The translations under genes were made by a program, and so were the position numbers. Of a DNA stretch of 64,000 nucleotides, positions 1-64,000 are shown piece after piece. The notes below the pieces were generated by a model. It was not told the origin of the DNA. It worked only from the letters and a program-made list of their open reading frames with translations, and did not search any database. Source of the DNA: an uncultured Acidobacteriota bacterium. GTDB taxonomy: Bacteria; Acidobacteriota; Terriglobia; Terriglobales; Acidobacteriaceae. Within the stretch, counting starts at the first letter, position 1; the number at the start of each line of letters is the position of its first letter. The stretch spans positions 1 through 64,000 of the forward strand of contig CAINND010000114.1 in NCBI GenBank assembly GCA_903851035.1. The letters run 5' to 3'.

Positions 1-490
1 AGGCCTTGGTGCGCAGCAGCAGCTCGTTTTCCTTCTCCAGTTCGGGAGTTTTCTTCTTGACCAGGTCCTTCTTCATGCGCTCCAGGCGGGCTTCCACCTG
101 CGACAGGTCGCTGACCATCAGGTCGAACTCAACGTTGGCGATGTCGCGCAGCGGGTCGAGCGAGCCTCCGGCGTGCGCAATGGAATCGTCCTCAAAGACG
201 CGCACCACGTGCACCAGGGCGTCCACGCCGCGCAGGCTGGAAAGATACGCCGTCTCCTTCAGCGCCTCCTGCCCAATGGCGCCCATGTCTGCGTACTCCA
301 CCTGGGCGTGGATGAGCTTGCGGGGATTGCATTGCGCCGCCAGCCGGTCCAACCGGTCGTCGGGCACGGTGGCAATACCGATGTGCGCCTCGCGCGGATT
401 CGAGCTGCGGTTACTTACATCCGCCTTGGTCAGAATCTTGAACAGCGATGTTTTGCCCACCTGCGGCAGGCCGATGATTCCAGTCTTCAT
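1..490 (-). CDS. ychF: YchF/Obg-like ATPase, N-terminal part (partial)
   Basis: The reverse-strand frame begins MKTGIIGLPQVGKTSLF and leaves the window at base 1, so only about 163 N-terminal residues are seen. The P-loop GLPQVGKT (residues 7-14) followed by AHIGIATVPDDRLDRLA matches the G1 and G2 regions of the YchF (DUF933) family of Obg-related ATPases, which bind ribosomes and are linked to stress and translation quality control. ADMGAIGQEALKE occupies the G3 position, where most YchF proteins read DIAGLVxGA. A charged helical stretch (VEARLERMKKDLVKKKTPELEKE) corresponds to the coiled-coil insertion. The P-loop deviates from the usual GLPNVGKST, but the K and T that bind nucleotide are kept. 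The C-terminal TGS domain lies outside the window. Confidence 0.85.
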   Translation of the reverse strand, partial: MKTGIIGLPQVGKTSLFKILTKADVSNRSSNPREAHIGIATVPDDRLDRLAAQCNPRKLIHAQVEYADMGAIGQEALKETAYLSSLRGVDALVHVVRVFEDDSIAHAGGSLDPLRDIANVEFDLMVSDLSQVEARLERMKKDLVKKKTPELEKENELLLRTKA

Positions 491-590
491 AAGCTTTGTA
501 CGTGATTCTTTCTACGCTTGGCGCGCGGCAAAATCGCCGCAGGTCGCGCGGCTGCAGCCTCTCACATAAGGCCGGTCTTTACCATTCTAA

Positions 591-620
591 ATGAAAACGC
601 CTCCGGCGCTCCGGAGGCGT
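591..620 (-). terminator. Rho-independent terminator after DUF4149 gene
   Basis: On the minus strand a perfect 10-bp stem, ACGCCTCCGG with CCGGAGGCGT around a 4-nt loop, is followed by TTTTCAT. It lies 18 bases past the stop of the DUF4149 gene and separates that gene from ychF. Confidence 0.85.
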
Positions 621-637
621 AAATCACACCGGTTCCC

Positions 638-1120
638 CTACTCGCTCTTGGCGTCGGCCTTCACCACCATGAACAGCAGCACCAGTCCCAGCACAAACAC
701 GCTCTCCTCCTGCGCCGTCGAATACTTGTGCAGGCGGTTGAACTCCACGCGGCGCGGATCGTCCTTCGCCACCTGGTCAATCACGCCCATCTCGGCCTTC
801 AGGCTGTTCATGCGGCGCTCCACGCCGTACTGCGTCCACAGGGTCATGGCCAGCATCAGCGCCAGCAGCACGTCTCGCACGGCAAAGGGCGAGCCCTTGC
901 CCTGCTTGAGCGAGAGAATCGCCGTCGCCAACAGGAAGAGCAGTCCACAGACGATCCCCAGCCAGTGCAGCCCGGCCAGCGAGCCGCTGACGATCATTCC
1001 CGCCTCATTCCGCGTGGGCAGCACGCCAAAGGCGGTGGGAGCCACCACGGCGCCGAAGAAAAGAATCGAGCCCAGCCACAGGCCGAGCGAGAGCGTACGC
1101 ACAAAGCGCAAAAATGACAC
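638..1120 (-). CDS. DUF4149 domain integral membrane protein
   Basis: The 160-residue product has about four hydrophobic segments: FVRTLSLGLWLGSILFFGAV at the N-terminus, HWLGIVCGLLFLLATAILSL, FAVRDVLLALMLAMTLW and ESVFVLGLVLLFMVV near the C-terminus. The layout and the N-terminal LGLWLGSILFFG pattern resemble the DUF4149/TMEM205-like family, whose function is unknown. A GTG start at 1120 is chosen because GGAGG lies six bases upstream. The open frame continues further upstream but would run into the end of the moxR gene and encode an atypical Arg/Gly-rich leader. It lies 95 bp downstream of moxR on the same strand and ends in a strong terminator. Confidence 0.75.
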   Translation of the reverse strand: MSFLRFVRTLSLGLWLGSILFFGAVVAPTAFGVLPTRNEAGMIVSGSLAGLHWLGIVCGLLFLLATAILSLKQGKGSPFAVRDVLLALMLAMTLWTQYGVERRMNSLKAEMGVIDQVAKDDPRRVEFNRLHKYSTAQEESVFVLGLVLLFMVVKADAKSE

Positions 1121-1215
1121 GGAAAACCTCCACGGGAATTGTCTCAGGAAATGAGATCGTTTCCGAAAACGCGATGCAGCAATTATACGGATACAGAACC
1201 TGCAACCGTCTCCGC

Positions 1216-2172
1216 CTACACCGGCACCGGCACGCTCTCCAGTACCTCGCGCAGAATCTCCTCGCACTGCTCGGCGCGCTTCAGCGTGGAGGTGTAACGC
1301 GCGCTGACCACCACGCGATGCGCAAACGTGGGCACTACCAGCCGCTTGAAGTCATCGGGAATGCAGTAGTCGCGGCCTTCCAGCAACGCCTGCGCCTGCG
1401 CCGCGTGATACAGCATCAGCGAGCCGCGCGGCGAAACTCCCAGCGAAAGCTGCTCGTGCTGCCGGGTTCGCTCGACGATGGCCAGCGAGTAGTCAATCAG
1501 CGCATCCTCCACGCGAACCTTGTCCACCTCGTTCTGCAAGGCCAGCACGTCTTCAGCAGTCAGCACAGGCCGCAGTTCTTCAATGCGAGCCGCGCCTGCC
1601 CGCCCGCGCAGAATCTCACGCTCGCTGGCCGCCTCCGGATAACCCATACGCGCGCGGATCAGAAAGCGGTCCAGTTGCGACTCCGGCAGCGGGTAGGTGC
1701 CGTGGTGCTCCACCGGGTTCTGCGTGGCTATGACCAGGAATGGGTTCGGCAGGGGGTGCGAGTGGCCGTCCACCGTCACCTGGCGCTCGTTCATCGCCTC
1801 CAGCAGCGCGGATTGCGTTTTGGGCGTGGTGCGGTTGATCTCATCGGCCAGCAGGATGTTGGTGAAGACCGGCCCGCGCTTGAATTCAAAGCGCTCCTCG
1901 GCCGTGGAGTACATGCTGATGCCGAGCACGTCGCTGGGCAGCATGTCACTGGTGAACTGCACGCGGCGGAAGTCACAGTCGATGGCGCGTGCCAGGGCCT
2001 GCGCCAATGTGGTTTTGCCCACGCCCGGCACGCCCTCAATCAGCAGATGCCCGCGCGCCAGAACGGCCACCAGGGCCAGCCGTACAACCTCATCCTTGCC
2101 ACGAATGATCGTGCGCAAAGCGCGTTCCAGTTCCGCGGCGCGTTCGATGATGGAGCCCGTTTCCTGCGACAT
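1216..2172 (-). CDS. MoxR-family AAA+ ATPase
   Basis: The 318-residue protein is an AAA_3-type MoxR ATPase. Walker A GVPGVGKT lies at residues 47-54. A Walker B-like LLADEINR, the sensor motif VIATQNPVE and the C-terminal lid (SPRGSLMLYHAAQA) follow in the usual order. MoxR ATPases act as chaperones that help assemble metal- or VWA-domain protein complexes, but the usual DUF58/VWA partner genes are not next to it here, so its client is unknown. The start is taken at the ATG at 2172, giving MSQETGSI. A longer TTG-initiated frame exists but adds only a poorly conserved leader. It follows htpX on the same strand. Confidence 0.88.
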   Translation of the reverse strand: MSQETGSIIERAAELERALRTIIRGKDEVVRLALVAVLARGHLLIEGVPGVGKTTLAQALARAIDCDFRRVQFTSDMLPSDVLGISMYSTAEERFEFKRGPVFTNILLADEINRTTPKTQSALLEAMNERQVTVDGHSHPLPNPFLVIATQNPVEHHGTYPLPESQLDRFLIRARMGYPEAASEREILRGRAGAARIEELRPVLTAEDVLALQNEVDKVRVEDALIDYSLAIVERTRQHEQLSLGVSPRGSLMLYHAAQAQALLEGRDYCIPDDFKRLVVPTFAHRVVVSARYTSTLKRAEQCEEILREVLESVPVPV

Positions 2173-2246
2173 GATTTGGATTGTATCCGCAGAACCCGGC
2201 GAGGCCAAAACCGAAAGGCCTCACCGTCCATTCCCACAAGCCGGAA

Positions 2247-3104
2247 TCAGTATCCGCCCGCCTGCATCCCCATCAGCCGGGCAATGCGCTCCGCCGTGGG
2301 CGGATGCGTGGAGAAGAGGCTGCCAAAGCTGATGCCGCCAATCAGCGGCTGGATGATGTACATATGCGCCTGCGAGGGCGAAACCTGCATGGGCACCCGC
2401 TGCGACCAGGTTTCAATCTTGCGCAGCGCGCTGGCCAGCGCCGCCGGATTACCCGTAAAGTGAGCGCCCGTGGCGTCCGCCTGGTACTCGCGGGAGCGCG
2501 AGACCGCCATCTGGATGAGCAGTGCGGCGATGGGCGCCAGAATCATCATGGCAATGGCCGCCAGGGGTCCGCCATCGCGGTCGCGGTCGCGGCCTCCGCC
2601 GCCGAACATAGCCGCGTAACCCGCCATGCGTGCCAGGATGGTGACTGCCCCGGCAAAGGTGGCGGCAATCGAGCTGATCAGGATGTCGCGGTTGCGCACG
2701 TGGCCCAGCTCGTGGGCCAGCACGCCTTCCAGTTCGTCGTCATTCAACAGGTCCAGAATGCCGGCCGTTACGGCCAAGGAGGCGTGCTCCGGGTTGCGTC
2801 CGGTGGCAAAGGCGTTGGGCGAATTCGTCGGGATGACAAAGATCTTCGGCATGGGCAGGTTGGCCTTAGCAGTCAGCCGCTCCACAATCTGATACACGCG
2901 TGGCAGCTCCTCGCGCGTGACGGGCTGCGCCCCGCTGCTGAAGATGGCTATCTTGTCGCTGTAAAAGTAGGAGAAGAAATTCATCGCCCCGGCCAGCACC
3001 AGTGCCATGATGGCGCCGTTGCGGCCTCCCAGGGCCTGTCCAATCATGACGACGAAGACCGTCATCAGGGTCAGCAGGAACGCGGTTTTCAGGTTATTTC
3101 CCAT
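2247..3104 (-). CDS. htpX: Zinc metalloprotease HtpX
   Basis: The 285-residue product has the HtpX layout. Two N-terminal membrane segments (about residues 8-24 and 31-47) come first, then the M48 zinc motif HELGH at 131-135. Further hydrophobic segments follow (FAGAVTILARMAGYAAMFGG and AIAMMILAPIAALLIQMAV), with the downstream zinc-ligand region SREYQADATGA. HtpX degrades misfolded membrane proteins at the inner membrane and overlaps with FtsH in quality control. The length matches the family (about 280-295 residues). The ATG start at 3104 gives the typical short N-terminus before the first membrane segment. The C-terminus has the family signature STHPPTAERIARL. Confidence 0.95.
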   Translation of the reverse strand: MGNNLKTAFLLTLMTVFVVMIGQALGGRNGAIMALVLAGAMNFFSYFYSDKIAIFSSGAQPVTREELPRVYQIVERLTAKANLPMPKIFVIPTNSPNAFATGRNPEHASLAVTAGILDLLNDDELEGVLAHELGHVRNRDILISSIAATFAGAVTILARMAGYAAMFGGGGRDRDRDGGPLAAIAMMILAPIAALLIQMAVSRSREYQADATGAHFTGNPAALASALRKIETWSQRVPMQVSPSQAHMYIIQPLIGGISFGSLFSTHPPTAERIARLMGMQAGGY

Positions 3105-3232
3105 TTGGCTGATCTCACTCCAGTTATGGGCCCGTCTTGTAACAGGGCTACGAAATAGATGCTAGCGCACCCGGCCGGTTGCGTAAAACGCCACGCCAAT
3201 CTGCCGTCCGCAAGCCGGGATACGCCAAACAG

Positions 3233-4507
3233 CTAGCTGGAGCGGCGCTGCACCGCGCGCTGCAGGGTCTGCTCCAAGGCGGAGCGCGCACTGGCGTACT
3301 CTTCCGGACTGATCTTGCCCTGCTGGCGATCAAGCTCCAGTTGAAAGAGCTCATCCTTCAGCCCGGTCATCAGCGCGTCACTGCCAACGGTCGCAGGGTT
3401 TACAGCCGTAGCGTTTGCCGACGCGGGCAACGCAGTCGCCACTGCCACCTGCATCTGCTCCAACCGCGTGTTCTCGTGCGTCCAAATGCCGCCGCCGATC
3501 AGCAGAATCAACAGGATGGCCAGGATGCCCCAGGGCGTGTACCAGTGTGTAACGGCCAATGCGTCCAGGGCGTCAATGGGCTTGCCCAATCCGCCACCGG
3601 GACGGTTATCCTGTGCGCCCATGGCCGGCCCGCCGCCTTCATCCGCAGCGGCCTCCTCACGGAAGGCGCCTGTGCCGCTCAGGGTAAAGGCCAGGTCGTC
3701 GCCCTTCTTTGCATGCAGACTGATTTGCACGTTCATCCCGGGCTGGTCTTTCATCGTCTGATACTGTTTGGCATTCGCCGGCGCAATCATCATCGCCGAC
3801 GGCGTGGCCAGCACGTAGTGTTCAAAGTCCAGGGTCAGCCGCGGCGTAAACGAGGCCTTGCCGCTGTACGGCAGGTGATAGCTCACCTGGAAGCGAGTTT
3901 CGCCGGGCTTGAGCGGATAGGCAAAGGCATAGTGATTCTTTTCTCCCGTCGCCTCCGGAGTCACCGGGATGGGCTGGCCGTTCGGCCCCTGCGCGCTGGC
4001 GTTATCCACCTGCGCGCCATCCGGCACTACGAACTCAAAAGTATGCTTGGCGGCCAGGGTGCGCGGCGGAGCGCTCTGGTTGGTGATGGCAAACAGCTCC
4101 GCCACCTGAAGGTTCCCGCCCTCACTCTGCATCTTCAACACGTCGGCCGAGCCGGCAATTCCCTCCACCTTTTCCGCCGCGTCGTACACCTCAAGCTCTA
4201 CGCTCGCCGTGCCGGGGGTAATCATGTGGAAGTAGTTGACCCCGCCACGCTCGGCGCGGGCCAGCCGCGGCCCCTTCGCCGCTTCGGCCGTCAGCTTAAA
4301 GCGTCCCTGCGCGTCGCTCTTCACGGTAGCCACCTCGGCCATGCCGCCCATGGGATCGACCAGTGTCACCGTGACGCCAGCCGCGGGCTTGCCCGTCGTG
4401 CGATTGGTCACTGTGCCGGTCAGGCTATCGGCGCGCACTACGCCAGGAACAATCAGACACAGCACGGCTACGCACATCACGCACAGAGTTCCCATGCGTA
4501 CTATCAT
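3233..4507 (-). CDS. Secreted/membrane protein with carboxypeptidase regulatory-like domain
   Basis: The 424-residue protein starts with a signal peptide (residues about 1-26, MCVAVLCLIVPGVVRA). A beta-sandwich carboxypeptidase-regulatory-like domain follows (SLTGTVTNRTTGKPAAGVTV to about residue 110), then a long extracytoplasmic region. One membrane segment (WGILAILLILLIGGGIW, about residues 322-340) precedes a short cytoplasmic tail. The tail ends in a SHOCT-like helix (LMTGLKDELFQLELDRQ...GKISPEEY). It is the last gene of the ccmF-ccmH operon and overlaps its upstream neighbour by ATGA, so it is translationally coupled to cytochrome c maturation. A role in that process is inferred from position only; no catalytic motif is seen. 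Confidence 0.7.
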   Translation of the reverse strand: MIVRMGTLCVMCVAVLCLIVPGVVRADSLTGTVTNRTTGKPAAGVTVTLVDPMGGMAEVATVKSDAQGRFKLTAEAAKGPRLARAERGGVNYFHMITPGTASVELEVYDAAEKVEGIAGSADVLKMQSEGGNLQVAELFAITNQSAPPRTLAAKHTFEFVVPDGAQVDNASAQGPNGQPIPVTPEATGEKNHYAFAYPLKPGETRFQVSYHLPYSGKASFTPRLTLDFEHYVLATPSAMMIAPANAKQYQTMKDQPGMNVQISLHAKKGDDLAFTLSGTGAFREEAAADEGGGPAMGAQDNRPGGGLGKPIDALDALAVTHWYTPWGILAILLILLIGGGIWTHENTRLEQMQVAVATALPASANATAVNPATVGSDALMTGLKDELFQLELDRQQGKISPEEYASARSALEQTLQRAVQRRSS

Positions 4508-4848
4508 GCCGTCACCCCGCGCCGCGATTGAGCTTCGCGCTCCAGGTCTTCAATCTCGGCCAGCAACGCCGCCGCATCCTGCTCCATGGAATCGCGCATG
4601 CCGGTAAAGTCAGCGTCACTCAGTTTGCCGGCCTTGTACTCAAAATTCAGGTCGCGCAGATTCTCGTAGGTCTGCTCTTTGCGCTCGTACAAGTAGGCCA
4701 GGCGGGTCTTCTCCACACCATGCTCGGCGCGAGCCGGACGGAAGATGTAGATAAACAGCACGAACGTCGCCAGCACCGTGGCAAACATCAGCAGGCTTCC
4801 GCTGGTGCGGTCGGGCGCGGCGGCTTGCATAAATAGAGTCATCATCAC
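4504..4848 (-). CDS. Small CcmI-like membrane protein of the cytochrome c maturation operon
   Basis: The 114-residue protein has a single N-terminal membrane segment (SLLMFATVLATFVLFIYIF). A charged, probably coiled-coil tail follows (ARLAYLYERKEQTYENLRDLNFEYKAGKLSD and then DMRDSMEQDAAALLAEIEDL-type helices). The tail resembles the RxxxYERxEqxyenLRDLnFEYkaGKlsdaDF pattern of CcmI-like accessory proteins found beside ccmH in several phyla. It overlaps ccmH by four bases upstream and the carboxypeptidase-regulatory-like gene by four bases downstream, so all three are translationally coupled. The assignment as an apocytochrome-handling helper rests on this context. Confidence 0.7.
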   Translation of the reverse strand: MMMTLFMQAAAPDRTSGSLLMFATVLATFVLFIYIFRPARAEHGVEKTRLAYLYERKEQTYENLRDLNFEYKAGKLSDADFTGMRDSMEQDAAALLAEIEDLEREAQSRRGVTA

Positions 4849-5342
4849 AGCTCGGTCTCCTCGCGGGCGCGGCGGCGGAACTCATCCAGTTCGCCCTCTG
4901 CGCCGGCACTTGCCGGTGGCGCGGCCGCCAGTTGCGCGCGCGAGCGGCGCTGCCACACGCGCACCACCCACACCAGTCCGCCAATGGCGGCCAGGAAAAT
5001 CACAACAGGCATGATCCATGCCACGCGGTTGAAACCCGTGTTTGTCGGCGCGGAAAGCACCGTAGGGCCATACTTCGTCACAAAGCCCGCCAGGATCGCG
5101 TCATCGCTCTGTCCGCTTGCCAGTGCTTCCTTCAGTTCCTTGCGCATCTGCTCGCTTACCGCGCAGCCCACATGGTTGCACTCCAGCAGAATCTGGCTGC
5201 AACCGCAGGTGCACATCAAGCCATGGCCCAGGCGGTCAAAGCGCTGCCCCGTCGGATCACCGGCGGCGGACATCAGCAGCAACACGCTGGCCAACATCAG
5301 CAGCATCGCCCAATGTGTGGAGATTTTGCGTAGCCGGTTCAT
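4845..5342 (-). CDS. ccmH: Cytochrome c-type biogenesis protein CcmH (CycL/NrfF-like)
   Basis: The 165-residue protein has an N-terminal signal/anchor (HWAMLLMLASVLLLMSAA). The thiol segment LMCTCGCSQILLECNHVGC follows, and then MRKELKEALASGQSDDAILAGFVTKYG, which is the hallmark CcmH/CycL C-terminal helix region. A second membrane segment (VAWIMPVVIFLAAIGGLVWVV) and a charged tail complete it. CcmH reduces or holds apocytochrome c thiols for heme attachment by CcmF. The active-site area reads CTCGC rather than the classical LRCPVCQ, so it is cysteine-rich and atypical. The start codon shares one base with the ccmF stop (TGATG). The 3' end overlaps the next gene by ATGA. Confidence 0.88.
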   Translation of the reverse strand: MNRLRKISTHWAMLLMLASVLLLMSAAGDPTGQRFDRLGHGLMCTCGCSQILLECNHVGCAVSEQMRKELKEALASGQSDDAILAGFVTKYGPTVLSAPTNTGFNRVAWIMPVVIFLAAIGGLVWVVRVWQRRSRAQLAAAPPASAGAEGELDEFRRRAREETEL

Positions 5343-7387
5343 CAGATTGCCCCCGTTGCAACCGGCTGCCGGGCCGCCGCGCGTGCCGCCTGCGCCGCGG
5401 CCTGTTTTCTGGCCTGCGCGTTGGGAATCAGCGCCAGCAGGGTGCCTACCAGGATGAAGTGCGCTCCCGACCAAATCCACCAAACCAGTGGATTCAGATG
5501 CGCCTTGATGATGGGCTTTCCGTTCTCAGGATTCTTGCCGGTGTACACCAGGTATAGGTCTTCCAGCACCGTGGAGCGGTTAGCCACCATCGTCGCCGGC
5601 TGGCCGCTGGCCTTGTAAAAGCGCTGCTCGGGATACATGGTGTCAATCTGTTTGCCGTCGCGGAAGATGTCCATGATGGCCCGCTCGCTGGAGTAGTTGG
5701 GCTGGTCGTCCTGGGTATAGCTGCGGCACACCAGCGTGTAGTGGCCAATCTCCAGCTTGTCGCCAAAGCCCAGTTCCTTCTCCGTGTTCTGATAGAAGGC
5801 CACTCCGGCAAAACCGATCATGGTAACGATGACGCCGAAGTGAACGACGTATCCGCCATAACGACGCATATTGCGCCGCGTCAGCTGGTACATGCCGTAG
5901 AAGATGTTGCTCTGCCAGGCGCTGCCCTGATTGCTGAGATTGTGCCGCGCAATCACCAACCCGCCGCGCACAAACTCGCTGACAATGGTGGCCGCCACCA
6001 GCACCGACAGCATGATGGTCACCGTCGAATAGAAGTAGCTCATGTCCTGCCATGGACGGACGCCCACCGCCACCAGCGCCACGCCGCTCAGCAGGGAGAT
6101 AATGCCAGGCACCAGGAAGTTCCTGCGCAAACTCTCCGCCGAAGTCTTGCGCCAGGCCAGCAGCGGCCCCACGGCGGTCAGCAGCAGCAGGAAGAGCGCA
6201 ATCGGGATGTTCACCTTGTTGAAGAACGGCGGGCCCACGGTGACCTTGTGTCCCGTTACCCACTCGCTCAGCACCGGGAACAACGTTCCCCACAGCACGG
6301 CGAAGGCCGCCACCAGCAGCAGCACGTTGTTGAACAGGAAGCTCGACTCGCGCGAAACCAGCGACTCCAGCTTGTGCTCACTCTCCAGGTGCGAGCGGTT
6401 CTTGATATAGAAGTACACGCATGCGGCAAAGATGATGGCCAGGAAGGTGACAAAGTACGGGCCGATGTTCGATTCCGCAAAGGCATGCACCGAACTGACC
6501 ACGCCCGAGCGCGTCAGGAAGGTTCCGAAGATGCTGAGCAGGAAGGTGCAGAAGATGAGCCACATGTTCCACACCTTCATCATGCCGCGCTTCTCCTGCA
6601 TCATCACCGAATGCAGAAAGGCCGTGCCGGTAAGCCATGGCAGCAGCGATGCGTTCTCCACCGGATCCCAGCCCCACCATCCGCCCCAACCCAGCACGCG
6701 ATACGCCCAGTACGAGCCCAGGAAGATGCCGCAGGTCAGAAACAGCCAGCCCACCATCGTCCAGCGCCGCGTGATGTGTATCCACTTCTCTCCGGGATAG
6801 CGCATGATGAGCGCCGCCAGCGCAAAGCAAAAGGGCACGGTCATGCCGACGTAGCCCAGGTACAACATCGGCGGGTGGATGACCATCTCAGGATACTGCA
6901 GCAGCGGATTCAACCCGTTGCCATCTGCGGGAACCACGCCCGGCGTCATGGAAAAGGGGTGCGCGGGCACGTTTACCAGCAGCAGGAAGAATATCTGCAC
7001 CGCGCTGATGACCACTGAGGCGTGCGCCACCAGGCGGGTATCCACCTTGTAGCGCAGCCGCAGCACCAGCCCGTAACAGGCCAGCAGCCAGCACCAGAAG
7101 AGCAGCGAGCCCTCCTGTCCGCTCCACAGGGCGGCAAACTTATAGGCCACCGGCAGGGCGCGATTGCTGTGATGCAGAATGTAGGCCAGCGAGAAATCGT
7201 TGTGGAAAGCGGCCCAAACCAAGGCCGCCGAGGCCGAAGTGACGGCCCAGAAGATGCCGATGCCAGCGCGCCGGGCGGTCTCGCCCAGCCGGTCATCGTC
7301 CCAGAAAATGGCCAGCAATCCCGCACCGAACGCATAGACGCTCAAGGCGAGTCCGACGAGCAGAGAGAAACTTCCAAGTTGAGGCAT
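5342..7387 (-). CDS. ccmF: Heme lyase CcmF (cytochrome c-type biogenesis)
   Basis: This polytopic protein of 681 residues carries the heme-handling WWD region, visible as VLGWGGWWGWDPVENASLLPW, and the HPPMLYLGYVG and TRSGVV...HAFAES motifs of the CcmF/NrfE/CcsA heme-handling family. CcmF transfers heme to apocytochrome c at the outer face of the cytoplasmic membrane together with CcmH. The ATG at 7387 is chosen (MPQLGSFSLLVGLAL) because CcmF proteins begin with this short pre-membrane sequence; an ATG 30 bases upstream is possible. It leads an operon whose next three genes overlap one another. The CcmE and thioredoxin-like CcmG genes are not in the window. Confidence 0.95.
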   Translation of the reverse strand: MPQLGSFSLLVGLALSVYAFGAGLLAIFWDDDRLGETARRAGIGIFWAVTSASAALVWAAFHNDFSLAYILHHSNRALPVAYKFAALWSGQEGSLLFWCWLLACYGLVLRLRYKVDTRLVAHASVVISAVQIFFLLLVNVPAHPFSMTPGVVPADGNGLNPLLQYPEMVIHPPMLYLGYVGMTVPFCFALAALIMRYPGEKWIHITRRWTMVGWLFLTCGIFLGSYWAYRVLGWGGWWGWDPVENASLLPWLTGTAFLHSVMMQEKRGMMKVWNMWLIFCTFLLSIFGTFLTRSGVVSSVHAFAESNIGPYFVTFLAIIFAACVYFYIKNRSHLESEHKLESLVSRESSFLFNNVLLLVAAFAVLWGTLFPVLSEWVTGHKVTVGPPFFNKVNIPIALFLLLLTAVGPLLAWRKTSAESLRRNFLVPGIISLLSGVALVAVGVRPWQDMSYFYSTVTIMLSVLVAATIVSEFVRGGLVIARHNLSNQGSAWQSNIFYGMYQLTRRNMRRYGGYVVHFGVIVTMIGFAGVAFYQNTEKELGFGDKLEIGHYTLVCRSYTQDDQPNYSSERAIMDIFRDGKQIDTMYPEQRFYKASGQPATMVANRSTVLEDLYLVYTGKNPENGKPIIKAHLNPLVWWIWSGAHFILVGTLLALIPNAQARKQAAAQAARAAARQPVATGAI

Positions 7388-7734
7388 GAGTAAGAGGCAC
7401 CGCAAATCTGGAGTCATTGTGCCCGATTACTCGCCGCCAGCGCAACCTGCCACGGTGCCAACACAGAACAACTCCTTTCCTTCTCCTAGCTTGGCACCAC
7501 ATTCCAATTTAATTAACCGCCCTTTGATGCCCTTATCGTCCCCGCTGGATTATGGTCAATCTCAGTTACCCGGTGACGTTCTTCATCTTGAGAGCTTTTC
7601 TCCGGGGACCTCCTGAGCACATCTTAGTTACCTGGCCCGTTCTGTCCCGCGGGCCGTTCTTATGCCCAATTCCTCCTCCCCACCACTCCAGTGTGCTGCT
7701 GCTGTATAGTGTCTGCTTCGGAGGTTCTTTTCCC
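7388..7734. other. Divergent intergenic region between ccmF and DUF885 gene
   Basis: This 347-bp region separates two divergently transcribed units and should hold both promoters. Toward the plus-strand gene a TATAGT at 7705-7710 is a possible -10 element, but no convincing -35 is seen. GGAGG at 7720-7724, ten bases before the ATG at 7735, fixes that gene's start. An AT-rich patch lies around 7506-7525. No RNA gene or repeat is recognised. Confidence 0.5.
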
Positions 7735-9570
7735 ATGCCGACGCGTCTTTTCGCCCTTCTGCTTTGCTGCTTCTTCGCCCTGCCCCTGATGGCGCAACGT
7801 GGCCATCCCCAGCCCCCGGCCGCTCCCGCAAAAGCCGCGCCCGGCAACTTTGACAACATGGCTGCGCGCTTCATGTATGAGTCGCTGGCGCTCTCGCCGA
7901 TCAATGCCTCGCAGGCCGGCTACCACCAGCACAAGGGCGCCAACGGCAAGCTCGTCGAACTGGATGCTCAACTGGACGAGGTCAGCCCCGCCGCTGTTGA
8001 TGCGCAGCGCCAGTTTTACCTGCGCTGGCGGCAGCGCTTCAATGCCCTGCCAGCCACCTCACTCAACCGCGAGCAGAAGGCCGACCTCGAACTCATTCGC
8101 GACACGATTGACCTCGCGCTGCTCGAATTCGATCACATCCAGAGCTATCGCCACGACCCCACCATCTACGTTGAGGCCATTGGCAGCGCGCTGTTCCTGC
8201 CCATGACGCAAAACTATGCCTCGCCTGAGGTTCGCCTTGGGCACGTCGTCTCGCGTATCGAGCAGATTCCGCGCTTCCTCCATCAGGCCCGCCAGGCGCT
8301 CGCCGATGGCGACCCGATCAAGACCTCGACGGCCATCGAAGAGAACGCGGGCAACATTGATCTGGTGCGCAATGACGTGAAGGCCGCGCTTCCCCCCGGT
8401 TCACCGCTCGTGGCGCGCTACAACGCCGCCGCGCCCAAGGCCCTGGCCGCGCTGGAGGAGTTTTCCGGCTGGCTGAAGAGCGATTATGGCAAGCGGCCCA
8501 GCAAGGTCACCTGGCGGCTGGGTCCGGAGCTCTACGCCAAAAAGTTCCGCCTCGTCATGGAGACTCCGGTCACCGTGGACGAGACCCTGAAGATCGCCGA
8601 GCAGCAGATGTTGGAAGTTCGGGCCGACATGCTGCGCATCAGCCTGCCCATGCATCGCGAGATGTATCCCACGCATGGTGATCACAACGACCTGACGGGC
8701 GTCGCGCGAGAGAACCTCATCATCGGCGAGGTGCTCAATCGCGTCAGCGACGACCACGTGCAGCCCGGCGACCTGCTGCCGCACATCCAGGGCGAGCTCG
8801 AATCCATCATCGCCTTCATCCGCGAGAAGAAGATCGTCGAGCTCAGCGCACACAACAACCTCAAGGTGATTCCGACGCCGCCATTCATGCGCGGCAGCTA
8901 CTCCGTGGCGGGCTTCCACGCTCCGCCGCCTTTGGAGCCCGGCGCCGAGGCGCAGTATTGGGTCACGCCCATCGACCCCGCGACGCCCGCGGCCAAGGCC
9001 GAAAGCAAGCTGCGCGAATACAATAACTGGACGCTGAAGTGGCTCACCATTCACGAGGCGCTGCCCGGCCACTACATCCAGTTCGAGCACGCCAACAGCG
9101 TCGAGCCGGAGTCGCGCCGCCTGCTGCGAGCGCAGCTTGGCAATGGCGCCTACGTGGAAGGCTGGGCCGAATACATTGCGCAGGTCATGATGGACGAGGG
9201 CTTCGCCAACAACGATCCGCGCTTCCGCCTGATCATGCGCAAGATTCGCCTGCGCGTGCTCTCCAACACCATCCTGGACATCCGCATGCACAGCCGCAAC
9301 ATGACCGACGCCGAAGCCATGGATTTGATGTGCAAGCGCGCCTTCCAGACCGAGGCCGAAGCCGAAGGCAAGCTGACCCGCGCCAAGCTGACCAGCGTGC
9401 AACTGGTCACCTACTGGGTGGGTCTGCATGACTGGCTCGAGCTGCGCAAGGACTACCAGGCCAAGGTGGGAGCGTCGTTCACCAACATTGACTTCCACAA
9501 CCGCGCACTCAACGAGGGGCCGCTGCCCATCCACCTGCTGCGCGGCATACTCCTGGCGGATAAGAAATAG
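7735..9570 (+). CDS. Secreted DUF885-family metallopeptidase-like protein
   Basis: The 611-residue product has a signal peptide (LFALLLCCFFALPLMAQ, cut near residue 20). The long helical DUF885 fold follows, with the zinc-binding-type motif HEALPGHYIQ at about residue 440 and a downstream glutamate in YVEGWAEYIAQVM. These form an HExxxGH...E arrangement as in gluzincin-like peptidases. The family is common in Acidobacteria and its substrates are mostly unknown; it is presumed to act outside the cytoplasm. The ATG at 7735 is selected because of GGAGG ten bases upstream. The open frame extends further upstream but lacks a signal sequence there. A strong terminator follows directly, so the gene is probably monocistronic. 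Confidence 0.85.
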   Translation: MPTRLFALLLCCFFALPLMAQRGHPQPPAAPAKAAPGNFDNMAARFMYESLALSPINASQAGYHQHKGANGKLVELDAQLDEVSPAAVDAQRQFYLRWRQRFNALPATSLNREQKADLELIRDTIDLALLEFDHIQSYRHDPTIYVEAIGSALFLPMTQNYASPEVRLGHVVSRIEQIPRFLHQARQALADGDPIKTSTAIEENAGNIDLVRNDVKAALPPGSPLVARYNAAAPKALAALEEFSGWLKSDYGKRPSKVTWRLGPELYAKKFRLVMETPVTVDETLKIAEQQMLEVRADMLRISLPMHREMYPTHGDHNDLTGVARENLIIGEVLNRVSDDHVQPGDLLPHIQGELESIIAFIREKKIVELSAHNNLKVIPTPPFMRGSYSVAGFHAPPPLEPGAEAQYWVTPIDPATPAAKAESKLREYNNWTLKWLTIHEALPGHYIQFEHANSVEPESRRLLRAQLGNGAYVEGWAEYIAQVMMDEGFANNDPRFRLIMRKIRLRVLSNTILDIRMHSRNMTDAEAMDLMCKRAFQTEAEAEGKLTRAKLTSVQLVTYWVGLHDWLELRKDYQAKVGASFTNIDFHNRALNEGPLPIHLLRGILLADKK

Positions 9571-9590
9571 CCGGAAGCCGCTGCAAACAG

Positions 9591-9619
9591 AAAGGCTCGC
9601 CGTTATGGCGGGCCTTTTC
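9591..9619 (+). terminator. Rho-independent terminator after DUF885 gene
   Basis: AAAGGCTCGCC, a 5-nt loop and GGCGGGCCTTTT form a stem with one G-T pair, followed by CTTCTTCT. It lies 20 bases after the stop codon. Confidence 0.8.
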
Positions 9620-9685
9620 TTCTTCTACTAATGTGCATTACACAGGCGCGTCCTGCGCGAAACTGCCTTCAAATCAGCACACGGT

Positions 9686-10228
9686 CTAAAACTCCACGCT
9701 CACCGGTTGACGGCAAACATCCACGGCCTGGCTCATCAGGCGGATCATGCGCTGCGCGGCCGCCGGGTCGCCGTCATACTGCACCACCAGCGCGTCCTGG
9801 CGCCGCTCGGCCAGCGAGGTGCAATCCACCACGACGCCGTCTTTCGTCGTCTTGGTGCAACGCGTGGCCACCGTCACACACTGGAACTGGCCGCGGCAGG
9901 GCATTTGCAGGGCGTGCTGATCGGATTGCATCACCGCCGGCTCCAGGGCACTCAAGGCAACGCGCAGGGTCTCCAGCTTATCCACCGTGTCGATGACATG
10001 CGTAGTGGTGTGTATGGTGAACTGCGCGCGGCAGTCGTAAAAACTCTCCAGGCGCGAACTCCAGCGCATTCCCTCCTGCCCCATGGTGCGCTGGCCATGC
10101 GCCTCCAGCTCGGCGGCCATCGCCGTCTCCAACTGACCCAGTCGGGCGCGCGGTGCCTCCTGCCCGGCGACGCCAAGCAGCACGGCCATGCACGGCAGCA
10201 ACATCACCGACCGCAATGTAAAACTCAT
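9686..10228 (-). CDS. Secreted protein of unknown function
   Basis: The 180-residue product has a signal peptide (SFTLRSVMLLPCMAVLLGVA, residues 2-21). The mature part is mostly helical and contains several cysteines (YDCRAQF, PCRGQFQC, TRCTKTT, VVDCTS, DVCRQP) that could form disulfides. No family is recognised. The ATG at 10228 is chosen because AAAGGAAACTTT precedes it; the open frame extends 46 codons upstream without a ribosome site, through the terminator of the neighbouring gene. It lies downstream of the CocE hydrolase on the same strand but is separated from it by a terminator, so it is probably transcribed independently. Confidence 0.6.
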   Translation of the reverse strand: MSFTLRSVMLLPCMAVLLGVAGQEAPRARLGQLETAMAAELEAHGQRTMGQEGMRWSSRLESFYDCRAQFTIHTTTHVIDTVDKLETLRVALSALEPAVMQSDQHALQMPCRGQFQCVTVATRCTKTTKDGVVVDCTSLAERRQDALVVQYDGDPAAAQRMIRLMSQAVDVCRQPVSVEF

Positions 10229-10274
10229 AAAGTTTCCTTTGAAAAGGCGCCAACACCTTACCGCAGTTTCCGGC

Positions 10275-10304
10275 AAAGAAAAAGAGCGCATCTCGTAGAT
10301 GCGC
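10275..10304 (-). terminator. Rho-independent terminator after CocE/S15 hydrolase
   Basis: On the minus strand an 8-bp perfect stem GCGCATCT / AGATGCGC with a 3-nt loop is followed by the run TCTTTTTCTTT, about 35 bases past the stop of the hydrolase gene. Confidence 0.88.
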
Positions 10305-10340
10305 CCTTTCGTAATCAGCGGTGCCGTTGGAAATCCGCCG

Positions 10341-12230
10341 CTAGGGCTCGACCACCAGCACTTCAATGCCGGAGAGGTGTCCCTTCTCGTGATAGACCCG
10401 CTCGGTCGCCTTCTTGAACTCCTCGGGCTTCGCCGTGGGAATGTCCGTGAAGGTCTGCGGGTTGCGATCTACCAGGGGGAACCAGCTGCTCTGCACCTGC
10501 ACCATGATGCGATGGCCGCGGCGGAAGGTGTGGTTTACGTCCGGCATGGTGAAGTCAATCTCCTCCACCTTGCCGGGCACCATCGCTTCAGGGTTCTCCC
10601 AACTGTGGCGGAACTTGGCACGGAAGGGCTCGCCGCGGATGAGTTGCTCCCAGCCGGCCAGATCGGTCTCCGGAACCGCAACGTCGTTGCCTGCGCGGCG
10701 GCGGCGCTCCCCGGGCTCATTCTGCGGATACACGTCAATCAGCTTCACCACCCAGTCGGAGTCGGTGCCGGAGGTCGAAACGAATAGCCGCGGACTTACC
10801 GGACCGGCAATCGTCACATCCTCGTCCAGCACGGCGCTCTGGTACACCAGCACGTCAGGTCGCGTCTCGGCAAAGCGCTGATCGCTCACCATGTATTCCT
10901 GCGGCACATCCAGCGTCTGGTAGCCGACGAAGGGCACGGGGTGGTTGGGATCGCTGACGTACTCGTCGTAACCTGTGGCATTGGCCGGCGCGGCAAAGCC
11001 AAGCCCGCCGCCGGGCTCTAGATATAACGTCTTCTTCGCGGCCTTCGCCGGAGGCCACGCGTCATACTTGCGCCACACGTTCGTGCCCGTCTCATAGACG
11101 TAGGCCTTGGGCAGCTCCTCGGTCGTCTTATCCTTTAAATATTTTTCGAAGAACGGCAGCAGGATGTGCGTACGGTAAAAGTCTCCGGTGTTTTGCGCAA
11201 AGTCGGCGTTGCCCAGTTTGTGTCCGTCATAGCGAGACCAGCCGCCATGCACCCACGGGCCTTCCACCAGCATGTTCACCGTACCGGGATTTAAATCGCC
11301 AATCGCCTTGTAGAGCGAGAGCGGTCCCTGCAGGTCTTCGGCGTCAAACCAACCACCCACGGTCAGCACAGCGCAGTGCACGTTCTTCATCCGTGGCACC
11401 AGGTCGCGCTGCTTCCAGAAGGCGTCCATCGTGGTATGGCGCGATTGATCGGTGAAGAGCGGGTTGCGCCCGCCGAGCAGTTTGCGATCGATATCCTGTA
11501 TGTTGCCCGCCTTCAGCAGCAAATCGTATCCGTTGCTGGTGTTGTGGCGGATCTCCAGCCCCTTCTGCTCCTCGGTGGGATTCTTCTGCGGCTGGAAGAA
11601 GTTATAGAAGCCGTAGTTCGCGTTCAGCATGAAGGCGCCGCCGTGGTAAGCGTCGTCGCCGCGGAAGAGGTCCACCATGGGAGCCTGCGGCGAGGCGGCC
11701 TTAATCGCCGGATGCGAGTCAATAATGCTGGCCGCCGTATAGAAGCCCGGGTAGCTGATACCCCAGATGCCGACGCGTCCGTTGTTGTCCGGCACAGTCT
11801 TCAGCAGGAACTCGATGGTGTCGTACATATCGGTGGTTTCGTCGGTGTCCTTGGGACCCTTGTTGTCCTTGTAGGGCGACTCCTCCACGAACTTCCCCTC
11901 GCTCATATTGCGGCCGCGCACATCCTGGTTGACGAAGATGTAGCCGGCCTGCATCAGTTCCAGGGTCGCCAGCCGCTGCGGATAGTTCTCCACTCCATAC
12001 GGCCCGATGCCGTAGGGCGTGCGATTGAACAGGAACGGCCACTTCTGCGACTGGTTCTTGGGCACATACACGGCGGTGAAAAGCCGCACGCCGTCGCGCA
12101 TCGGGATGCGGTACTCGTACTTGGTGTAGTGCTCGCGCACGTCGTAGGCAGGCGGCTTGTCCTGCGCCAAAAGGCCAACCGGAGCCAATAAGAGTACAAG
12201 GGACAGCAACGTTTTGGAGAACGCTCGCAA
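10341..12230 (-). CDS. Secreted CocE/NonD-family serine hydrolase (peptidase S15-like)
   Basis: The 629-residue product has a signal peptide (TLLSLVLLLAPVGLLAQ, residues 7-23). An alpha/beta-hydrolase core follows with the nucleophile elbow GISYPG (Ser at about 159) and the strand VNQDVRGRNMSEG. The C-terminal jelly-roll X-Pro dipeptidyl-peptidase-like domain ends in IMVQVQSSWFPLVDRNPQ. Family members are acyl hydrolases (cocaine esterase, glutaryl-7-ACA acylase) or X-Pro peptidases; the exact substrate cannot be told. Start: no in-frame ATG precedes the signal peptide, and a TTG at 12230 lies five bases after AGAGGTG, so TTG is used. Acidobacteria carry many such exported hydrolases. Confidence 0.87.
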   Translation of the reverse strand: MRAFSKTLLSLVLLLAPVGLLAQDKPPAYDVREHYTKYEYRIPMRDGVRLFTAVYVPKNQSQKWPFLFNRTPYGIGPYGVENYPQRLATLELMQAGYIFVNQDVRGRNMSEGKFVEESPYKDNKGPKDTDETTDMYDTIEFLLKTVPDNNGRVGIWGISYPGFYTAASIIDSHPAIKAASPQAPMVDLFRGDDAYHGGAFMLNANYGFYNFFQPQKNPTEEQKGLEIRHNTSNGYDLLLKAGNIQDIDRKLLGGRNPLFTDQSRHTTMDAFWKQRDLVPRMKNVHCAVLTVGGWFDAEDLQGPLSLYKAIGDLNPGTVNMLVEGPWVHGGWSRYDGHKLGNADFAQNTGDFYRTHILLPFFEKYLKDKTTEELPKAYVYETGTNVWRKYDAWPPAKAAKKTLYLEPGGGLGFAAPANATGYDEYVSDPNHPVPFVGYQTLDVPQEYMVSDQRFAETRPDVLVYQSAVLDEDVTIAGPVSPRLFVSTSGTDSDWVVKLIDVYPQNEPGERRRRAGNDVAVPETDLAGWEQLIRGEPFRAKFRHSWENPEAMVPGKVEEIDFTMPDVNHTFRRGHRIMVQVQSSWFPLVDRNPQTFTDIPTAKPEEFKKATERVYHEKGHLSGIEVLVVEP

Positions 12231-12406
12231 TACACACCTCTAAATTTTGATTGTGGCCGCAACCGCTACCATCAGAAATGGGAGCAGCCCACCGCAGCCC
12301 CCGCTCTACTGAAGAGGATACAACGATTTATTTCATAGCGTGCGCCCGGCGCGCCGAGCGGCTTCCACTTGGAAGCAGACCGGCACTCTGCTAGGCTGGC
12401 CGCAGA

Positions 12407-13024
12407 ATGACCCTGCCACATGCCATCACGCTGCTCGGCACCGCCGCTTGGCTCCTGTGCGGCATCTACGCCACCATTCCCGCTTACTGGATCCTCGTCC
12501 ATGGCTGGGCGCGGCGATGGCGCGAAGCGCGGTACAAGCTCAAGCTGCTTGGCCCGTTGTGGATGCTGATGTGGCTGGCCGCCTGGGCCGTTAGCGCGCC
12601 GTGGCGCAACCTGCCGCTCTACGAACGCCCTGCAACTTGGATGGCCGCGCCACTCCTGTGGGCGGTGTCGGCCACGCTATATGTACGCGGCGGCCACGAG
12701 CTCAGCCTGATGCGCGTGATTGGCCGCGACGAGTTGGAGCCAACGCGACGACCACCGCAACTCATCACCTTTGGCACTCACGCGCTGGTGCGGCATCCGC
12801 TCTACCTGGGACACATCTGCACCATGCTGGGCCTGTGCCTGGCTACGCGCAGCACGGCCTGCTATGCGCTCTGGGTGTTTGCGTTATTGACTGGCTATTG
12901 GATGGTGCGGCTGGAGGAGCGGGAGTTGAGCGAGCGCTTTGGTAAGGCTTGGATTGCGTACACGGCCACCACGCCCTGCATTCTGCCACGACGCACCGGA
13001 CTGCGTAAATTACCGCGCGCCTAG
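12407..13024 (+). CDS. Isoprenylcysteine carboxyl methyltransferase-family membrane protein
   Basis: The 205-residue membrane protein has about five hydrophobic segments. Its C-terminal signature is typical of the ICMT/PEMT methyltransferase family: FGTHALVRHPLYLGHI (SAM-binding region) followed about 40 residues later by RLEERELSERFGKAW and a final P-x-I-L-P-R. Bacterial members methylate small or lipid substrates using S-adenosylmethionine, and the substrate is unknown here. Its 3' end overlaps the last 15 bases of the convergent downstream gene, which has no room for an intervening terminator. Confidence 0.75.
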   Translation: MTLPHAITLLGTAAWLLCGIYATIPAYWILVHGWARRWREARYKLKLLGPLWMLMWLAAWAVSAPWRNLPLYERPATWMAAPLLWAVSATLYVRGGHELSLMRVIGRDELEPTRRPPQLITFGTHALVRHPLYLGHICTMLGLCLATRSTACYALWVFALLTGYWMVRLEERELSERFGKAWIAYTATTPCILPRRTGLRKLPRA

Positions 13025-13804
13025 TTCTTCAGTTCGCTCAACCGGTTTCGACTTTTTTCGTCCCACATGAAACGTTCGCTTCAGTTCGGGCGAGAACTCT
13101 CGGAAGATATCCAGTGCAACGTCGATGCCAACCTGGGTGTGTCCCATGCGCACGCCCTGGTCCAGCGGTGCGTATTTGCCCGGATACCAGCGCGTCACAA
13201 TCATCGAGGAGCCATAGTCGGCGGCCAGCCGTGGGATGTCCGGCCGTAAATGCCCCTCGCCATTAAATGTGAAGAAGGTCATTTTGATGGCATAAGCAGT
13301 ACGCGGCAGCAGTCCCGTGCAGCGGCAGCGGAAGTAGCGCGGCTCCAAGCCAAATGCGGCATCGGCTGCCTGCCGTCCGCCCTCTTCCATCATCAGTAGC
13401 GCCGTCTGCGTGCCAATTCGCCGGAACATGCCGTCAGTAGTGCGCGGCCATCCCTCCGGCTCACCCACGGAGAAGCCCGCCACGGCTGAAATTCCACCCT
13501 CCAGGTAGGTGTTCGGAGAAAGCACAAAATCCTTAAAGAACAGATGGGCTCGATCGCGGGGCGTCATTGGCACAAAGCCCTTTTCTCCGGGATGCGGCGC
13601 ATCGGGCGGCTCGACCTCTTCGGGTGCGGGGACGGGTGCCGGCTTTGGCTGGATTGCGGTCGGTGCTGCCTTCGGGTCATCCGGCAGGCCCTGCCCCATG
13701 CCGTCCACGGCCCACGTCAGCAGCAGGCAAGGCACCAGCGCCCGGAGCAGCCATCTCCGCGCGGGTGCGCGCAATCCTCGGATTGTCTGCTTCCGAATCG
13801 GCAT
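13010..13804 (-). CDS. Secreted protein of unknown function
   Basis: The 264-residue product has an Arg-rich n-region followed by a hydrophobic segment (WLLRALVPCLLLTWAVDGMG), so it is exported. A proline-rich linker (PKPAPVPAPEEVEPPDAPHP) precedes a globular part with SPNTYLEGGISAVAGFSVGEPEGWPR and RTAYAIKMTFFTFNGEGHLRPDIPRLAADYGSSM-type motifs. These I recall from uncharacterised acidobacterial proteins. No function is recognised. An alternative ATG at 13840 follows AGGAG closely (three bases), so the start is uncertain by 12 codons. The 3' end overlaps the convergent methyltransferase-like gene by 15 bases. Confidence 0.6.
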   Translation of the reverse strand: MPIRKQTIRGLRAPARRWLLRALVPCLLLTWAVDGMGQGLPDDPKAAPTAIQPKPAPVPAPEEVEPPDAPHPGEKGFVPMTPRDRAHLFFKDFVLSPNTYLEGGISAVAGFSVGEPEGWPRTTDGMFRRIGTQTALLMMEEGGRQAADAAFGLEPRYFRCRCTGLLPRTAYAIKMTFFTFNGEGHLRPDIPRLAADYGSSMIVTRWYPGKYAPLDQGVRMGHTQVGIDVALDIFREFSPELKRTFHVGRKKSKPVERTEELGAR

Positions 13805-14050
13805 TGCTTTTGTGCGCGGCCTGTCATCGCCAGGCCGCATCTGCTCCTGTTCTTCGTCGGTTCTCCCGGCCAGGATGAATTTGCCGGGCAGAGTGGAGGG
13901 TTGGCCTTCAGTTACACAATCTCAAGTCCAGGCAAGACCGAGGCCTCGCCCTATGTATTTATTGTAAATTGCCGCAAATCATATGCAAACCCAATTTCAG
14001 GGGATTTCAATACACGGCACCGGTACCGCCCATGCTTCTATAATGCCGCC

Positions 14051-15370
14051 ATGCGCTTTGAGCTCTTCATTGCCGCCCGCTACCTGCGCGCCAAGCGCCG
14101 CCAGGCGGTCATCGGAGTCATCACCGGCATCAGTGTGCTGGGGGTCGCAGCCGGCGTGGCCTCGCTCATCATCGCCCTGGCCATCAACAACGGCTTCCGC
14201 CAGGAGCTCCAGGAGCGACTGCTGGGCTCGACCTCGCACGTCAACCTGATGCGGGTGGAAAACGACGGCATCGCCGATTGGGCGGCCCTGCAGCGCAAGA
14301 TGGAAAAGCAACCTCACGTCGTGGCCACCGCGCCGGCCATCTACGAGCAGGTGCTCATCAGCCGTGGCGCGCGCGCCGGAGGAGCTGTGCTCAAGGGCAT
14401 ACTGCCGCGCGACGAGCGCCGCGTCACCAGCCTGCTGCAAGGCGTCCATGAGGGCACGGCCCAGCCGCTGGAGCAGGCGCAGGAGCATCCTGCCGTGGAT
14501 GCCGATGCCAGCGCAACCGCCGCCGACACTGCCACACCGCGCTCCGCCTCCGCCGAGGCCGCTGAGCGCCTCAATTCACTGCCTCCAATTGTTCTTGGCA
14601 AGGACCTGGCACAGACCCTCGGCGCCAGCGTCGGCTCGGTCGTGCTGGTCACCAGTCCGCAGGGCGAACTGACTCCTTTTGGCATGGCGCCGCGCTATCA
14701 GCGCTTCAAGGTCACGGGGATCATGCAGTCCGGCTTTTATGAGTACGACTCGACCTGGGCGCTCTGCTCGCTCAGCGATGCGCAGCGCTTATTCAGCCTG
14801 GGCGACGTCGCCAGCGTCATCGAATTCAAGTTGGATGACATCTACCACGCCGCCGCCATCGGCCGCCAGGTGGAGCAGGCCGCCGGGCACGGCTACCAGA
14901 CCACCAACTGGATGGAGCAGAACCGCGCCTTGTTCCGCGCACTGCGCCTGGAGCGCGTAGTCACCTTCATCACCATCGGGCTCATCGTCTTTGTCGCCGC
15001 GCTCAACATCCTCATCTCGCTCATCATGATGGTGATGGAGAAGACGCGCGACATCGCCGTGCTGGTCAGCATGGGAGCGCGCCGCAAACAGGTGCGCCGC
15101 ATTTTCATCTGGCAGGGATTGCTGATCGGCATCCTCGGCACCGGGCTCGGGCTCATCGTGGGTTACACCGTGGCCATCCTTGCCGGGCAGTATCACTGGA
15201 TCGCCTTATCGGCCGAGGTGTACACCATGGATTACGTTCCCTTTGTGCCGCGCGCGCTGGATGGACTGCTGGTTGCCGTGGTCTCACTGGGCATCAGCTT
15301 TGTGGCCACGCTGTATCCGTCGCAGTCTGCGGCACGCGTGCTGCCCGCCGAGGCACTGCGCTACGAGTAG
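14051..15370 (+). CDS. ABC transporter permease, LolC/LolE-type (lipoprotein release)
   Basis: The 439-residue product begins MRFELFIAARYLRAKRRQ, the typical LolC/E/FtsX-family start. One N-terminal membrane segment (VLGVAAGVASLIIALAI), a large periplasmic domain and three C-terminal membrane segments follow. The GARRKQVRRIFIWQGLLIG motif matches the coupling-helix region of LolC/E. The family extracts lipoproteins from the inner membrane for delivery to LolA. The periplasmic domain contains an unusual Ala/Thr/Ser-rich stretch (about residues 140-175). The open frame extends far upstream, but this start fits the family and the upstream part overlaps the divergent gene. The presumed ATPase gene lies 1.5 kb downstream, after an unrelated phosphodiesterase. 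Confidence 0.85.
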   Translation: MRFELFIAARYLRAKRRQAVIGVITGISVLGVAAGVASLIIALAINNGFRQELQERLLGSTSHVNLMRVENDGIADWAALQRKMEKQPHVVATAPAIYEQVLISRGARAGGAVLKGILPRDERRVTSLLQGVHEGTAQPLEQAQEHPAVDADASATAADTATPRSASAEAAERLNSLPPIVLGKDLAQTLGASVGSVVLVTSPQGELTPFGMAPRYQRFKVTGIMQSGFYEYDSTWALCSLSDAQRLFSLGDVASVIEFKLDDIYHAAAIGRQVEQAAGHGYQTTNWMEQNRALFRALRLERVVTFITIGLIVFVAALNILISLIMMVMEKTRDIAVLVSMGARRKQVRRIFIWQGLLIGILGTGLGLIVGYTVAILAGQYHWIALSAEVYTMDYVPFVPRALDGLLVAVVSLGISFVATLYPSQSAARVLPAEALRYE

Positions 15371-15416
15371 TCGCCGTACACATCATTAGAAGTTTGGAAG
15401 ATTGAGGTCGAAGCTC

Positions 15417-16643
15417 ATGCAACTTCATTCCGCCCTGCGCCGTGCCGTCAGCACCACCATCCTTCTCCTGCTGCTGGCCGGGCTGGCCCTGGCGCAACAC
15501 GCGCCGGTGCTGCTGGTCTCCATTGACGGCTTTCGCAACGACTACCTCGACCGCACCGACCTCTATGACGCACCCAACCTGCGCGCCCTGGCCGCCAGCG
15601 GAGTCCGCGCCGAGGCGCTCATCCCGGTCTTCCCTAGCAAGACCTTTCCCAATCACTACGCCATCGTCACCGGACTCTACCCGGCGCACAACGGAATCGT
15701 TGGCAACCGCATGACCAACCCTGTCACCCACGATCGCTTCAGCATGAGCGACCGTAAGGCCGTGGCCGATGCCGCGTGGTGGGGCGGCGAACCCATCTGG
15801 GTGACCGCCGAAAAGCAGGGCTGCCACGCCGCGCCCATCTTCTGGCCCGGCTCGGAAGCGGCGATTGAAGGCGTTCGCCCCACGCACTGGCTTGCCTACG
15901 ACGAAAAACTGCCCAACGCGCGACGCGTGCAGTTGGCGCTCGACTACCTGGGTGAGACTCCTCAGCCCTGCTACCTCTCGCTCTACTTCAGCGATGTGGA
16001 TACGGCCGGCCATCACTTTGGCCCCGAGGGGCGCGAAACCCGTGACGCCGTGCGCTCGGTGGATGCCATCATCGGCGAACTTGTCAGTGGCTTGAAGCAG
16101 CGCGGACTGTGGGGCAAGGTCAACCTCATCATCGTCAGCGACCACGGCATGGCCTCGACGCCCGCCTCGCAGCGCATTGTTTTTGACGACTATCTTGATC
16201 CCAGCACCGTCGAGGTCATTGATGGCTCGCCGCTCTTCGCACTCAACGCAAAGGATGGCAACCAGGCCGCGCTGGTCGAGCGCCTCAACCGCATTCCGCA
16301 TCTGCACGCCTGGCTGCGGGAGAACCTCCCCGCGCGCTGGCACTACGCGGGCAATCCGCGCATCGCGCCCGTGCTGGCCCTGGCCGACGAGGGCTGGAGC
16401 TTTGATACCCGCGAGTTCCTCTCCAAGCGCAAAACCCTCGATCTTGGCAATCACGGCTTCGACAACGATCTGGAGTCCATGCGCGCCATCTTTATCGCCT
16501 CGGGACCCGGCTTCCGCCCCGGCATGCGCCTGCCGGCCTTTGAGAACATCAACATCTACTCGCTGATAACCGAACTGCTAGGGTTGAAGCCCGCGCCCAA
16601 CGATGGCCATCCTGAGGTCTTTGCTCCGGCGCTGGTCCATTAG
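15417..16643 (+). CDS. Secreted nucleotide pyrophosphatase/phosphodiesterase (NPP family)
   Basis: The 408-residue product has a signal peptide (LLLLLAGLALAQ). Metal and nucleophile motifs of the alkaline-phosphatase-superfamily NPP enzymes appear in order: VSIDGFRNDYL (first Asp), FPSKTFPNHYAIVTG (nucleophilic Thr), SDVDTAGHHFG (Asp/His), SDHGM (Asp-His) and GNHGFDN (final His). Such enzymes cleave phosphodiester or pyrophosphate bonds in nucleotides or lipids outside the cytoplasm. ATG at 15417 is selected because GAGGT lies nine bases upstream; a TTG five codons earlier would place the Shine-Dalgarno inside the gene. It sits between the LolC/E-type permease and the LolD-type ATPase. Confidence 0.88.
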   Translation: MQLHSALRRAVSTTILLLLLAGLALAQHAPVLLVSIDGFRNDYLDRTDLYDAPNLRALAASGVRAEALIPVFPSKTFPNHYAIVTGLYPAHNGIVGNRMTNPVTHDRFSMSDRKAVADAAWWGGEPIWVTAEKQGCHAAPIFWPGSEAAIEGVRPTHWLAYDEKLPNARRVQLALDYLGETPQPCYLSLYFSDVDTAGHHFGPEGRETRDAVRSVDAIIGELVSGLKQRGLWGKVNLIIVSDHGMASTPASQRIVFDDYLDPSTVEVIDGSPLFALNAKDGNQAALVERLNRIPHLHAWLRENLPARWHYAGNPRIAPVLALADEGWSFDTREFLSKRKTLDLGNHGFDNDLESMRAIFIASGPGFRPGMRLPAFENINIYSLITELLGLKPAPNDGHPEVFAPALVH

Positions 16644-16847
16644 TGGCGTCAGTAGCTTTGGTAGATGCACCAGGGTTAGATGCACCAAGTGCAGTGCAAA
16701 CATGGCTGCCGTGTGTATCAACCTAAGTGCACATCACAGCCGCCCCTTGCGCTGCGTGGTCTAATTGAATGAGCCGGGCAGCCGATGCGATCGGGACAGT
16801 TTTCCGTCATTACGGCCAGTGCGAATTTGCACCAGGGAGGGCGCGGA

Positions 16848-17606
16848 TTGCATCCAATGAAACATAACGAGATTCTCCGCGTGGAAGGTCTCCGCAAGGT
16901 CTATCGCTCTGGCAGCGCTGACCTTGTGCTCTTTGACAACCTGTCTTTCCAGGTTCCGGAAGGCGAGCTGCTGGCCATTGTGGGGCAGAGCGGCGCGGGC
17001 AAAAGCACGCTGCTGCATATGCTTGGCGCCTTGGACACACCCACCGCCGGCGAGGTGATTTTTGACGGCACGCGGCTTAGCGGCCTTAATGAGGAATCCG
17101 CCGCCGAGTTCCGCAATCGCCAGATCGGCTATGTGTGGCAATTCCACTACTTGCTGCCGGAGTTTACCGCCTTGGAGAACGTGGCTATGCCTTTGTATCT
17201 AAGGGGTGTAAGCCGTCGGCAGGCGGAAAAGGAAGCTGCGCAGTGGCTGGCTGAAGTTGGCCTGGCAGATCGCGGACATCATCGTTCCGGCGAGCTGAGT
17301 GGCGGCGAACAGCAGCGCGTCAGCTTGGCGCGCGCTTTGGTAACCAGCCCGCGTATGTTGCTGGCCGATGAGCCCACGGGCGACCTGGATACGCGGACGG
17401 CCGAGGCGGTATTTGAGTTGATCGCGCGCCTGCACACCAGCCACCGGCTGACATCGATCGTGGTGACGCATAACCTTGATTTTGCACGCCGCTGTGACCG
17501 CGTCTTCGATTTGCGGGGCGGACGTCTGGAGTTGCGCGCGGGCGAGTTGCAGGGTGGAGGAAATCCACAGCCTGCCGGCGCATCGAACGATGCCACGCGG
17601 GGTTGA
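16848..17606 (+). CDS. ABC transporter ATP-binding protein, LolD-type
   Basis: The product of about 252 residues has Walker A GQSGAGKST, Q-loop WQFHYLLPEFTALENV, signature LSGGEQQR, Walker B LLADEPTGDLD and the H-loop VTHN. LPEFTALENVAMPLY is characteristic of the LolD/MacB-like group that energises FtsX-type permeases, so its likely partner is the LolC/E-type permease 1.5 kb upstream. A TTG at 16848 is used because GGGAGG ends seven bases before it. The first ATG (16857) is 16 bases from that site, so either start is possible. The C-terminus has an extra glycine- and alanine-rich tail after LRGGRLEL. Confidence 0.87.
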   Translation: MHPMKHNEILRVEGLRKVYRSGSADLVLFDNLSFQVPEGELLAIVGQSGAGKSTLLHMLGALDTPTAGEVIFDGTRLSGLNEESAAEFRNRQIGYVWQFHYLLPEFTALENVAMPLYLRGVSRRQAEKEAAQWLAEVGLADRGHHRSGELSGGEQQRVSLARALVTSPRMLLADEPTGDLDTRTAEAVFELIARLHTSHRLTSIVVTHNLDFARRCDRVFDLRGGRLELRAGELQGGGNPQPAGASNDATRG

Positions 17607-17832
17607 TTTCCTTAGCCTAGCCGGGCGTTTAGTGGCATAGTGGGCATAGGGCCAGACAGGTTGCGAGAGATGGTTTTCAGCTTTTTTCGCCGCATGTTTG
17701 CGTCGGCAAAGCGGTTGTTTGTAGTTGGTTCGTCTTCCTGTAGCGTCATCGTGGAAGGCGGCGATGTTGGGGCTGCAAGAAGGCTCCCCCGGATGGATCT
17801 TTGATCACCGGAGAGGGGCTGGAGGAATCAGA

Positions 17833-20295
<2,463 letters not shown>

Positions 20296-20316
20296 CAGCC
20301 TCTGCAACACAACCAG

Positions 20317-20352
20317 AACGCCTCCGGCATCACCGGAGGCGTTCCTGTTTTC
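20317..20352 (+). terminator. Rho-independent terminator after clpC
   Basis: AACGCCTCCGG / CCGGAGGCGTT forms an 11-bp perfect stem with a 5-nt loop, followed by CCTGTTTTC. Confidence 0.85.
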
Positions 20353-20433
20353 TGCGCAGACTTATCGGTGAATAACACAATTTTTTCGAGCGGAAGGTGA
20401 ACCCTCCTGTGCAGCAGAGGCATCTACGTTTAT

Positions 20434-20691
20434 ATGGAACTTCTCGTATATTCCGCTCCCTGGTGTGGAGATTGCCGCGAAGCCAAGCGCTTTTTGGACA
20501 AGCACAAGATCGCCTACACCGAAGTCAACATTGAGACCACGCCCGGCGCCGCCGACGAGGTCGTGCGCAATACCGGCAAGCGCGCCATTCCCCAGTTTGT
20601 GCTGGATGGCAAGTGGGTTCAGCCTTACCGCCCGGGACAGGGCTTTCTGTATGAGGAAATGAGCGCCCTGCTGGGTGTTACGCAAGGCTAA
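20434..20691 (+). CDS. Glutaredoxin-family protein
   Basis: The 85-residue protein has a thioredoxin fold with N-terminal beta strand LLVYSAPWCGDC, giving a CGDC active site (residues 11-14). The cis-proline is in KRAIPQFVLDGKWVQPY, and the C-terminal helix is GFLYEEMSALLG. Size and motifs match the glutaredoxin/mycoredoxin group, which reduces disulfides or handles mixed thiol adducts. The CGDC motif is unlike the CPYC of classical glutaredoxin. It is a single gene between the clpC terminator and a further terminator at 20803. Confidence 0.85.
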   Translation: MELLVYSAPWCGDCREAKRFLDKHKIAYTEVNIETTPGAADEVVRNTGKRAIPQFVLDGKWVQPYRPGQGFLYEEMSALLGVTQG

Positions 20692-20802
20692 AGATTTTTT
20701 GTCGACGGACTAAAGCCTTGGCTACGGTAGTCCGATATTGAATCTGTACCGGTTTACCTTTTCAGCCGGCCAATCACTTTCAGAGAAAAGGACCTCCTGT
20801 TG

Positions 20803-20830
20803 AGGCCGGGAAGCTCCCGGCCTATTTTTT
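20803..20830 (+). terminator. Rho-independent terminator between glutaredoxin and purB
   Basis: AGGCCGGGA / TCCCGGCCT stem of nine pairs with a 3-nt loop, followed by ATTTTTT. It ends the glutaredoxin transcript about 110 bases past that gene, or acts in the purB leader. Confidence 0.85.
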
Positions 20831-20901
20831 GTCCACGCCACCCGCATCGGCAGATTGTTACAATATTCTTTCCGGCATTCATCGCCGCAAGGAGCACCGC
20901 C

Positions 20902-22251
20902 GTGATTCCTCGTTATACGCGCCCTGAAATGGGCCACATCTGGAGCGACGAGAACAAGTTCCGGACATGGCTGCAAGTGGAAGTGGCCGCCAGCCTGACC
21001 CTGGCCGAAGCCGGCATTGTGCCCAAGAGCGCCGCATTGGCCATCCGCAGCAAGGGTGCCCACTTTGATCTCGCCCGTATCAACCAGATCGAAGCCGAGG
21101 TGAAGCACGATGTCATCGCCTTTACCCAGGCCGTGGCGGAAAAGGTTGGGCCACAATCGCGCTGGCTGCACTACGGCCTGACCAGCAACGACGTGGTGGA
21201 TACCGCGCAGGCACTGCTGGTGCAACAAGCCTCCCGCATTCTGCGCGCCGATATCGAAAAGTTCATCGTGGTGCTCAAGCGCCGTGCCCTGGAGTTCCAG
21301 CACACGCCGCAGATTGGCCGCACCCACGGCGTGCACGCCGAGCCCATCACCTTTGGACTGAAGATTGCCAACTGGTACAGCGAGATGCAGCGCAACCTTG
21401 CCCGCTTTGACTTTGCCGTGGAGCAGATGCGCGTGGGCAAGCTGAGCGGTGCCGTGGGCAACGGTGCGCACCTCGATCCCAAATACGAAGAGGCCATCTG
21501 CAAGCGCATGGGCCTTGAGGCCGCAGCCGTCAGTTCGCAGGTCATCCAGCGCGACCGCCATGCCTACTATGTGGCCACCCTGGCCACCATCGCTTGCACG
21601 CTGGATAAGATCGCCACCGAGGTGCGCCACCTGCAGAAGACCGAGGTGCGCGAGGCGGAAGAGTTCTTCAGCGAGAAGCAGAAGGGCTCCTCGGCCATGC
21701 CGCACAAACGCAACCCCATCACCTGCGAGCAGATCAGCGGCCTGGCGCGCGTGATTCGCGGCAACGTTGGCCCGGCCTTTGAGGACGTGGCGCTGTGGCA
21801 CGAGCGTGACATCTCGCACTCGTCGGTCGAGCGGGTCATTCTGCCGGATTCGACCATCCTGCTGGACTATCTGCTCTCCAAGACGACGAACCTGATCGAC
21901 ACGCTGCTGGTTTATCCCGAGCGCATGATGCGCAATCTCAACTCCACCGGCGGCTTGGTCTTCAGCGGGCAATTGCTGCTGGATCTGGTCGAGGCCGGTG
22001 TGCTGCGCGAACAGGCTTATCGAATCGTGCAGCGCAACGCCATGCAGGCCTGGCGTGAGGAGAAGAACTTCCACGAGTTGGTGCTGGCCGATCCTGAGAT
22101 TACCGGGCGGGTTCCGCGCCGCACGCTGCTGCGCGCTTTCGACCTGAAACGCCAGTTGCGCAATGTGGATAAGATCTTCGCGCGCGTTTTTGGGAAGCCG
22201 CAATCAAAGCCCACCCATGGCCGCGCATCTAAAGGCAGGAAGCGGAGTTAA
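20902..22251 (+). CDS. purB: Adenylosuccinate lyase
   Basis: The 449-residue product has the fumarase/aspartase superfamily signature [11 protein letters not shown] and the family motifs [10 protein letters not shown] and [16 protein letters not shown]. It catalyses two steps of purine synthesis, SAICAR to AICAR and adenylosuccinate to AMP, releasing fumarate each time. The start is a GTG at 20902: AAGGAG ends eight bases upstream, and the first residues [19 protein letters not shown] match PurB N-termini. The longer open frame upstream overlaps the preceding terminator. No other purine gene is in the window. Confidence 0.95.
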
Positions 22252-22358
22252 TGACGCTTTTCCCGATGGGAGTTCGTCCCCGGCGGCCTATCTTTTGTCC
22301 GGTTGCCGGGTAAAAGCAGGGCAGCAATCGCTTCCAGGCAGTAACATAGGCATTCAGC

Positions 22359-24245
22359 ATGACAATGATATTGGATTCGATTCATTCGCCGGCCGATGTA
22401 AAGCGCTTATCGCTGGCCGAGCTGAAGCAGCTTGCCGCGGAGATTCGCAGCGAGCTTATCAACTCGCTGGCGCGCACAGGCGGGCACCTCGGTCCGAACC
22501 TCGGCGTGGTCGAGCTGACCATTGCCATGCACTATGTCTTCAACACGCCGACGGACCACTTCCTCTTCGACGTAAGCCACCAGGCCTATGTGCATAAGCT
22601 GCTCACCGGGCGGCGTGACCGCTTCTCCACCATTCGCACGCCGGGCGGACTGAACGGCTTTATGCTGCGCACCGAGAGCGAGCACGACGCCTTTGGCGCC
22701 GGACACGCCGGCACCGCCCTCTCCGCTGCCTTGGGCATGGCCGTGGCCCGAGACAAGATGGGCGGTACCGAGCACGTGGTCGCACTGGCCGGCGACGCCG
22801 CTTTCACCTGCGGCATCACGCATGAGGCGCTGAACAACATCGCGGCGCAGACCAAGCGGATGATCGTCGTACTCAACGATAACAAGTGGTCGATAGACAA
22901 GAACGTCGGCGCCATCGCCACCTACTTCAATAAGATCGTTACCAGCCCGCAGTACCACCACCTGCACCAGCGCGCGGCGCGCCTGGTGGAACGTGTGGGC
23001 GGCAACCGCGCGGCCAACATGGCTCGCAAGGCAGAAGAGGCCGCCAAGAGCATGCTGTGGCCCTCCGTCATCTTTGAAGAGTTCGGCATCAAGTACTACG
23101 GCCCGGTGGACGGCCACGATATCGGCGAGTTGATCCGCATCTTCCAGTTCCTGAAAACGCTGGATCGCCCTGTGCTGCTACATGTGCTGACGCAGAAAGG
23201 CCGCGGCTTTGAACCCGCCGAGGAGAAGCAGAAGAAGTTTCACGGTCTGGGACCCTACGACCCGGAGACAGGTGAAACCAAGCCGCTAGGCCAGCGCACT
23301 TACTCCGAGGTATTTGCCGACACTACGGCCAAGCTCGCCACGGAGAACGACAAGATCATTGCCATCACGGCCGCCATGCCCAATGGCACGGCCCTGGATC
23401 GCTTCCGCGCCATTCATCCCGGCAAATATTTTGACGTGGGCATCGCCGAGGAACATGCCGTGCTTTTCGCCGCCGGATTGGCCGCGCGCGGCATGAAGCC
23501 CTTTGTCGCCATCTACAGCACGTTTTTGCAGCGTGGCTTCGATCAGATTGTTCACGACGTCTGCCTGCAGAATCTACCCGTCGTCTTCTGCATGGATCGC
23601 GGCGGACTGAGCGGCGACGACGGCCCCACGCATCACGGCCTCTTCGACATCAGCTACCTGCGCGGCATTCCCAACATCATCCATATGAGTCCGAAGGATG
23701 AGGACGAGTTGGCGGACATGCTCTACACCGCCATGCTTCACCCCGGCCCGGTGGCCATTCGCTATCCGCGCGGAATCGGCCCCGGCACGGCGGTCAAGGA
23801 GCAGCCCGTAGCCATTGAGACTGGCAAGGCCGAGGTCATCGAGCAAAGCGAGAGTGCGCGAGTCTCCATCTTCTCCCTGGGCAACATGTTGCCTGTGGCG
23901 CAGGAACTCCGCCAGTTGCTCGCCGCGGAAGGCATCGCCGCTTCCGTCATCAACGCCCGCTTTGCCAAACCGCTTGATGTGGAGATGATCCTTCGCTACG
24001 CCGCCTCCTCCGAGGTGCTGGTGACGATGGAAGATCATGCCCTGGCCGGAGGCTTTGGCAGCGCCGTGCTGGAGGAGTTGAACCGCGCCGGGCTGGCTAC
24101 TCCTGTTGTGCGCATCGGCTGGCCCGACAATTTCATTGAGCACGGCAAGCCCGAAGATCTGCGCCGCAAGTACGGGTTGACGGCCCCGGAGGCCATGGAG
24201 CGGCTGCGCCAGCACCTCGGCATCACAGTTTCGTCTTCTCTTTAA
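22359..24245 (+). CDS. dxs: 1-deoxy-D-xylulose-5-phosphate synthase (variant)
   Basis: The 628-residue transketolase-like enzyme has GGHLGPNLGVVELT, GHAGTALSAALGMA, the pyrimidine-domain motif GIAEEHAVLFAAGLA and DRGGLSGDDGPTHHG. These align along the full length of DXS, which condenses pyruvate and glyceraldehyde-3-phosphate to start the non-mevalonate isoprenoid pathway. It is divergent: the cofactor motif is GDAAFTCG (residues 145-152) instead of GDGAMTGG, and GHSSTS is replaced by GHAGTA. I believe such variants occur in Acidobacteria and relatives. No other isoprenoid gene is adjacent, and the next gene (TetR) has its own promoter. Confidence 0.85.
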   Translation: MTMILDSIHSPADVKRLSLAELKQLAAEIRSELINSLARTGGHLGPNLGVVELTIAMHYVFNTPTDHFLFDVSHQAYVHKLLTGRRDRFSTIRTPGGLNGFMLRTESEHDAFGAGHAGTALSAALGMAVARDKMGGTEHVVALAGDAAFTCGITHEALNNIAAQTKRMIVVLNDNKWSIDKNVGAIATYFNKIVTSPQYHHLHQRAARLVERVGGNRAANMARKAEEAAKSMLWPSVIFEEFGIKYYGPVDGHDIGELIRIFQFLKTLDRPVLLHVLTQKGRGFEPAEEKQKKFHGLGPYDPETGETKPLGQRTYSEVFADTTAKLATENDKIIAITAAMPNGTALDRFRAIHPGKYFDVGIAEEHAVLFAAGLAARGMKPFVAIYSTFLQRGFDQIVHDVCLQNLPVVFCMDRGGLSGDDGPTHHGLFDISYLRGIPNIIHMSPKDEDELADMLYTAMLHPGPVAIRYPRGIGPGTAVKEQPVAIETGKAEVIEQSESARVSIFSLGNMLPVAQELRQLLAAEGIAASVINARFAKPLDVEMILRYAASSEVLVTMEDHALAGGFGSAVLEELNRAGLATPVVRIGWPDNFIEHGKPEDLRRKYGLTAPEAMERLRQHLGITVSSSL

Positions 24246-24250
24246 TTTTC

Positions 24251-24312
24251 TTGACGATCCGTACCGATCGGTACATATAATATTCACAGTAATAACTGTA
24301 CCGATTGGTACA
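24251..24312 (+). promoter_or_regulatory. TetR-controlled promoter with two palindromic operators
   Basis: TTGACG (24251-24256) and TATAAT (24276-24281) are separated by 19 bases. A perfect 14-bp palindrome GTACCGATCGGTAC (24261-24274) lies between them. A near-identical copy GTACCGATTGGTAC (24298-24311) lies just past the expected transcription start, 37 bases from the first. The arrangement would let a TetR-type dimer block both polymerase binding and escape, so autoregulation of the following regulator and exporter is inferred. Confidence 0.8.
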
Positions 24313-24317
24313 CTTTT

Positions 24318-24980
24318 ATGGCTGCAATCATCAAGACGAGTGCCGCGCGCCCCAAGCCTGGAAGAGGCCGCCCACGGCTGACCGACGCTGAGAGTTATCG
24401 CCGCGCCGTTCTGGAGGCGACCGCCGCGGTCTTCCTCGAGCGGGGCTACCAGAAGGCCAGCACCAACGAGATTGCCCGCCGCGCCAAGACCAGCAAGCAG
24501 ACGCTCTACGCGCTTTATCCCACCAAGGCCGAACTCTTCGTCGCCGTCATCACCATGCACATGGAGAGGCTGTTCGCGCGGCATGAGTACTTCATCGCCA
24601 GCGACGAACCGCCGCGCCAGGTGCTTACCGACATGGGACGCATGGTGCTTGGCATGTTCCGCTCGCGGGAGTTTCTGGCCCTTTATCGCATCATGGTGGC
24701 CGAGGTGAACGACTTCCCCGAGGTCTGCCTTCGCCTTTGGCGCGAGTGCCGTGACCGCGGCTACGGCCTGCTCACCGAGTATCTGCGCAAATGCCGCATC
24801 GGCGGCCCCAGCTATCGCAAGTCGGCCGAGCAGTTCATCTCGCTCATCCTCGGCGACTTCGTGCTCAACGCCATGCTTGATCCCGGCCTCACCCTCAGCA
24901 ATCGCGCCGTGGACGAGCGCGTCACCGAGTCTGTTGCCATCTTCCTTCAATTGCACCGGGGACCCGCAAGGCGGAGATAG
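24318..24980 (+). CDS. TetR/AcrR-family transcriptional regulator (AefR-like)
   Basis: The 220-residue protein has a basic N-terminus (KPGRGRPRL). A TetR DNA-binding domain follows (residues about 24-70: AVLEATAAVFLERGYQKAST, then NEIARRAKTSKQTLYALYPTKAELF) with the helix-turn-helix in its second half. The C-terminal all-helical ligand domain resembles the AefR-like type (VLTDMGRMVLGMFRSREFLALYR). It is the first gene after a promoter bearing two palindromes and is followed 12 bases later by a drug-exporter gene, so it probably represses both in the absence of a ligand. Confidence 0.9.
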   Translation: MAAIIKTSAARPKPGRGRPRLTDAESYRRAVLEATAAVFLERGYQKASTNEIARRAKTSKQTLYALYPTKAELFVAVITMHMERLFARHEYFIASDEPPRQVLTDMGRMVLGMFRSREFLALYRIMVAEVNDFPEVCLRLWRECRDRGYGLLTEYLRKCRIGGPSYRKSAEQFISLILGDFVLNAMLDPGLTLSNRAVDERVTESVAIFLQLHRGPARRR

Positions 24981-24992
24981 GAACAGGCAAGC

Positions 24993-26576
24993 ATGGGCTC
25001 GGCAATTTCAGTGCAGGAGATGCAGGAGAACGCCCGCTGGCGCCCGGCGATGAATCCCTGGATCATCGCCATCTCGGTCATCGTGCCCACATTCATGGAA
25101 GTGCTGGACACGACGATTGCCAACGTCGCGCTCACCCACATTGCAGGCAGCATGTCGGCCTCCTACTCGGAGGCGACCTGGGTGCTCACCTCCTACCTGA
25201 TCTCCAATGCCGTCGTATTGCCGCTTACGGCATGGCTGGGCAACCGCTTCCAGCGCAAGCGTTTTCTGCTGATTTGCATCTTCGTCTTCACCGTGTCGTC
25301 ACTGCTGTGCGGGCTGGCCGTAAGCCTGCCTATGCTGCTCGCCATGCGCATCATCCAGGGCCTGGGCGGCGGAGGCCTTGCCCCCATTTCGCAGGCCATT
25401 CTCATGGAGAGCTTTCCTCCCAACAAGCAGGGCGCGGCCAATGCTCTCTTCGGACTGGGTGTGGTGGTGGCCCCGGTTGTGGGGCCGATCCTGGGCGGCT
25501 GGCTGACCGACAATTACAGTTGGCGCTGGATTTTCTACATCAATATTCCACTGGGTGCGCTGGCCATGTGGGCGGTGCAGAAAACGGTGGAGGATCCCCC
25601 CTGGGTTCGTGACTCTGATCCCGGACCTCTGGATGGCATTGGCTTTGCCGCGCTTGCCCTGTGGCTGGGTTGCCAGGAGATATTCCTCGACAAGGGTCAG
25701 GAGAACGACTGGTTTGCCTCCGGCTTCATCCGCTGGATGGCTGTGCTGGCCGTCATTGGCTTTGTTATCTTTGTGGCCCGTGAGTTGAAGGCGGAAAAGC
25801 CGATGGTGGATCTGCGCATCTTTCGCCATCGCAACTTCGCAGTCGGCACCGTGCTGATGTTCTTCACCACGTTTCTGCTGTACGCGATTGGACTGATCAC
25901 GCCGCAATTTTTACAGCAGATGATGGGCTATTCGGCAATGGCCGCCGGTCTCATCACATCGCCGCTCGGGCTGGGCGCCATGATCAGCATGATTTTGGTT
26001 GGCCAGCTAGTGATGCGCATGGATCAGCGGCTGATTATCGTCTTTGGATTTTTAATCTTTGGCTACGCGGCATTGCGGCTCTCCGGCATGAACCTGGCGA
26101 TTGCGCCGAGCGCCGTCCTCTGGCCGCAGATTCTGGCCGGCTCGGCCATTGGCTTCCTCTTCGTTCCCATCAACGTTTCCGGCACGGCGCCGCTGCGGCG
26201 CGACGAGATGGGCTCGGCGACCGGCATGTTGAACCTGGTGCGTAATGTCGGTGGCAGTGTGGGCATCGCCATGGTCAGTACTATGATCGCCCGCCGCAGC
26301 CAGGTGCACCAGAGCACGCTGGTAGCCTCCCTCACGCCGGGCAACATACGGTTACTGCGCCAGGTCAGCGGCGTGCACGGTTACCTGTCTCTTCATATGC
26401 CGGCCAGCAGCGGCAGCCTGAACACAACCCTCGGACTGCTCTACCGCCAGGTGCAGCAGCAGGCCTATCTTTTGGCCTTTATGAATGTGTACTACGGGCT
26501 GGCGATGCTGAGCTTCTGCTCCGTGCTGCTTGTGCTGCTGCTGCGCAGGGCGCGCGGTGCGAAAGTTTCTCTCTAG
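24993..26576 (+). CDS. DHA2-family (EmrB/QacA-type) multidrug efflux MFS transporter
   Basis: The 527-residue protein with about 14 predicted membrane segments has the DHA2 motifs NPWIIAISVIVPTFMEVLDTTIANVAL (first segment with the D-T-T-I-V/A-N-V signature), ATWVLTSYLISNAVVLP, GLGGGGLAPISQAI and a motif-C-like GLGVVVAPVVGPILGG. It should export hydrophobic compounds with proton exchange. It lies 12 bases downstream of the TetR gene in the same operon. AGGAACAGG upstream is a plausible ribosome site. No HlyD-type EmrA partner is adjacent. Confidence 0.92.
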   Translation: MGSAISVQEMQENARWRPAMNPWIIAISVIVPTFMEVLDTTIANVALTHIAGSMSASYSEATWVLTSYLISNAVVLPLTAWLGNRFQRKRFLLICIFVFTVSSLLCGLAVSLPMLLAMRIIQGLGGGGLAPISQAILMESFPPNKQGAANALFGLGVVVAPVVGPILGGWLTDNYSWRWIFYINIPLGALAMWAVQKTVEDPPWVRDSDPGPLDGIGFAALALWLGCQEIFLDKGQENDWFASGFIRWMAVLAVIGFVIFVARELKAEKPMVDLRIFRHRNFAVGTVLMFFTTFLLYAIGLITPQFLQQMMGYSAMAAGLITSPLGLGAMISMILVGQLVMRMDQRLIIVFGFLIFGYAALRLSGMNLAIAPSAVLWPQILAGSAIGFLFVPINVSGTAPLRRDEMGSATGMLNLVRNVGGSVGIAMVSTMIARRSQVHQSTLVASLTPGNIRLLRQVSGVHGYLSLHMPASSGSLNTTLGLLYRQVQQQAYLLAFMNVYYGLAMLSFCSVLLVLLLRRARGAKVSL

Positions 26577-26688
26577 GCCGACCCTCATTCTTCCGCCGCA
26601 CCGATGCTTTGTTGGATGCGACATCTTCCCTGCTCCCGCGTAATCGTCTTGCAGCCTTTACTGCAACGCATATAATGATTGAGTTTGT

Positions 26689-27237
26689 ATGCCGTCTGAC
26701 TCGAGTCCTGTTCAATACGCGCTGGTCGCTTATATCAAGAGCGAAGTGGGAGAGTTCGTCGATGGGCTCCGGCGAGAGCTTCATCCCGAGCATGCGCACC
26801 TGCCTACCCATCTGACGATTCTGCCTCCGCGCCCGCTGCATGGCAGCGAGGAGGAAGCTGTGGCCATGCTGCTCCAAACCAGCGCGCCGGTTGCACCCTT
26901 CCAGGTCGAGCTTGGCGATGTAGAGAGTTTCCTGCCGGTAACGCCAACGGTCTTCATTCGCGTGGCGCACTCCGGCTACCGCATGCGAGAGTTGCATGAC
27001 CTTTTGAACCGCGGGCCGCTCTGTTATACCGAGCCGCTGCCCTACATGCCGCACGTCACCGTAGCCAAGCTGGACACCCCGGAGCGTGCCGCCGAGGTGC
27101 TGGCCAGCAGCAAGCAGCTCTGGGAGCACTTCCAGGGACCGCATCGCGTTTTGATTGACCGCCTGAGTTTTGTGCGTGGCTGCGGCCACCAGTGGATTGA
27201 TCTCTCTGAGATACCCCTCTCCGCCACGCCGCGCTAA
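26689..27237 (+). CDS. 2'-5' RNA ligase-family (2H phosphoesterase) protein
   Basis: The 182-residue protein has the two H-x-T motifs that define the 2H phosphoesterase superfamily: HLT at residues 41-43 (PTHLTILPPRPL) and HVT at 122-124 (YMPHVTVAKL). Relatives act as 2'-5' RNA ligases or cyclic phosphodiesterases on RNA ends or small nucleotides. The spacing of about 80 residues and the total length fit the family. It follows the exporter after about 110 bp with no visible terminator. Confidence 0.85.
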   Translation: MPSDSSPVQYALVAYIKSEVGEFVDGLRRELHPEHAHLPTHLTILPPRPLHGSEEEAVAMLLQTSAPVAPFQVELGDVESFLPVTPTVFIRVAHSGYRMRELHDLLNRGPLCYTEPLPYMPHVTVAKLDTPERAAEVLASSKQLWEHFQGPHRVLIDRLSFVRGCGHQWIDLSEIPLSATPR

Positions 27238-27452
27238 GTCCGCTTCTCTCTGAATTTTCTCTTTATCGGACCGTCGCACTCCAACCGTACATGACCCTAT
27301 GCCGAGCAGTTTAGGCCAAGGTTACGTTGCCATCCTCGGGCTTTGACCGCCTAATGAGATGAGGCGCACTGTCATCTGAGGATGTCGGTTGCTCCGAACC
27401 TTCCCGCCGCGGATGATTCCGCGTCTTTGGGATGCGAAGCGACGAGGTGCTT

Positions 27453-28727
27453 ATGCAGATCACGGTCTATGGCGCAGGATACCTTGGTACCGTCCTCTCC
27501 GCCTGCCTTGCCGACTTTGGAACGCCTGTGGTCTGCTGCGACGCGGAACATGAGAAAGTCCGCGCCCTCGCCCAGGGACAGATTCCTTTTTACGAGAAGA
27601 ACCTGGAAGAGATCATCGTCCGCAACGTGCGCTCCGGAAGGCTGGCTTATTCCACCGAAATCGAGACGCAGGTCGCGCGCTCGCAGGTAATCTATCTGGC
27701 GCAGGATGATCCCGCAGAAAGCGAATCGCGCGCCCTGAAGCTGGCCGCCATGGCGCCAGCGGGCAGCATTCTGCTGATCAGCACGCCGGCACCGGTGGGC
27801 ACGGCTACACGCATCGCCATGAAGGTGAGCGCGCTGGGACATGACGTCAGCGTCATCTCGCATCCCGTCCTGCTCACCGAAGGCTGTGCCGTGGAGGACT
27901 TCAACCAGCCCGACCGGTTGCTCTTCGGCACCAGCGCGCTCGATGCAATCGCGCAGTTGAAAATTCTCTATCGCCCGCTGGTCATGCGCGGCACGCCGGT
28001 CATCGTCACCAGCCGGGAGACGGCGGAGTTGGTGCGCGAAGCCTCGACGGCCTTTGTGGCCACTAAAATTTCGTTTATCAATGAGATGGCGGCGCTTTGT
28101 GAGCAGGTGGAGGCCGATGCCTGTGACCTGTCGCTCGCACTTGGCCTGGATAAGCGCATCGGCCCGCGCTGCCTGCAGGCAGGTATCGGCCTGGGTGGGA
28201 CATTTGTGGAAAGCAACATTGCCAGCCTGAGCGCGCTGGCACAGCGCAAGGGCATGCAGCTCAAGATGCTGGCCGCGGCACAGGCCGTCAACCAGCAGCA
28301 TGCCGAACGCACCATGATGAAGATTGCCAGCGTCATACCGAATCTGCGCGACAAACGTGTGGGGTTGCTGGGCCTGGCCGTCAAACCGCATACCAGTTCG
28401 GTGATCGGCTCCTCCAGCGTGGCACTGGCCCGGCAGTTGGCAAAGAACGGCGCCAGCGTGCGCGCCTACGATCCCTTTGCCATGTCGGAGGCCGGCACGG
28501 AGTTGAATCAGCTCGTCGCGCTCTGCGACTCCGCTTACACGGCCGCCGAGGGCGTGGATGCCCTGGTGCTCGCCACCGGCTGGCCGGAGTTCCGCAGCCT
28601 GGACTTTGCCCGTATGAAAAGCATCCTGCGCCGCCCGCTCATCGTGGACACCAAGAACCTCCTCGACGGCAACCGCCTGCGCGGCATGGGCTTTGAATAT
28701 TTAGGAATTGGGCGCGCCAACGCCTGA
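27453..28727 (+). CDS. UDP-sugar dehydrogenase homologue lacking the catalytic cysteine
   Basis: The 424-residue product is colinear with UDP-glucose/GDP-mannose 6-dehydrogenases. It shows an N-terminal Rossmann start ITVYGAGYLGTVLSACLADFG, central helix TAFVATKISFINEMAALCE, GLDKRIGPRCLQAGIGLGG and a C-terminal UDP-binding Rossmann-like domain. The catalytic loop GGSCFPKD is replaced by GGTFVESN (residues 248-255), removing the thiol and the following Lys and Asp. The VGTP motif is AQDDP, and the NPEFLREG glutamate is valine (HPVLLTEG). It may be a non-oxidising or regulatory paralogue. The ATG at 27453 follows GAGGTGCTT. A terminator follows. Confidence 0.8.
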   Translation: MQITVYGAGYLGTVLSACLADFGTPVVCCDAEHEKVRALAQGQIPFYEKNLEEIIVRNVRSGRLAYSTEIETQVARSQVIYLAQDDPAESESRALKLAAMAPAGSILLISTPAPVGTATRIAMKVSALGHDVSVISHPVLLTEGCAVEDFNQPDRLLFGTSALDAIAQLKILYRPLVMRGTPVIVTSRETAELVREASTAFVATKISFINEMAALCEQVEADACDLSLALGLDKRIGPRCLQAGIGLGGTFVESNIASLSALAQRKGMQLKMLAAAQAVNQQHAERTMMKIASVIPNLRDKRVGLLGLAVKPHTSSVIGSSSVALARQLAKNGASVRAYDPFAMSEAGTELNQLVALCDSAYTAAEGVDALVLATGWPEFRSLDFARMKSILRRPLIVDTKNLLDGNRLRGMGFEYLGIGRANA

Positions 28728-28764
28728 TAGTCAAACAGCAGATGGAAGCAACTCCTGTGGCGCT

Positions 28765-28796
28765 GGCCCGGAATTTACCTCCGGGCCGTTTTTTGC
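28765..28796 (+). terminator. Rho-independent terminator after dehydrogenase homologue
   Basis: GGCCCGGA / TCCGGGCC stem (8 bp, 7-nt loop) followed by GTTTTTT. Confidence 0.85.
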
Positions 28797-28877
28797 GCTG
28801 CGCCGTAGCACACCCCCGGAAACAGCGAAAATCCACAGCCGGCATGCACACGTAGCAGCAGGCCTCTACGAGTCTGT

Positions 28878-28883
28878 TATAAT
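28878..28883 (+). promoter_or_regulatory. -10 element of tRNA-His promoter
   Basis: A consensus TATAAT lies 16 bases before the tRNA 5' end. No good -35 match is visible at the expected spacing. Confidence 0.55.
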
Positions 28884-28898
28884 CAGAGACGGTTTCAC

Positions 28899-28974
28899 GG
28901 TGGGTATAGTTCAATGGTGGAACGCCGGTCTGTGGCACCGGATGGTGTGGGTTCGAGTCCCACTACCCACCCCA
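28899..28974 (+). tRNA. tRNA-His (GTG)
   Basis: A full cloverleaf is readable: acceptor GTGGGTA pairs with TACCCAC, the anticodon loop CTGTGGC reads GTG, and the T-arm is GTGGG-TTCGAGT-CCCAC. The extra 5' G (28899) pairs with the C at 28971, the G-1 feature of histidine tRNAs, and CCA is encoded at 28972-28974. Confidence 0.95.
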
Positions 28975-29274
28975 ACAAACCTTTCTATTTTCAACGAATT
29001 ACAAAACAAACTGTTGAATGAACCAAATGTAAGCCAAACAAAACCCCCTGATCAGGGGGTTTTTGCTGCCTGGGCCTTTCTAGGCGCTCATGAGATTTGC
29101 AGGCATCCACCTATCCCCACACCCCCCGGGACGGCCACACGCCTGTTTATGAGCCACTAAACCACTACCGTGGAATCACACGGCCAATCGGTGGTTTGTA
29201 TTTCAGCAACAAGTGTGGGGCTTTTAGAACTCCAAAAAGATGGGCGCAGGTTTGATGCCCGGATGGTTACATAT
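28975..29274. other. Intergenic region between tRNA-His and buk
   Basis: This 300-bp convergent region holds one strong terminator at 29041-29064. The remainder (AT-richer around 28975-29035, and 29150-29274 beyond the buk stop) shows no convincing gene or RNA. Confidence 0.5.
29041..29064 (+). terminator. Rho-independent terminator after tRNA-His
   Basis: The perfect palindrome ACCCCCTGATCAGGGGGT is followed by a T run and preceded by AA. It terminates the tRNA transcript; the minus-strand side has only a weak T run. Confidence 0.85.
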
Positions 29275-30354
29275 TTACAGTACACTTCGGGCCTGCTCTT
29301 CCCCGTTGAGGATCCGGAAAACACCCTCGGAAAGCGCTCGGAGTTCATCTTCTCCGGGGTAGACATGGACTGGCGCCAGCCATTCAAGGTAATCGCGAAG
29401 CTTGCAGACAACCAGTTTCGAGTGCGCCATGCCGCCGGTAAGCAGCAGGGCATCGACCTTCCCCTTGAGCACGACCGCCATCGAGCCTGCTTCTTTGGCT
29501 ATCTGGTAGATCATTGCATCCAGCACCATGGCGGCTTCTTTGTCTCCGCCTTCGATGCGGCGCTCCACTTCCATCAGATCGCGAGTGCCGAGGTAGGAAT
29601 AGAGCCCGCCACTGCCGAAGACGCGCTCTTCAAGCTGCTTGCGGGTAAAGTCGCCGCGAAAACATGCGGCAATCAGCAGACGCACCGGCAGGGAGCCCGA
29701 GCGGTCAATGCCAAAGGGTCCATCTTCGCCGGTATTGTTGTCGATCATCCGGCCGTTGAGGTGAGCTGAGATTGAGTTGCCGCTTCCCATGTGGACGACG
29801 ATCAGGCGCAGAGACTCGTATGCCTTACCCTGGTCAGCGGCAAAGCGCTTGGCAACCGCCTTGGTATTCAGCGCATGGCAGAGCGCAATGCGTGGAAACA
29901 AAATGGAACCGGAAAAACGCGCGCAGTCCTGCCACTCATCCACGCTGACCGGATCAACGACATAAGCGTGCACGCCGGCCTTTGCGGCGAACGTCTGCGC
30001 AAGAAACGCGCCCAGGTTTGAGGCGTGCTCTCCACGTCGCGCCAGCCGCAATTCCTCCAACATTCGCTCGTCCACCAGGTAGGTGCCGCTTGGCACGGAA
30101 GGCAGCAGCCCGCCACGGCCCGCCACGGCGGCGAAGGAGTCCGGCACATAGCCGGCTTTCTCCAGTTCAGCGGTGATGGCGGCAGCGCGATAATCGTGCT
30201 GCTCGAGCACGGACTTGCCCTCGAATTGCTTCAGGTCGTCGGCGCTGTGGCGAATGTTGCACTCCATCTCCACGCCGGATGCGCTGTACACCGCGAACTT
30301 TGTGGAGGTCGATCCCGGATTGATGGCGAGAACAAGTGGGCGGCTACTCGACAC
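29275..30354 (-). CDS. buk: Butyrate kinase
   Basis: The 359-residue ASKHA-fold kinase has LAINPGSTSTKFAVY (phosphate-1 motif), HMGSGNSISAHLNGRMIDNNT (butyrate kinase signature region), GPFGIDRSGSLP and LLTGGMAHSKLV. Butyrate kinase converts butyryl phosphate and ADP to butyrate and ATP, and the reaction is reversible. It overlaps the end of the upstream phosphate butyryltransferase gene by 11 bases, giving a classical ptb-buk pair. In an aerobic acidobacterium it may work in short- or branched-chain fatty acid metabolism rather than fermentation (inference). Confidence 0.93.
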   Translation of the reverse strand: MSSSRPLVLAINPGSTSTKFAVYSASGVEMECNIRHSADDLKQFEGKSVLEQHDYRAAAITAELEKAGYVPDSFAAVAGRGGLLPSVPSGTYLVDERMLEELRLARRGEHASNLGAFLAQTFAAKAGVHAYVVDPVSVDEWQDCARFSGSILFPRIALCHALNTKAVAKRFAADQGKAYESLRLIVVHMGSGNSISAHLNGRMIDNNTGEDGPFGIDRSGSLPVRLLIAACFRGDFTRKQLEERVFGSGGLYSYLGTRDLMEVERRIEGGDKEAAMVLDAMIYQIAKEAGSMAVVLKGKVDALLLTGGMAHSKLVVCKLRDYLEWLAPVHVYPGEDELRALSEGVFRILNGEEQARSVL

Positions 30355-31282
30355 AAATCACCCCAAGCGCAATGGAGTTAATCTTGTCGTCGGCGCTTTC
30401 AACGCGCGACGGTATGAGGATGGGAACGCTGGCTCCCATGACGACGTGTGCGCAGGCTGAGCCACCCAGATATTTGACCGACTTGCCAAGCAGGTTGCCC
30501 GCCTCAATGCTGGGAACGATCATGCAGTCGGCGTGACCTGCGGCAGGATGCTTGATTCCCTTGGCCTCGGCGGCGGAGGGCAGCAGGGCTCCGTCGAGCG
30601 CCACCGGCCCGAAGACGTCGGCCACGCCAAACTCGCCAGCCTCGCCCATCTCGACCAGTGCCTTGGCATCCATCGTGGAAGGCACGGAGGGCGAGACAGC
30701 CTCGGTGGCGCTCATCACGGCTATCTTCGGACGGGCAATGCCGATCTTGCGCATCACCTCAATGCCATTCTGCACTATTTCCTTCTTGGCATGCAGATTG
30801 GGAAGGATGTTCAATCCGCCATCGGTTATGCCCACCAGCCGGAGCACCCCGGAGAGAGTGTCCTCGTAAAGGAGGATGTCGCTCAACACGCGCCCGGTGC
30901 GCAGCCCAACTTCCTTTTTGAGCACGGCGCTCAGCAACTCATCGGTGCGCAAATGCCCCTTCAGCAGGATGTCCACCTCGCCGGAGCGAGCCATCTGAAT
31001 GGCGGTTTCCGCCGGAGTGTTCGTATCGACAATCCTGGCGGCGGCAAGGAGTTCGCCCAGCTTCATCTGTTCGGCGGTGCGGCGAATGCTGTTGGCATCG
31101 CCAATCAGTACGAACTCCGCCATGCCAATCTGGCGTGCGCCTTCGGCGGCGCTGAGCGCGATGGCATCGTCGGCCACAACCACGGCGACGCGTTTGGCGC
31201 CCCGCGCACAGGCGCGCTGACGCAGCTCTGTAAAGTTATGGATCACTCCGGCTTGTGGCATTGTTGAAGTTCCTGCTGGCAT
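30344..31282 (-). CDS. ptb: Phosphate butyryltransferase
   Basis: The 312-residue protein of the phosphate acetyl/butyryltransferase family has GARQIGMAEFVLIGD, VDILLKGHLRTDELLSAVL, VSPSVPSTMDAKALVEMG and ADCMIVPSIEAGNLLGKS. It transfers an acyl group between CoA and phosphate, feeding butyryl phosphate to the kinase encoded directly downstream. The ATG at 31282 follows AAGGGATAACTA; a second ATG seven codons later is also possible. The 258 bases upstream should contain the operon promoter, but none is clear. Confidence 0.92.
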   Translation of the reverse strand: MPAGTSTMPQAGVIHNFTELRQRACARGAKRVAVVVADDAIALSAAEGARQIGMAEFVLIGDANSIRRTAEQMKLGELLAAARIVDTNTPAETAIQMARSGEVDILLKGHLRTDELLSAVLKKEVGLRTGRVLSDILLYEDTLSGVLRLVGITDGGLNILPNLHAKKEIVQNGIEVMRKIGIARPKIAVMSATEAVSPSVPSTMDAKALVEMGEAGEFGVADVFGPVALDGALLPSAAEAKGIKHPAAGHADCMIVPSIEAGNLLGKSVKYLGGSACAHVVMGASVPILIPSRVESADDKINSIALGVICVE

Positions 31283-31540
31283 TAGTTATCCCTTAAGAGT
31301 CTCCCGTGGCATGCGGGAGAAAAATGCGCTTCATCGGCACAGAGGATTCTGTCGAAAATGCGGCCTGGAGGGAAATACTTTCTTTGGCACAGACCCAACT
31401 TTGCCGATATTGCAGAGTTTCACCCGCGGCACCCAGGCCCGCATGGCGGCCATCCATAGTGCCAGATGATTTTGCACCCTCATGAGCGACAATGGCGATG
31501 CTGGTCTGCCTGGAGCGGGCATTTGGCGATGGCGCTGCTT

Positions 31541-32539
31541 CTACGGCCGCATCCCGGCTCCGGCCGCCACGGGCGTGGCGTGAATCAACCAACCCAGCAC
31601 TCCCAGCAGGGCGGCAAACAGCAATTGCACACGCAGCGAACTGTTCTCCGTCTCCTCGCCACGGAAGAGTTGCCATGTAAATCCCGCCGCCGGCAGCAGC
31701 AGCGTCAGCTCTCCGCTCCACCACCACAGCAGCAGGCAGAAGGCGAGCAGACTACCGCGCGCCATGCGGTCCAGCGGACGCACCGCTCCCGCGCCATCCA
31801 ATATCCATATGGGCACAAGGTTCAGCAGATTCAGCCAGGCTCCCACATGCGCCAGTGCCAGCCAAATCGGCTGCCGCGTGCTAAGAAATATCGCATAGGC
31901 CGCAAGTGCCGCCAGCGCACCGGCCACCGGCCCCGCCAGTGAGACCAGCCCCCGCACCTCCAGCGATACGCCCAGCGCCTGCCACTGCACGTAGGCTCCC
32001 AAGCCGGGCAGGAACACGGGCATTTCGGCCGGCAGTCCGCGGCGGCGAATCTCCACATAGTGCCCCATCTCATGGATGAGGATCATGGCGGCAAAGCCCA
32101 GCCCAAAGGCCCATCCAAACATCGCCCAATAGACGCCGAAGAAGGCCACAAAGCTGAACAGTGATTTCGCCTTGAAGAGTGCGAAGAAGATCGTCTTGCC
32201 CTTGGCCAGCAGCACGGCCAGCGGTGCCAGTGGCCCCAGCCTGCGCGCCCAGGGATGCGCCTCCTCGGGCTTAGCCGCCTGCGGAGGCATGCGCTCCAAC
32301 TCCTCTATGTGCTGGCGAACCCACTCCACTTGCCGCGCATCGGATGGCAGCAGAGCGAGCGCGTTCTTCCACAAGGCAACGGCCGGCGCAACATTGTGCT
32401 GCTCTTCCAGCAGCAAAGCCTGTTGGCGCAAGGCCTCCAACTCCGCGGCATACACCAGGGCGTGGCACTCCGGACAGACTTTATCCCCGGGCTGCAAGGG
32501 CGCAAGGCAGCGATGACAACTTGTGGCGGGCAATGGCAT
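31541..32539 (-). CDS. Site-2 protease family (M50) protein with N-terminal zinc ribbon
   Basis: The 332-residue protein opens with a zinc ribbon (CHRCLAPLQPGDKVCPEC, residues 8-25). A helical TPR-like segment follows (ALLLEEQHNVAPAVALWKNALALLPSDA), then about six membrane helices. M50 catalytic motifs are HEMGH in ILIHEMGHYVEIRRRG and the second-site motif NLVPIWILDG (Asp ligand). Intramembrane proteases of this type cut membrane-anchored regulators, and the substrate is unknown here. ATG at 32539 lies eight bases after the stop of the frameshifted zinc-ribbon gene, so the two are cotranscribed. The ribbon plus TPR addition is not part of the simple RseP or SpoIVFB layouts. Confidence 0.85.
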   Translation of the reverse strand: MPLPATSCHRCLAPLQPGDKVCPECHALVYAAELEALRQQALLLEEQHNVAPAVALWKNALALLPSDARQVEWVRQHIEELERMPPQAAKPEEAHPWARRLGPLAPLAVLLAKGKTIFFALFKAKSLFSFVAFFGVYWAMFGWAFGLGFAAMILIHEMGHYVEIRRRGLPAEMPVFLPGLGAYVQWQALGVSLEVRGLVSLAGPVAGALAALAAYAIFLSTRQPIWLALAHVGAWLNLLNLVPIWILDGAGAVRPLDRMARGSLLAFCLLLWWWSGELTLLLPAAGFTWQLFRGEETENSSLRVQLLFAALLGVLGWLIHATPVAAGAGMRP

Positions 32540-32546
32540 CGTCGGG

Positions 32547-33369
32547 TTAGAAAGGCCCTTCAATGGCTGGCAGGCTGCGCCCGGCGGCAATCTGCCAGGC
32601 AATGCGCACGCCAACAAAAAGTATCACCACGCCGATAAGTCCGCTGAGGGGACTACTCATCACACCCAGCACCGGCGAAGCCAGCCCATAGCCCAGCAGT
32701 AGCGCCAGCAGTTTGAGCAGCTTCCACCCGTTGATTGTTCGGGGAGCGGCGGCAGGGGGTGGCTGTCTGCGATGGCGCGACCTTCTGGTCGGCATTCGCA
32801 GCGGCATCCTGGCTGGGCTGTGTGCCCTGCGCGGCGGGCGATGAACCCGGTGCCACCTTCGGCGCGGTGGGCGTGGGCTGCGTAGTGGCCGTTCCCTGCC
32901 GTATCTGCTTGGTGTGGTTGTGGCTGGCCATGTATTGCGAGATGCCAACCGGCACGGCCGACACCGTCACCGCCGCGTAGGTCAGCACAACGGCCACCCA
33001 CTGGTAGCGTCGTCCGCCAATCTCGCCCGATCCCTTCATCATGGCCTTGCCCACCATGTAGCCCACGGCCAGCGAGATGAAGCCGATCTCCAAATGAAAG
33101 ATGATGCCGACGGCGGAGTACAAAATCAGACCCAGCAGCGCCGCGCCACAGCCGAAAAAGACGGCGCGCACAAAAGCCGCGTGGGTATCCACCGGCTTGC
33201 GCATCAGCACCTGTTGCGTGCAGGCCTCGCAGGCCATGGCGCCGCGGATGCGGTAGTAGCTTCCATGGATGGGTTGGCGGCAAAGAGCGCAAACGTCTTC
33301 GGACTGGGCCGGGCGCTCCGACGAAAATTCAGCGGTCTGAAACTGCGGAACTTCGTTTGATTCGGGCAT
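32547..33369 (-). pseudogene. Zinc-ribbon multi-span membrane protein, frameshifted at a C5 run
   Basis: The N-terminal frame (from MPESNEVPQF at 33369) encodes a zinc ribbon (CALCRQPIHGSYYRIRGAMACEAC). Three or more membrane segments follow, then a Pro/Ala/Gln-rich linker ending ...KVAPSQTATP. At the run of five G on the plus strand (32755-32759) the reading moves to another frame. In that frame the linker continues as PAAAPRTINGWKLLKLL with two more membrane segments, ending GRSLPAIEGPF at 32547. Removing one C restores one continuous protein of about 273 residues. It may be a true mutation, a sequencing error or slippage. It shares an operon with the M50 protease. Function unknown. Confidence 0.7.
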
Positions 33370-33485
33370 GGCCGAACATAACACGCCATGCATGCGTGGC
33401 AAAGCGCTTTAGTGTTGCTGCAAGGTAAATCGCATCTGGCTGATAAATGCTGAATGCAGTCCGAGGCGTGGCGTATGCTGCCGCG

Positions 33486-33710
33486 CTAGTTCATGCCGCA
33501 GCCGCCACCACCGCAGCTTCCGGCGGGCATGCCGCAGGGCAGCTTCGGCGCCGAGCCCGTCGAACGGTCGGTGCCATGCGCGGCAAAGGTGGAAAGCTGC
33601 TGCTCCAGTTCAATGCCCTTGCACTCCGGGCACTCCGCCTGCTTGCCGCCGTAGATGATGGCCTCAAACTTTTTGCCGCAGCCTTTGCAAACGTATTCGA
33701 AGATGGGCAT
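33486..33710 (-). CDS. FmdB-family zinc ribbon protein
   Basis: The 74-residue protein starts MPIFEYVCKGCGKKFEAII with a second CxxC (CPECKG), the standard FmdB/CxxC_CXXC_SSSS zinc ribbon. A Gly/Cys-rich tail (CGMPAGSCGGGGCG) is common in this family. Members are small putative regulators or chaperone-like proteins of unknown precise role. A textbook ribosome site GAGGAG precedes the ATG by seven bases. It is divergent from the YheT-type hydrolase gene. Confidence 0.85.
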   Translation of the reverse strand: MPIFEYVCKGCGKKFEAIIYGGKQAECPECKGIELEQQLSTFAAHGTDRSTGSAPKLPCGMPAGSCGGGGCGMN

Positions 33711-33810
33711 CGCTTACTCCTCTGCGCCCGGACGCGCGAGGCGGCCAAGCTGGTACATTGATTATATAAGGCCCGCGCGATGACTTATCAAAGCGCGGCT
33801 GCTGCAATCG

Positions 33811-34833
33811 ATGAACGCTCCGGCCAATACACATCCCGCGCTTCCTGTAATGGAGCCTGATTTTGTTCCCCGCCGCCGCCTGCGCTCAGGACACGCGCAG
33901 ACCATCGTCGGCAACTTCCTGCGCCGCACTAACACCCTGCCGCCCCCCGAAGAACGCCTGATTCCCGTGGACGACGGCGTGAGCCTGCTCTGCCACTGCC
34001 ACTGGCAACCCGCGCGGCAGGATTGCCTGACGCTGATCCTCGTGCATGGCCTTGAGGGCTCCAGCCGCTCCGGCTATGTGCTGGGCACCGCCGCCCGCGC
34101 CTGGGCCCGTGGCTGGAACGTTGTGCGCATGAACGTGCGTGGCTGCGGCGGCAGTGAGCAGTACTCAAGCACTCTTTACCACAGCGGCCTCTCGCAGGAC
34201 GTCGAGCGGCTGACCGCGTCTCTCATCGCCAGTGATGGGTTGCGCCGCGTGGCCATCGCCGGTTTTTCCATGGGGGGCAACCAGGTGCTGCGCGCCATGG
34301 GACGCTGGGGCCAGCAGGCGCCGCCGCAGGTGGTGGCCGCCGCCGCTGTCTCGCCCGCCTGCGATCTCTCCATCAGCTCCGACCGCATCCACGCCGCGGC
34401 TTTTGGAATTTACGAGCAATGGTTCATGCTCAGCCTGCGCGCCAGTTACCGCCGCAAAAGCCAGATGCATCCACACTTCGATGTCAACCTATTGCGCGGC
34501 GTGCACAGCGTGCGCGGCTTCGACGATAAGATTACCGCGCGCTACATGGGTTTTGCAGGTGCCGAGGATTACTACAACAAGGCCAGCAGTTCGCACGTGC
34601 TTGACCACATCGCCCGCCCCACGCTGGTCATCCATGCGGAAGACGATCCCTTCATCATCCTTTCGCCCGACACGCGCCGCAAGCTGCTGGCAAATCCATA
34701 TGTGCGCTTCCTGATGACCGCACACGGCGGCCACTGCGCCTTCATCTCCGACGCCGGCAATGGCGACGATGGACGCTGGGCCGAGCGCAAGATAGTCGAA
34801 TTTCTCACAATGGTCGAACAGGCCAACCCGTAG
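33811..34833 (+). CDS. YheT-family alpha/beta-hydrolase
   Basis: The 340-residue product has FVPRRRLRSGHAQTIVGNFLRR at the N-terminus, a hallmark of the YheT/ABHD1-3 group, which opens with a GHxQT motif. The hydrolase features follow: LVHGLEGSSRSGY (oxyanion region), GFSMGGN (nucleophilic Ser), HAEDDPFI (Asp) and AHGGHCAFI (His). These are carboxylester hydrolases of unknown physiological substrate. The downstream hypothetical gene starts two bases after its stop, so the two form an operon. Confidence 0.88.
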   Translation: MNAPANTHPALPVMEPDFVPRRRLRSGHAQTIVGNFLRRTNTLPPPEERLIPVDDGVSLLCHCHWQPARQDCLTLILVHGLEGSSRSGYVLGTAARAWARGWNVVRMNVRGCGGSEQYSSTLYHSGLSQDVERLTASLIASDGLRRVAIAGFSMGGNQVLRAMGRWGQQAPPQVVAAAAVSPACDLSISSDRIHAAAFGIYEQWFMLSLRASYRRKSQMHPHFDVNLLRGVHSVRGFDDKITARYMGFAGAEDYYNKASSSHVLDHIARPTLVIHAEDDPFIILSPDTRRKLLANPYVRFLMTAHGGHCAFISDAGNGDDGRWAERKIVEFLTMVEQANP

Positions 34834-34834
34834 T

Positions 34835-35455
34835 ATGGACGCCGACTACAGCATCGAACTTGGCCCCACGGCGCCCGCCCTGGAGTTGCCCTGGCAGGAC
34901 CCTGACGGCCGCTGCGGGTATGTCAATCTGCGCCAGCAACCGCATCGAATCGCCGAACTCGACGAGGTACAAAGCTATCCCGCCCTCGGCGAATTATTGC
35001 GTGCGCTCAACGGCCCACACTCCCCCTGGCAGACGGCCAAGTGCGATGTGTGGTGCGAAGAGCAGGAATCGGCTGAGATTGAACTGCCCGCCGCTGCGTT
35101 TTCACAACACTGCTATGTGGATCTCATCCTCAGCGATGCTCACCACGCTTTGCGCAACAGCCTGCCCGCGCACCAAGAGATGGCTCGCCGCTCGGCTCAT
35201 CTCCTCGAGGATCAGGGTGAAGAGCTCGACGCCACGGCCGCAGAGATTGTCATCCGCCGCTGCTATTTCCATAAGGATGATGCCGCCGACTCCCCCAGCG
35301 AGGATGGCTACTGCCTGACGCTCTACCTCAGCGGATATGGAGCCACTCCGCCCCAGGCCGCAGAGCGCTGGCAGGCTGCGCTGCAATTGGCTGCCTGTTG
35401 CCTGCCCGGGCTCACTCTGCCTGATTCAGCGGCGCCGGATGGCGAAGTCGGCTAG
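34835..35455 (+). CDS. Protein of unknown function, coupled to YheT-type gene
   Basis: The 206-residue product is soluble and acidic with no signal peptide or membrane segment. Motifs include DVWCEEQESAEIELPAAAF, HCYVDLILSDAHHALRNSL and EIVIRRCYFHKDD. It matches no family I recognise. The ATG lies two bases after the stop of the hydrolase gene, implying translational coupling. The gene ends 28 bases before tRNA-Arg. Confidence 0.7.
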   Translation: MDADYSIELGPTAPALELPWQDPDGRCGYVNLRQQPHRIAELDEVQSYPALGELLRALNGPHSPWQTAKCDVWCEEQESAEIELPAAAFSQHCYVDLILSDAHHALRNSLPAHQEMARRSAHLLEDQGEELDATAAEIVIRRCYFHKDDAADSPSEDGYCLTLYLSGYGATPPQAAERWQAALQLAACCLPGLTLPDSAAPDGEVG

Positions 35456-35483
35456 AATGAAGTAGCCTCTGCCGGGCCCGTGT

Positions 35484-35560
35484 GGGAGCGTAGCTCAGTT
35501 GGATAGAGCATCTGCCTTCTAAGCAGAGGGTCGCGTGTTCGAGTCACGCCGCTCCTACCA
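35484..35560 (+). tRNA. tRNA-Arg (TCT)
   Basis: The cloverleaf reads GGGAGCG acceptor, D-arm with TAGCTCAGTTGGATAGAGCA, anticodon loop CTTCTAA (anticodon TCT) and T-arm CGTG-TTCGAGT-CACG. The 3' CGCTCCT is followed by encoded ACCA. The first acceptor pair is a G-T wobble. Confidence 0.95.
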
Positions 35561-35614
35561 CTTTTCTTCCTACCAATTTTTCAGGAAAATTATCGTGCGA
35601 TATGGCCTGGGTCT

Positions 35615-36901
35615 TTATGCCTCGCGGCCCTGCCATGCGCTGGCGGCAATCACCATGGTGACCAGTTGGACCACCACAATCAGCGCCACGCAGGCCTTCC
35701 ACTGACCGTAGCGCCATAGCATCCCCGGCACCACTCCGGCTACGCTCCCGCCCAGGTAGTAGAACATCACATACAGCCCGGCGGCGGAGGCGCGTCCACC
35801 GCTGCGAGCCTCGCGCTGAATATAGCTTGACGCCGCTGACTGGCATACGAAAACTCCCGAGCTGCACAGCGTAAGCCCCACCAGCACCGCCCACAGATGC
35901 GGTACCAGTGTCAGCAGCACTCCGGCAATGCCGCCCGCAACCGAGCCCACCAGCGCCGTGCGCGAACCCACATGCGAGATCCACACTCCGCCCAGTGGCG
36001 TGATGATCAGTCCCACCAGGTACACCATGAACAGCGCGCTCAGCTCCGCCGGCGAAAGCAGGAATGGCGGCGCCGCCATGTAAAACGTCACATAGGTAAA
36101 CGTGGCCACCAGGGTAAACAGCACATTGAATCCCACGGCGTAGGTGGCCAGCAGTTGCGGATTCCGCAGGTGATGCAGAAAGCCCGGTCCATTCGACGCG
36201 ACCGAAGGTGCCAGCGGAGTATCCGGCGGCAGCCAGCGCCACAACACGACGCCGAAAACCAGATCCAGCGCTCCGATGCAAACAAAGCCCACGCGCCAGC
36301 TGGGCTGCACAAAAGGAACCAGTGCATGCGTGGCCGCCACACCGGTGAAAAAGCGTCCCAGGAAACCGCCCAGCACCGTGCCGCTCACATAAATGGACAT
36401 CACGCGCGCCACCTGGTGCCGTGGCCACTCCTCGGTGATGTAGGCGATCGTCACGCCGAATATGCCCGGCATCACCAGCCCCTGGAAGAAGCGCCACACC
36501 ACCAATTGATGAAGTCCGTTGGCGGTAGCAGTGCCAATTGTGGGCACGGCCAGCAGATAGATTGCCCATACGATGACCCGCCTACGCCCAACGCGCTCGG
36601 CCAGCCATCCGCAGAAGGGCGCGCTCAGGGCCACGCCCAGCGTTGCCGCACTCACCGTGCGCCCAACGGCGGCCTTGCTGGCGTGGAAGAGTTCTTCGAA
36701 GAGTGGCAGCAGCGGCTGCGTGGCGTACAGGTTGAAGAAGCATCCAATGCCGGCCAGGGTGACTGCCACCACGGCCATCGCGTTCAGGTCGTAGAAGCTA
36801 GTCGGCGCCGCCAGATCGCCGGCCGCGGACTGCCCGGCCGCCATGACGGCATCGGCCGTCTCATCGGCAGCAAGGTTCTCAAGATCAGGAAATTCAGGCA
36901 T
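35615..36901 (-). CDS. MFS transporter (YnfM-like)
   Basis: The 428-residue protein has a hydrophilic N-terminal tail of about 40 residues and about 12 membrane segments. Motif-A-like GWLAERVGRRRVIVW lies after the second segment, and RFFQGLVMPGIFGVTIAYITEEW in the fourth matches the YnfM/Bcr-CflA-like subgroup. The substrate is not predictable; this subgroup exports drugs or small metabolites such as arabinose or purines. It is oriented toward tRNA-Arg with only a weak hairpin between them. Confidence 0.85.
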   Translation of the reverse strand: MPEFPDLENLAADETADAVMAAGQSAAGDLAAPTSFYDLNAMAVVAVTLAGIGCFFNLYATQPLLPLFEELFHASKAAVGRTVSAATLGVALSAPFCGWLAERVGRRRVIVWAIYLLAVPTIGTATANGLHQLVVWRFFQGLVMPGIFGVTIAYITEEWPRHQVARVMSIYVSGTVLGGFLGRFFTGVAATHALVPFVQPSWRVGFVCIGALDLVFGVVLWRWLPPDTPLAPSVASNGPGFLHHLRNPQLLATYAVGFNVLFTLVATFTYVTFYMAAPPFLLSPAELSALFMVYLVGLIITPLGGVWISHVGSRTALVGSVAGGIAGVLLTLVPHLWAVLVGLTLCSSGVFVCQSAASSYIQREARSGGRASAAGLYVMFYYLGGSVAGVVPGMLWRYGQWKACVALIVVVQLVTMVIAASAWQGREA

Positions 36902-36965
36902 GGGACTCTACTTCAGGGTACCACTATGGAAGTTCCACGGGGAGAGGACGCGCCGTGGCCGCAGG

Positions 36966-37289
36966 CTACAGGAAGCGCAGCCCGATGCAGTGCTCGCTGA
37001 TGCGCCGCACCTCGACATACACATCGGTCATGTTGCCCGTTGCGGGCTCCACAATGGTCAGCATGAGTTGCTGGCCCTTGACCAGGGCCAGCCGCGCCCA
37101 GGGCGAGGCTGGATCCAGCAGCATGCCGCCGCCGCTGGTCTCCACCACGCGCCCCATCTCGTTGCCGTGCACGTCCAGGGCGAAGGCCGCAGCAGGCACA
37201 CCGACGCGCTCAAAGCGGCGGCGTTCCACCAGCGGCTTCACCTTCTCCGGCACGGCCACATCGGCCGCTTTCTTTTTTCGTACGGCCAT
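36966..37289 (-). CDS. Single-domain PilZ protein
   Basis: The 107-residue protein has a basic N-terminus (AVRKKKA) and a PilZ domain: arginine motif RRRFERV (residues about 25-31) and the downstream motif ETSGGGML, where the usual D/N-x-S-x-x-G reads E-T-S-G-G-G. PilZ domains bind cyclic di-GMP. The D to E change may weaken binding. The gene lies 34 bases downstream of an acyl-CoA dehydrogenase gene in the same direction and could be cotranscribed with it. The start at 37289 is chosen because the longer frame runs back into the dehydrogenase gene. Confidence 0.75.
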   Translation of the reverse strand: MAVRKKKAADVAVPEKVKPLVERRRFERVGVPAAAFALDVHGNEMGRVVETSGGGMLLDPASPWARLALVKGQQLMLTIVEPATGNMTDVYVEVRRISEHCIGLRFL

Positions 37290-37323
37290 GGTTCTTATCT
37301 TCCGCCCCGTTGCCGGAGCCGTT

Positions 37324-38502
37324 TTACTTTCCGCCCAGCACCATCTTGGCGATGGTTGCCAGTTGCATGTTCGACGTGCCTTCGTAGATGCTACCAATCT
37401 TTGCGTCGCGATAGAACTTTTCCACCGGATAATCCTTCGTGAATCCGTAGCCGCCAAAGATCTCCACGGCCTGGCTGGCCACCCGTTCGGCCACCTGCGG
37501 AGCCCAAAGCTTGGCCATCGCCGCCTCCTTCAGGAAGCTGTATCCGGCATCCTTCATGCGCGCCGCGTTGTACACCACCAGGCGCAGCGCGGTAATTTCC
37601 GTGGCCATCTGCGCCAGTTCAAACTGCACCGCCTGGAAGCTCGAAATCGGCTGGCCGAACTGCTTGCGCTCCTTTGAGTACTTGACCGCGGCCTCAAAGG
37701 CTCCCTGCGCCAGCCCCAGCATCTGCGCGGCAATGCCGATGCGGCCTTCGTTCAGGGTCTCAATGGCAACCTTGTAGCCCTTGCCGACTTCGCCCAGCAG
37801 GTTTTCCTTGGGTACCTTGCAGTCCTCAAAGATCAGTTCCGTGGTGCTGCTGGCACGGATGCCCAGCTTGTCTTCCTTTTTGCCCACCGTAAAGCCCGGG
37901 AAGCCCTTTTCCACGATGAAGGCCGTGATGCCCTTGTATCCCGCCGAGGGGTCCACCGTCGTGATCACGATGAACAGGTTGGACTCCTTGCCGTTGGTGA
38001 TCCACAGCTTCTGGCCATTCAGTAGCCAGTGGTCGCCCTTGTCTTCGGCGCGGGTGCTGAGCGCAAAGGCGTCGCTGCCGGCTCCGGCCTCGCTCAGTGC
38101 ATAGCTGCCTACCCACTCGTTGGCCATCTTGGGCAGATACTTCTTCTTCTGCTCCTCATTGCCCCAGCGGATCAGCGCGTTGTTCACCAGCGTGTTCTGC
38201 ACGTCCACCAGCACTCCCACCGAAGGATCGACGCGACTCAGCTCTTCCACGGCCAGAATGGCCTCAAAGAACGATCCACCGCCGCCGCCGTACTGCTCGG
38301 GAATCTCGATGCCCATCAATCCGAGCTGATGAAACTGCTCCACCAGCGCGTGATCCATCACGCCCTTCTCGTCCATTTCCTTGACGAGTGGGCCAATCGA
38401 TTCTTCGGCAAACTTGCGGATGTTGTCGCGGAAAAGCTGCTCGTCCTCGCTGAGAACCAGCAGCGGCATGGGAGCGCCTTCGCGCCCGGCATTCGTGGTC
38501 AT
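37324..38502 (-). CDS. Acyl-CoA dehydrogenase
   Basis: The 392-residue flavoprotein has the signature ALSEAGAGSDAFALST (FAD/substrate loop), GTVGKKEDKLGIRASST-type beta-domain sequence, and GGYGFTKDYPVEKFYRDAKIGSIYEGTSNMQ, where the Glu before GTSN is the catalytic base of short/medium-chain and butyryl-CoA dehydrogenases. It oxidises acyl-CoA to enoyl-CoA and passes electrons to ETF. With ptb-buk in the same window it could belong to short-chain acyl-CoA metabolism, but they are 6 kb apart. The start is the ATG at 38502 (MTTNAGREG); a methionine six codons upstream is also open. Confidence 0.93.
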   Translation of the reverse strand: MTTNAGREGAPMPLLVLSEDEQLFRDNIRKFAEESIGPLVKEMDEKGVMDHALVEQFHQLGLMGIEIPEQYGGGGGSFFEAILAVEELSRVDPSVGVLVDVQNTLVNNALIRWGNEEQKKKYLPKMANEWVGSYALSEAGAGSDAFALSTRAEDKGDHWLLNGQKLWITNGKESNLFIVITTVDPSAGYKGITAFIVEKGFPGFTVGKKEDKLGIRASSTTELIFEDCKVPKENLLGEVGKGYKVAIETLNEGRIGIAAQMLGLAQGAFEAAVKYSKERKQFGQPISSFQAVQFELAQMATEITALRLVVYNAARMKDAGYSFLKEAAMAKLWAPQVAERVASQAVEIFGGYGFTKDYPVEKFYRDAKIGSIYEGTSNMQLATIAKMVLGGK

Positions 38503-38613
38503 AGCTATACCCAGCCTCACATTTGTGTAGATGACAGACCGGCGATTGTATCAGTTCTGGGGATGGCTGCAATGAAAGGATTACGGACGTGCGGGAGCGA
38601 GAAAGGCCTTGCC

Positions 38614-39489
38614 CTACCGGCCAACAACCTTCAGCTTTTCACCATCCAGCAAACGGCGATACTGTGCCCTTGCGTGCACCGCCCATGGGCCCTGGCAATC
38701 CAGCTTGAGATAGGCGCGCCAGTGGTGCATCGCCTGCCGCGGCTGCCGGGCCCGTTCGTAGGCCAGCGCCAGGTTATAGTGTGCGTCGGCGTAGGTGGGC
38801 GCCAGGTGCAGAGCGCTCTTGTAGGCCGCTATCGCCTCTTCCAGGCGCTGTGTCTCGTCCAGCACGTTGCCCAGGTCAAAGTAGGCCAGCGCGTAGCGTG
38901 GATCGCTCTCTATGGCCCGGCGATAGTGTGTCTCCGCCAGTTCGTAGTCGCTCTGGTTGTAGTAAAGCGTGCCCAGGTTGATGTGCGCCGGCGCGTAGTT
39001 GTCGTCCTGCTTCAGCACCTTCTTGTAACAGGCAATGGCCTCATCGGCCGTCTCGGGATCTTCTTCCAGGGCCACGCCGCGGGCAAACAGCGCGGCAACC
39101 GTCTGCGGAGCCGGCATCGGGCGGAATCCCTTGTCCGTCTCCAACACCTTGCCGCTGTCGTCAAAGTCCATCACGAACTGGCCGTCAATCGGGTCCAGCG
39201 CGCGCCCCTCGGTGCGGAAGGCCACCCGCGAGCCAATGGAGAACGAGCCTGCTTCCAGCAATGGGTTCTCCATCCCGGCCACGCGCTCCTGCATAGCGTG
39301 GAGCGACGCCAGGATGGTCGCGCTCTTCACGCGCTTGGCGCGCAGGTCGCGCACCTTCTTTACCTGTAGGAGGTCGAAAAAGGAGAAGCTGTCGCCGACG
39401 GCTATCAGTCCCGCGCGCTGCCAGCCGCTCAACTGCCGGGCCGTGATGCGCAGGATCCTCAGTACATCCGTTCGTTGAAAGTCAGTCAC
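38614..39489 (-). CDS. MerR-type helix-turn-helix protein fused to TPR repeats
   Basis: The 291-residue protein begins with a MerR-like winged helix (residues about 6-70: VLRILRITARQLSGWQRAGLI ... FSFFDLLQVKKVRDLRAK). A linker of about 75 residues follows. About three or four tetratricopeptide repeats span roughly residues 145-275 (YAPAHINLGTLYYNQSDYELAETHYRRAIE, YALAYFDLGNVLDETQRLEEAI, YADAHYNLALAYERA). The fusion suggests a regulator whose DNA binding is controlled by a protein partner. It is upstream of the acyl-CoA dehydrogenase gene but separated by about 110 bp. Target genes are unknown. Confidence 0.85.
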   Translation of the reverse strand: MTDFQRTDVLRILRITARQLSGWQRAGLIAVGDSFSFFDLLQVKKVRDLRAKRVKSATILASLHAMQERVAGMENPLLEAGSFSIGSRVAFRTEGRALDPIDGQFVMDFDDSGKVLETDKGFRPMPAPQTVAALFARGVALEEDPETADEAIACYKKVLKQDDNYAPAHINLGTLYYNQSDYELAETHYRRAIESDPRYALAYFDLGNVLDETQRLEEAIAAYKSALHLAPTYADAHYNLALAYERARQPRQAMHHWRAYLKLDCQGPWAVHARAQYRRLLDGEKLKVVGR

Positions 39490-39633
39490 GGTTTGTGCCG
39501 GGCTCCAATTTCTCGGCCATTATCGCCAGCACGCGACGGTGAAAGCAAGCGGAAACTCCACACTCCCCTGCTTAAGCTCATGCAAATATGCACTTTGCAC
39601 AACTGGCTAGGCACTTTCACCACCCACCGACTC

Positions 39634-39663
39634 TTTACACTCGCCTTGCCCACCCTTTACTAT
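39634..39663 (+). promoter_or_regulatory. Promoter of tRNA-Thr
   Basis: TTTACA (39634-39639) and TACTAT (39658-39663) with an 18-base spacer end 13 bases before the tRNA 5' end. Confidence 0.65.
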
Positions 39664-39676
39664 GGATTCAGGTCAT

Positions 39677-39752
39677 GCCGACGTAGCTCAGTTGGTAGAG
39701 CAGCCGATTCGTAATCGGCAGGTCACCAGTTCAAGTCTGGTCGTCGGCTCCA
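39677..39752 (+). tRNA. tRNA-Thr (CGT)
   Basis: Acceptor GCCGACG pairs with CGTCGGC. The anticodon stem-loop CCGAT-TCGTAAT-CGG gives anticodon CGT, T-arm ACCAG-TTCAAGT-CTGGT is complete, and TCCA ends the gene with encoded CCA. Confidence 0.95.
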
Positions 39753-39766
39753 GAAGATTTCCAGCG

Positions 39767-39800
39767 CGCCTCGTCCATCGGACGGGGCGTTTCGCTTTTG
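39767..39800 (+). terminator. Rho-independent terminator after tRNA-Thr
   Basis: GCCTCGTCC / GGACGGGGC stem (one G-T pair, 3-nt loop) followed by GTTTCGCTTTT. Confidence 0.7.
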
Positions 39801-39911
39801 CCTTCATCACCGCCAACAATTCTCTCTGCCTTCGCATTTCGCTCACGCATCGAAGATCACTCAAGCGCATTGTTTCTTGTGCGACTCTCACAAAAAACCT
39901 CCGCGCAAACG

Positions 39912-39943
39912 AAAAGGCCGCCCGGCAACTGGGCGACCTTTCC
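39912..39943 (-). terminator. Probable bidirectional terminator hairpin
   Basis: AAAGGTCGCCC / GGGCGGCCTTTT pairs with one mismatch around a short loop. On the minus strand it is followed by CTTTTCGTTT, and on the plus strand by CCTTTCCTTC. It could end minus-strand transcription from the gene at 40160. Confidence 0.5.
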
Positions 39944-40090
39944 TTCAAGGGAGAATAGTTCCAACGGAGGCTAGACCGTCAAAACTTTCTGAACAAATAC
40001 TATGAGCCTTGAAAACCGAGTGTCAAGCGATTTTATAGAATTAAATGTCTTTATTATCAATAACTTAACTTTTAGCCCAAGATTCTCTCT

Positions 40091-40107
40091 GTGACATAAT
40101 TTGTCAC
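40091..40107. repeat. Inverted repeat GTGACA-N5-TGTCAC in AT-rich spacer
   Basis: A perfect 6-bp inverted repeat with a 5-base AT-rich centre, typical in size for a dimeric regulator site. It resembles but does not match the CRP consensus (TGTGA-N6-TCACA). The nearest plus-strand gene starts more than 1.3 kb away, so its target is unclear. Confidence 0.4.
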
Positions 40108-40159
40108 TCGACGGCCTCTCCGACCCCTAAATGGTTGCCTGAAATCAGCTTAGGTCCTA

Positions 40160-41299
40160 TCAGTGACGATCCAGGTCGAGCCGAATCATCTTGCCATCGT
40201 CCGCGATTTCGCCCTTCTTTTTGCCCCACAAACGGGGCATAACCACCCGGCCAAAGCCAAACATCAGTCCCAGGCCCACCGAAATGAGGAAGAGAACGAA
40301 GGCCAGCGTCAGTCCGGCGACCACCAATCCGCCGATGTTGTCGCGCTTGGCCTGCCCCGTGTCCTGGTTCCAGGTAACGCTGGCATCGTAGTTAATGGAG
40401 GCGAGAACGCGCTCGGCATCACGCCTTGAGATCTGTCCGCGCACCAGTGCCACGATCGGTCCCGTGCGCTTTACCACCATGGTCGCGCCCGTTGCGGGCT
40501 GCAACTGCTGGTAGGCCGCCAGCCGCTCAATGGCGATGATGTGCGTGGGGTATTCGGTCAGCAGAATCTCTGCCGAAGCTGGGCCGTCTCCGTTCAACCG
40601 CGCCCACAGCAGGCGGGGATTCTTCTCAAAGTTGATGAGCCCGGCCGGTATATCAAGATTCAGCGCCGCATAGGCCGCCGCGCCGATGACAAAGTGCGCC
40701 GACTCCGGTACCAGTTGCTTGCGTGGCAGCCGTCCGGGCAGCGTGGGCAGCTCCGATGCAGGCCCCGCGGCCTTGGGCAGCATGCCGGCCAGCTCGCGCA
40801 TCTGCGCGCCGCTCATCGCCGTCAGCTGTGTAAACTGCGCGTCCACCAGCAGGTTGCCCTGCAGGAACATCACTCGCTCATTCAGCGAGGCCGCCAGTTG
40901 CCCGATGTCTTCCTTCTGCATGCGCGGCTGCCGATAGTAGGTGAATGCCGCATAGGCCCCTTCGGCGTCGGCAAAGCGCGCCGCGCGCAAGGTCAGGGTG
41001 CGCTGTCCGTCCTTAGGATTCGCAGAGTTTGTGTCGATGACTTTGTAGGTGGCAATCTCGAAGTCGGCAAAGCGGTCTTCCGCCAGCACCGCTGCGCTGG
41101 TGGCGTCAAGCTGGCGCGGATCGCTGCCCTTCTGCGCCGTGCCCGTCTGCTCCCACCCGGCAAAGGCCGCGGGCAGAATCGACGCCTGCGCCGCCGGCTT
41201 CTCCGTAGCGGCTTTGGGCTGCGCGGCAAAGGCCGGAATGCAGAGTGCGGCCAGCGCCAGCACACAACCCGCATTGCGTAGAAAAGCTCTCATCATCAC
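40160..41299 (-). CDS. Membrane-anchored secreted protein (possibly DUF6599 family)
   Basis: The 379-residue product has a signal peptide (CVLALAALCIPAFA). An extracytoplasmic domain starts near SILPAAFAGWEQTGTAQKGSDP and includes FADAEGAYAAFTYYRQPRM. The C-terminal membrane segment (IGGLVVAGLTLAFVLFLISVGLGLMFGFG) has a short basic tail. The pattern matches an uncharacterised acidobacterial family that I believe is labelled DUF6599; this label is from memory. No catalytic motif is seen. ATGs at 41299, 41296 and 41293 are equally possible starts. Confidence 0.65.
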   Translation of the reverse strand: MMMRAFLRNAGCVLALAALCIPAFAAQPKAATEKPAAQASILPAAFAGWEQTGTAQKGSDPRQLDATSAAVLAEDRFADFEIATYKVIDTNSANPKDGQRTLTLRAARFADAEGAYAAFTYYRQPRMQKEDIGQLAASLNERVMFLQGNLLVDAQFTQLTAMSGAQMRELAGMLPKAAGPASELPTLPGRLPRKQLVPESAHFVIGAAAYAALNLDIPAGLINFEKNPRLLWARLNGDGPASAEILLTEYPTHIIAIERLAAYQQLQPATGATMVVKRTGPIVALVRGQISRRDAERVLASINYDASVTWNQDTGQAKRDNIGGLVVAGLTLAFVLFLISVGLGLMFGFGRVVMPRLWGKKKGEIADDGKMIRLDLDRH

Positions 41300-41466
41300 A
41301 CCATCACCCTGTATCTATTAGACCACGCCGGGCGCGCTAAGGTTCCCGGCCCGGCCCCGGCGCGATGCCGCATGGTATTCTTAATACATACAGTGCGTCC
41401 CGCCCCCTTTTTTTGCAGGCAGTCCAGCACAATCCAGACACAAAGGTTTCGGACAAAAGACCCAAG

Positions 41467-43095
41467 ATGATTTCTGTTTCCAACGTTTCCATGCGCTACG
41501 GCGCCAAAGTTCTGTTCGAGGATGTCTCCACGGCCTTTACGCCGGGGCGCCGCTACGGCCTCACTGGCCCGAATGGCGCGGGCAAGTCCACCTTCATGAA
41601 GCTGCTGACCGGCGAATTGGAGGCGCAGAAGGGCACCGTTGTGCGTCCGCGCAAGTTCGGCGTGCTCAGCCAGGATCAGTTTGCCTTTGACGCCTATCGC
41701 GTCATCGACACGGTCATCATGGGCAACCGCCGCCTGTGGAATGCCATGGAAGAGCGCGAGAAGCTCTACTCCAAGGCCGAACTGACCGACGCGGACGGCA
41801 TGCGCCTGGGCGAGCTGGAAGGCGTGGTGGGCGAAGAGGACGGCTACAGCGCGGAAAGCGACGCCGCCATGCTGCTCGATGGCCTCGATCTGCCTGAGTC
41901 CAAGCACGACCTGAAGATGGCCGAGTTACAGGGTGGCGAGAAGGTTCGCGTGTTGCTGGCGCAGGCGCTTTTCGGCCATCCCGGCGCACTGCTGCTGGAT
42001 GAGCCTACCAACCACCTCGATCTCGACTCCATCCACTGGCTGCAGGATTTCCTCGTTCACTACGACGGCGTGCTCATCGTCATCTCGCACGATCGCCACT
42101 TCCTCAACAGCGTCTGCACCCACATCGCGGACATCGATTACGAGACCATCATCACCTACACCGGCACCTACGACGACATGGTGCTGGCCAAGACCCAGGT
42201 GCGCTCGCAGATTGAATCGCAGAACGCGCAGCGCGAGAAGAAGATCTCGCAGCTCAACGACTTCATCGCGCGCTTTTCGGCCGGCACGCGCTCCAGCCAG
42301 GTGCAGTCCCGCCGCAAGGAAGTGGAGCGCCTGCAACTGACCGAACTGGCCAGGTCCAACATCCAGCGCCCCTACATCAAGTTCGACCAGAAGCGCCCCA
42401 GCGGCAAGCATATTCTGGAGATTGAAAAGCTCAGCAAGAATTACGACGGCGCCGAGGTGGTCCGCCACTTCACCAGCAGCATCACCCGTGGAGAAAAGAT
42501 CGGGCTGATGGGCCGCAACGGCGCCGGTAAAACCACGCTGCTCCAGGCCCTGCTGGCCAACTCGCCCACCACTCCCATGAAGGAGCTGCGCGAGACCAGC
42601 GGTTACGAAGGCGACTTCGTCAGCTCGGGCCAGGTCATCTGGGGTCACGAGGCTTCGGTCGGATACTTCGCGCAGGATCACCGCTCCCTGATTACGCATG
42701 GCATGACGGCCTTTGAGTGGCTGCACCTGTGGGATCCGGGCGCGGCCGACGAGGAAATCCGCGGCCTGCTGGGCATGATGATGTTTGCCCGCGACGAGGG
42801 CAACAAGAAGACCAACGTGCTCAGCGGCGGAGAGACCGCGCGCCTGCTCTTCTGCAAGCTGATGCTGCAAAAGCCCAACGTGCTGGTGCTGGACGAGCCG
42901 ACGAACCATCTCGACCTCGAGTCCATCAACGCGTTGAACATTGCCCTTCAGCGTTATCCCGGCACGGTGCTGCTGGCCACGCATGATCACGATTTGATTG
43001 ACGAGGTCGCCACGCGCATCTGGCACTTCGGCAAGGATCACCACATCATCGACTTCAAGGGAACCTACGAGGAATACCAGGCAGTGCACGCCTAG
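41467..43095 (+). CDS. ABC-F family ATPase (YbiT-type)
   Basis: The 542-residue protein has two ABC domains without membrane segments. The first has Walker A GPNGAGKST, a degenerate signature LQGGEKVR and LLLDEPTNHLDLDSIHWL. The second has GRNGAGKTT, LSGGETAR and VLDEPTNHLDLESI. The intervening P-site linker is lysine/arginine-rich (RREKKISQLNDFIARFSAGTRSSQVQSRRKEVERL region). RKFGVLSQDQFAFDAYRVIDTVIMGN matches the YbiT branch. ABC-F proteins bind the ribosomal E site and modulate stalled elongation. The ATG at 41467 is chosen because it begins the canonical MISVSNVSMRYG; longer frames add an unrelated leader. Confidence 0.9.
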   Translation: MISVSNVSMRYGAKVLFEDVSTAFTPGRRYGLTGPNGAGKSTFMKLLTGELEAQKGTVVRPRKFGVLSQDQFAFDAYRVIDTVIMGNRRLWNAMEEREKLYSKAELTDADGMRLGELEGVVGEEDGYSAESDAAMLLDGLDLPESKHDLKMAELQGGEKVRVLLAQALFGHPGALLLDEPTNHLDLDSIHWLQDFLVHYDGVLIVISHDRHFLNSVCTHIADIDYETIITYTGTYDDMVLAKTQVRSQIESQNAQREKKISQLNDFIARFSAGTRSSQVQSRRKEVERLQLTELARSNIQRPYIKFDQKRPSGKHILEIEKLSKNYDGAEVVRHFTSSITRGEKIGLMGRNGAGKTTLLQALLANSPTTPMKELRETSGYEGDFVSSGQVIWGHEASVGYFAQDHRSLITHGMTAFEWLHLWDPGAADEEIRGLLGMMMFARDEGNKKTNVLSGGETARLLFCKLMLQKPNVLVLDEPTNHLDLESINALNIALQRYPGTVLLATHDHDLIDEVATRIWHFGKDHHIIDFKGTYEEYQAVHA

Positions 43096-43125
43096 AATTT
43101 TTCGCAGCGTGTTCGCGATCAACAC

Positions 43126-43154
43126 AAAGGCCCTCCCGCAGGAGGGCCTTTTGC
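43126..43154 (+). terminator. Rho-independent terminator after ABC-F gene
   Basis: AAAGGCCCTCC / GGAGGGCCTTTT stem of at least nine pairs with a 4-nt loop. The symmetric A and T tracts suggest it also stops the convergent amidase transcript. Confidence 0.88.
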
Positions 43155-43170
43155 TTCGCTCTAAGACTGT

Positions 43171-45552
43171 CTAGTTGCGCCCTTCGCCCGCATTGGCGCT
43201 CTTGGCGGCCACCTTCACGCCGCTCAGCCCGTTGATGTAACGCGCGATGCCGCGATAGAGGGCCTCGGCAATCTTCTGGCGATACTCGGGCGTCTGCAGT
43301 TTGCGTTCATCCGCCGGGTTGGAGACAAACGAAATCTCCGCCAGGATCGAGGGCATGTTCGCGCCAATCAGCACGATGAACGGAGCCTTCTTCACGCCGC
43401 GATCCTTCATCGTGCGCTCCTTGCCGGCCAGCCCCTGGTACAGCGAGTGCTGCACATCGGTGGCAAACTCGCGCGACTCCTCTACCTTTTCCTTCAGCGC
43501 GATCTTCTTCACCAGGTCGCCCAGCTCGTGCACGCTCTTCTCACTCACCGCGTTTTCGCGCGCCGCTACCTCCAGCGCGTCGGGCGACGGGTTGAAGTTC
43601 AAATAGTAGGTCTCCACGCCGCGCGCCGAAGCATCCTGGCTGCTGTTGGCGTGCACGCTCACGAACAGGTCCGCCTGCTGCTTGTTGGCGATGGCCGTGC
43701 GCGTCTCCAGCGGGATGAACGTGTCGTCGTCGCGCGTGTAGATTACGTCGGCGCCCATCTTCGTCTGCAACATTCTGCCCAGGCGCAGCGATACGTCGAG
43801 TACCAGGTCTTTTTCCAGCAATCCGTTCGGACCGATGGTGCCCGTATCGTGGCCGCCGTGGCCGGCGTCAATCACGATGCGTCCTACCTTCAGCCCCAAC
43901 GCGCGAATCAGCGAGCGCTGGCCGTCCGCCGTAGGCTGTGCCTGGTGAGCTGTGCTGCGCGGCCTGGCCGATGTGGCCGTCTTGCGCTCGGGCTCACGCG
44001 GAGCCACCACCTGCACCGTGGGTTCGCTCGTCGGCTCGGCCGTCGCCTTTTGCTCAACGCTGTTCAGCCGTCCTACCTCGCTCTTGGTGGACTCCTGCGC
44101 ACCGCGCGCAGCAGGCTTCTCGGCCTCGCGCGGCACCGGCGGCAGTTCTGACACCCGGGTTGCCTGCTTGGGCCCCGGAGCGATCTCCGGCGAAGCCGTG
44201 TTCCCCCCGGCCCGCACCGTGGGCACCTCGTCATGCTTTACGGCGGAAACAGTTGGCATGGTCGTGGATGCTTCCACCGCGGGATTTGTGGAGCCCGGCG
44301 AATCACTCGGCGGTGGCGGTGGTATCAGCGGCGCGGGGAACATCTCGCGCGCCACGCTTGCGGAGGGCTCAATCTTCTGGCTGCCCGGCACTGCCTTCTG
44401 CACGGTTGTGTTTTTCTGGCTGGCCGCCGCCGGCTCCATCGAAGCCGGACTAGCCTTGTTCTCCTCCGCCTGCTGTGCGCGCGCCACCAGCGTCTGCGGA
44501 GCGTTGCTCTTCCGCCCGTGGATGTCCACGATCAGGCGATACGGGTTGGGCAGCAGGAAGGCCGCGTAGTCGCTGACGTCGTCCACCTCCAGCACCACCC
44601 GCACCATTCCCTTCTGGAACTGCGCGATGCGCACGCGGCGCAGGAAGCCGTCGCTCACCTCAAAGGTCTTGCCCACCAGCGTCGAGGCCAGCTTGGTGTC
44701 GTACAGGTCAAAAAAGATGCGGTCGGGATTGTTGACCCGCCCGGCCTCGTACTTTACTTCCTGCTCAAGATCAATCGCCACGCGGGTGTAGTCCGGCGTG
44801 GACCAGTGGCGGATGCCGGTGACCAGCGGCAGCGCGGCGTGCGCGGTCTCGGCACTGGTTTCCACCGGGTGCGCATCCTGATTCTTCACGTCTTGAGCTT
44901 TTGATTCCTGTGTCCGTGGCTCCGTCTGCTTCACCGCCGCTGGCTTCGGCCTGCGCGCCGCGCGGGTCTGCTGATCCATTTCGACAATGGCTTCGCGCGC
45001 GTCGGCCGCCAGTTGCAGGTGCGGATAGCGGTGGATGACTTCCTGGAAAATCTCGCGCGCCTTGTCGTGCTCTTCCAAATCCTCTTTGTAAATCTGACCG
45101 ATGGTGAACAGCGCATCGAAGCGATACTTGCTTCCCGGATACTCGCGGCGCAGAAATTCATACTGCGCAATGGCCGCGCGCAGCGAGCGTTCATCGTGGA
45201 AGCTGCGGCCCACTTCGGCAAGCAACTCCGCCACGGCCACCACGCTGGCATCGGCCTTGCTGCTTGCGGGGGATGTGTAATAAACGCGGCGATAGGCGTC
45301 GGTTACGCGCTGATATTCACGGCGGGTGCGCTCGCGCTGCGGCAGGCCGTTCAACTCCTCGCGCATGCGTTCGGCGGTCTCAAACTGGGTGCGTGCCTGC
45401 TGCTTGCGCGCCTGCGGGGGCTGCGGAGCATGTGGCGTGGCCCCCTCGGCTGCCATTACCAACAGCAACATCAGCGCAGCCACCAGCCATCGCGGAGTAA
45501 TCCCAGCCCGGATCGTCCTCTGCCGCGGCATCACCATGCGTATGGGCACCAT
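43171..45552 (-). CDS. N-acetylmuramoyl-L-alanine amidase with TPR and AMIN domains
   Basis: The 793-residue exported protein has a signal peptide (WLVAALMLLLVMAAEGA). A TPR-like region follows (about residues 90-190, YPGSKYRFDALFTIGQIYKEDLEEHDKAREIF), then an AMIN domain (IRHWSTPDYTRVAIDLEQ to VDIHGR, about 235-350). A low-complexity linker of about 220 residues precedes Amidase_3 (VIDAGHGGHDTGTIGPNG with zinc His, then SVHANSS, then ILAEISFVSNPADE with catalytic Glu). It cleaves the amide between MurNAc and the stem peptide, as AmiC-type enzymes do in cell separation. The ATG follows the stop of the lytic transglycosylase gene with no gap, so the two are coexpressed. Confidence 0.92.
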   Translation of the reverse strand: MVPIRMVMPRQRTIRAGITPRWLVAALMLLLVMAAEGATPHAPQPPQARKQQARTQFETAERMREELNGLPQRERTRREYQRVTDAYRRVYYTSPASSKADASVVAVAELLAEVGRSFHDERSLRAAIAQYEFLRREYPGSKYRFDALFTIGQIYKEDLEEHDKAREIFQEVIHRYPHLQLAADAREAIVEMDQQTRAARRPKPAAVKQTEPRTQESKAQDVKNQDAHPVETSAETAHAALPLVTGIRHWSTPDYTRVAIDLEQEVKYEAGRVNNPDRIFFDLYDTKLASTLVGKTFEVSDGFLRRVRIAQFQKGMVRVVLEVDDVSDYAAFLLPNPYRLIVDIHGRKSNAPQTLVARAQQAEENKASPASMEPAAASQKNTTVQKAVPGSQKIEPSASVAREMFPAPLIPPPPPSDSPGSTNPAVEASTTMPTVSAVKHDEVPTVRAGGNTASPEIAPGPKQATRVSELPPVPREAEKPAARGAQESTKSEVGRLNSVEQKATAEPTSEPTVQVVAPREPERKTATSARPRSTAHQAQPTADGQRSLIRALGLKVGRIVIDAGHGGHDTGTIGPNGLLEKDLVLDVSLRLGRMLQTKMGADVIYTRDDDTFIPLETRTAIANKQQADLFVSVHANSSQDASARGVETYYLNFNPSPDALEVAARENAVSEKSVHELGDLVKKIALKEKVEESREFATDVQHSLYQGLAGKERTMKDRGVKKAPFIVLIGANMPSILAEISFVSNPADERKLQTPEYRQKIAEALYRGIARYINGLSGVKVAAKSANAGEGRN

Positions 45553-46428
45553 TTACTCCGTGTTGGTGATGAACAGGTGCCCGCGCTCATCGCGGTGCAC
45601 CAGAACAGGCCGTGACAGGTTGCTGAAGCGCGCGTCCAACGGGCCCGTGCCCATCAGATGCGTGATGCGCTTCACGTAATTCTGAGTCTCGCTGTAGGGA
45701 GGGATGCCGCCATTGCGCTCCACCGCGCCCTTGCCCGCGTTGTAGGCCGCCAGCGATAGCGGCACGTTGCCGCCAAAATTGTCCAGCAGGCCCTTCAGGT
45801 GCCGAACTCCGGCCTCCACGTTCTGGCGCGCGTCAAACGGATTATTCACGTCGTACTGATGCGCCGTCGCCGGCATCAGTTGCATCAGGCCCATGGCCCC
45901 CTTGCGGCTCACCGCGTTCGGGTTGTAATTGGATTCCACCTGCACCAGCGAGCGCACCAGGTTGGGATCCACCTTGTGCCGTGCCGCCGCTTCGTGAATG
46001 AAGCGGTCGATATCCTCCGCGCTCACCCTGCGGCCGGCCGCGGCCTCCGCGTAGTTGGGATCGTTTCCCGCCAGTCCGCGTATGGTGGACTTCCCCTTGC
46101 CCAGCCTCGGCTGGCTCTCAATGTAGCTGTTCACCTCGCCGGCCACCGCCTGCGCCGAGCGTAATGCCTCCGCTGAACTGGCCTTCACCGGCAGCCACTT
46201 CTTCTGTGCTTTGTCCCAATAGTAGAGTTGCTGCGCCTTTACCGGGCGCGCAGGCCGTGGCGTCGGAGTGTCGTTGGTCCACACCGTGCGGCCGTTCTCC
46301 ACCATGGGCTGGATTGTCTGTCCGGCCAGAGTTGCCGCGGGCAGCAGCAGCGCCATCAGCGCAAGGCACGGCGCGGCCACCCTCGGGTGCCGTACCGCTC
46401 TCCGAAATTCGCTTTGGCCCGCGACCAT
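45553..46428 (-). CDS. Lytic transglycosylase (SLT domain)
   Basis: The 291-residue protein has a signal peptide (APCLALMALLLPAATLA). A short DUF4124-like beta segment follows (TIQPMVENGRTVWTND). The SLT/lysozyme-like domain has the motif VRSLVQVESNYNPNAVSRKGAMGLMQLMPATA, whose ESNYNP contains the catalytic Glu, and NVEAGVRHLKGLL, LSLAAYNAGKGAVE. It cleaves MurNAc-GlcNAc bonds in peptidoglycan. A well-formed promoter lies 70 bases upstream. It is the first gene of a two-gene murein operon with the amidase. The last gene ends one base before the next start codon. Confidence 0.92.
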   Translation of the reverse strand: MVAGQSEFRRAVRHPRVAAPCLALMALLLPAATLAGQTIQPMVENGRTVWTNDTPTPRPARPVKAQQLYYWDKAQKKWLPVKASSAEALRSAQAVAGEVNSYIESQPRLGKGKSTIRGLAGNDPNYAEAAAGRRVSAEDIDRFIHEAAARHKVDPNLVRSLVQVESNYNPNAVSRKGAMGLMQLMPATAHQYDVNNPFDARQNVEAGVRHLKGLLDNFGGNVPLSLAAYNAGKGAVERNGGIPPYSETQNYVKRITHLMGTGPLDARFSNLSRPVLVHRDERGHLFITNTE

Positions 46429-46495
46429 ACGCTCTCCCTGCGCCAGGCAACTTCACCCGCCGCTGGCTCGCCACTCCCTTTTGCCAAGTAATTGA

Positions 46496-46524
46496 ATTAT
46501 AGGGCCCGTAGATGGACGCTTCAA
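46496..46524 (-). promoter_or_regulatory. Sigma-70-type promoter of the murein operon
   Basis: On the minus strand TTGAAG (46524-46519) and TATAAT (46501-46496) are separated by exactly 17 bases, about 68 bases upstream of the lytic transglycosylase start. Confidence 0.75.
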
Positions 46525-46681
46525 TCCTCAGACACATGGGGAATCCACTCAGTGAATGGGGTAAAAGCCTACGATAACCCTATAAAAACCTAAATCAGCG
46601 GAACCCAGGTTACGCCAGTGCCCCCCGCCGATGCCCATTCCGCGAGCCCGCAATCGGCCAACCTCGGAATCCGCAATCAAT

Positions 46682-46713
46682 AGAAAAGCCGGAGGGGATT
46701 GTCCCTCCGGCCT
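46682..46713 (-). terminator. Rho-independent terminator after alaS
   Basis: On the minus strand GCCGGAGGG / CCCTCCGGC with a short loop is followed by TTTTCTA, about 20 bases past the alaS stop. Confidence 0.88.
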
Positions 46714-46733
46714 TCTTACGCACTTCTTAGCCT

Positions 46734-49433
46734 TTAGCCCAGCAAGGCCGCCACCGCATCCGGAGCTTCGCGCAGCGCCTGGTCCAGTGCCTCGGGATTC
46801 TTGCCGCCGGCCTCGGCCATATCAGGTCGTCCGCCGCCGCTGCCGCCCACCTTCTGCGCCACCGCGCCAACGACTTTACCGGCCTGAATCCTGCCCGTCA
46901 GGTCCTTCGTCACGCCAACGATCAGCGCTACTTTACTCTCGGTGACCGAGCCCACAATCACCACGCCCGAGCCCAGCTTGTTGCGGAAGTTATCCACCAG
47001 CGTGCGTAACTGGTTGCGGTCCAGGTTGTCGGAGCGATGCGCCAGCACCTTCACGCCCTTTACCTCGTGCACGTTGTCCTCGGCGCTGGCCACGGCCGTG
47101 GCGGCACTCTTCATGCGCACCTGGTCCAGCTCCTTGCGCAGCTTCTTCAACTCTTCATCGCGGCGCTCCAGCTCCTGCCGCAAAGCGTCTGCCGGTGAAT
47201 GATCACTGCGTCCCACCATCCCGCTGACCACCGCTTCCAGCTCGTGGTCGCGGCGGAAGTGTTCCAGTGATCGCTCGCCGGCGACGGCCTCAATGCGGCG
47301 CACCCCGCTGCTGACGCTGGCCTCCTTCAGAATCTTGATCAGGCCGATCTCTCCCGTGGCCGCCACGTGCGTGCCGCCGCAGAGCTCAGTGCTGAAGTCG
47401 TCAATCTTGAGGACGCGAACCTTTTCGCCGTACTTTTCGCCAAACAGGGCCATCGCGTGATACTCGCTGACGGCCACGTCAATCGGCACGTCTTCAATCG
47501 TCTGCACGGCGCGGTTCAGCAGCACCTGGCGATTGGCGATGTCCTCAATCTCCTGCAACTCCTCGTCGGCCACCTGGCTGAAGTGCGAAAAATCAAAGCG
47601 CAGATAGTTGGGCGAAACGAGCGACCCGGCCTGCTTGACGTGCGTTCCCAGCACCTGGCGCAGCGCCGCATGGAGCAAGTGCGTCGCCGTGTGATGCCGC
47701 CGCGTGGCGTCGCGCAGTTCGCGGTTAACCACGGCGATGACCCGGTCTCCCACGCTGAGGGGCTGGCGCAATGTGACCTTGTGCGCGCGAACTCCCTGCA
47801 CGGGTGAGTGCACACCCTCCACCTCGGCCACCACCACCGTGCGGTCGCCCGCATAGAGCCAGCCGCGGTCGCCCACTTGTCCACCACTCTCGGAGTAGAA
47901 CGGCGTGTGGTCCAGCACAATATCCGCCTGCTGACCAGCCGAAAGTGTCTGCACGCCCTGCCCGTTGCTGACGATGGCCAGCACCTCGCAACCCACGATC
48001 TCCAACTGCTTGTAGCCTTCAAAAACCGAGGGCTTCAGCGAGGCGAATACCGGCGAAGCCGACTTCTGCGAGCCACCCTTCCAGCTTGCGCGAGCCGTCT
48101 TGCGCTGCTCGTCCATGGCGGCGTCAAAGCCCGTCTGGTCAAAGTGCACGCCCTGGTCGTGGGCGGCATCGGTCATAAAATCCAGCGGCAGGCCGAAGGT
48201 GTCATAGAGCTTGAATGCCTCGCGTCCCGGCAGCGTGTTGTTCTCTGGGTTGTCCAGCAGCTCCTGTAACTTATTCAGACCGACAGCCACCGTCGTGGCG
48301 AATCTCGTCTCCTCGGTTTCAATCACCTTGGCCACGCGTGTCGCGCTCTCGTCCAGTTCCGGATAGGCACCGTGCATCTCGCGCACTACGGCCTCCACCA
48401 TCTTGTGCAGGAAAGGCTGCGTCTGGCCGAGCAGGCGTCCGTGGCGAATGGCGCGGCGGATGATCTTGCGCAGCACGTAGCCGCGTCCTTCGTTGGCCGG
48501 CAGCACGCCGTCACTGATCAGAAACGTCGCCGCACGCGAGTGGTCGGCGATAACGCGCAGGCTGGCCGCCGTGTGCGATGCCGCACTGCCCTTGCGCTGG
48601 CCTCCGCCCGTGAGCTCCTCGGCCCGGCGGGTCAGCGGCGTGAACAAATCCGTGTCGTAGTTGCTCACCACGTTTTGCAGCACGGCGGTCACGCGCTCCA
48701 GGCCGGCGCCGGTATCAATGCTGGGCTTGGGCAAGGGGGTAAGCACGCCGTCGGCCGAGCGGTCGAACTGCATGAAGACCAGGTTCCATATCTCGACGTA
48801 GCGGCCGCACTCGCAGGGAAACTTGCACTCTCCGGCCTTGCACTCCGGCAGCTTCAAGTCGCTGCTGGCCACGCCCATGTCGTAGTGAATCTCCGAGCAG
48901 GGGCCGCAGGGGCCGGTGTCGCCCATCTGCCAGAAGTTTTCCTTCATGCCCAGCTCAAAGATGCGCTCGGCCGGCACTCCGGCCTTCAGCCAGTAGCCGT
49001 AAGCCTCCTCGTCGCGCGGCACGCCGTTCTCGCCCTTGAAGATCGTCACGTAGAGCTTGCTGGCGTCCATGGCAAACCACTGCTTGCCCGTTACCAGCTC
49101 CCAGGCGTAGGCGATGGCCTCCGGCTTAAAGTAGTCGCCAAAGCTGAAGTTGCCCAGCATCTCAAAGAACGTGTGATGGCGGTTGGTGAAGCCGACGTTC
49201 TCCAGGTCGTTGTGCTTGCCCCCGGCGCGGACGCACTTCTGGCTGGTCGTGGCCCGGCTGTAATCGCGCTTTTCCGCCCCCAAAAACACGTCCTTGAACT
49301 GGTTCATCCCGGCGTTGGTAAAAAGCAGGGTGGGGTCGTTGGCGGGCACCAGGCTGCTGCTGTGTACCTGGCGGTGGCCTTTCTGGGCGAAAAACTCCAG
49401 AAACATGCGGCGTACTTCGTTACCGGTGGGCAT
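46734..49433 (-). CDS. alaS: Alanine-tRNA ligase
   Basis: The 899-residue class II synthetase begins [19 protein letters not shown] and has motif-2/3 sequences [22 protein letters not shown] and AGLERV. The editing domain is visible in [27 protein letters not shown], and the zinc-binding ELCGGTHV motif follows. A C-terminal glycine-rich DHHA1 domain ([23 protein letters not shown]) completes the protein. The length is standard. It attaches alanine to tRNA-Ala and deacylates mischarged Ser/Gly species. The gene is divergent from the PilZ gene upstream and has its own terminator. Confidence 0.97.
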
Positions 49434-49701
49434 ATAGGGTCACTTTCACTTGGTTGCATGGCCATCCGCAGGGCGGCGCCGGAGCGCGTTAAACCACACA
49501 GGAGGCACGGTATTCTGCGATTTTATCATCCTGAAACCGATAAGCGATTTGACATCCACCTGTTACGGACTGAACAACGGTGCACCACAATATGAAAAAA
49601 GACTGTCCCATTCAGGCTAATATCAGCGACAATAGGCGTGTTGCGGTAACGAAATATTGTTATGCTAGCCGCTTACGTACGCCAGAAGTGAGTGATTCAT
49701 A

Positions 49702-50547
49702 GTGGATTACACGGCCAAACCCGATGCGGCGGGACAAGCTATCGTTCCCAAGCGGCGCGAAGCGCGACTGCCTGCCTCGCTCAGCGTACGCGTGCTTGGC
49801 ATTGACTCGCAGGGCAAGGCCTTCCACCAGTCGGCCACCACAATCGATATCAGCCTCTCCGGCGGACGCATCACCGGCACCACCGCCCATCTGAACCCCG
49901 GCGACATTGTTGGCGTGCAGAGCAGCGGCGACAAGTGCCGCTTCAAGGTTTCCTGGATTCGCCCCAACGGCACCGACGGCACCTATCAGATGGGCTTGCA
50001 GTGCATGGAAAAGGGCAAGAGTCCGTGGCGGGATAAAATCCAGCACTTCGCACCGGGTGAGCGCCGTGGCAATGACCGCTTCCCCTGCAACGGCTCGGTC
50101 AGCCTGCGCTCAGCCAGCTTCCCCACTCCCATCTGGGGCACCCTCCGCGACATCAGCGAAGGCGGCTGCTATGTGCAATGCGTCAACGTCGCGCCTCCGG
50201 GTGAGATCGTCAGCGTACAGTTCATCCTCAACGGCGTGCAGATCAACGGGGTCACCGAGGTGCGCACCAGCCGCGCCACCGTGGGCATGGGCCTGCTATG
50301 GTGCGATCTGGGCTGGGACGGACAGGAGAAGCTGCACAACATTCTCCGCGCCCTCAGCATGAACTACACGGAGACCAACTCCAGCAAGGTCAAGGCCATC
50401 GCCCAGCTCGAAAAGCTCCACCAGCTCATCGCCGCCCTGCGCGAACGCATGGAAAGCAACCACACTTTGGTGGACCTGCAGACCATCGGGCGCTTGAGCG
50501 ATGCCGAGGAGAAGCTCTCCACGGTGCTGAAAAGCATGCAGGGCTAG
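49702..50547 (+). CDS. Double PilZ-domain protein
   Basis: The 281-residue protein has two PilZ-like domains in tandem. The first has KRREARLPASLSVRV and IDISLSGGRI (residues about 17-100); the second has ERRGNDRFPCNGSVSLR and RDISEGGCYVQC (about 117-215). A helical C-terminus with coiled-coil character follows (SSKVKAIAQLEKLHQLIAALRERM). In both domains the D-x-S-x-x-G motif is present. The first has an R-x-x-x-R arrangement, so cyclic di-GMP binding is likely. The start is a GTG at 49702. Its location two genes from recX/pilT and in a genome with several PilZ proteins suggests a role in surface behaviour. Confidence 0.82.
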   Translation: MDYTAKPDAAGQAIVPKRREARLPASLSVRVLGIDSQGKAFHQSATTIDISLSGGRITGTTAHLNPGDIVGVQSSGDKCRFKVSWIRPNGTDGTYQMGLQCMEKGKSPWRDKIQHFAPGERRGNDRFPCNGSVSLRSASFPTPIWGTLRDISEGGCYVQCVNVAPPGEIVSVQFILNGVQINGVTEVRTSRATVGMGLLWCDLGWDGQEKLHNILRALSMNYTETNSSKVKAIAQLEKLHQLIAALRERMESNHTLVDLQTIGRLSDAEEKLSTVLKSMQG

Positions 50548-50571
50548 CCCCATCTGCGCTAACCTGTCTAC

Positions 50572-50982
50572 ATGAAGAAAATCATTCTCTCAATCAATCT
50601 CCTGCTTGCCCTCGCCCTGGCACTGGCTCCGGCCTGCTCCGCGCAGGCGGCCGCCGGCACTCCAGCGGCCAACACACCGGCGATCGTGGAGATGTCCGCA
50701 GACCTCGGTCCCTGCTCCGTGCTCTTCACCGTCAACGGCAAGGATGGCCACCCCCTCTACAACGCCAAGATCACTACCCGGCTGAAGTACGGAGTTGGCG
50801 GCCTTAAGCGCCTGGATCTGGAGGCCTTTACCAATGCAAACGGCCAGGTAAAGTTCATCCACCTGCCCAGCTCGCCTAAGCACCCCATCTACTTTTATGT
50901 TGGCAAGGATGAAAGTCTGGAGATCATCGAGTTCGCTCCCGACGTGCGCTGCCAGGATGAAAAGACCGTAGTGCTGAAGTAG
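50572..50982 (+). CDS. Small secreted protein of unknown function
   Basis: The 136-residue product has a signal peptide (IILSINLLLALALALAPACSAQA). One probable beta-sandwich domain with carboxypeptidase-regulatory-like character follows (VNGKDGHPLYNAKITTRLKYG, then TNANGQVKFIHLP). Two cysteines in the mature part (LGPCSVLF and DVRCQDEK) may be paired. No specific family is recognised. It starts 24 bases after the double PilZ gene, so the two are probably cotranscribed. Confidence 0.65.
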   Translation: MKKIILSINLLLALALALAPACSAQAAAGTPAANTPAIVEMSADLGPCSVLFTVNGKDGHPLYNAKITTRLKYGVGGLKRLDLEAFTNANGQVKFIHLPSSPKHPIYFYVGKDESLEIIEFAPDVRCQDEKTVVLK

Positions 50983-51057
50983 TTGTGAAGTAGCACAGCT
51001 TAACCACGCAAGCGCGCCCGATGATTCGCCGTGCGCCCTTGCTTGAACAAAGCCGCC

Positions 51058-51804
51058 TTACCGGGCGGCCTTTTTCTTGGCGGCCTTTGTTGTCGCCTTC
51101 TTCGGCGATTTCTCTTGGGCCTTCTTCTTCGCAGCTTTCTTTTTTGCCGCCTGCTTTTCCGCCGCAGTCACCTGCTCGGCCGCGCGCCACATATACCAGC
51201 TCGCCACCGTGCACCAGGGATGCCAATTCCGCGCCTGCCTGAGCATCCTGTGTTTGTCCGGCAACTCGCGCATGCGATACAGCCGCTGCATTCCCTTGCG
51301 CACGCCGTAGTCGTCCACCGGCAGCACGTTGGGCCGCCCGAGGTCGAAGATCAGCATCATCTCCACCGTCCAGCGCCCGATGCCGCGCACCTGGCTTACC
51401 CGCTCGATGATCTCCTCGTCGTCCATGCGGCCCATCGCCGCCGCCGTTGGCACCGTGCCATCCAGGCACTTGGAAGCCAAATCCCGCAGCGCGGCCAGCT
51501 TCGCCGCCGATAGGCCCGCCCCGCGCAGCGCGCTCTCCTCCAACTCCAGTAGTCGAGCCGGTGTCATCTGGCGCCGCGGAAACAGAGCCTGCACTCGACC
51601 CAGAATCGCCGCCGCCGCCGAGCCCGCCAGTTGCTGATAAACGATCGAGCTGGCCAGGGCCGGAAAGACCGGAAAGCGTTTTGGCGGCAGGATTCCGCAC
51701 GGCCCCGTCTGCGCCATCAGCGCCCCCAGCCGCGCGTCCACCGCCGCAAGATGCCGTTCAGCCTCGCTCCAGCCGGGATGCTCATTTCCAAGAGCCTTGC
51801 TCAT
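51058..51804 (-). CDS. DNA-3-methyladenine glycosylase II-like (HhH-GPD) with lysine-rich tail
   Basis: The 248-residue protein has the HhH-GPD glycosylase core: FPALASSIVYQQLAGSAAAAI, then SQVRGIGRWTVEMMLIFDLGRPNVLPVDDYGVRKGM, where the hairpin VRGIGRWT and the Asp in VDDYG are the expected DNA-binding and catalytic elements of AlkA-type enzymes. These remove alkylated purines from DNA. A C-terminal tail of about 40 residues is almost entirely Lys, Ala, Gln and Thr (AAKKKAAKKKAQEKSPKK), resembling histone H1-like basic tails. It overlaps recX by four bases (ATGA). Confidence 0.88.
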   Translation of the reverse strand: MSKALGNEHPGWSEAERHLAAVDARLGALMAQTGPCGILPPKRFPVFPALASSIVYQQLAGSAAAAILGRVQALFPRRQMTPARLLELEESALRGAGLSAAKLAALRDLASKCLDGTVPTAAAMGRMDDEEIIERVSQVRGIGRWTVEMMLIFDLGRPNVLPVDDYGVRKGMQRLYRMRELPDKHRMLRQARNWHPWCTVASWYMWRAAEQVTAAEKQAAKKKAAKKKAQEKSPKKATTKAAKKKAAR

Positions 51805-52376
51805 TCCATCTCCTCCGCCGCCGGGGACGACTCGGCCATCTCGCGCTCCTGCTCCAGCGCGGCCAGCGTCTCGTCCTCCACCTTCCAGTTGCGCAACAGC
51901 TCGCTGATGACCCTTGAGCTGAATCCCGCGCGAGCCATCATGCGGAAGATGCGCGCCGCCTGCTTCTGGTCCGCCGGAGCCTTCAACCGCTTGCGCGCCG
52001 CAAAGTCGCGCGCCAGTTTCCGCTCGTCCACATCGGCGTAAATCTCACCCACCGTCTTGCCGATTACGTCGTTATGCACGCCGCGAGCCTTCAGCTCCTG
52101 CACAACGCGAATCTTGCCGAACTTCTCGTTGTCCCGCCGGTTGGCCGAGTAGCTGGTGGCGTAGATCGTGTCGTTCAGGTAGCGCATCTCCTTCAGCCGC
52201 AGTGTCACGGCCTCCACCAGTTGCTCACCTTCCGGCTGCTGCCCGAGTTTGGTGCGCATCAGCCGCTTGATCTCCGCCACGGTGCGCGCCTGCCGCCCCA
52301 GCGCGCCGACCGCGTAGTCGAAGAGCTGTGCTTCCGTGTATGTACGGGGTGACGTCTTGCGCTTGCCAAAAGCCAT
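51801..52376 (-). CDS. recX: Regulatory protein RecX
   Basis: The 191-residue all-helical protein has the RecX repeats: LFDYAVGALGRQARTVAEIKRLM, LKEMRYLNDTIYATSYSANRRDNEKFGKIRVVQELKARGV and ARIFRMMARAGFSSRVISELL. RecX modulates RecA filament growth. It lies upstream of, and overlaps by four bases, the AlkA-like glycosylase gene, so DNA repair functions are coupled. recA is not in the window. Start at 52376 (MAFGKRK); upstream in-frame sequence has no ribosome site. Confidence 0.88.
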   Translation of the reverse strand: MAFGKRKTSPRTYTEAQLFDYAVGALGRQARTVAEIKRLMRTKLGQQPEGEQLVEAVTLRLKEMRYLNDTIYATSYSANRRDNEKFGKIRVVQELKARGVHNDVIGKTVGEIYADVDERKLARDFAARKRLKAPADQKQAARIFRMMARAGFSSRVISELLRNWKVEDETLAALEQEREMAESSPAAEEME

Positions 52377-52448
52377 GATGCGAACAGTGTCCTTCGGGCG
52401 GGGCCGCCCGCGCAAGTGCCCGCCAAATGAAAGATGTGCCTTCTGTGC

Positions 52449-52480
52449 AAAACAAAAGCGCTCCGCCGTCGGAGCGCCTT
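52449..52480 (-). terminator. Rho-independent terminator after pilT
   Basis: On the minus strand a GCGCTCC / GGAGCGC stem (7 bp, 6-nt loop) is followed by TTTTGTTTT, about 25 bases beyond the pilT stop. Confidence 0.85.
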
Positions 52481-52501
52481 ATTGAAATCTGTTTACGTCG
52501 G

Positions 52502-53623
52502 CTAGAAGCGCCCCAACTGGTGCGACAACTGCTCGCGGGTGGATTCCGCGGTGCCGCTGATGCCCTGCACGCGCAGCTTGAAGTCGTCCGGGTTGCTGAC
52601 GTTTTCGAGAGCGGTCTCGTAGCTGATCAGCCCCTTTTGCAGCAGATCGTAGAGCGACTGGTCAAAGGTCTGCATGCCGTACTGGCTGACGCCCTGTTGC
52701 AACGCCTCTTTGATATTGCGCGTCTTCTCCGGCGTCATGATGCACTCGCGAATGTAGGCCGTGGAAATCAGCACTTCGACGGCCGGCACGCGCCCTGCTC
52801 CGTCGCAGCGCTTGACCAGCCGCTGGCTGATGACCGCCTTCAGCGTGGCCGCCAGTTGCAGTCGTATCTGCTTCTGCTCCGGCGGAGGGAAGACGCTGAT
52901 GATGCGGTTGATGGTCTCGACGGCGTCCAGCGTGTGCAAGGTGCTGAAGACCATGTGGCCGGTCTCCGCCGTGTGCAGCGCCGTGCTGATCGTCTCCAGG
53001 TCGCGCATTTCGCCCACCATGATCACATCCGGGTCCTGGCGCAGGCTGGCCCGCAGCGCGCTGGCAAAGGTCGGAGTGTCCACCTCAACCTCGCGCTGGT
53101 TGACGAAGCCTTTTTTGTCGCGGTGCAGGAATTCGATGGGGTCTTCGATGGTGATGATGTGCTCGGGCCGCGAGCTATTGATGCGGTCAATCATCGCCGC
53201 CAGCGTGGTGGACTTGCCCGAGCCGGTGACGCCCGTGACCAGCACCAGTCCGCGCGCCTCTTCGCAGATGCGCTCCGTCACCGGCGGCAGGTGCAGCTCT
53301 TCCAGGGCGCGAATCTTCGTCGGAATGACGCGCAAAACGATGCCCACGTTGCCGCGCTGCTGGAAGACGTTGACGCGGAAGCGTCCCAGCCCGGCCGCGC
53401 CGTAGGCCAGATCAATCTCGGCGTTCTCTTTGAACTTCTGTTTTTGCCGGTTGCTCATCATGCTGAAGGCCATGTTCAGCATGTCTTCGCCGGTGATGCG
53501 CGGATGATCCGTCAGGGGCACAAGTTCCCCGTCCACACGGATATGCGGGTAGTTGCCGACCTTGAGATGGAGGTCGCTGGCCTTGCGGTCGGCGGCAACG
53601 CGCAACAGATCGTCGATGTTCAT
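52502..53623 (-). CDS. pilT: Type IV pilus retraction ATPase PilT
   Basis: The 373-residue product begins MNIDDLLRVAADRKASDLHLKVG. It carries Walker A GVTGSGKST, the Asp-box-like ITIEDPIEFLH, Walker B-like DPDVIMVGEMRD and the His box FSTLHTLDA. AIRNA(G)-type C-terminal sequence appears as EALQQGVSQYGMQTFDQSL. PilT hexamers depolymerise type IV pili and drive twitching motility. No other pilus gene adjoins it. The gene is followed by a terminator and preceded by about 130 bases with no clear promoter. Confidence 0.95.
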   Translation of the reverse strand: MNIDDLLRVAADRKASDLHLKVGNYPHIRVDGELVPLTDHPRITGEDMLNMAFSMMSNRQKQKFKENAEIDLAYGAAGLGRFRVNVFQQRGNVGIVLRVIPTKIRALEELHLPPVTERICEEARGLVLVTGVTGSGKSTTLAAMIDRINSSRPEHIITIEDPIEFLHRDKKGFVNQREVEVDTPTFASALRASLRQDPDVIMVGEMRDLETISTALHTAETGHMVFSTLHTLDAVETINRIISVFPPPEQKQIRLQLAATLKAVISQRLVKRCDGAGRVPAVEVLISTAYIRECIMTPEKTRNIKEALQQGVSQYGMQTFDQSLYDLLQKGLISYETALENVSNPDDFKLRVQGISGTAESTREQLSHQLGRF

Positions 53624-53757
53624 CCTGGGCAGTCTCTTCCGAACAAAGGGCGATGCACGAAACTAACACGTCAGCATCCGGGGCGCAATAAATCATCAAC
53701 TTCAAGGGTTACCGCTCTGGCGCTGCCCCACCAGAAGCCCACTCCCCGAATTTTTAT

Positions 53758-53810
53758 TTGACAATAATTAACTACGGTTCGTATATTAACAATGTTCTAT
53801 TAACGTTGTT
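53758..53810 (+). promoter_or_regulatory. Promoter with TetR-type operator upstream of the Dev-like operon
   Basis: TTGACA (53758-53763) and TATATT (53782-53787) with an 18-base spacer are followed at once by the inverted repeat AACAATGTT-N5-AACGTTGTT (53788-53810; 8 of 9 positions match). The repeat covers the expected transcription start, so a bound repressor would block initiation. The consensus-quality -35 suggests strong expression once released. Confidence 0.8.
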
Positions 53811-53828
53811 ATGAAAAGGAACCACGTT

Positions 53829-54470
53829 ATGGGCCCACAAGACCGCCGAGCCCGTGAGCGCGCCCAGATGCGCGACAGCATCCTCAATGCAGCCCGCGAG
53901 TTGTTTGCCATTCACGGCTACGAAGGCGTCAGCATGCGCAAGATCGCCGAGCGCATCGAATACTCGCCCACGGCCATCTATCTGCACTTCGCCGACAAGG
54001 AAACCCTCTTTCGCGAGCTTTGCATGCAGGACTTCCGCCTGCTCTCCACGGAATTCTCGGCGCTGGCTAATGTTGCAGACCCGATGCAGAGGCTCTTCGG
54101 CATTGGCGAGGCCTATGTGCGCTTTGGCACCAGCCATCCCTTCCACTATCGGCTGATGTTCATGACTCCACCTCCCGTCGCCAAGTGCGATGAGTCCCCT
54201 TACGACAAGGATGGCAAGGGCAATCCGGAAACCGATGCCTACGCCATGCTGCGCTGGACGGTGGAGGAGGCGATCAAGGCCGGCGCCTTTCGCCCCGAAT
54301 ACACTGACGCCGAGTTGCTGGCGCAGACGCTTTGGGCCGTGGTGCATGGCGTTACGTCGATGCAGATCTCACTTGGCAATGACAGTTGGCTAGCCTGGCG
54401 GCCGCTGGAGCAGCGCACCCGCGCCGTGCTGGATGCCGTGATGCACGGCCTGGCCCGCCGCAAGGAGTAA
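53829..54470 (+). CDS. TetR-family transcriptional regulator
   Basis: The 213-residue product has an N-terminal TetR domain (SILNAARELFAIHGYEGVSMRKIAERI, then EYSPTAIYLHFADKETLF, the helix-turn-helix). The ligand domain resembles a WHG-type TetR_C (LANVADPMQRLFGIGEAYVRFGTSHPFHYRLMF). The ATG at 53829 is chosen because AAAAGGAACC lies nine bases upstream; the ATG at 53811 has no ribosome site. The gene begins just past an operator and is followed four bases later by a DevC-like permease, so it is the likely autorepressor of the operon. Confidence 0.92.
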   Translation: MGPQDRRARERAQMRDSILNAARELFAIHGYEGVSMRKIAERIEYSPTAIYLHFADKETLFRELCMQDFRLLSTEFSALANVADPMQRLFGIGEAYVRFGTSHPFHYRLMFMTPPPVAKCDESPYDKDGKGNPETDAYAMLRWTVEEAIKAGAFRPEYTDAELLAQTLWAVVHGVTSMQISLGNDSWLAWRPLEQRTRAVLDAVMHGLARRKE

Positions 54471-54474
54471 TCCC

Positions 54475-55599
54475 ATGCCGCCCCTGGCTCGACGCAATCT
54501 CTTCCACGACAAGATTCGTCTGATGGTCACGCTCAACGGCATCGTCTTTGCCGTCGTCCTCATCGTCGTGCAGTTGGGGCTCTTCTTCGGCTTCACCACC
54601 TCTACAAAAGGTGTGCTGGATCATTCCCAGGCCGACCTCTGGATTACCGCCCGCAACACGCCCTATGTGGATGTGGCAGTCAGCTTCAACGAGCGCAAGT
54701 ATTACCAGGTGCTGGCCACGCCCGGCGTTGCCGCGGCGCAAAAGTACATCGTGCGCTGGTCGCAGTGGAAGGGGCAGGACGGGCACACCGAGTCCGTCGA
54801 AGTCGTCGGCGTGGATCCCGACAAGGCGATGGGCCTTCCCTGGAACATCGTCGAAGGCGACGTAAGCCAGCTCAAGCAGCCGCACGCCGTCATGGTGGAC
54901 GAAATCTACAAGCAGAAGCTGGGCGTGCACAAGGTGGGCGAATGGTTTGAGGTGCGCGATTACCGCGTCAAGGTTGTGGGCTTCACTCGCGGCATCCGCG
55001 CTTTCACCACCGCGCCTTACGTCTTCACCACATTCAAGAACGCGCAGGACCTCTGCATGTTCGACGTCGACAAGACCAACTTCGTGCTGGTCAAGGCCGC
55101 ACCGGGCGCGGACCTGAAAAAGTTGCAGGCGGAGTTGCAGCGCCGCCTGCCGGACAACGACATCTACACCACCCGCGAGTTCGCCCAGAAGACGAGCAAC
55201 TACTGGATGTTCACCACCGGCGCCGGCATCAGCGTGCTGATGGGCGCCGCGCTCGGATTGGTCGTGGGCCTGGTTGTCGTCACGCAGACCATCTACGCCA
55301 CCACGCTCGATCACATCCGCGAGTTCGGCACCCTCAAGGCGATGGGTGCGCCCAACTCCTTTGTCTATCGCGTCATCATCACGCAGGCCGCCATTGCGGC
55401 CGTCATGGGCTACTCGCTGGCGCTGGTGGTCACCTTCTTTGTCACCCATGGAGGCTCCAGCGCTGGCGCGCCAATCATGGTTACTTGGCGTCTGCTGGTG
55501 GCCATGTTCTTCGTCACCGTGGGCATGTGTATTACGGCAGGCCTGGTCTCAATCAAAAAAGTGATGGGCCTGGATCCGGCAATGGTCTTTCGAGGGTAG
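54475..55599 (+). CDS. ABC exporter permease, DevC-like
   Basis: The 374-residue FtsX/MacB-type permease has the start LARRNLFHDKIRLMVTLNGIVFAVVLIVVQ. Its first membrane segment is followed by a large periplasmic domain (GVDPDKAMGLPWNIVEGD, KVVGFTRGIRAFTTAPYVFTT). Three C-terminal membrane segments contain DHIREFGTLKAMGAPNSFVYRVIITQA. The layout and TRGIRAFTTAPYVFT motif match DevC of the DevBCA exporter. With the ATPase and adaptor encoded next it would form a tripartite exporter of glycolipids or drugs. It starts four bases after the TetR gene. Confidence 0.88.
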   Translation: MPPLARRNLFHDKIRLMVTLNGIVFAVVLIVVQLGLFFGFTTSTKGVLDHSQADLWITARNTPYVDVAVSFNERKYYQVLATPGVAAAQKYIVRWSQWKGQDGHTESVEVVGVDPDKAMGLPWNIVEGDVSQLKQPHAVMVDEIYKQKLGVHKVGEWFEVRDYRVKVVGFTRGIRAFTTAPYVFTTFKNAQDLCMFDVDKTNFVLVKAAPGADLKKLQAELQRRLPDNDIYTTREFAQKTSNYWMFTTGAGISVLMGAALGLVVGLVVVTQTIYATTLDHIREFGTLKAMGAPNSFVYRVIITQAAIAAVMGYSLALVVTFFVTHGGSSAGAPIMVTWRLLVAMFFVTVGMCITAGLVSIKKVMGLDPAMVFRG

Positions 55600-55603
55600 G
55601 GCG

Positions 55604-56287
55604 ATGGAACACGAGATTGCAATTTCGGTCAGCGGCGTCACCAAGACATACAGTGAGGGCTCGTCGGCCACCACGGCCCTCAATGGCGTGGACCTGGCCG
55701 TGCGTCGCGGCGAGCTGACGATGATGATGGGACCCTCCGGCAGCGGCAAGACCACGCTACTCTCCATCATGGGATGCATCCTGCGCCCAACCTCCGGCAC
55801 CGTGCAGGTCTCCGGACGCGATGTGACCACGCTCAACGAGCGCCAGATGCCGGCCATTCGACTGCGCCACATGGGTTTCATCTTTCAGGGCTTCAACCTC
55901 TTCCCCACACTCACCGCGGGAGAGAATGTGGAACTCTCACTGCAACTGAAGGGCACCTCCGGCGCCGATGGAAACAAAGAAGCCCGGCGGCTGATGGAAC
56001 TTGTCGGGCTTGGCGAAAAGTATGACCAGTATCCGCGCAACCTCAGTGGCGGCCAGCAGCAGCGCGTGGCGGTGGCACGCGCGGTGGCCGGCTCGCCCGA
56101 GGTCATCCTGGCCGATGAGCCTACGGCGGCACTCGATTCCCACAGCGGACGCTCCGTGCTGGAGCTGTTGCAGTCGCTCGCCCATGGGCAGCAGCGCGCC
56201 GTGGTCGTGGTCACCCACGACAATCGCATCCTGGATTTCGCCGACCGCATGGTGCGCATGGAAGACGGAATGATCACGCAGAGTTAA
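55604..56287 (+). CDS. ABC exporter ATP-binding protein, DevA/MacB-like
   Basis: The 227-residue ATPase has Walker A GPSGSGKTT, Q-loop FQGFNLFPTLTAGENVEL, signature LSGGQQQR, Walker B VILADEPTAALD and H-loop VTHD. It belongs to the class that powers FtsX-like permeases. Its start is four bases after the permease stop, in the order permease-ATPase-adaptor (C-A-B), unlike the devB-devC-devA order of cyanobacteria. Confidence 0.93.
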   Translation: MEHEIAISVSGVTKTYSEGSSATTALNGVDLAVRRGELTMMMGPSGSGKTTLLSIMGCILRPTSGTVQVSGRDVTTLNERQMPAIRLRHMGFIFQGFNLFPTLTAGENVELSLQLKGTSGADGNKEARRLMELVGLGEKYDQYPRNLSGGQQQRVAVARAVAGSPEVILADEPTAALDSHSGRSVLELLQSLAHGQQRAVVVVTHDNRILDFADRMVRMEDGMITQS

Positions 56288-56337
56288 GCGCATTGCGCAA
56301 ATGATGGAACGCCGCCCGGCGGCGGCAAGGAGCTGAG

Positions 56338-57387
56338 ATGATGGGACGCAAAAAGATAACGTGGATTCTGGGATCGGTGGTGGCCGTGCTGAGCGTGCTG
56401 CTGCTGGCCAACGCTCTGCATGGCGAAAAGAAGTCTGCGCCCGCCGAGGACACGTCGCGGCTGATTGACAAGGCCACCGTCGCCGGCCCGGGCCGCGTCG
56501 AGCCTGACTCGGAAGAGGTCAAGATTGGCAGTGAGCTGGCCGGCAAGCTGCGCGAGGTGAAGGCCGAAGAGGGCGACATGGTGCGCAAGGGACAGGTGCT
56601 GGCCATCCTCGTCAACGACGAGTACGCCGCCGCCGTCGCCGCCGCCGAAGCCGCCGTGCGCCAAAAAGATGCCGCCCTGCGCAAGGTCCTGAATGGCAGC
56701 CGCGGGCAGGAGCGTCGCGAGGCCGAGGCCAACCTCCGCCAGGCCGAAAGCACCGAGTCCAACGCGCGCAGTGAGATGGAGCGCCGCCAGCAGCTCTGGC
56801 AGGCCGGCGTCATCTCCCGCGAGGAAAAAGAACGCTACGAGCGCGAGTACAAGGTGGATCACGACCGCACCGAGGCCGCGCGCCAACACTTCCGCCTGGT
56901 GGACGACGAGCAGCGTGAAGAGGACCGCAGCGCCGCTCGCGCCGAGTTGGAAGCCGCTCGCGCGCAACTGGAGCAGAGCCGCGCCATCTACGAGAAGACT
57001 TTCCTGCGCGCGCCCTTCGACGGCCGCATCTTGCGCAAGCATCATCGCACCGGAGAGAGCATCACCAACTCCAGCGTCACTGCCGATCCGGTCTTCACCA
57101 TCGGCGATGTCAACGGCCTGCGCGTGCGCGTGGACGTGGATGAGAGCGACGTCAGCCGCGTGCGCAACGGACAGGCAGTCTATGTAACGGCGCAGGCGTA
57201 CGGCGACCAGCGCTTTCGCGGCAAGGTCATCCGCGTCAGCGGCCAGCTTGGACCGAAGAACGTGCGCACCGACGAGCCCAAGGAAAAAGTGGATACCAAG
57301 ATTCTTGAGACGCTCGTCCAGATGGAACCCGGCACCAGTCTACCCGTCGGCCTCCGCGTGGATGCCTACATTGACACCAGTCGTTAG
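56338..57387 (+). CDS. HlyD-type membrane fusion (adaptor) protein, DevB-like
   Basis: The 349-residue adaptor has an N-terminal membrane anchor (TWILGSVVAVLSVLLLANAL). The lipoyl half-motif GPGRVEPDSEEVKIGSELAGKLREV is followed by a coiled-coil hairpin (about residues 95-205), then the second lipoyl half (APFDGRILRKHHRTGESI) and a beta-barrel region (VRVDVDESDVSRVRNGQAVYVTA). It links the inner-membrane permease to an outer-membrane channel, which is not encoded here. AAGGAG is seven bases upstream of the ATG. It lies last in the TetR operon before a terminator. Confidence 0.88.
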   Translation: MMGRKKITWILGSVVAVLSVLLLANALHGEKKSAPAEDTSRLIDKATVAGPGRVEPDSEEVKIGSELAGKLREVKAEEGDMVRKGQVLAILVNDEYAAAVAAAEAAVRQKDAALRKVLNGSRGQERREAEANLRQAESTESNARSEMERRQQLWQAGVISREEKERYEREYKVDHDRTEAARQHFRLVDDEQREEDRSAARAELEAARAQLEQSRAIYEKTFLRAPFDGRILRKHHRTGESITNSSVTADPVFTIGDVNGLRVRVDVDESDVSRVRNGQAVYVTAQAYGDQRFRGKVIRVSGQLGPKNVRTDEPKEKVDTKILETLVQMEPGTSLPVGLRVDAYIDTSR

Positions 57388-57412
57388 CCATTCGAGTACG
57401 CCACGGCGGTTG

Positions 57413-57446
57413 CTGTTTTGATTTTGAAATGCTTTTGATTTTGAAT
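57413..57446. repeat. Short tandem repeat TTTTGATTTTGAA
   Basis: Two copies of TTTTGATTTTGAA lie in tandem in an AT-rich patch just after the adaptor gene. No function is evident. Confidence 0.5.
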
Positions 57447-57462
57447 TAATACCGCACACAAT

Positions 57463-57494
57463 AAAGCGCGGACCTCATCGGCCCGCGCTTTTCT
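57463..57494 (+). terminator. Bidirectional terminator between Dev-like operon and ilvE
   Basis: AAAGCGCGG / CCGCGCTTTT forms a 9-bp stem followed by TTTTC; the symmetric A tract allows it to end ilvE transcription from the other strand as well. Confidence 0.85.
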
Positions 57495-57513
57495 ATCTTA
57501 GAACGGTTTTCGC

Positions 57514-58440
57514 TTACTTCGCCGGAACCGGGGTCAGCCACTTGTGCTTGTCCGGCTTCGATCCGTCAAACAGCCCGAACAGCTCGGCGCGAATCTTCTT
57601 CGTGATCGGACCCACCGCGCCATCGCCAACCGTCAGCCTGTCCACCGTGCGGATGGGCGTAATCTCCGCCGCCGTGCCGGTGAAGAAGACCTCGTCGCTC
57701 AGATAAAGCATCTCGCGCGGAATCAACTGCTCCACCACCGGAATGCCCAGCTCGTGCGCGATGGTCAGCACCGAGTCGCGCGTGATGCCGGCCAGCACCG
57801 AAATGCCGAGCGGCGGCGTGTACAGCTTGCCGTCGCGCACCAGGAACAGGTTTTCTCCCGAGCCTTCCGTAACGTAGCCATGCGTGTCCAGCGCAATACC
57901 CTCGACGTAGCCGTTCTGCACGGCTTCCATCTTGATGAGCTGCGAGTTCATGTAGTTGGCGCCGGCCTTGGCCATGCTCGGCAGTGTGTTCGGCGCCAGG
58001 CGCGTCCAACTGCTCACGCACACATCCACGCCCACGTCTTCGCTGCCGCCCAGGTACTTGCCCCACGCGTAGTTGGCAATGTAGCACTCGGTGGGCACGC
58101 CCGTCGGGTTCACGCCCAGCTCACCGTAGCCGCGCACAATCAGCGGACGGATGTAGCAGGGCCAGGTCTTGTTGGCTGCAATGGTCTCCACCATGGCGTC
58201 CACCAGTTGCTGCCGGGTGTAGGCCACGGGGATGCGGTAGATCTTCGCCGAATCGAGCAGGCGCTGCATGTGCTCCTGGGCGCGGAAGATGGCCGGCTTG
58301 CCAGCCACTTCGTAACAGCGCACGCCCTCAAAGACGCTCGATCCGTAGTTGACCACGTGCGACATCACGTGAATTTTCGCGTCGTTCCAAGGGATTAGTT
58401 TTCCGTTGTGCCAGATGTTGGCGGTTGGTTGCAGAGGCAT
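57514..58440 (-). CDS. ilvE: Branched-chain amino acid aminotransferase
   Basis: The 308-residue fold-type IV PLP enzyme begins MPLQPTANIWHNGKLIPWND. Its features include VVNYGSSVFEGVRCYEV, AGANYMNSQLIKMEAVQNGYVEGIALD (near the PLP lysine), TEGSGENLFLVRDGKLYTPPLG (signature of class IV transaminases) and EVFFTGTAAEITPI. It transfers amino groups between glutamate and the keto acids of Leu, Ile and Val. The start at 58440 is chosen to match family N-termini; the open frame upstream adds 24 unrelated residues. It is 75 bases downstream of the TIGR00300-type gene on the same strand. Confidence 0.95.
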   Translation of the reverse strand: MPLQPTANIWHNGKLIPWNDAKIHVMSHVVNYGSSVFEGVRCYEVAGKPAIFRAQEHMQRLLDSAKIYRIPVAYTRQQLVDAMVETIAANKTWPCYIRPLIVRGYGELGVNPTGVPTECYIANYAWGKYLGGSEDVGVDVCVSSWTRLAPNTLPSMAKAGANYMNSQLIKMEAVQNGYVEGIALDTHGYVTEGSGENLFLVRDGKLYTPPLGISVLAGITRDSVLTIAHELGIPVVEQLIPREMLYLSDEVFFTGTAAEITPIRTVDRLTVGDGAVGPITKKIRAELFGLFDGSKPDKHKWLTPVPAK

Positions 58441-58515
58441 AAGTTTGTGACTCCTAGAAAATTGCGAACCCTCATTATATGCCAGCGCCACGGACTGGCG
58501 CTCGACTCGCATGGT

Positions 58516-59763
58516 CTACGATTTTACTTCCGCGCCACCCGCCAGCCCATCCAGCGCCGACGACAGCTCGCGCACAAACAGCTCGGCGTCCGTCACCAGC
58601 CCCAGCGCCTGGAAGGTGCCGCGGTCGGCCAGCTTCGTCACCACTGCCGGATTGATGTCCACGGCCACTACCTTCACCGATGCCTTCAGCATGTTGCCCG
58701 TGGCAATCGAGTGCAGCATGGTGGCGATCATCAGTACCAGCTCCACGCCTTCCAACGCCTTGCGCATCTTCGCCTGCGCCACCGCCGTGTCGGTAATCAC
58801 GTCCGGCATGGGACCGTCGTCGCGCACGCTGCCCGCCAGCACCAGGTCCACGTTGTGGCGAACGCACTCGTACATGATGCCCTCGCCGAGGATTCCCTGC
58901 TCCACTGCCGACTTCAACGAGCCCGCGGCGCGAATGGTGTTGATGGCCGCCATGTGGTTACGATGTCCGCCGGAGACCGGCCGACCGTCCTTCAACGCCA
59001 CGCCCAGCGACGTGCCGTAGAGCACGCTCTCCACGTCGTGCGTGGCAATGGCGTTACCGCCAAACAGCACCTGCACGTAGCCTTCGCGGATCAGCCGCGC
59101 CAGGTAGGGTCCGGCGCCGCTGTGCACAATCGCCGGCCCGGCGACGATCATAATCTTTCCGCCGCGCGCGCGAATCTCGCGCATCTGCCCGGCAATCGCC
59201 TCAATCACCAATCGCTTGGGATGCTCCGAGCTGACGTTGCTGCCCATAAAGCTGAAGACCTCGCGCTCGCGCGAGCGTTGCGGCGGCAGCACGCGAATGC
59301 CGTCATGCCCCACCACCACCAGCTCTCCCTTGCGCACCGCCATGCTGGGCACCATGCGCGCCACCGTGCGCTCCTGGTTGATGACGATGACCAGGTCCAT
59401 CTCCGTGTTCTGCACCTCCACCCAGCGTCCTTGCAGGCGCACCTGCGTGGGCAGGTGAGTGCTGCTGTAAAACTGCTCCGGCAGCACGCCGTCGCCCGGC
59501 GCCGCCTCCGTGGCCACGTCTTCGCGAGAAGCAAGCACGGCGCCAAAGTTCTGCAGCTCCAGCAGGATGGCCTCCAGCTTCTTTTCCGAGTCGGCCATCA
59601 CCTTCAGTTGCGCGTGGCTACCCTGATCCTTGGCGCGGCCCACCTGGATATCCAGCACATCAAAGCTGCCGCCCATGTCCATGATGGCGTCAAAGGCGCG
59701 CGGCAGCGTCCATGAATCGATGATGTGTCCTTCCAGGCTGACCTCTTCACTGAACGTCTTCAT
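58516..59763 (-). CDS. TIGR00300/LOR-SDH-type protein, probable ornithine cyclodeaminase
   Basis: The 415-residue protein begins MKTFSEEVSLEGHIIDSWTLPRAFDAIMDMGGSFDVLDIQVG, the TIGR00300 (LOR/SDH bifunctional enzyme conserved) N-terminus. Later KIMIVAGPAIVHSGAGPYLARLIREGYVQVLFGGNAIATHD, GHRNHMAAINTIRAAGS and NVDLVLAGSVRDDGP are shared with the C-terminal domain of cyanobacterial AgrE/ArgZ and the archaeal NAD-dependent ornithine cyclodeaminase. Those relatives turn ornithine into proline with release of ammonia. The function is therefore probable, not shown. A hairpin lies 60-90 bases upstream. Confidence 0.8.
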   Translation of the reverse strand: MKTFSEEVSLEGHIIDSWTLPRAFDAIMDMGGSFDVLDIQVGRAKDQGSHAQLKVMADSEKKLEAILLELQNFGAVLASREDVATEAAPGDGVLPEQFYSSTHLPTQVRLQGRWVEVQNTEMDLVIVINQERTVARMVPSMAVRKGELVVVGHDGIRVLPPQRSREREVFSFMGSNVSSEHPKRLVIEAIAGQMREIRARGGKIMIVAGPAIVHSGAGPYLARLIREGYVQVLFGGNAIATHDVESVLYGTSLGVALKDGRPVSGGHRNHMAAINTIRAAGSLKSAVEQGILGEGIMYECVRHNVDLVLAGSVRDDGPMPDVITDTAVAQAKMRKALEGVELVLMIATMLHSIATGNMLKASVKVVAVDINPAVVTKLADRGTFQALGLVTDAELFVRELSSALDGLAGGAEVKS

Positions 59764-59822
59764 GCTTCCCTTTCGTCATTCGCGCCCGTCGCACCGCGTC
59801 GTGTTTGCCCCTGAACGGAAAA

Positions 59823-59853
59823 GGGCCCGCAACACGATAGGGTGTGCGGGCCA
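59823..59853 (-). terminator. Hairpin upstream of the TIGR00300 gene (terminator or attenuator)
   Basis: On the minus strand GGCCCGCA-CAC / GTG-TTGCGGGCC pairs over about 12 positions with a small loop and is followed by CTTTTCC. It either ends the minus-strand TauE/SafE transcript 200 bases earlier or attenuates the following gene. Confidence 0.5.
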
Positions 59854-60056
59854 GGAGAATAAGTGCTTTTACGATTGTTACCGTTACCGAAGCTCTCTCC
59901 ACGCGCACATGCCTGCCGCATACGGTCGCGGCTGCGGGTGCGGGTTTGTCGTGTGGAGCTTCATGGTGCAAGCATTCTGCGGGATTTCCCCGGCGCTTGT
60001 CAACGCAATGCGCGGCCCGGACCCTACCCATGTGCTCCTGCCACGCCCGGCATCGC

Positions 60057-60419
60057 TTACTTCTTGAACCACATATTCACCGCCGCTATCACCATAAACG
60101 CCGCAAAGCCCCGGCGCAGCGCCAGTCCGCTCAACTGCTGAGCCCAGTGCCCGCCCAGGTATCCGCCCAGCAGCACGCCCACAAAGATCAGCACGCCCAG
60201 CTTCACATCCACATGACCGGCCTTGTAGTAGGCCAGGAAGGCAAACAGTCCCGAGGGCGGCAGCAGCACCAGCAGGCTCGTGCCCTGCGCCATGTGCTGA
60301 TCCATGCCGAAGACGTACACCAGCGCCGGGACGATCATCACGCCGCCGCCAATGCCCACCATTCCCGACAGGATGCCGGCCGCCAATCCAATGCCCAGTC
60401 CGCCCAGCAGAAACTTCAT
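60057..60419 (-). CDS. Half-size TauE/SafE (TSUP) family membrane protein
   Basis: The 120-residue protein has four membrane segments. The first carries the TSUP signature GIGLAAGILSGMVGIGGGVMIVPAL and QGTSLLVLLPPSGLFAFLAY, and VGVLLGGYLGGHWAQQL ends the repeat. Full TauE/SafE permeases have about 250 residues with two such repeats, so this is a single-repeat version that probably dimerises. Family members export sulfite or other organosulfur anions; the substrate is unknown. Confidence 0.85.
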   Translation of the reverse strand: MKFLLGGLGIGLAAGILSGMVGIGGGVMIVPALVYVFGMDQHMAQGTSLLVLLPPSGLFAFLAYYKAGHVDVKLGVLIFVGVLLGGYLGGHWAQQLSGLALRRGFAAFMVIAAVNMWFKK

Positions 60420-60630
60420 GCCATCACCTCGATTGCAGTATGGCGCTCCCTGGCCGCGCCGTCATCTAGGGTAGCGCAGGCCACGGCCCTCGGATAGAGC
60501 GCAGCCCCCCTCGGATGCACGGCAACCGGCGATTGCGGTATTCTTATTAGTGAACGGAGCGATAGTTTCTCCCGCCCGGGAGAGATCGGCCAGCCAGCAC
60601 TTTGGGCGCCGCGCTCCGGTTAGTAAAGCT

Positions 60631-61296
60631 ATGTTTTCTACGCTCGATACCAAATTCAATCTGCGTCGCCAGTGGCCCTTTGGGACCGCGCTGCTGACCC
60701 AGTGCGCCCTTCTGGCCGTCCTGCTTTTGCTGGGCGGAGCGGGCGGCGGCCGCCGTCATGCGCACATCGCGCGTGCCTCGGCGCATCCGCACGACACCAC
60801 CGAAATCTACTTCCAGCCGCCCTCGCCGCAGGCTCCTCCGCCACCGGAGAGCCCGGCCCCGGAACTGGCCCAGCAAACTCCGCCGCCTGCCAAGCCCGCG
60901 CCGCCCGCACAGGACACCAGCAGCAATGCCACCGATGCCGCCGACGGCCACGATGCCAATGGCGACCTGGTCAGCCAGTTGTGGGAGCTCGATGCCGAGC
61001 CGGAGACGATGGTCGTCATGCAGCACACGGTGCGCACGGCGCAGCCCGTCTTTACTCCGGAGCCGCCCATCCTGCGCCACAACACTCCGCCGAGCGTGCG
61101 CGGCAAAGACCTTGTGCTGGAGGTGCTGATCGCTCCCGACGGCACAATCGTAACGGCCCAGGTGATGCAGGAAGTGGACTACAAGGTGGAGGCCGCCATC
61201 GTGGAAACCCTGCGCCAGTGGCGCTTTGACCCCGCACAGTTCGCCGGACACAGCGTCCCCTCGCGCCGCCAGTTGAGCTTCCACTTTCCGGGATAA
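60631..61296 (+). CDS. TonB-family protein (energy transducer-like)
   Basis: The 221-residue product has a single N-terminal membrane segment (FGTALLTQCALLAVLLLLGGAG). A long Pro-rich periplasmic linker follows (residues about 60-100, SPQAPPPPESPAPELAQQ). The C-terminal domain resembles the TonB fold (DLVLEVLIAPDGTIVTAQVMQEVDYKVEAAIVETLRQWRFDP). It may transmit proton-motive force to an outer-membrane transporter; no receptor or exbBD genes are near. The ATG at 60631 gives a short N-terminus before the membrane segment. Confidence 0.82.
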   Translation: MFSTLDTKFNLRRQWPFGTALLTQCALLAVLLLLGGAGGGRRHAHIARASAHPHDTTEIYFQPPSPQAPPPPESPAPELAQQTPPPAKPAPPAQDTSSNATDAADGHDANGDLVSQLWELDAEPETMVVMQHTVRTAQPVFTPEPPILRHNTPPSVRGKDLVLEVLIAPDGTIVTAQVMQEVDYKVEAAIVETLRQWRFDPAQFAGHSVPSRRQLSFHFPG

Positions 61297-61297
61297 C

Positions 61298-61392
61298 CCC
61301 GCCGCGCCCTCAAGCGCAAACTCTGCCGCACGCCAAAAACCTCCCATATGGGAGGTTCTTTCTTCTGAAATTTTGCGGAAGGAAATGGTCGG
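61298..61392. repeat. Direct repeat, left copy (islet boundary)
   Basis: This 95-bp sequence is about 94% identical to 62631-62727. It contains the palindrome AACCTCCCATATGGGAGGTT and ends with TGGTCGG, the reverse complement of the tRNA-Pro 3' end. At the right copy the same sequence adjoins the tRNA gene, whereas here the similarity stops after TGGTCGG. Confidence 0.88.
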
Positions 61393-61465
61393 CCTTAGCG
61401 GACGATTTTAGAACTTTCTGGCTACTGGCGGGATAAAGCGAGCCTCCCGGCTCACTAGAAAAGAG

Positions 61466-61486
61466 CCCCACTCGAGCCAAAAGGAG
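61466..61486. repeat. Islet inverted repeat, left copy
   Basis: CCCCACTCGAGCCAAAAGGAG is the reverse complement of 62584-62603 with one C/T difference and one missing base. The pair lies inside the direct repeats. Confidence 0.7.
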
Positions 61487-61516
61487 AGGTGTTAGACCAG
61501 CCGCTCTATTTATCAC

Positions 61517-61550
61517 CCACCCTCTTGCACAGGTGCCGCGACAAGGGTGG
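61517..61550. repeat. REP-like hairpin
   Basis: CCACCCTCTTG can pair with CAAGGGTGG (one bulged C) around a 14-nt loop. It is a small palindromic element of the kind dispersed in acidobacterial intergenic regions (family assignment from memory). Confidence 0.5.
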
Positions 61551-61643
61551 GGCATCACCGGTGAACTGGACTGGAAAGGGTGGGCCAGCCCCCCAAAATG
61601 TTACTGAATGAAGTTGGTGCTAATATGTTGGCGGATAACACAA

Positions 61644-62441
61644 ATGACAATCGACAGATGGTTAGCTTTAATTGGGGTTTTACTTGGTGCTGCTGGCTGT
61701 GTACTTGCGGTATGGTTTTATCGTCGGTCAGAGAAGAAGCGTATTCCTACGTTTGTCGTGCACCCAAATAAACGACTCTTAGCTCACCCTGCTCTCGCGC
61801 AAGTTGAGTTAATGTCGATTCAACACAACAACCGGAATGTCGGCAACAATGGCATCACAGAATTGCAAATTCACTTTTGGAATAGTGGCAATTTACCTTT
61901 ACTACAAAGTGACATACTTGAGCAGTTCGCAATCCATATTCCAGCCACAATCCTTTACTTTGAAGTTATAAAGCTGAGTCGCTCTGTCGTTCACTTACAA
62001 TTGTCGCGCTCCACAAAATCGGATGAGGAATTAATTCTCTCCTTTACCGTACTCGAACCGGGTGATGGTGGAACGTTGCGAATTGTATATGACGGTCTAC
62101 CCGAGGAACCCATCGCGTTCACTGGGGCGTGTGTTGGTGCGATGAGGCCCACCGTATTACCATCAGACCCCATGTACTTCAGTTCGATATCGAACCGGAT
62201 TTACAATGCTTTTGAGATTCCGATCATGGTTCTTTTGATCACGGGAGTTGTTTTTCCTACTGTCTTCGGAATTACATGGGTAATTCGTCGACTATTTGGT
62301 GAACGAGTATTGGTCATTGTTTCGCTCGTAGTAATGTCTTTGCTTCTCATATGGGTAGTCACCACTGTGATCTGGAATCAGTACAAGCGGATCACCGCGA
62401 AATATGTTCCCCCTGATGTCAGGACTGAATCTCAGAGATAA
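61644..62441 (+). CDS. AT-rich islet membrane protein of unknown function
   Basis: The 265-residue product has an N-terminal membrane segment (WLALIGVLLGAAGCVLAVWF). A basic patch YRRSEKKRIPTFVV and a soluble beta-rich domain of about 150 residues follow (HFWNSGNLPLLQSDIL, then LSFTVLEPGDGGTLRIVYDG). Two C-terminal membrane segments (IPIMVLLITGVVFPTVFG and VLVIVSLVVMSLLLIWVV) complete it. Base composition is visibly richer in A+T than the rest of the window. It is the only gene in the islet next to tRNA-Pro. No family is recognised; the layout resembles orphan membrane proteins found in mobile or defence-rich islands (recollection, not a match). The ATG at 61644 is chosen so that the first membrane segment follows a short N-terminus. 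Confidence 0.65.
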   Translation: MTIDRWLALIGVLLGAAGCVLAVWFYRRSEKKRIPTFVVHPNKRLLAHPALAQVELMSIQHNNRNVGNNGITELQIHFWNSGNLPLLQSDILEQFAIHIPATILYFEVIKLSRSVVHLQLSRSTKSDEELILSFTVLEPGDGGTLRIVYDGLPEEPIAFTGACVGAMRPTVLPSDPMYFSSISNRIYNAFEIPIMVLLITGVVFPTVFGITWVIRRLFGERVLVIVSLVVMSLLLIWVVTTVIWNQYKRITAKYVPPDVRTESQR

Positions 62442-62453
62442 ATTTCAGGGCGG

Positions 62454-62498
62454 GTGGCCCACATCTGAAACCTCCAAGATGATGGTGCCCCATGTCTG
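62454..62498. repeat. Two GTGsCCCAyrTCTG motifs near islet right end
   Basis: GTGGCCCACATCTG (62454-62467) and GTGCCCCATGTCTG (62485-62498) are two variants of one 14-bp motif spaced 31 bases apart. Confidence 0.5.
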
Positions 62499-62583
62499 CC
62501 TTCTGTTGGCAAACGTGGGTAATCACACTATCGAAAACTGTCAGCATGGATAGACGTTACTCGGCGGGCGTCCCATCCAAGCC

Positions 62584-62603
62584 CTCTTTTGGCTTGAGTG
62601 GGG
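62584..62603. repeat. Islet inverted repeat, right copy
   Basis: CTCTTTTGGCTTGAGTGGGG is the inverted partner of 61466-61486. Confidence 0.7.
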
Positions 62604-62630
62604 GACGTTCCTCGCAAACAGTGTAGGCAC

Positions 62631-62727
62631 CCCGCCGTGCACCCTCAAGCGCAAACTCCGCTGCACGCCAAAAACCTCCCATATGGGAGGCTCTTTCTTC
62701 TGAAATTTTGCGGAAGGAAATGGTCGG
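62631..62727. repeat. Direct repeat, right copy (at tRNA-Pro 3' end)
   Basis: This 97-bp sequence matches 61298-61392 with four or five substitutions and one 2-bp indel. It includes the last seven bases of tRNA-Pro and the tRNA terminator. Confidence 0.88.
62675..62698 (-). terminator. Terminator of tRNA-Pro (inside right direct repeat)
   Basis: On the minus strand GCCTCCCATATGGGAGGTTTTT contains the palindrome CCTCCCATATGGGAGG followed by a T run, about 25-45 bases past the tRNA 3' end. A copy with the same palindrome exists in the left repeat. Confidence 0.75.
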
Positions 62728-62797
62728 GGCGACAGGATTCGAACCTGCGACCCCCTGCGCCCAAGGCAGGTGCGCTACCAGGCTGCGCTACGCCCCG
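62721..62797 (-). tRNA. tRNA-Pro (TGG)
   Basis: On the minus strand CGGGGCG pairs with CGCCCCG. The D-arm is TAGCGCAGCCTGGTAGCGCA, the anticodon stem-loop CCTGC-CTTGGGC-GCAGG gives anticodon TGG, and the T-arm is GCAGG-TTCGAAT-CCTGT. The 3' end is ACCA with CCA encoded. Confidence 0.95.
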
Positions 62798-63100
62798 ACA
62801 TTGCTTGGCCCGCGCCGTTGGCGCAGACCTCACCTTCAAATCCTAGCACAGGCGGCGCCCGACGCCTTTTGCGCTCCCCGTGCCGGGCGTGCACGCGGCG
62901 CAGCCCGGCCTGCGCGGTGGGAGCCGTGTGCACGCAAAAGGTTCAACCCGGCGCGGGATTCGATTACAATTCCTCTTTCGCCCGGCCGGTGCTTTGGCGC
63001 ATGATGGCCACGCGCCTGCCGCGTGCGCTGGGTCGCACACACTGGGACGCACACACGGATGGCTGCGCTTATTTTGCTGCACGCTCCACGGACCTGATTG
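62798..63100. other. Intergenic region between tRNA-Pro and histone-deacetylase gene
   Basis: This 303-bp, very G+C-rich divergent region contains a promoter-like pair at 62942-62970 for the downstream gene. Nothing else is recognised. Confidence 0.5.
62942..62970 (+). promoter_or_regulatory. Possible promoter of histone-deacetylase-family gene
   Basis: TTCAAC (62942-62947) and TACAAT (62965-62970) are separated by 17 bases in an otherwise G+C-rich region, about 130 bases upstream of the start codon. Confidence 0.5.
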
Positions 63101-64000
63101 ATGAGCACTTTTCCGCTGCGGCTGGTTTATTCCGACAAGGCACAGTTGCCCATTGGCGACCACGTCTTCCACTCCGGCAAGTACCGCGCCGTGCTGGAAG
63201 CCCTGCTGGCCAGCGGCCAGTACACGCAGCAGGACGTGCTGAGCGCGCCCTGCGCCCGCGACGAGGACATGCTGCTCGTCCACACCAACCTTTGGATAAA
63301 CAAGCTGAAGCACGGTGCCCTCAGCACTCGCGAGGAGCTGGAGCTGGAGGTGCCGTACAGTCCCGAGCTGGTTGCGGCCTTCTGGCACATGGCCGGAGGC
63401 AGTCTGCTGGCCGCGCAGCAGGCGCTGCGCAACAACTGCTGCGTGCACCTGGGCGGCGGCTTCCACCACGCCTTTGCCGATCACGGCGAGGGCTTCTGCC
63501 TGATCAACGACGTGGCCATCGCCATCCGCGTGCTGCAGCGCGACGGACACATTGCGCGCGCCATGGTGCTGGATTGCGACGTGCACCAGGGCAACGGCAC
63601 GGCGGCCATCTTCGGCACCGGCGACCCGGAGCCTTACCCCAACGTGAACTGGGCCGCCTCCATCAGCCGTCCGCGGCGCCCGGCCAACGTGCGCACCAGC
63701 GCCGTGCGCGACGTCTTCACCATCAGCCTGCACCAGGAGAGCAACTATCCTCACTTCAAGCCCGCCAGCTCCATTGACGTGAACCTGCCCGACGGCACCA
63801 CGGACGACGAGTACATGGAGTGGCTGGAGGTGGCGCTGCAAGGCTCGCTGGAGCGCTTTGAGCCCGAGTTGCTCTGCTACGTCGCCGGCGCCGATCCCTA
63901 TCACGGCGACCAGCTCGGCGGGTTGGGCTTGACCATCGAAGGCCTTAAGCGGCGCGACCGGCGCGTCTTTGAGTTTGCGCGCGATCACGGCATCCCCGTG
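63101..64000 (+). CDS. Histone deacetylase-family protein (partial, 3' end beyond window)
   Basis: Exactly 300 codons are visible from the ATG at 63101 with no stop. STFPLRLVYSDKAQLPIGDHVFHSGKYRAVLEALLA is followed by the zinc and catalytic motifs of the arginase/deacetylase fold: GGGFHHAFADHGEGFCLINDVAIA (catalytic His pair), VLDCDVHQGNGTA (Asp/His zinc ligands) and YVAGADPYHGDQLGGL (third Asp). The family includes histone deacetylases, acetylpolyamine amidohydrolases and acetoin-utilisation AcuC. The actual acetylated substrate is unknown. The C-terminal part lies past the window end. Confidence 0.92.
   Translation, partial: MSTFPLRLVYSDKAQLPIGDHVFHSGKYRAVLEALLASGQYTQQDVLSAPCARDEDMLLVHTNLWINKLKHGALSTREELELEVPYSPELVAAFWHMAGGSLLAAQQALRNNCCVHLGGGFHHAFADHGEGFCLINDVAIAIRVLQRDGHIARAMVLDCDVHQGNGTAAIFGTGDPEPYPNVNWAASISRPRRPANVRTSAVRDVFTISLHQESNYPHFKPASSIDVNLPDGTTDDEYMEWLEVALQGSLERFEPELLCYVAGADPYHGDQLGGLGLTIEGLKRRDRRVFEFARDHGIPV

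Follow-up and report, generated by a model that had tools for sequence, protein, structure and literature searches.

What placed a short AT-rich islet against the 3' end of a tRNA-Pro gene in an uncultured member of the Acidobacteriaceae? The islet lies in what we call the window, the whole stretch of 64,000 nucleotides that was analysed (contig CAINND010000114.1 of assembly GCA_903851035.1, positions 1 to 64,000, forward strand). A first-pass annotation, made from the letters alone, described direct repeats of about 95 bp enclosing AT-rich DNA with internal inverted repeats, one orphan membrane protein and no integrase; it read this geometry as a site-specific insertion at a tRNA gene, left either by a decayed or non-autonomous element or by a transposon-like unit. 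The anatomy is as described (Table 1). Self-comparison of the islet gives an ungapped direct repeat of 89 nt at 96% identity, and a gapped alignment of its two ends covers 97 aligned bases, also at 96%. Both copies terminate in TGGTCGG, hereafter the core, which is the reverse complement of the tRNA-Pro(TGG) 3' end, CCGACCA; the right copy continues into the tRNA gene, which is intact and keeps its own 3' end, CCA included, and the left copy continues into CCTTAGCGGACGATTTTAGAACTTTC (61393-61418). The 1335-bp unit has a GC content of 0.487, against 0.617 across the window, and holds a single credible ORF, of 277 aa, and inverted repeats of 27 nt that are 81% complementary.

Table 1. Features at the tRNA-Pro islet, in window coordinates
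Feature	Position	Strand	Basis or remark
TonB-like protein gene, left flank	60550..61296	+	ORF; relatives within genus at other loci
Left direct-repeat copy (terminator hairpin and core); tRNA-distal junction, chromosomal side	61304..61392	+	
Left 7-bp core TGGTCGG	61386..61392	+	core consensus from 89 sites
attP arm CCTTAGCGGACGATTTTAGAACTTT	61393..61417	+	25 bp, predicted
Inserted unit, 1335 bp including one core copy	61393..62727	.	
Inverted-repeat arm 1, dispersed palindromic repeat type	61457..61483	+	
Dispersed intergenic repeat; copies on own-genome contigs C37, C9 and C19	61516..61593	+	
Cargo ORF, 277 aa	61608..62441	+	ORF list
Dispersed intergenic repeat; copies on C94 and in relatives	62449..62520	+	
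Cassette 3' end common to contig C2:40091-40254 (92%)	62563..62727	+	
Inverted-repeat arm 2, dispersed	62586..62612	+	
Right direct-repeat copy	62639..62727	+	
Right core, the tRNA-Pro 3' terminus with CCA	62721..62727	+	
tRNA-Pro (TGG), intact	62721..62797	-	

Two features had escaped the first-pass annotation. One is that the end of the islet matches contig C2 of the same genome over 165 bp, so that the common end exceeds the direct repeat. The other is that the bases after the left core recur, on C2 and near tRNA-Pro in two other genera. In a search with the islet, 32-33 bases from the left core onward were found again in genomes G014 and G017, at 1.7 kb and 10 kb, respectively, from a tRNA-Pro on the same contig; the search otherwise returned tRNA genes and repeats. 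We refer to the 25 bp that follow the core as the arm. Allowing up to three mismatches, the arm pattern is present in 72 of 398 genomes of the family, and the reversed pattern, run as a control on the same set, gave 0 in every genome listed. Viral contigs yielded 0 matches to the arm patterns.

We compared 64 arm sites, from 34 of the 72 arm genomes, with tRNA-Pro 3' ends found by pattern, counting both genes and displaced pieces of at least 24 nt. A listed tRNA-Pro end is present on the contig for 32 of the 64 sites, and in 30 of these 32 the nearest end lies ahead of the arm on the same strand, at 83 bp to 420 kb (binomial P about 2e-16 against one in four, with sites treated as independent although some stand in one array). 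For one of the two exceptions, in G049, another end does lie ahead; the remaining 32 sites are on contigs without a listed tRNA-Pro end. Arms stand downstream of all three tRNA-Pro genes of genome G093 in the same orientation (four at TGG, three at CGG and two at GGG), the set of three occupying two stretches of contig C4 up to 34 kb from the tRNA. Two further arms in that genome (L101) have no tRNA within the 18 kb examined, and the arm on C2 has none within the 12 kb examined. The arm is a conserved motif on the element side that adjoins the repeated end and is absent from the RNA gene. Together, the core, the arm and the orientation of the arm toward tRNA-Pro support the original reading of a site-specific insertion at the tRNA 3' end.

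Searches of the arm loci with recombinases pointed to a large serine recombinase of 494 aa, with Resolvase, Recombinase and zinc-ribbon domains, whose C-terminus crosses the core into the antisense tRNA. All 13 copies or relics of this subfamily that were found, in 12 genomes, have the same coding motif exactly 48 nt ahead of TGGTCGG; other serine recombinases (23-32% identical) are left out of this count. The junctions involve tRNA-Pro ends or pieces of the TGG, CGG and GGG types. At six loci the recombinase frame is in phase with the core; a seventh, L233, was printed in another frame. Two full islands, of 14 kb (G049) and 12 kb (G051), give an open frame when their ends are joined; it runs on through the core, as ...E-W-S-A-L-x-D-D-F-R-T. 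The recombinase gene overlaps the attachment site in these relatives, not in the islet itself, which encodes no recombinase: none of about 50 recombinases matched it by tblastn, in agreement with the first-pass annotation, which had noted no integrase. The window's genome does hold two relics, one of 65 aa next to tRNA-Pro(CGG), in which a stop immediately precedes the core, the other of 34 aa beside a GGG-type tRNA-Pro piece on contig C97, and neither this genome nor G093 gives a match to the Recombinase domain. Copies also occur in G347 and, in partial form, in G248, two genomes in which no arm is recognised at three mismatches. Relatives in plasmid and phage records are all below 60% identity (about 24-30% in the rows listed), and the method used found none in viral contigs. 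Judged by sequence, the responsible enzyme appears to be a large serine recombinase and not a tyrosine integrase.

The arm itself has a coding-like pattern. We collected 63 distinct arms with an exact core from 89 sites, some of them Patescibacterial; 46 of the 63 encode WSALxDDFRT[FL], and 74 of 123 arm substitutions are synonymous, against 26% expected. This pattern (WSALxDDFRTF) would be explained by the recombinase frame running through the core into the arm, as in the two joined islands, and the synonymous bias could partly reflect bases that are read by the enzyme. By analogy with those two islands, the arm of the islet would encode the recombinase tail ALADDFRTF in the circle. In serine integrases, according to passages of PMC3783163, the distance from the centre to the zinc-ribbon motif is 5 bp shorter in attB than in attP. 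The same 5-bp offset is found here, for one half-site: counted from the start of the core, GAAC is at positions 20-23 in the T arm of the tRNA and at 25-28 in the arm. A shift test on that half-site only, with 63 arms against 38 distinct tRNA ends, scores best, of the shifts tried, at 5 for the distal arm (positions 20-31, 22-31 and 24-31), whereas the middle arm (14-24) fits best at a shift of 3.

We delimited 32 arm-bounded units in 27 loci and searched them by tblastn with the same set of about 50 recombinases. Their sizes run from 93 bp to 14.2 kb, with a median of 1.4 kb. The two largest hold an intact large serine recombinase, two others hold relics and 28, the islet included, match none of the set; no tyrosine integrase was detected in any of the 32, matches being confined to the four units with a serine recombinase or its relic. 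With 1335 bp and one gene, the islet is an ordinary member of this set, and the suggestion that it is non-autonomous fits its place among the 28. Ten proteins from other units were compared with Pfam; four have no match and six fall in the families TonB C-terminus, ABC transporter, GntR, trypsin-like, Sel1 and IS200-like transposase. The TonB C-terminal domain protein belongs to a unit that adjoins tRNA-Pro(TGG) in G093 (L102:5513-5950), and a TonB-like gene, which might conceivably once have been carried by a cassette, also lies to the left of the islet. The trypsin-like cassette protein (L105:4051-5046, G093) matches the PADLOC candidate defence model PDC-S45 (E 1.9e-8).

Most units have ends with little in common. 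For 22 of 30, the best local alignment between the 200-bp ends is of 28 bases or fewer, as expected from the core and chance similarity. More extensive sharing that stops at the core is seen in the window (97 aligned bases), in G014 (103, at 87%), in G325 (48) and in two units of G093 (147 and 98), and longer sharing that does not end at the core is seen at L102 (98, at 90%), L225 (62, at 90%) and L234 (47, at 85%). Five G093 ends of 126-128 bp, which belong to different tRNA-Pro loci, are 95-100% identical, other ends in that genome match over 74-114 bp at 89-92%, and by eye a similar stretch lies immediately downstream of its tRNA-Pro(GGG) gene. The C2 copy of the 165-bp islet end again has an arm after it. 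The repeat of 89-97 bp is not the attachment site, which consists of the 7-bp core and, on its element side, the 25-bp arm; the repeat is best read as a lineage-specific cassette end that carries a terminator hairpin. Its left copy may derive from a neighbouring cassette since lost or from the flank that the tRNA had originally. On C2 itself (39078-40254, L031), two cassette-end copies flank a unit of ~1 kb with an arm, again with no tRNA in 12 kb; the right end of that unit, by eye, stops short of the core and adjoins a response-regulator-like gene.

Could the islet instead have arisen by tandem duplication, or by rearrangement mediated by a terminator-bearing intergenic repeat, with no site-specific insertion? 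The 89-bp repeat does occur elsewhere in the genome, once whole (89%) and once partial, on C2 and away from any tRNA in the 12 kb examined, and dispersed palindromic repeats flank the cargo ORF. However, duplication leaves unexplained the 25-bp arm beside the core, the orientation toward tRNA-Pro in 30 of 32 cases and the recombinase frame, and we give this origin scant credence. A transposon-like unit bounded by inverted repeats, which the first-pass annotation had also entertained, seems to us barely conceivable. The 27-nt inverted repeats do stand on either side of the ORF, but they are internal to the unit and not at its ends; pieces of the right one match many other loci in this and related genomes, and the own-genome matches listed include no whole-unit copy bounded by inverted repeats at a core-less site. 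They have the look of an intergenic repeat scattered over the genome, not of transposon termini. Three stretches of the window, 62560-62607 and the two listed in Table 1, are dispersed palindromic intergenic repeats with copies in the same genome and in relatives. One unit of G093 (L101) encodes the IS200-like Y1 transposase, which might mobilise palindromic intergenic repeats.

Another alternative is a decayed tyrosine-integrase island that targets tRNA-Pro and has the 89-bp repeat as its attachment site. A suitable enzyme exists among relatives: a tyrosine integrase (P0002 type) is present in 49 of the 398 family genomes (E <= 1e-15), and in 11 of 23 scanned loci of this type an intact tRNA-Pro(CGG) follows the integrase stop codon at a distance of a few to about 30 bp. 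The window's own genome, however, has no match at E <= 1e-15. At five or more P0002-type loci, among them L145, L151, L152, L158 and L166, the adjoining tRNA piece is, by eye, about 43-49 nt and not 7 bp, breaking off in or near the anticodon loop in these five; the islet has 7 bp and not the long displaced tRNA fragment of a tyrosine-integrase island. Also against this origin are the ends of the 22 arm-bounded units, with little in common beyond the core, and the arm, which reads in frame from a serine recombinase. We regard a tyrosine-integrase origin as very unlikely.

P0002, whose gene in G018 neighbours both an arm and a tRNA-Pro end, was also considered as the mobiliser of the cassettes and ruled out, since the 43-49-nt tRNA pieces imply a different crossover; moreover, it is not among the matches of the window's genome or of G093. 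Its co-occurrence with the arm is modest: of the 49 genomes with this integrase, 15 also belong to the 72 with an arm, where about 9 would be expected by our own count. Arms directly behind a P0002-type integrase occur in a few genomes (L144, L159 and L160), and we read them as cassettes inserted at the same core. The loci L144-L166 (for example in G018, G252 and G345) make up a second tRNA-Pro system, with a P0002-type integrase by tRNA-Pro(CGG) or by pieces of 43-49 nt. Among 20 integrase loci from the window's genome, G093, G078 and G014, part of a larger list, 14 have tRNA genes, none of them tRNA-Pro; one of the 20, L248, has a tRNA-Pro piece beside a serine-recombinase relic.

We conclude that the islet is, with high probability, a one-gene cassette that lacks an integrase and belongs to a serine-recombinase island family whose attB is the 3' end of tRNA-Pro genes. 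An attP site on a circle, made up of the recombinase 3' end, TGGTCGG and the 25-bp arm, would recombine with an attB made up of downstream DNA, TGGTCGG and the tRNA; insertion of the circle would keep the tRNA intact, with the arm ending up at the junction distal to the tRNA. The recombinase gene of full islands ends across the core, so that its last residues would be encoded by the arm in the circle and by antisense tRNA after integration. Cassettes such as the islet keep only the two ends and a cargo gene and would need a recombinase made elsewhere, and mobilisation in trans is the natural inference from their makeup. Because the recombinase of this genome was found as relics only, the islet is probably stranded there, its mobilisation having presumably ceased. 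What was an unexplained AT-rich islet would thereby join a cassette family that can be recognised in these soil bacteria. Its 32-base signature can serve to find small integrase-less islands that may be missed by island finders based on integrases or on long tRNA fragments, and mobilisation in trans, if it occurs, would make tRNA-Pro loci gene-trading platforms in this family. A broader picture is speculative and, in our estimate, rather unlikely: single-gene cassettes whose 3' ends are specific to a lineage would be piled up and reshuffled in trans at tRNA-Pro genes that serve as fixed platforms, the recombinase tail would alternate between WSALxDDFRTF on the circle and residues from antisense tRNA once integrated, a change that possibly controls directionality, and the whole would be the serine-recombinase counterpart of the integron.

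Neither an empty site nor a circle was seen for the islet locus. Relatives of the tonB-like gene are not beside tRNA-Pro in the stretches examined from the genus, and these contain no clean empty site. tRNA-Pro and a histone-deacetylase-like gene are adjacent in G001 and 5.7 kb apart in G002, and the pair gave no match in the G003 stretch. A comparison of the G325 cassette locus with 60 genomes returned tRNA, right-flank and repeat matches, with no left-flank match outside G325 among the matches listed.

Among the openly licensed papers listed by literature searches, none deals with this tRNA-Pro family. Tycheposons are reportedly cargo elements at tRNA genes, some of them without an integrase of their own; they differ in having a tyrosine recombinase. 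They are also larger, 4-200 kb according to passages of PMC10872708. The closest known kind, as far as passages of PMC3146451 describe them, are the ssrA islands of Dehalococcoides, into which the islet fits as a non-autonomous relative. These are tandem islands with a serine recombinase, DsiB, and a conserved motif beside the repeat; 15 of 31 have no integration module, and the DsiB gene runs into the attachment site, with full function suggested to be reached perhaps only in the circular form (PMC3146451). The likeness extends to a large serine recombinase, an RNA-gene 3' end as target, tandem units many of which have no integration module, a short conserved motif by the repeat and an attachment site overlapped by the recombinase gene; the islet, too, sits at a tRNA 3' end with the RNA end repeated at the far junction, as in islands of the DsiB type. 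In contrast to the islands as portrayed in those passages, the target here is tRNA-Pro of all three types and not tmRNA, the common core has 7 bp and not 20, the units are mostly small (median 1.4 kb) and the arm preserves a peptide of the recombinase tail; the hosts are members of the Acidobacteriaceae and not Dehalococcoides. The overlap of gene and attachment site, known in Dehalococcoides, is seen here in another host group, and it makes testable whether integration alters the tail of the enzyme and thereby the direction of the reaction.

Two other systems share parts of this organisation. At tRNA-Lys in Methylophilaceae, additive islands of 330 bp to 42 kb, for most of which no function is known, resemble the present units in being preceded by varying numbers of tRNA 3'-end repeats, but they have a 20-bp tRNA repeat, and the passages of PMC10872708 to hand mention no serine recombinase. 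Integrons, as summarised in passages of PMC8618304, carry tandem cassettes, mostly of unknown function, with recombination sites that are conserved within a chromosomal integron; the 3' ends of our cassettes are likewise alike within a genome, but here the recombinase is of the serine and not the tyrosine type, and a tRNA gene is the anchor.

The single gene of the islet is described as a membrane-protein gene. The predicted model of its product has one long N-terminal and two long C-terminal helices, at low confidence (mean pLDDT 55). Searches of Pfam and NCBIfam gave nothing above the curated cut-off and PADLOC gave no match; PHROGs gave one weak match, to a holin (E 0.004), over residues 10-46, which are a predicted helix. 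Distant homologues were found in three other genomes of the 398, and the stretches examined around them contain no TGGTCGG core.

The arm may also reach beyond this family. An exact 17-mer of the arm, by which it was found in Patescibacteria, gave 25 stretches, where roughly 30 would be expected by chance in a collection of this size on our own estimate. Many of the matches belong to one repeat family, with seven in G414, a genome of 0.6 Mb (weakest E 0.001). No serine recombinase matching the family query was found in the Patescibacterial stretches examined, and four other serine recombinases do not share a tail of the WSALxDDFRT type. The tyrosine integrases of four Patescibacteria genomes are not beside the listed repeat copies, and a fifth genome has none. 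The repeat, of ~100 nt (L099, L194 and others), stands after genes and terminators and encodes WLGLADDFRTLKWEEVFGYPEGALKQMRELL-like peptides or WLGLADDFRTL..., and it is possibly a serine-recombinase tail left on cassettes. If the same peptide-coding arm is present in Patescibacteria, the system, or the recombinase tail, would be ancient and would cross phyla. Sequence and frame suggest a relation to the arm of the window's family, with which the Patescibacterial repeat has the same core codons.
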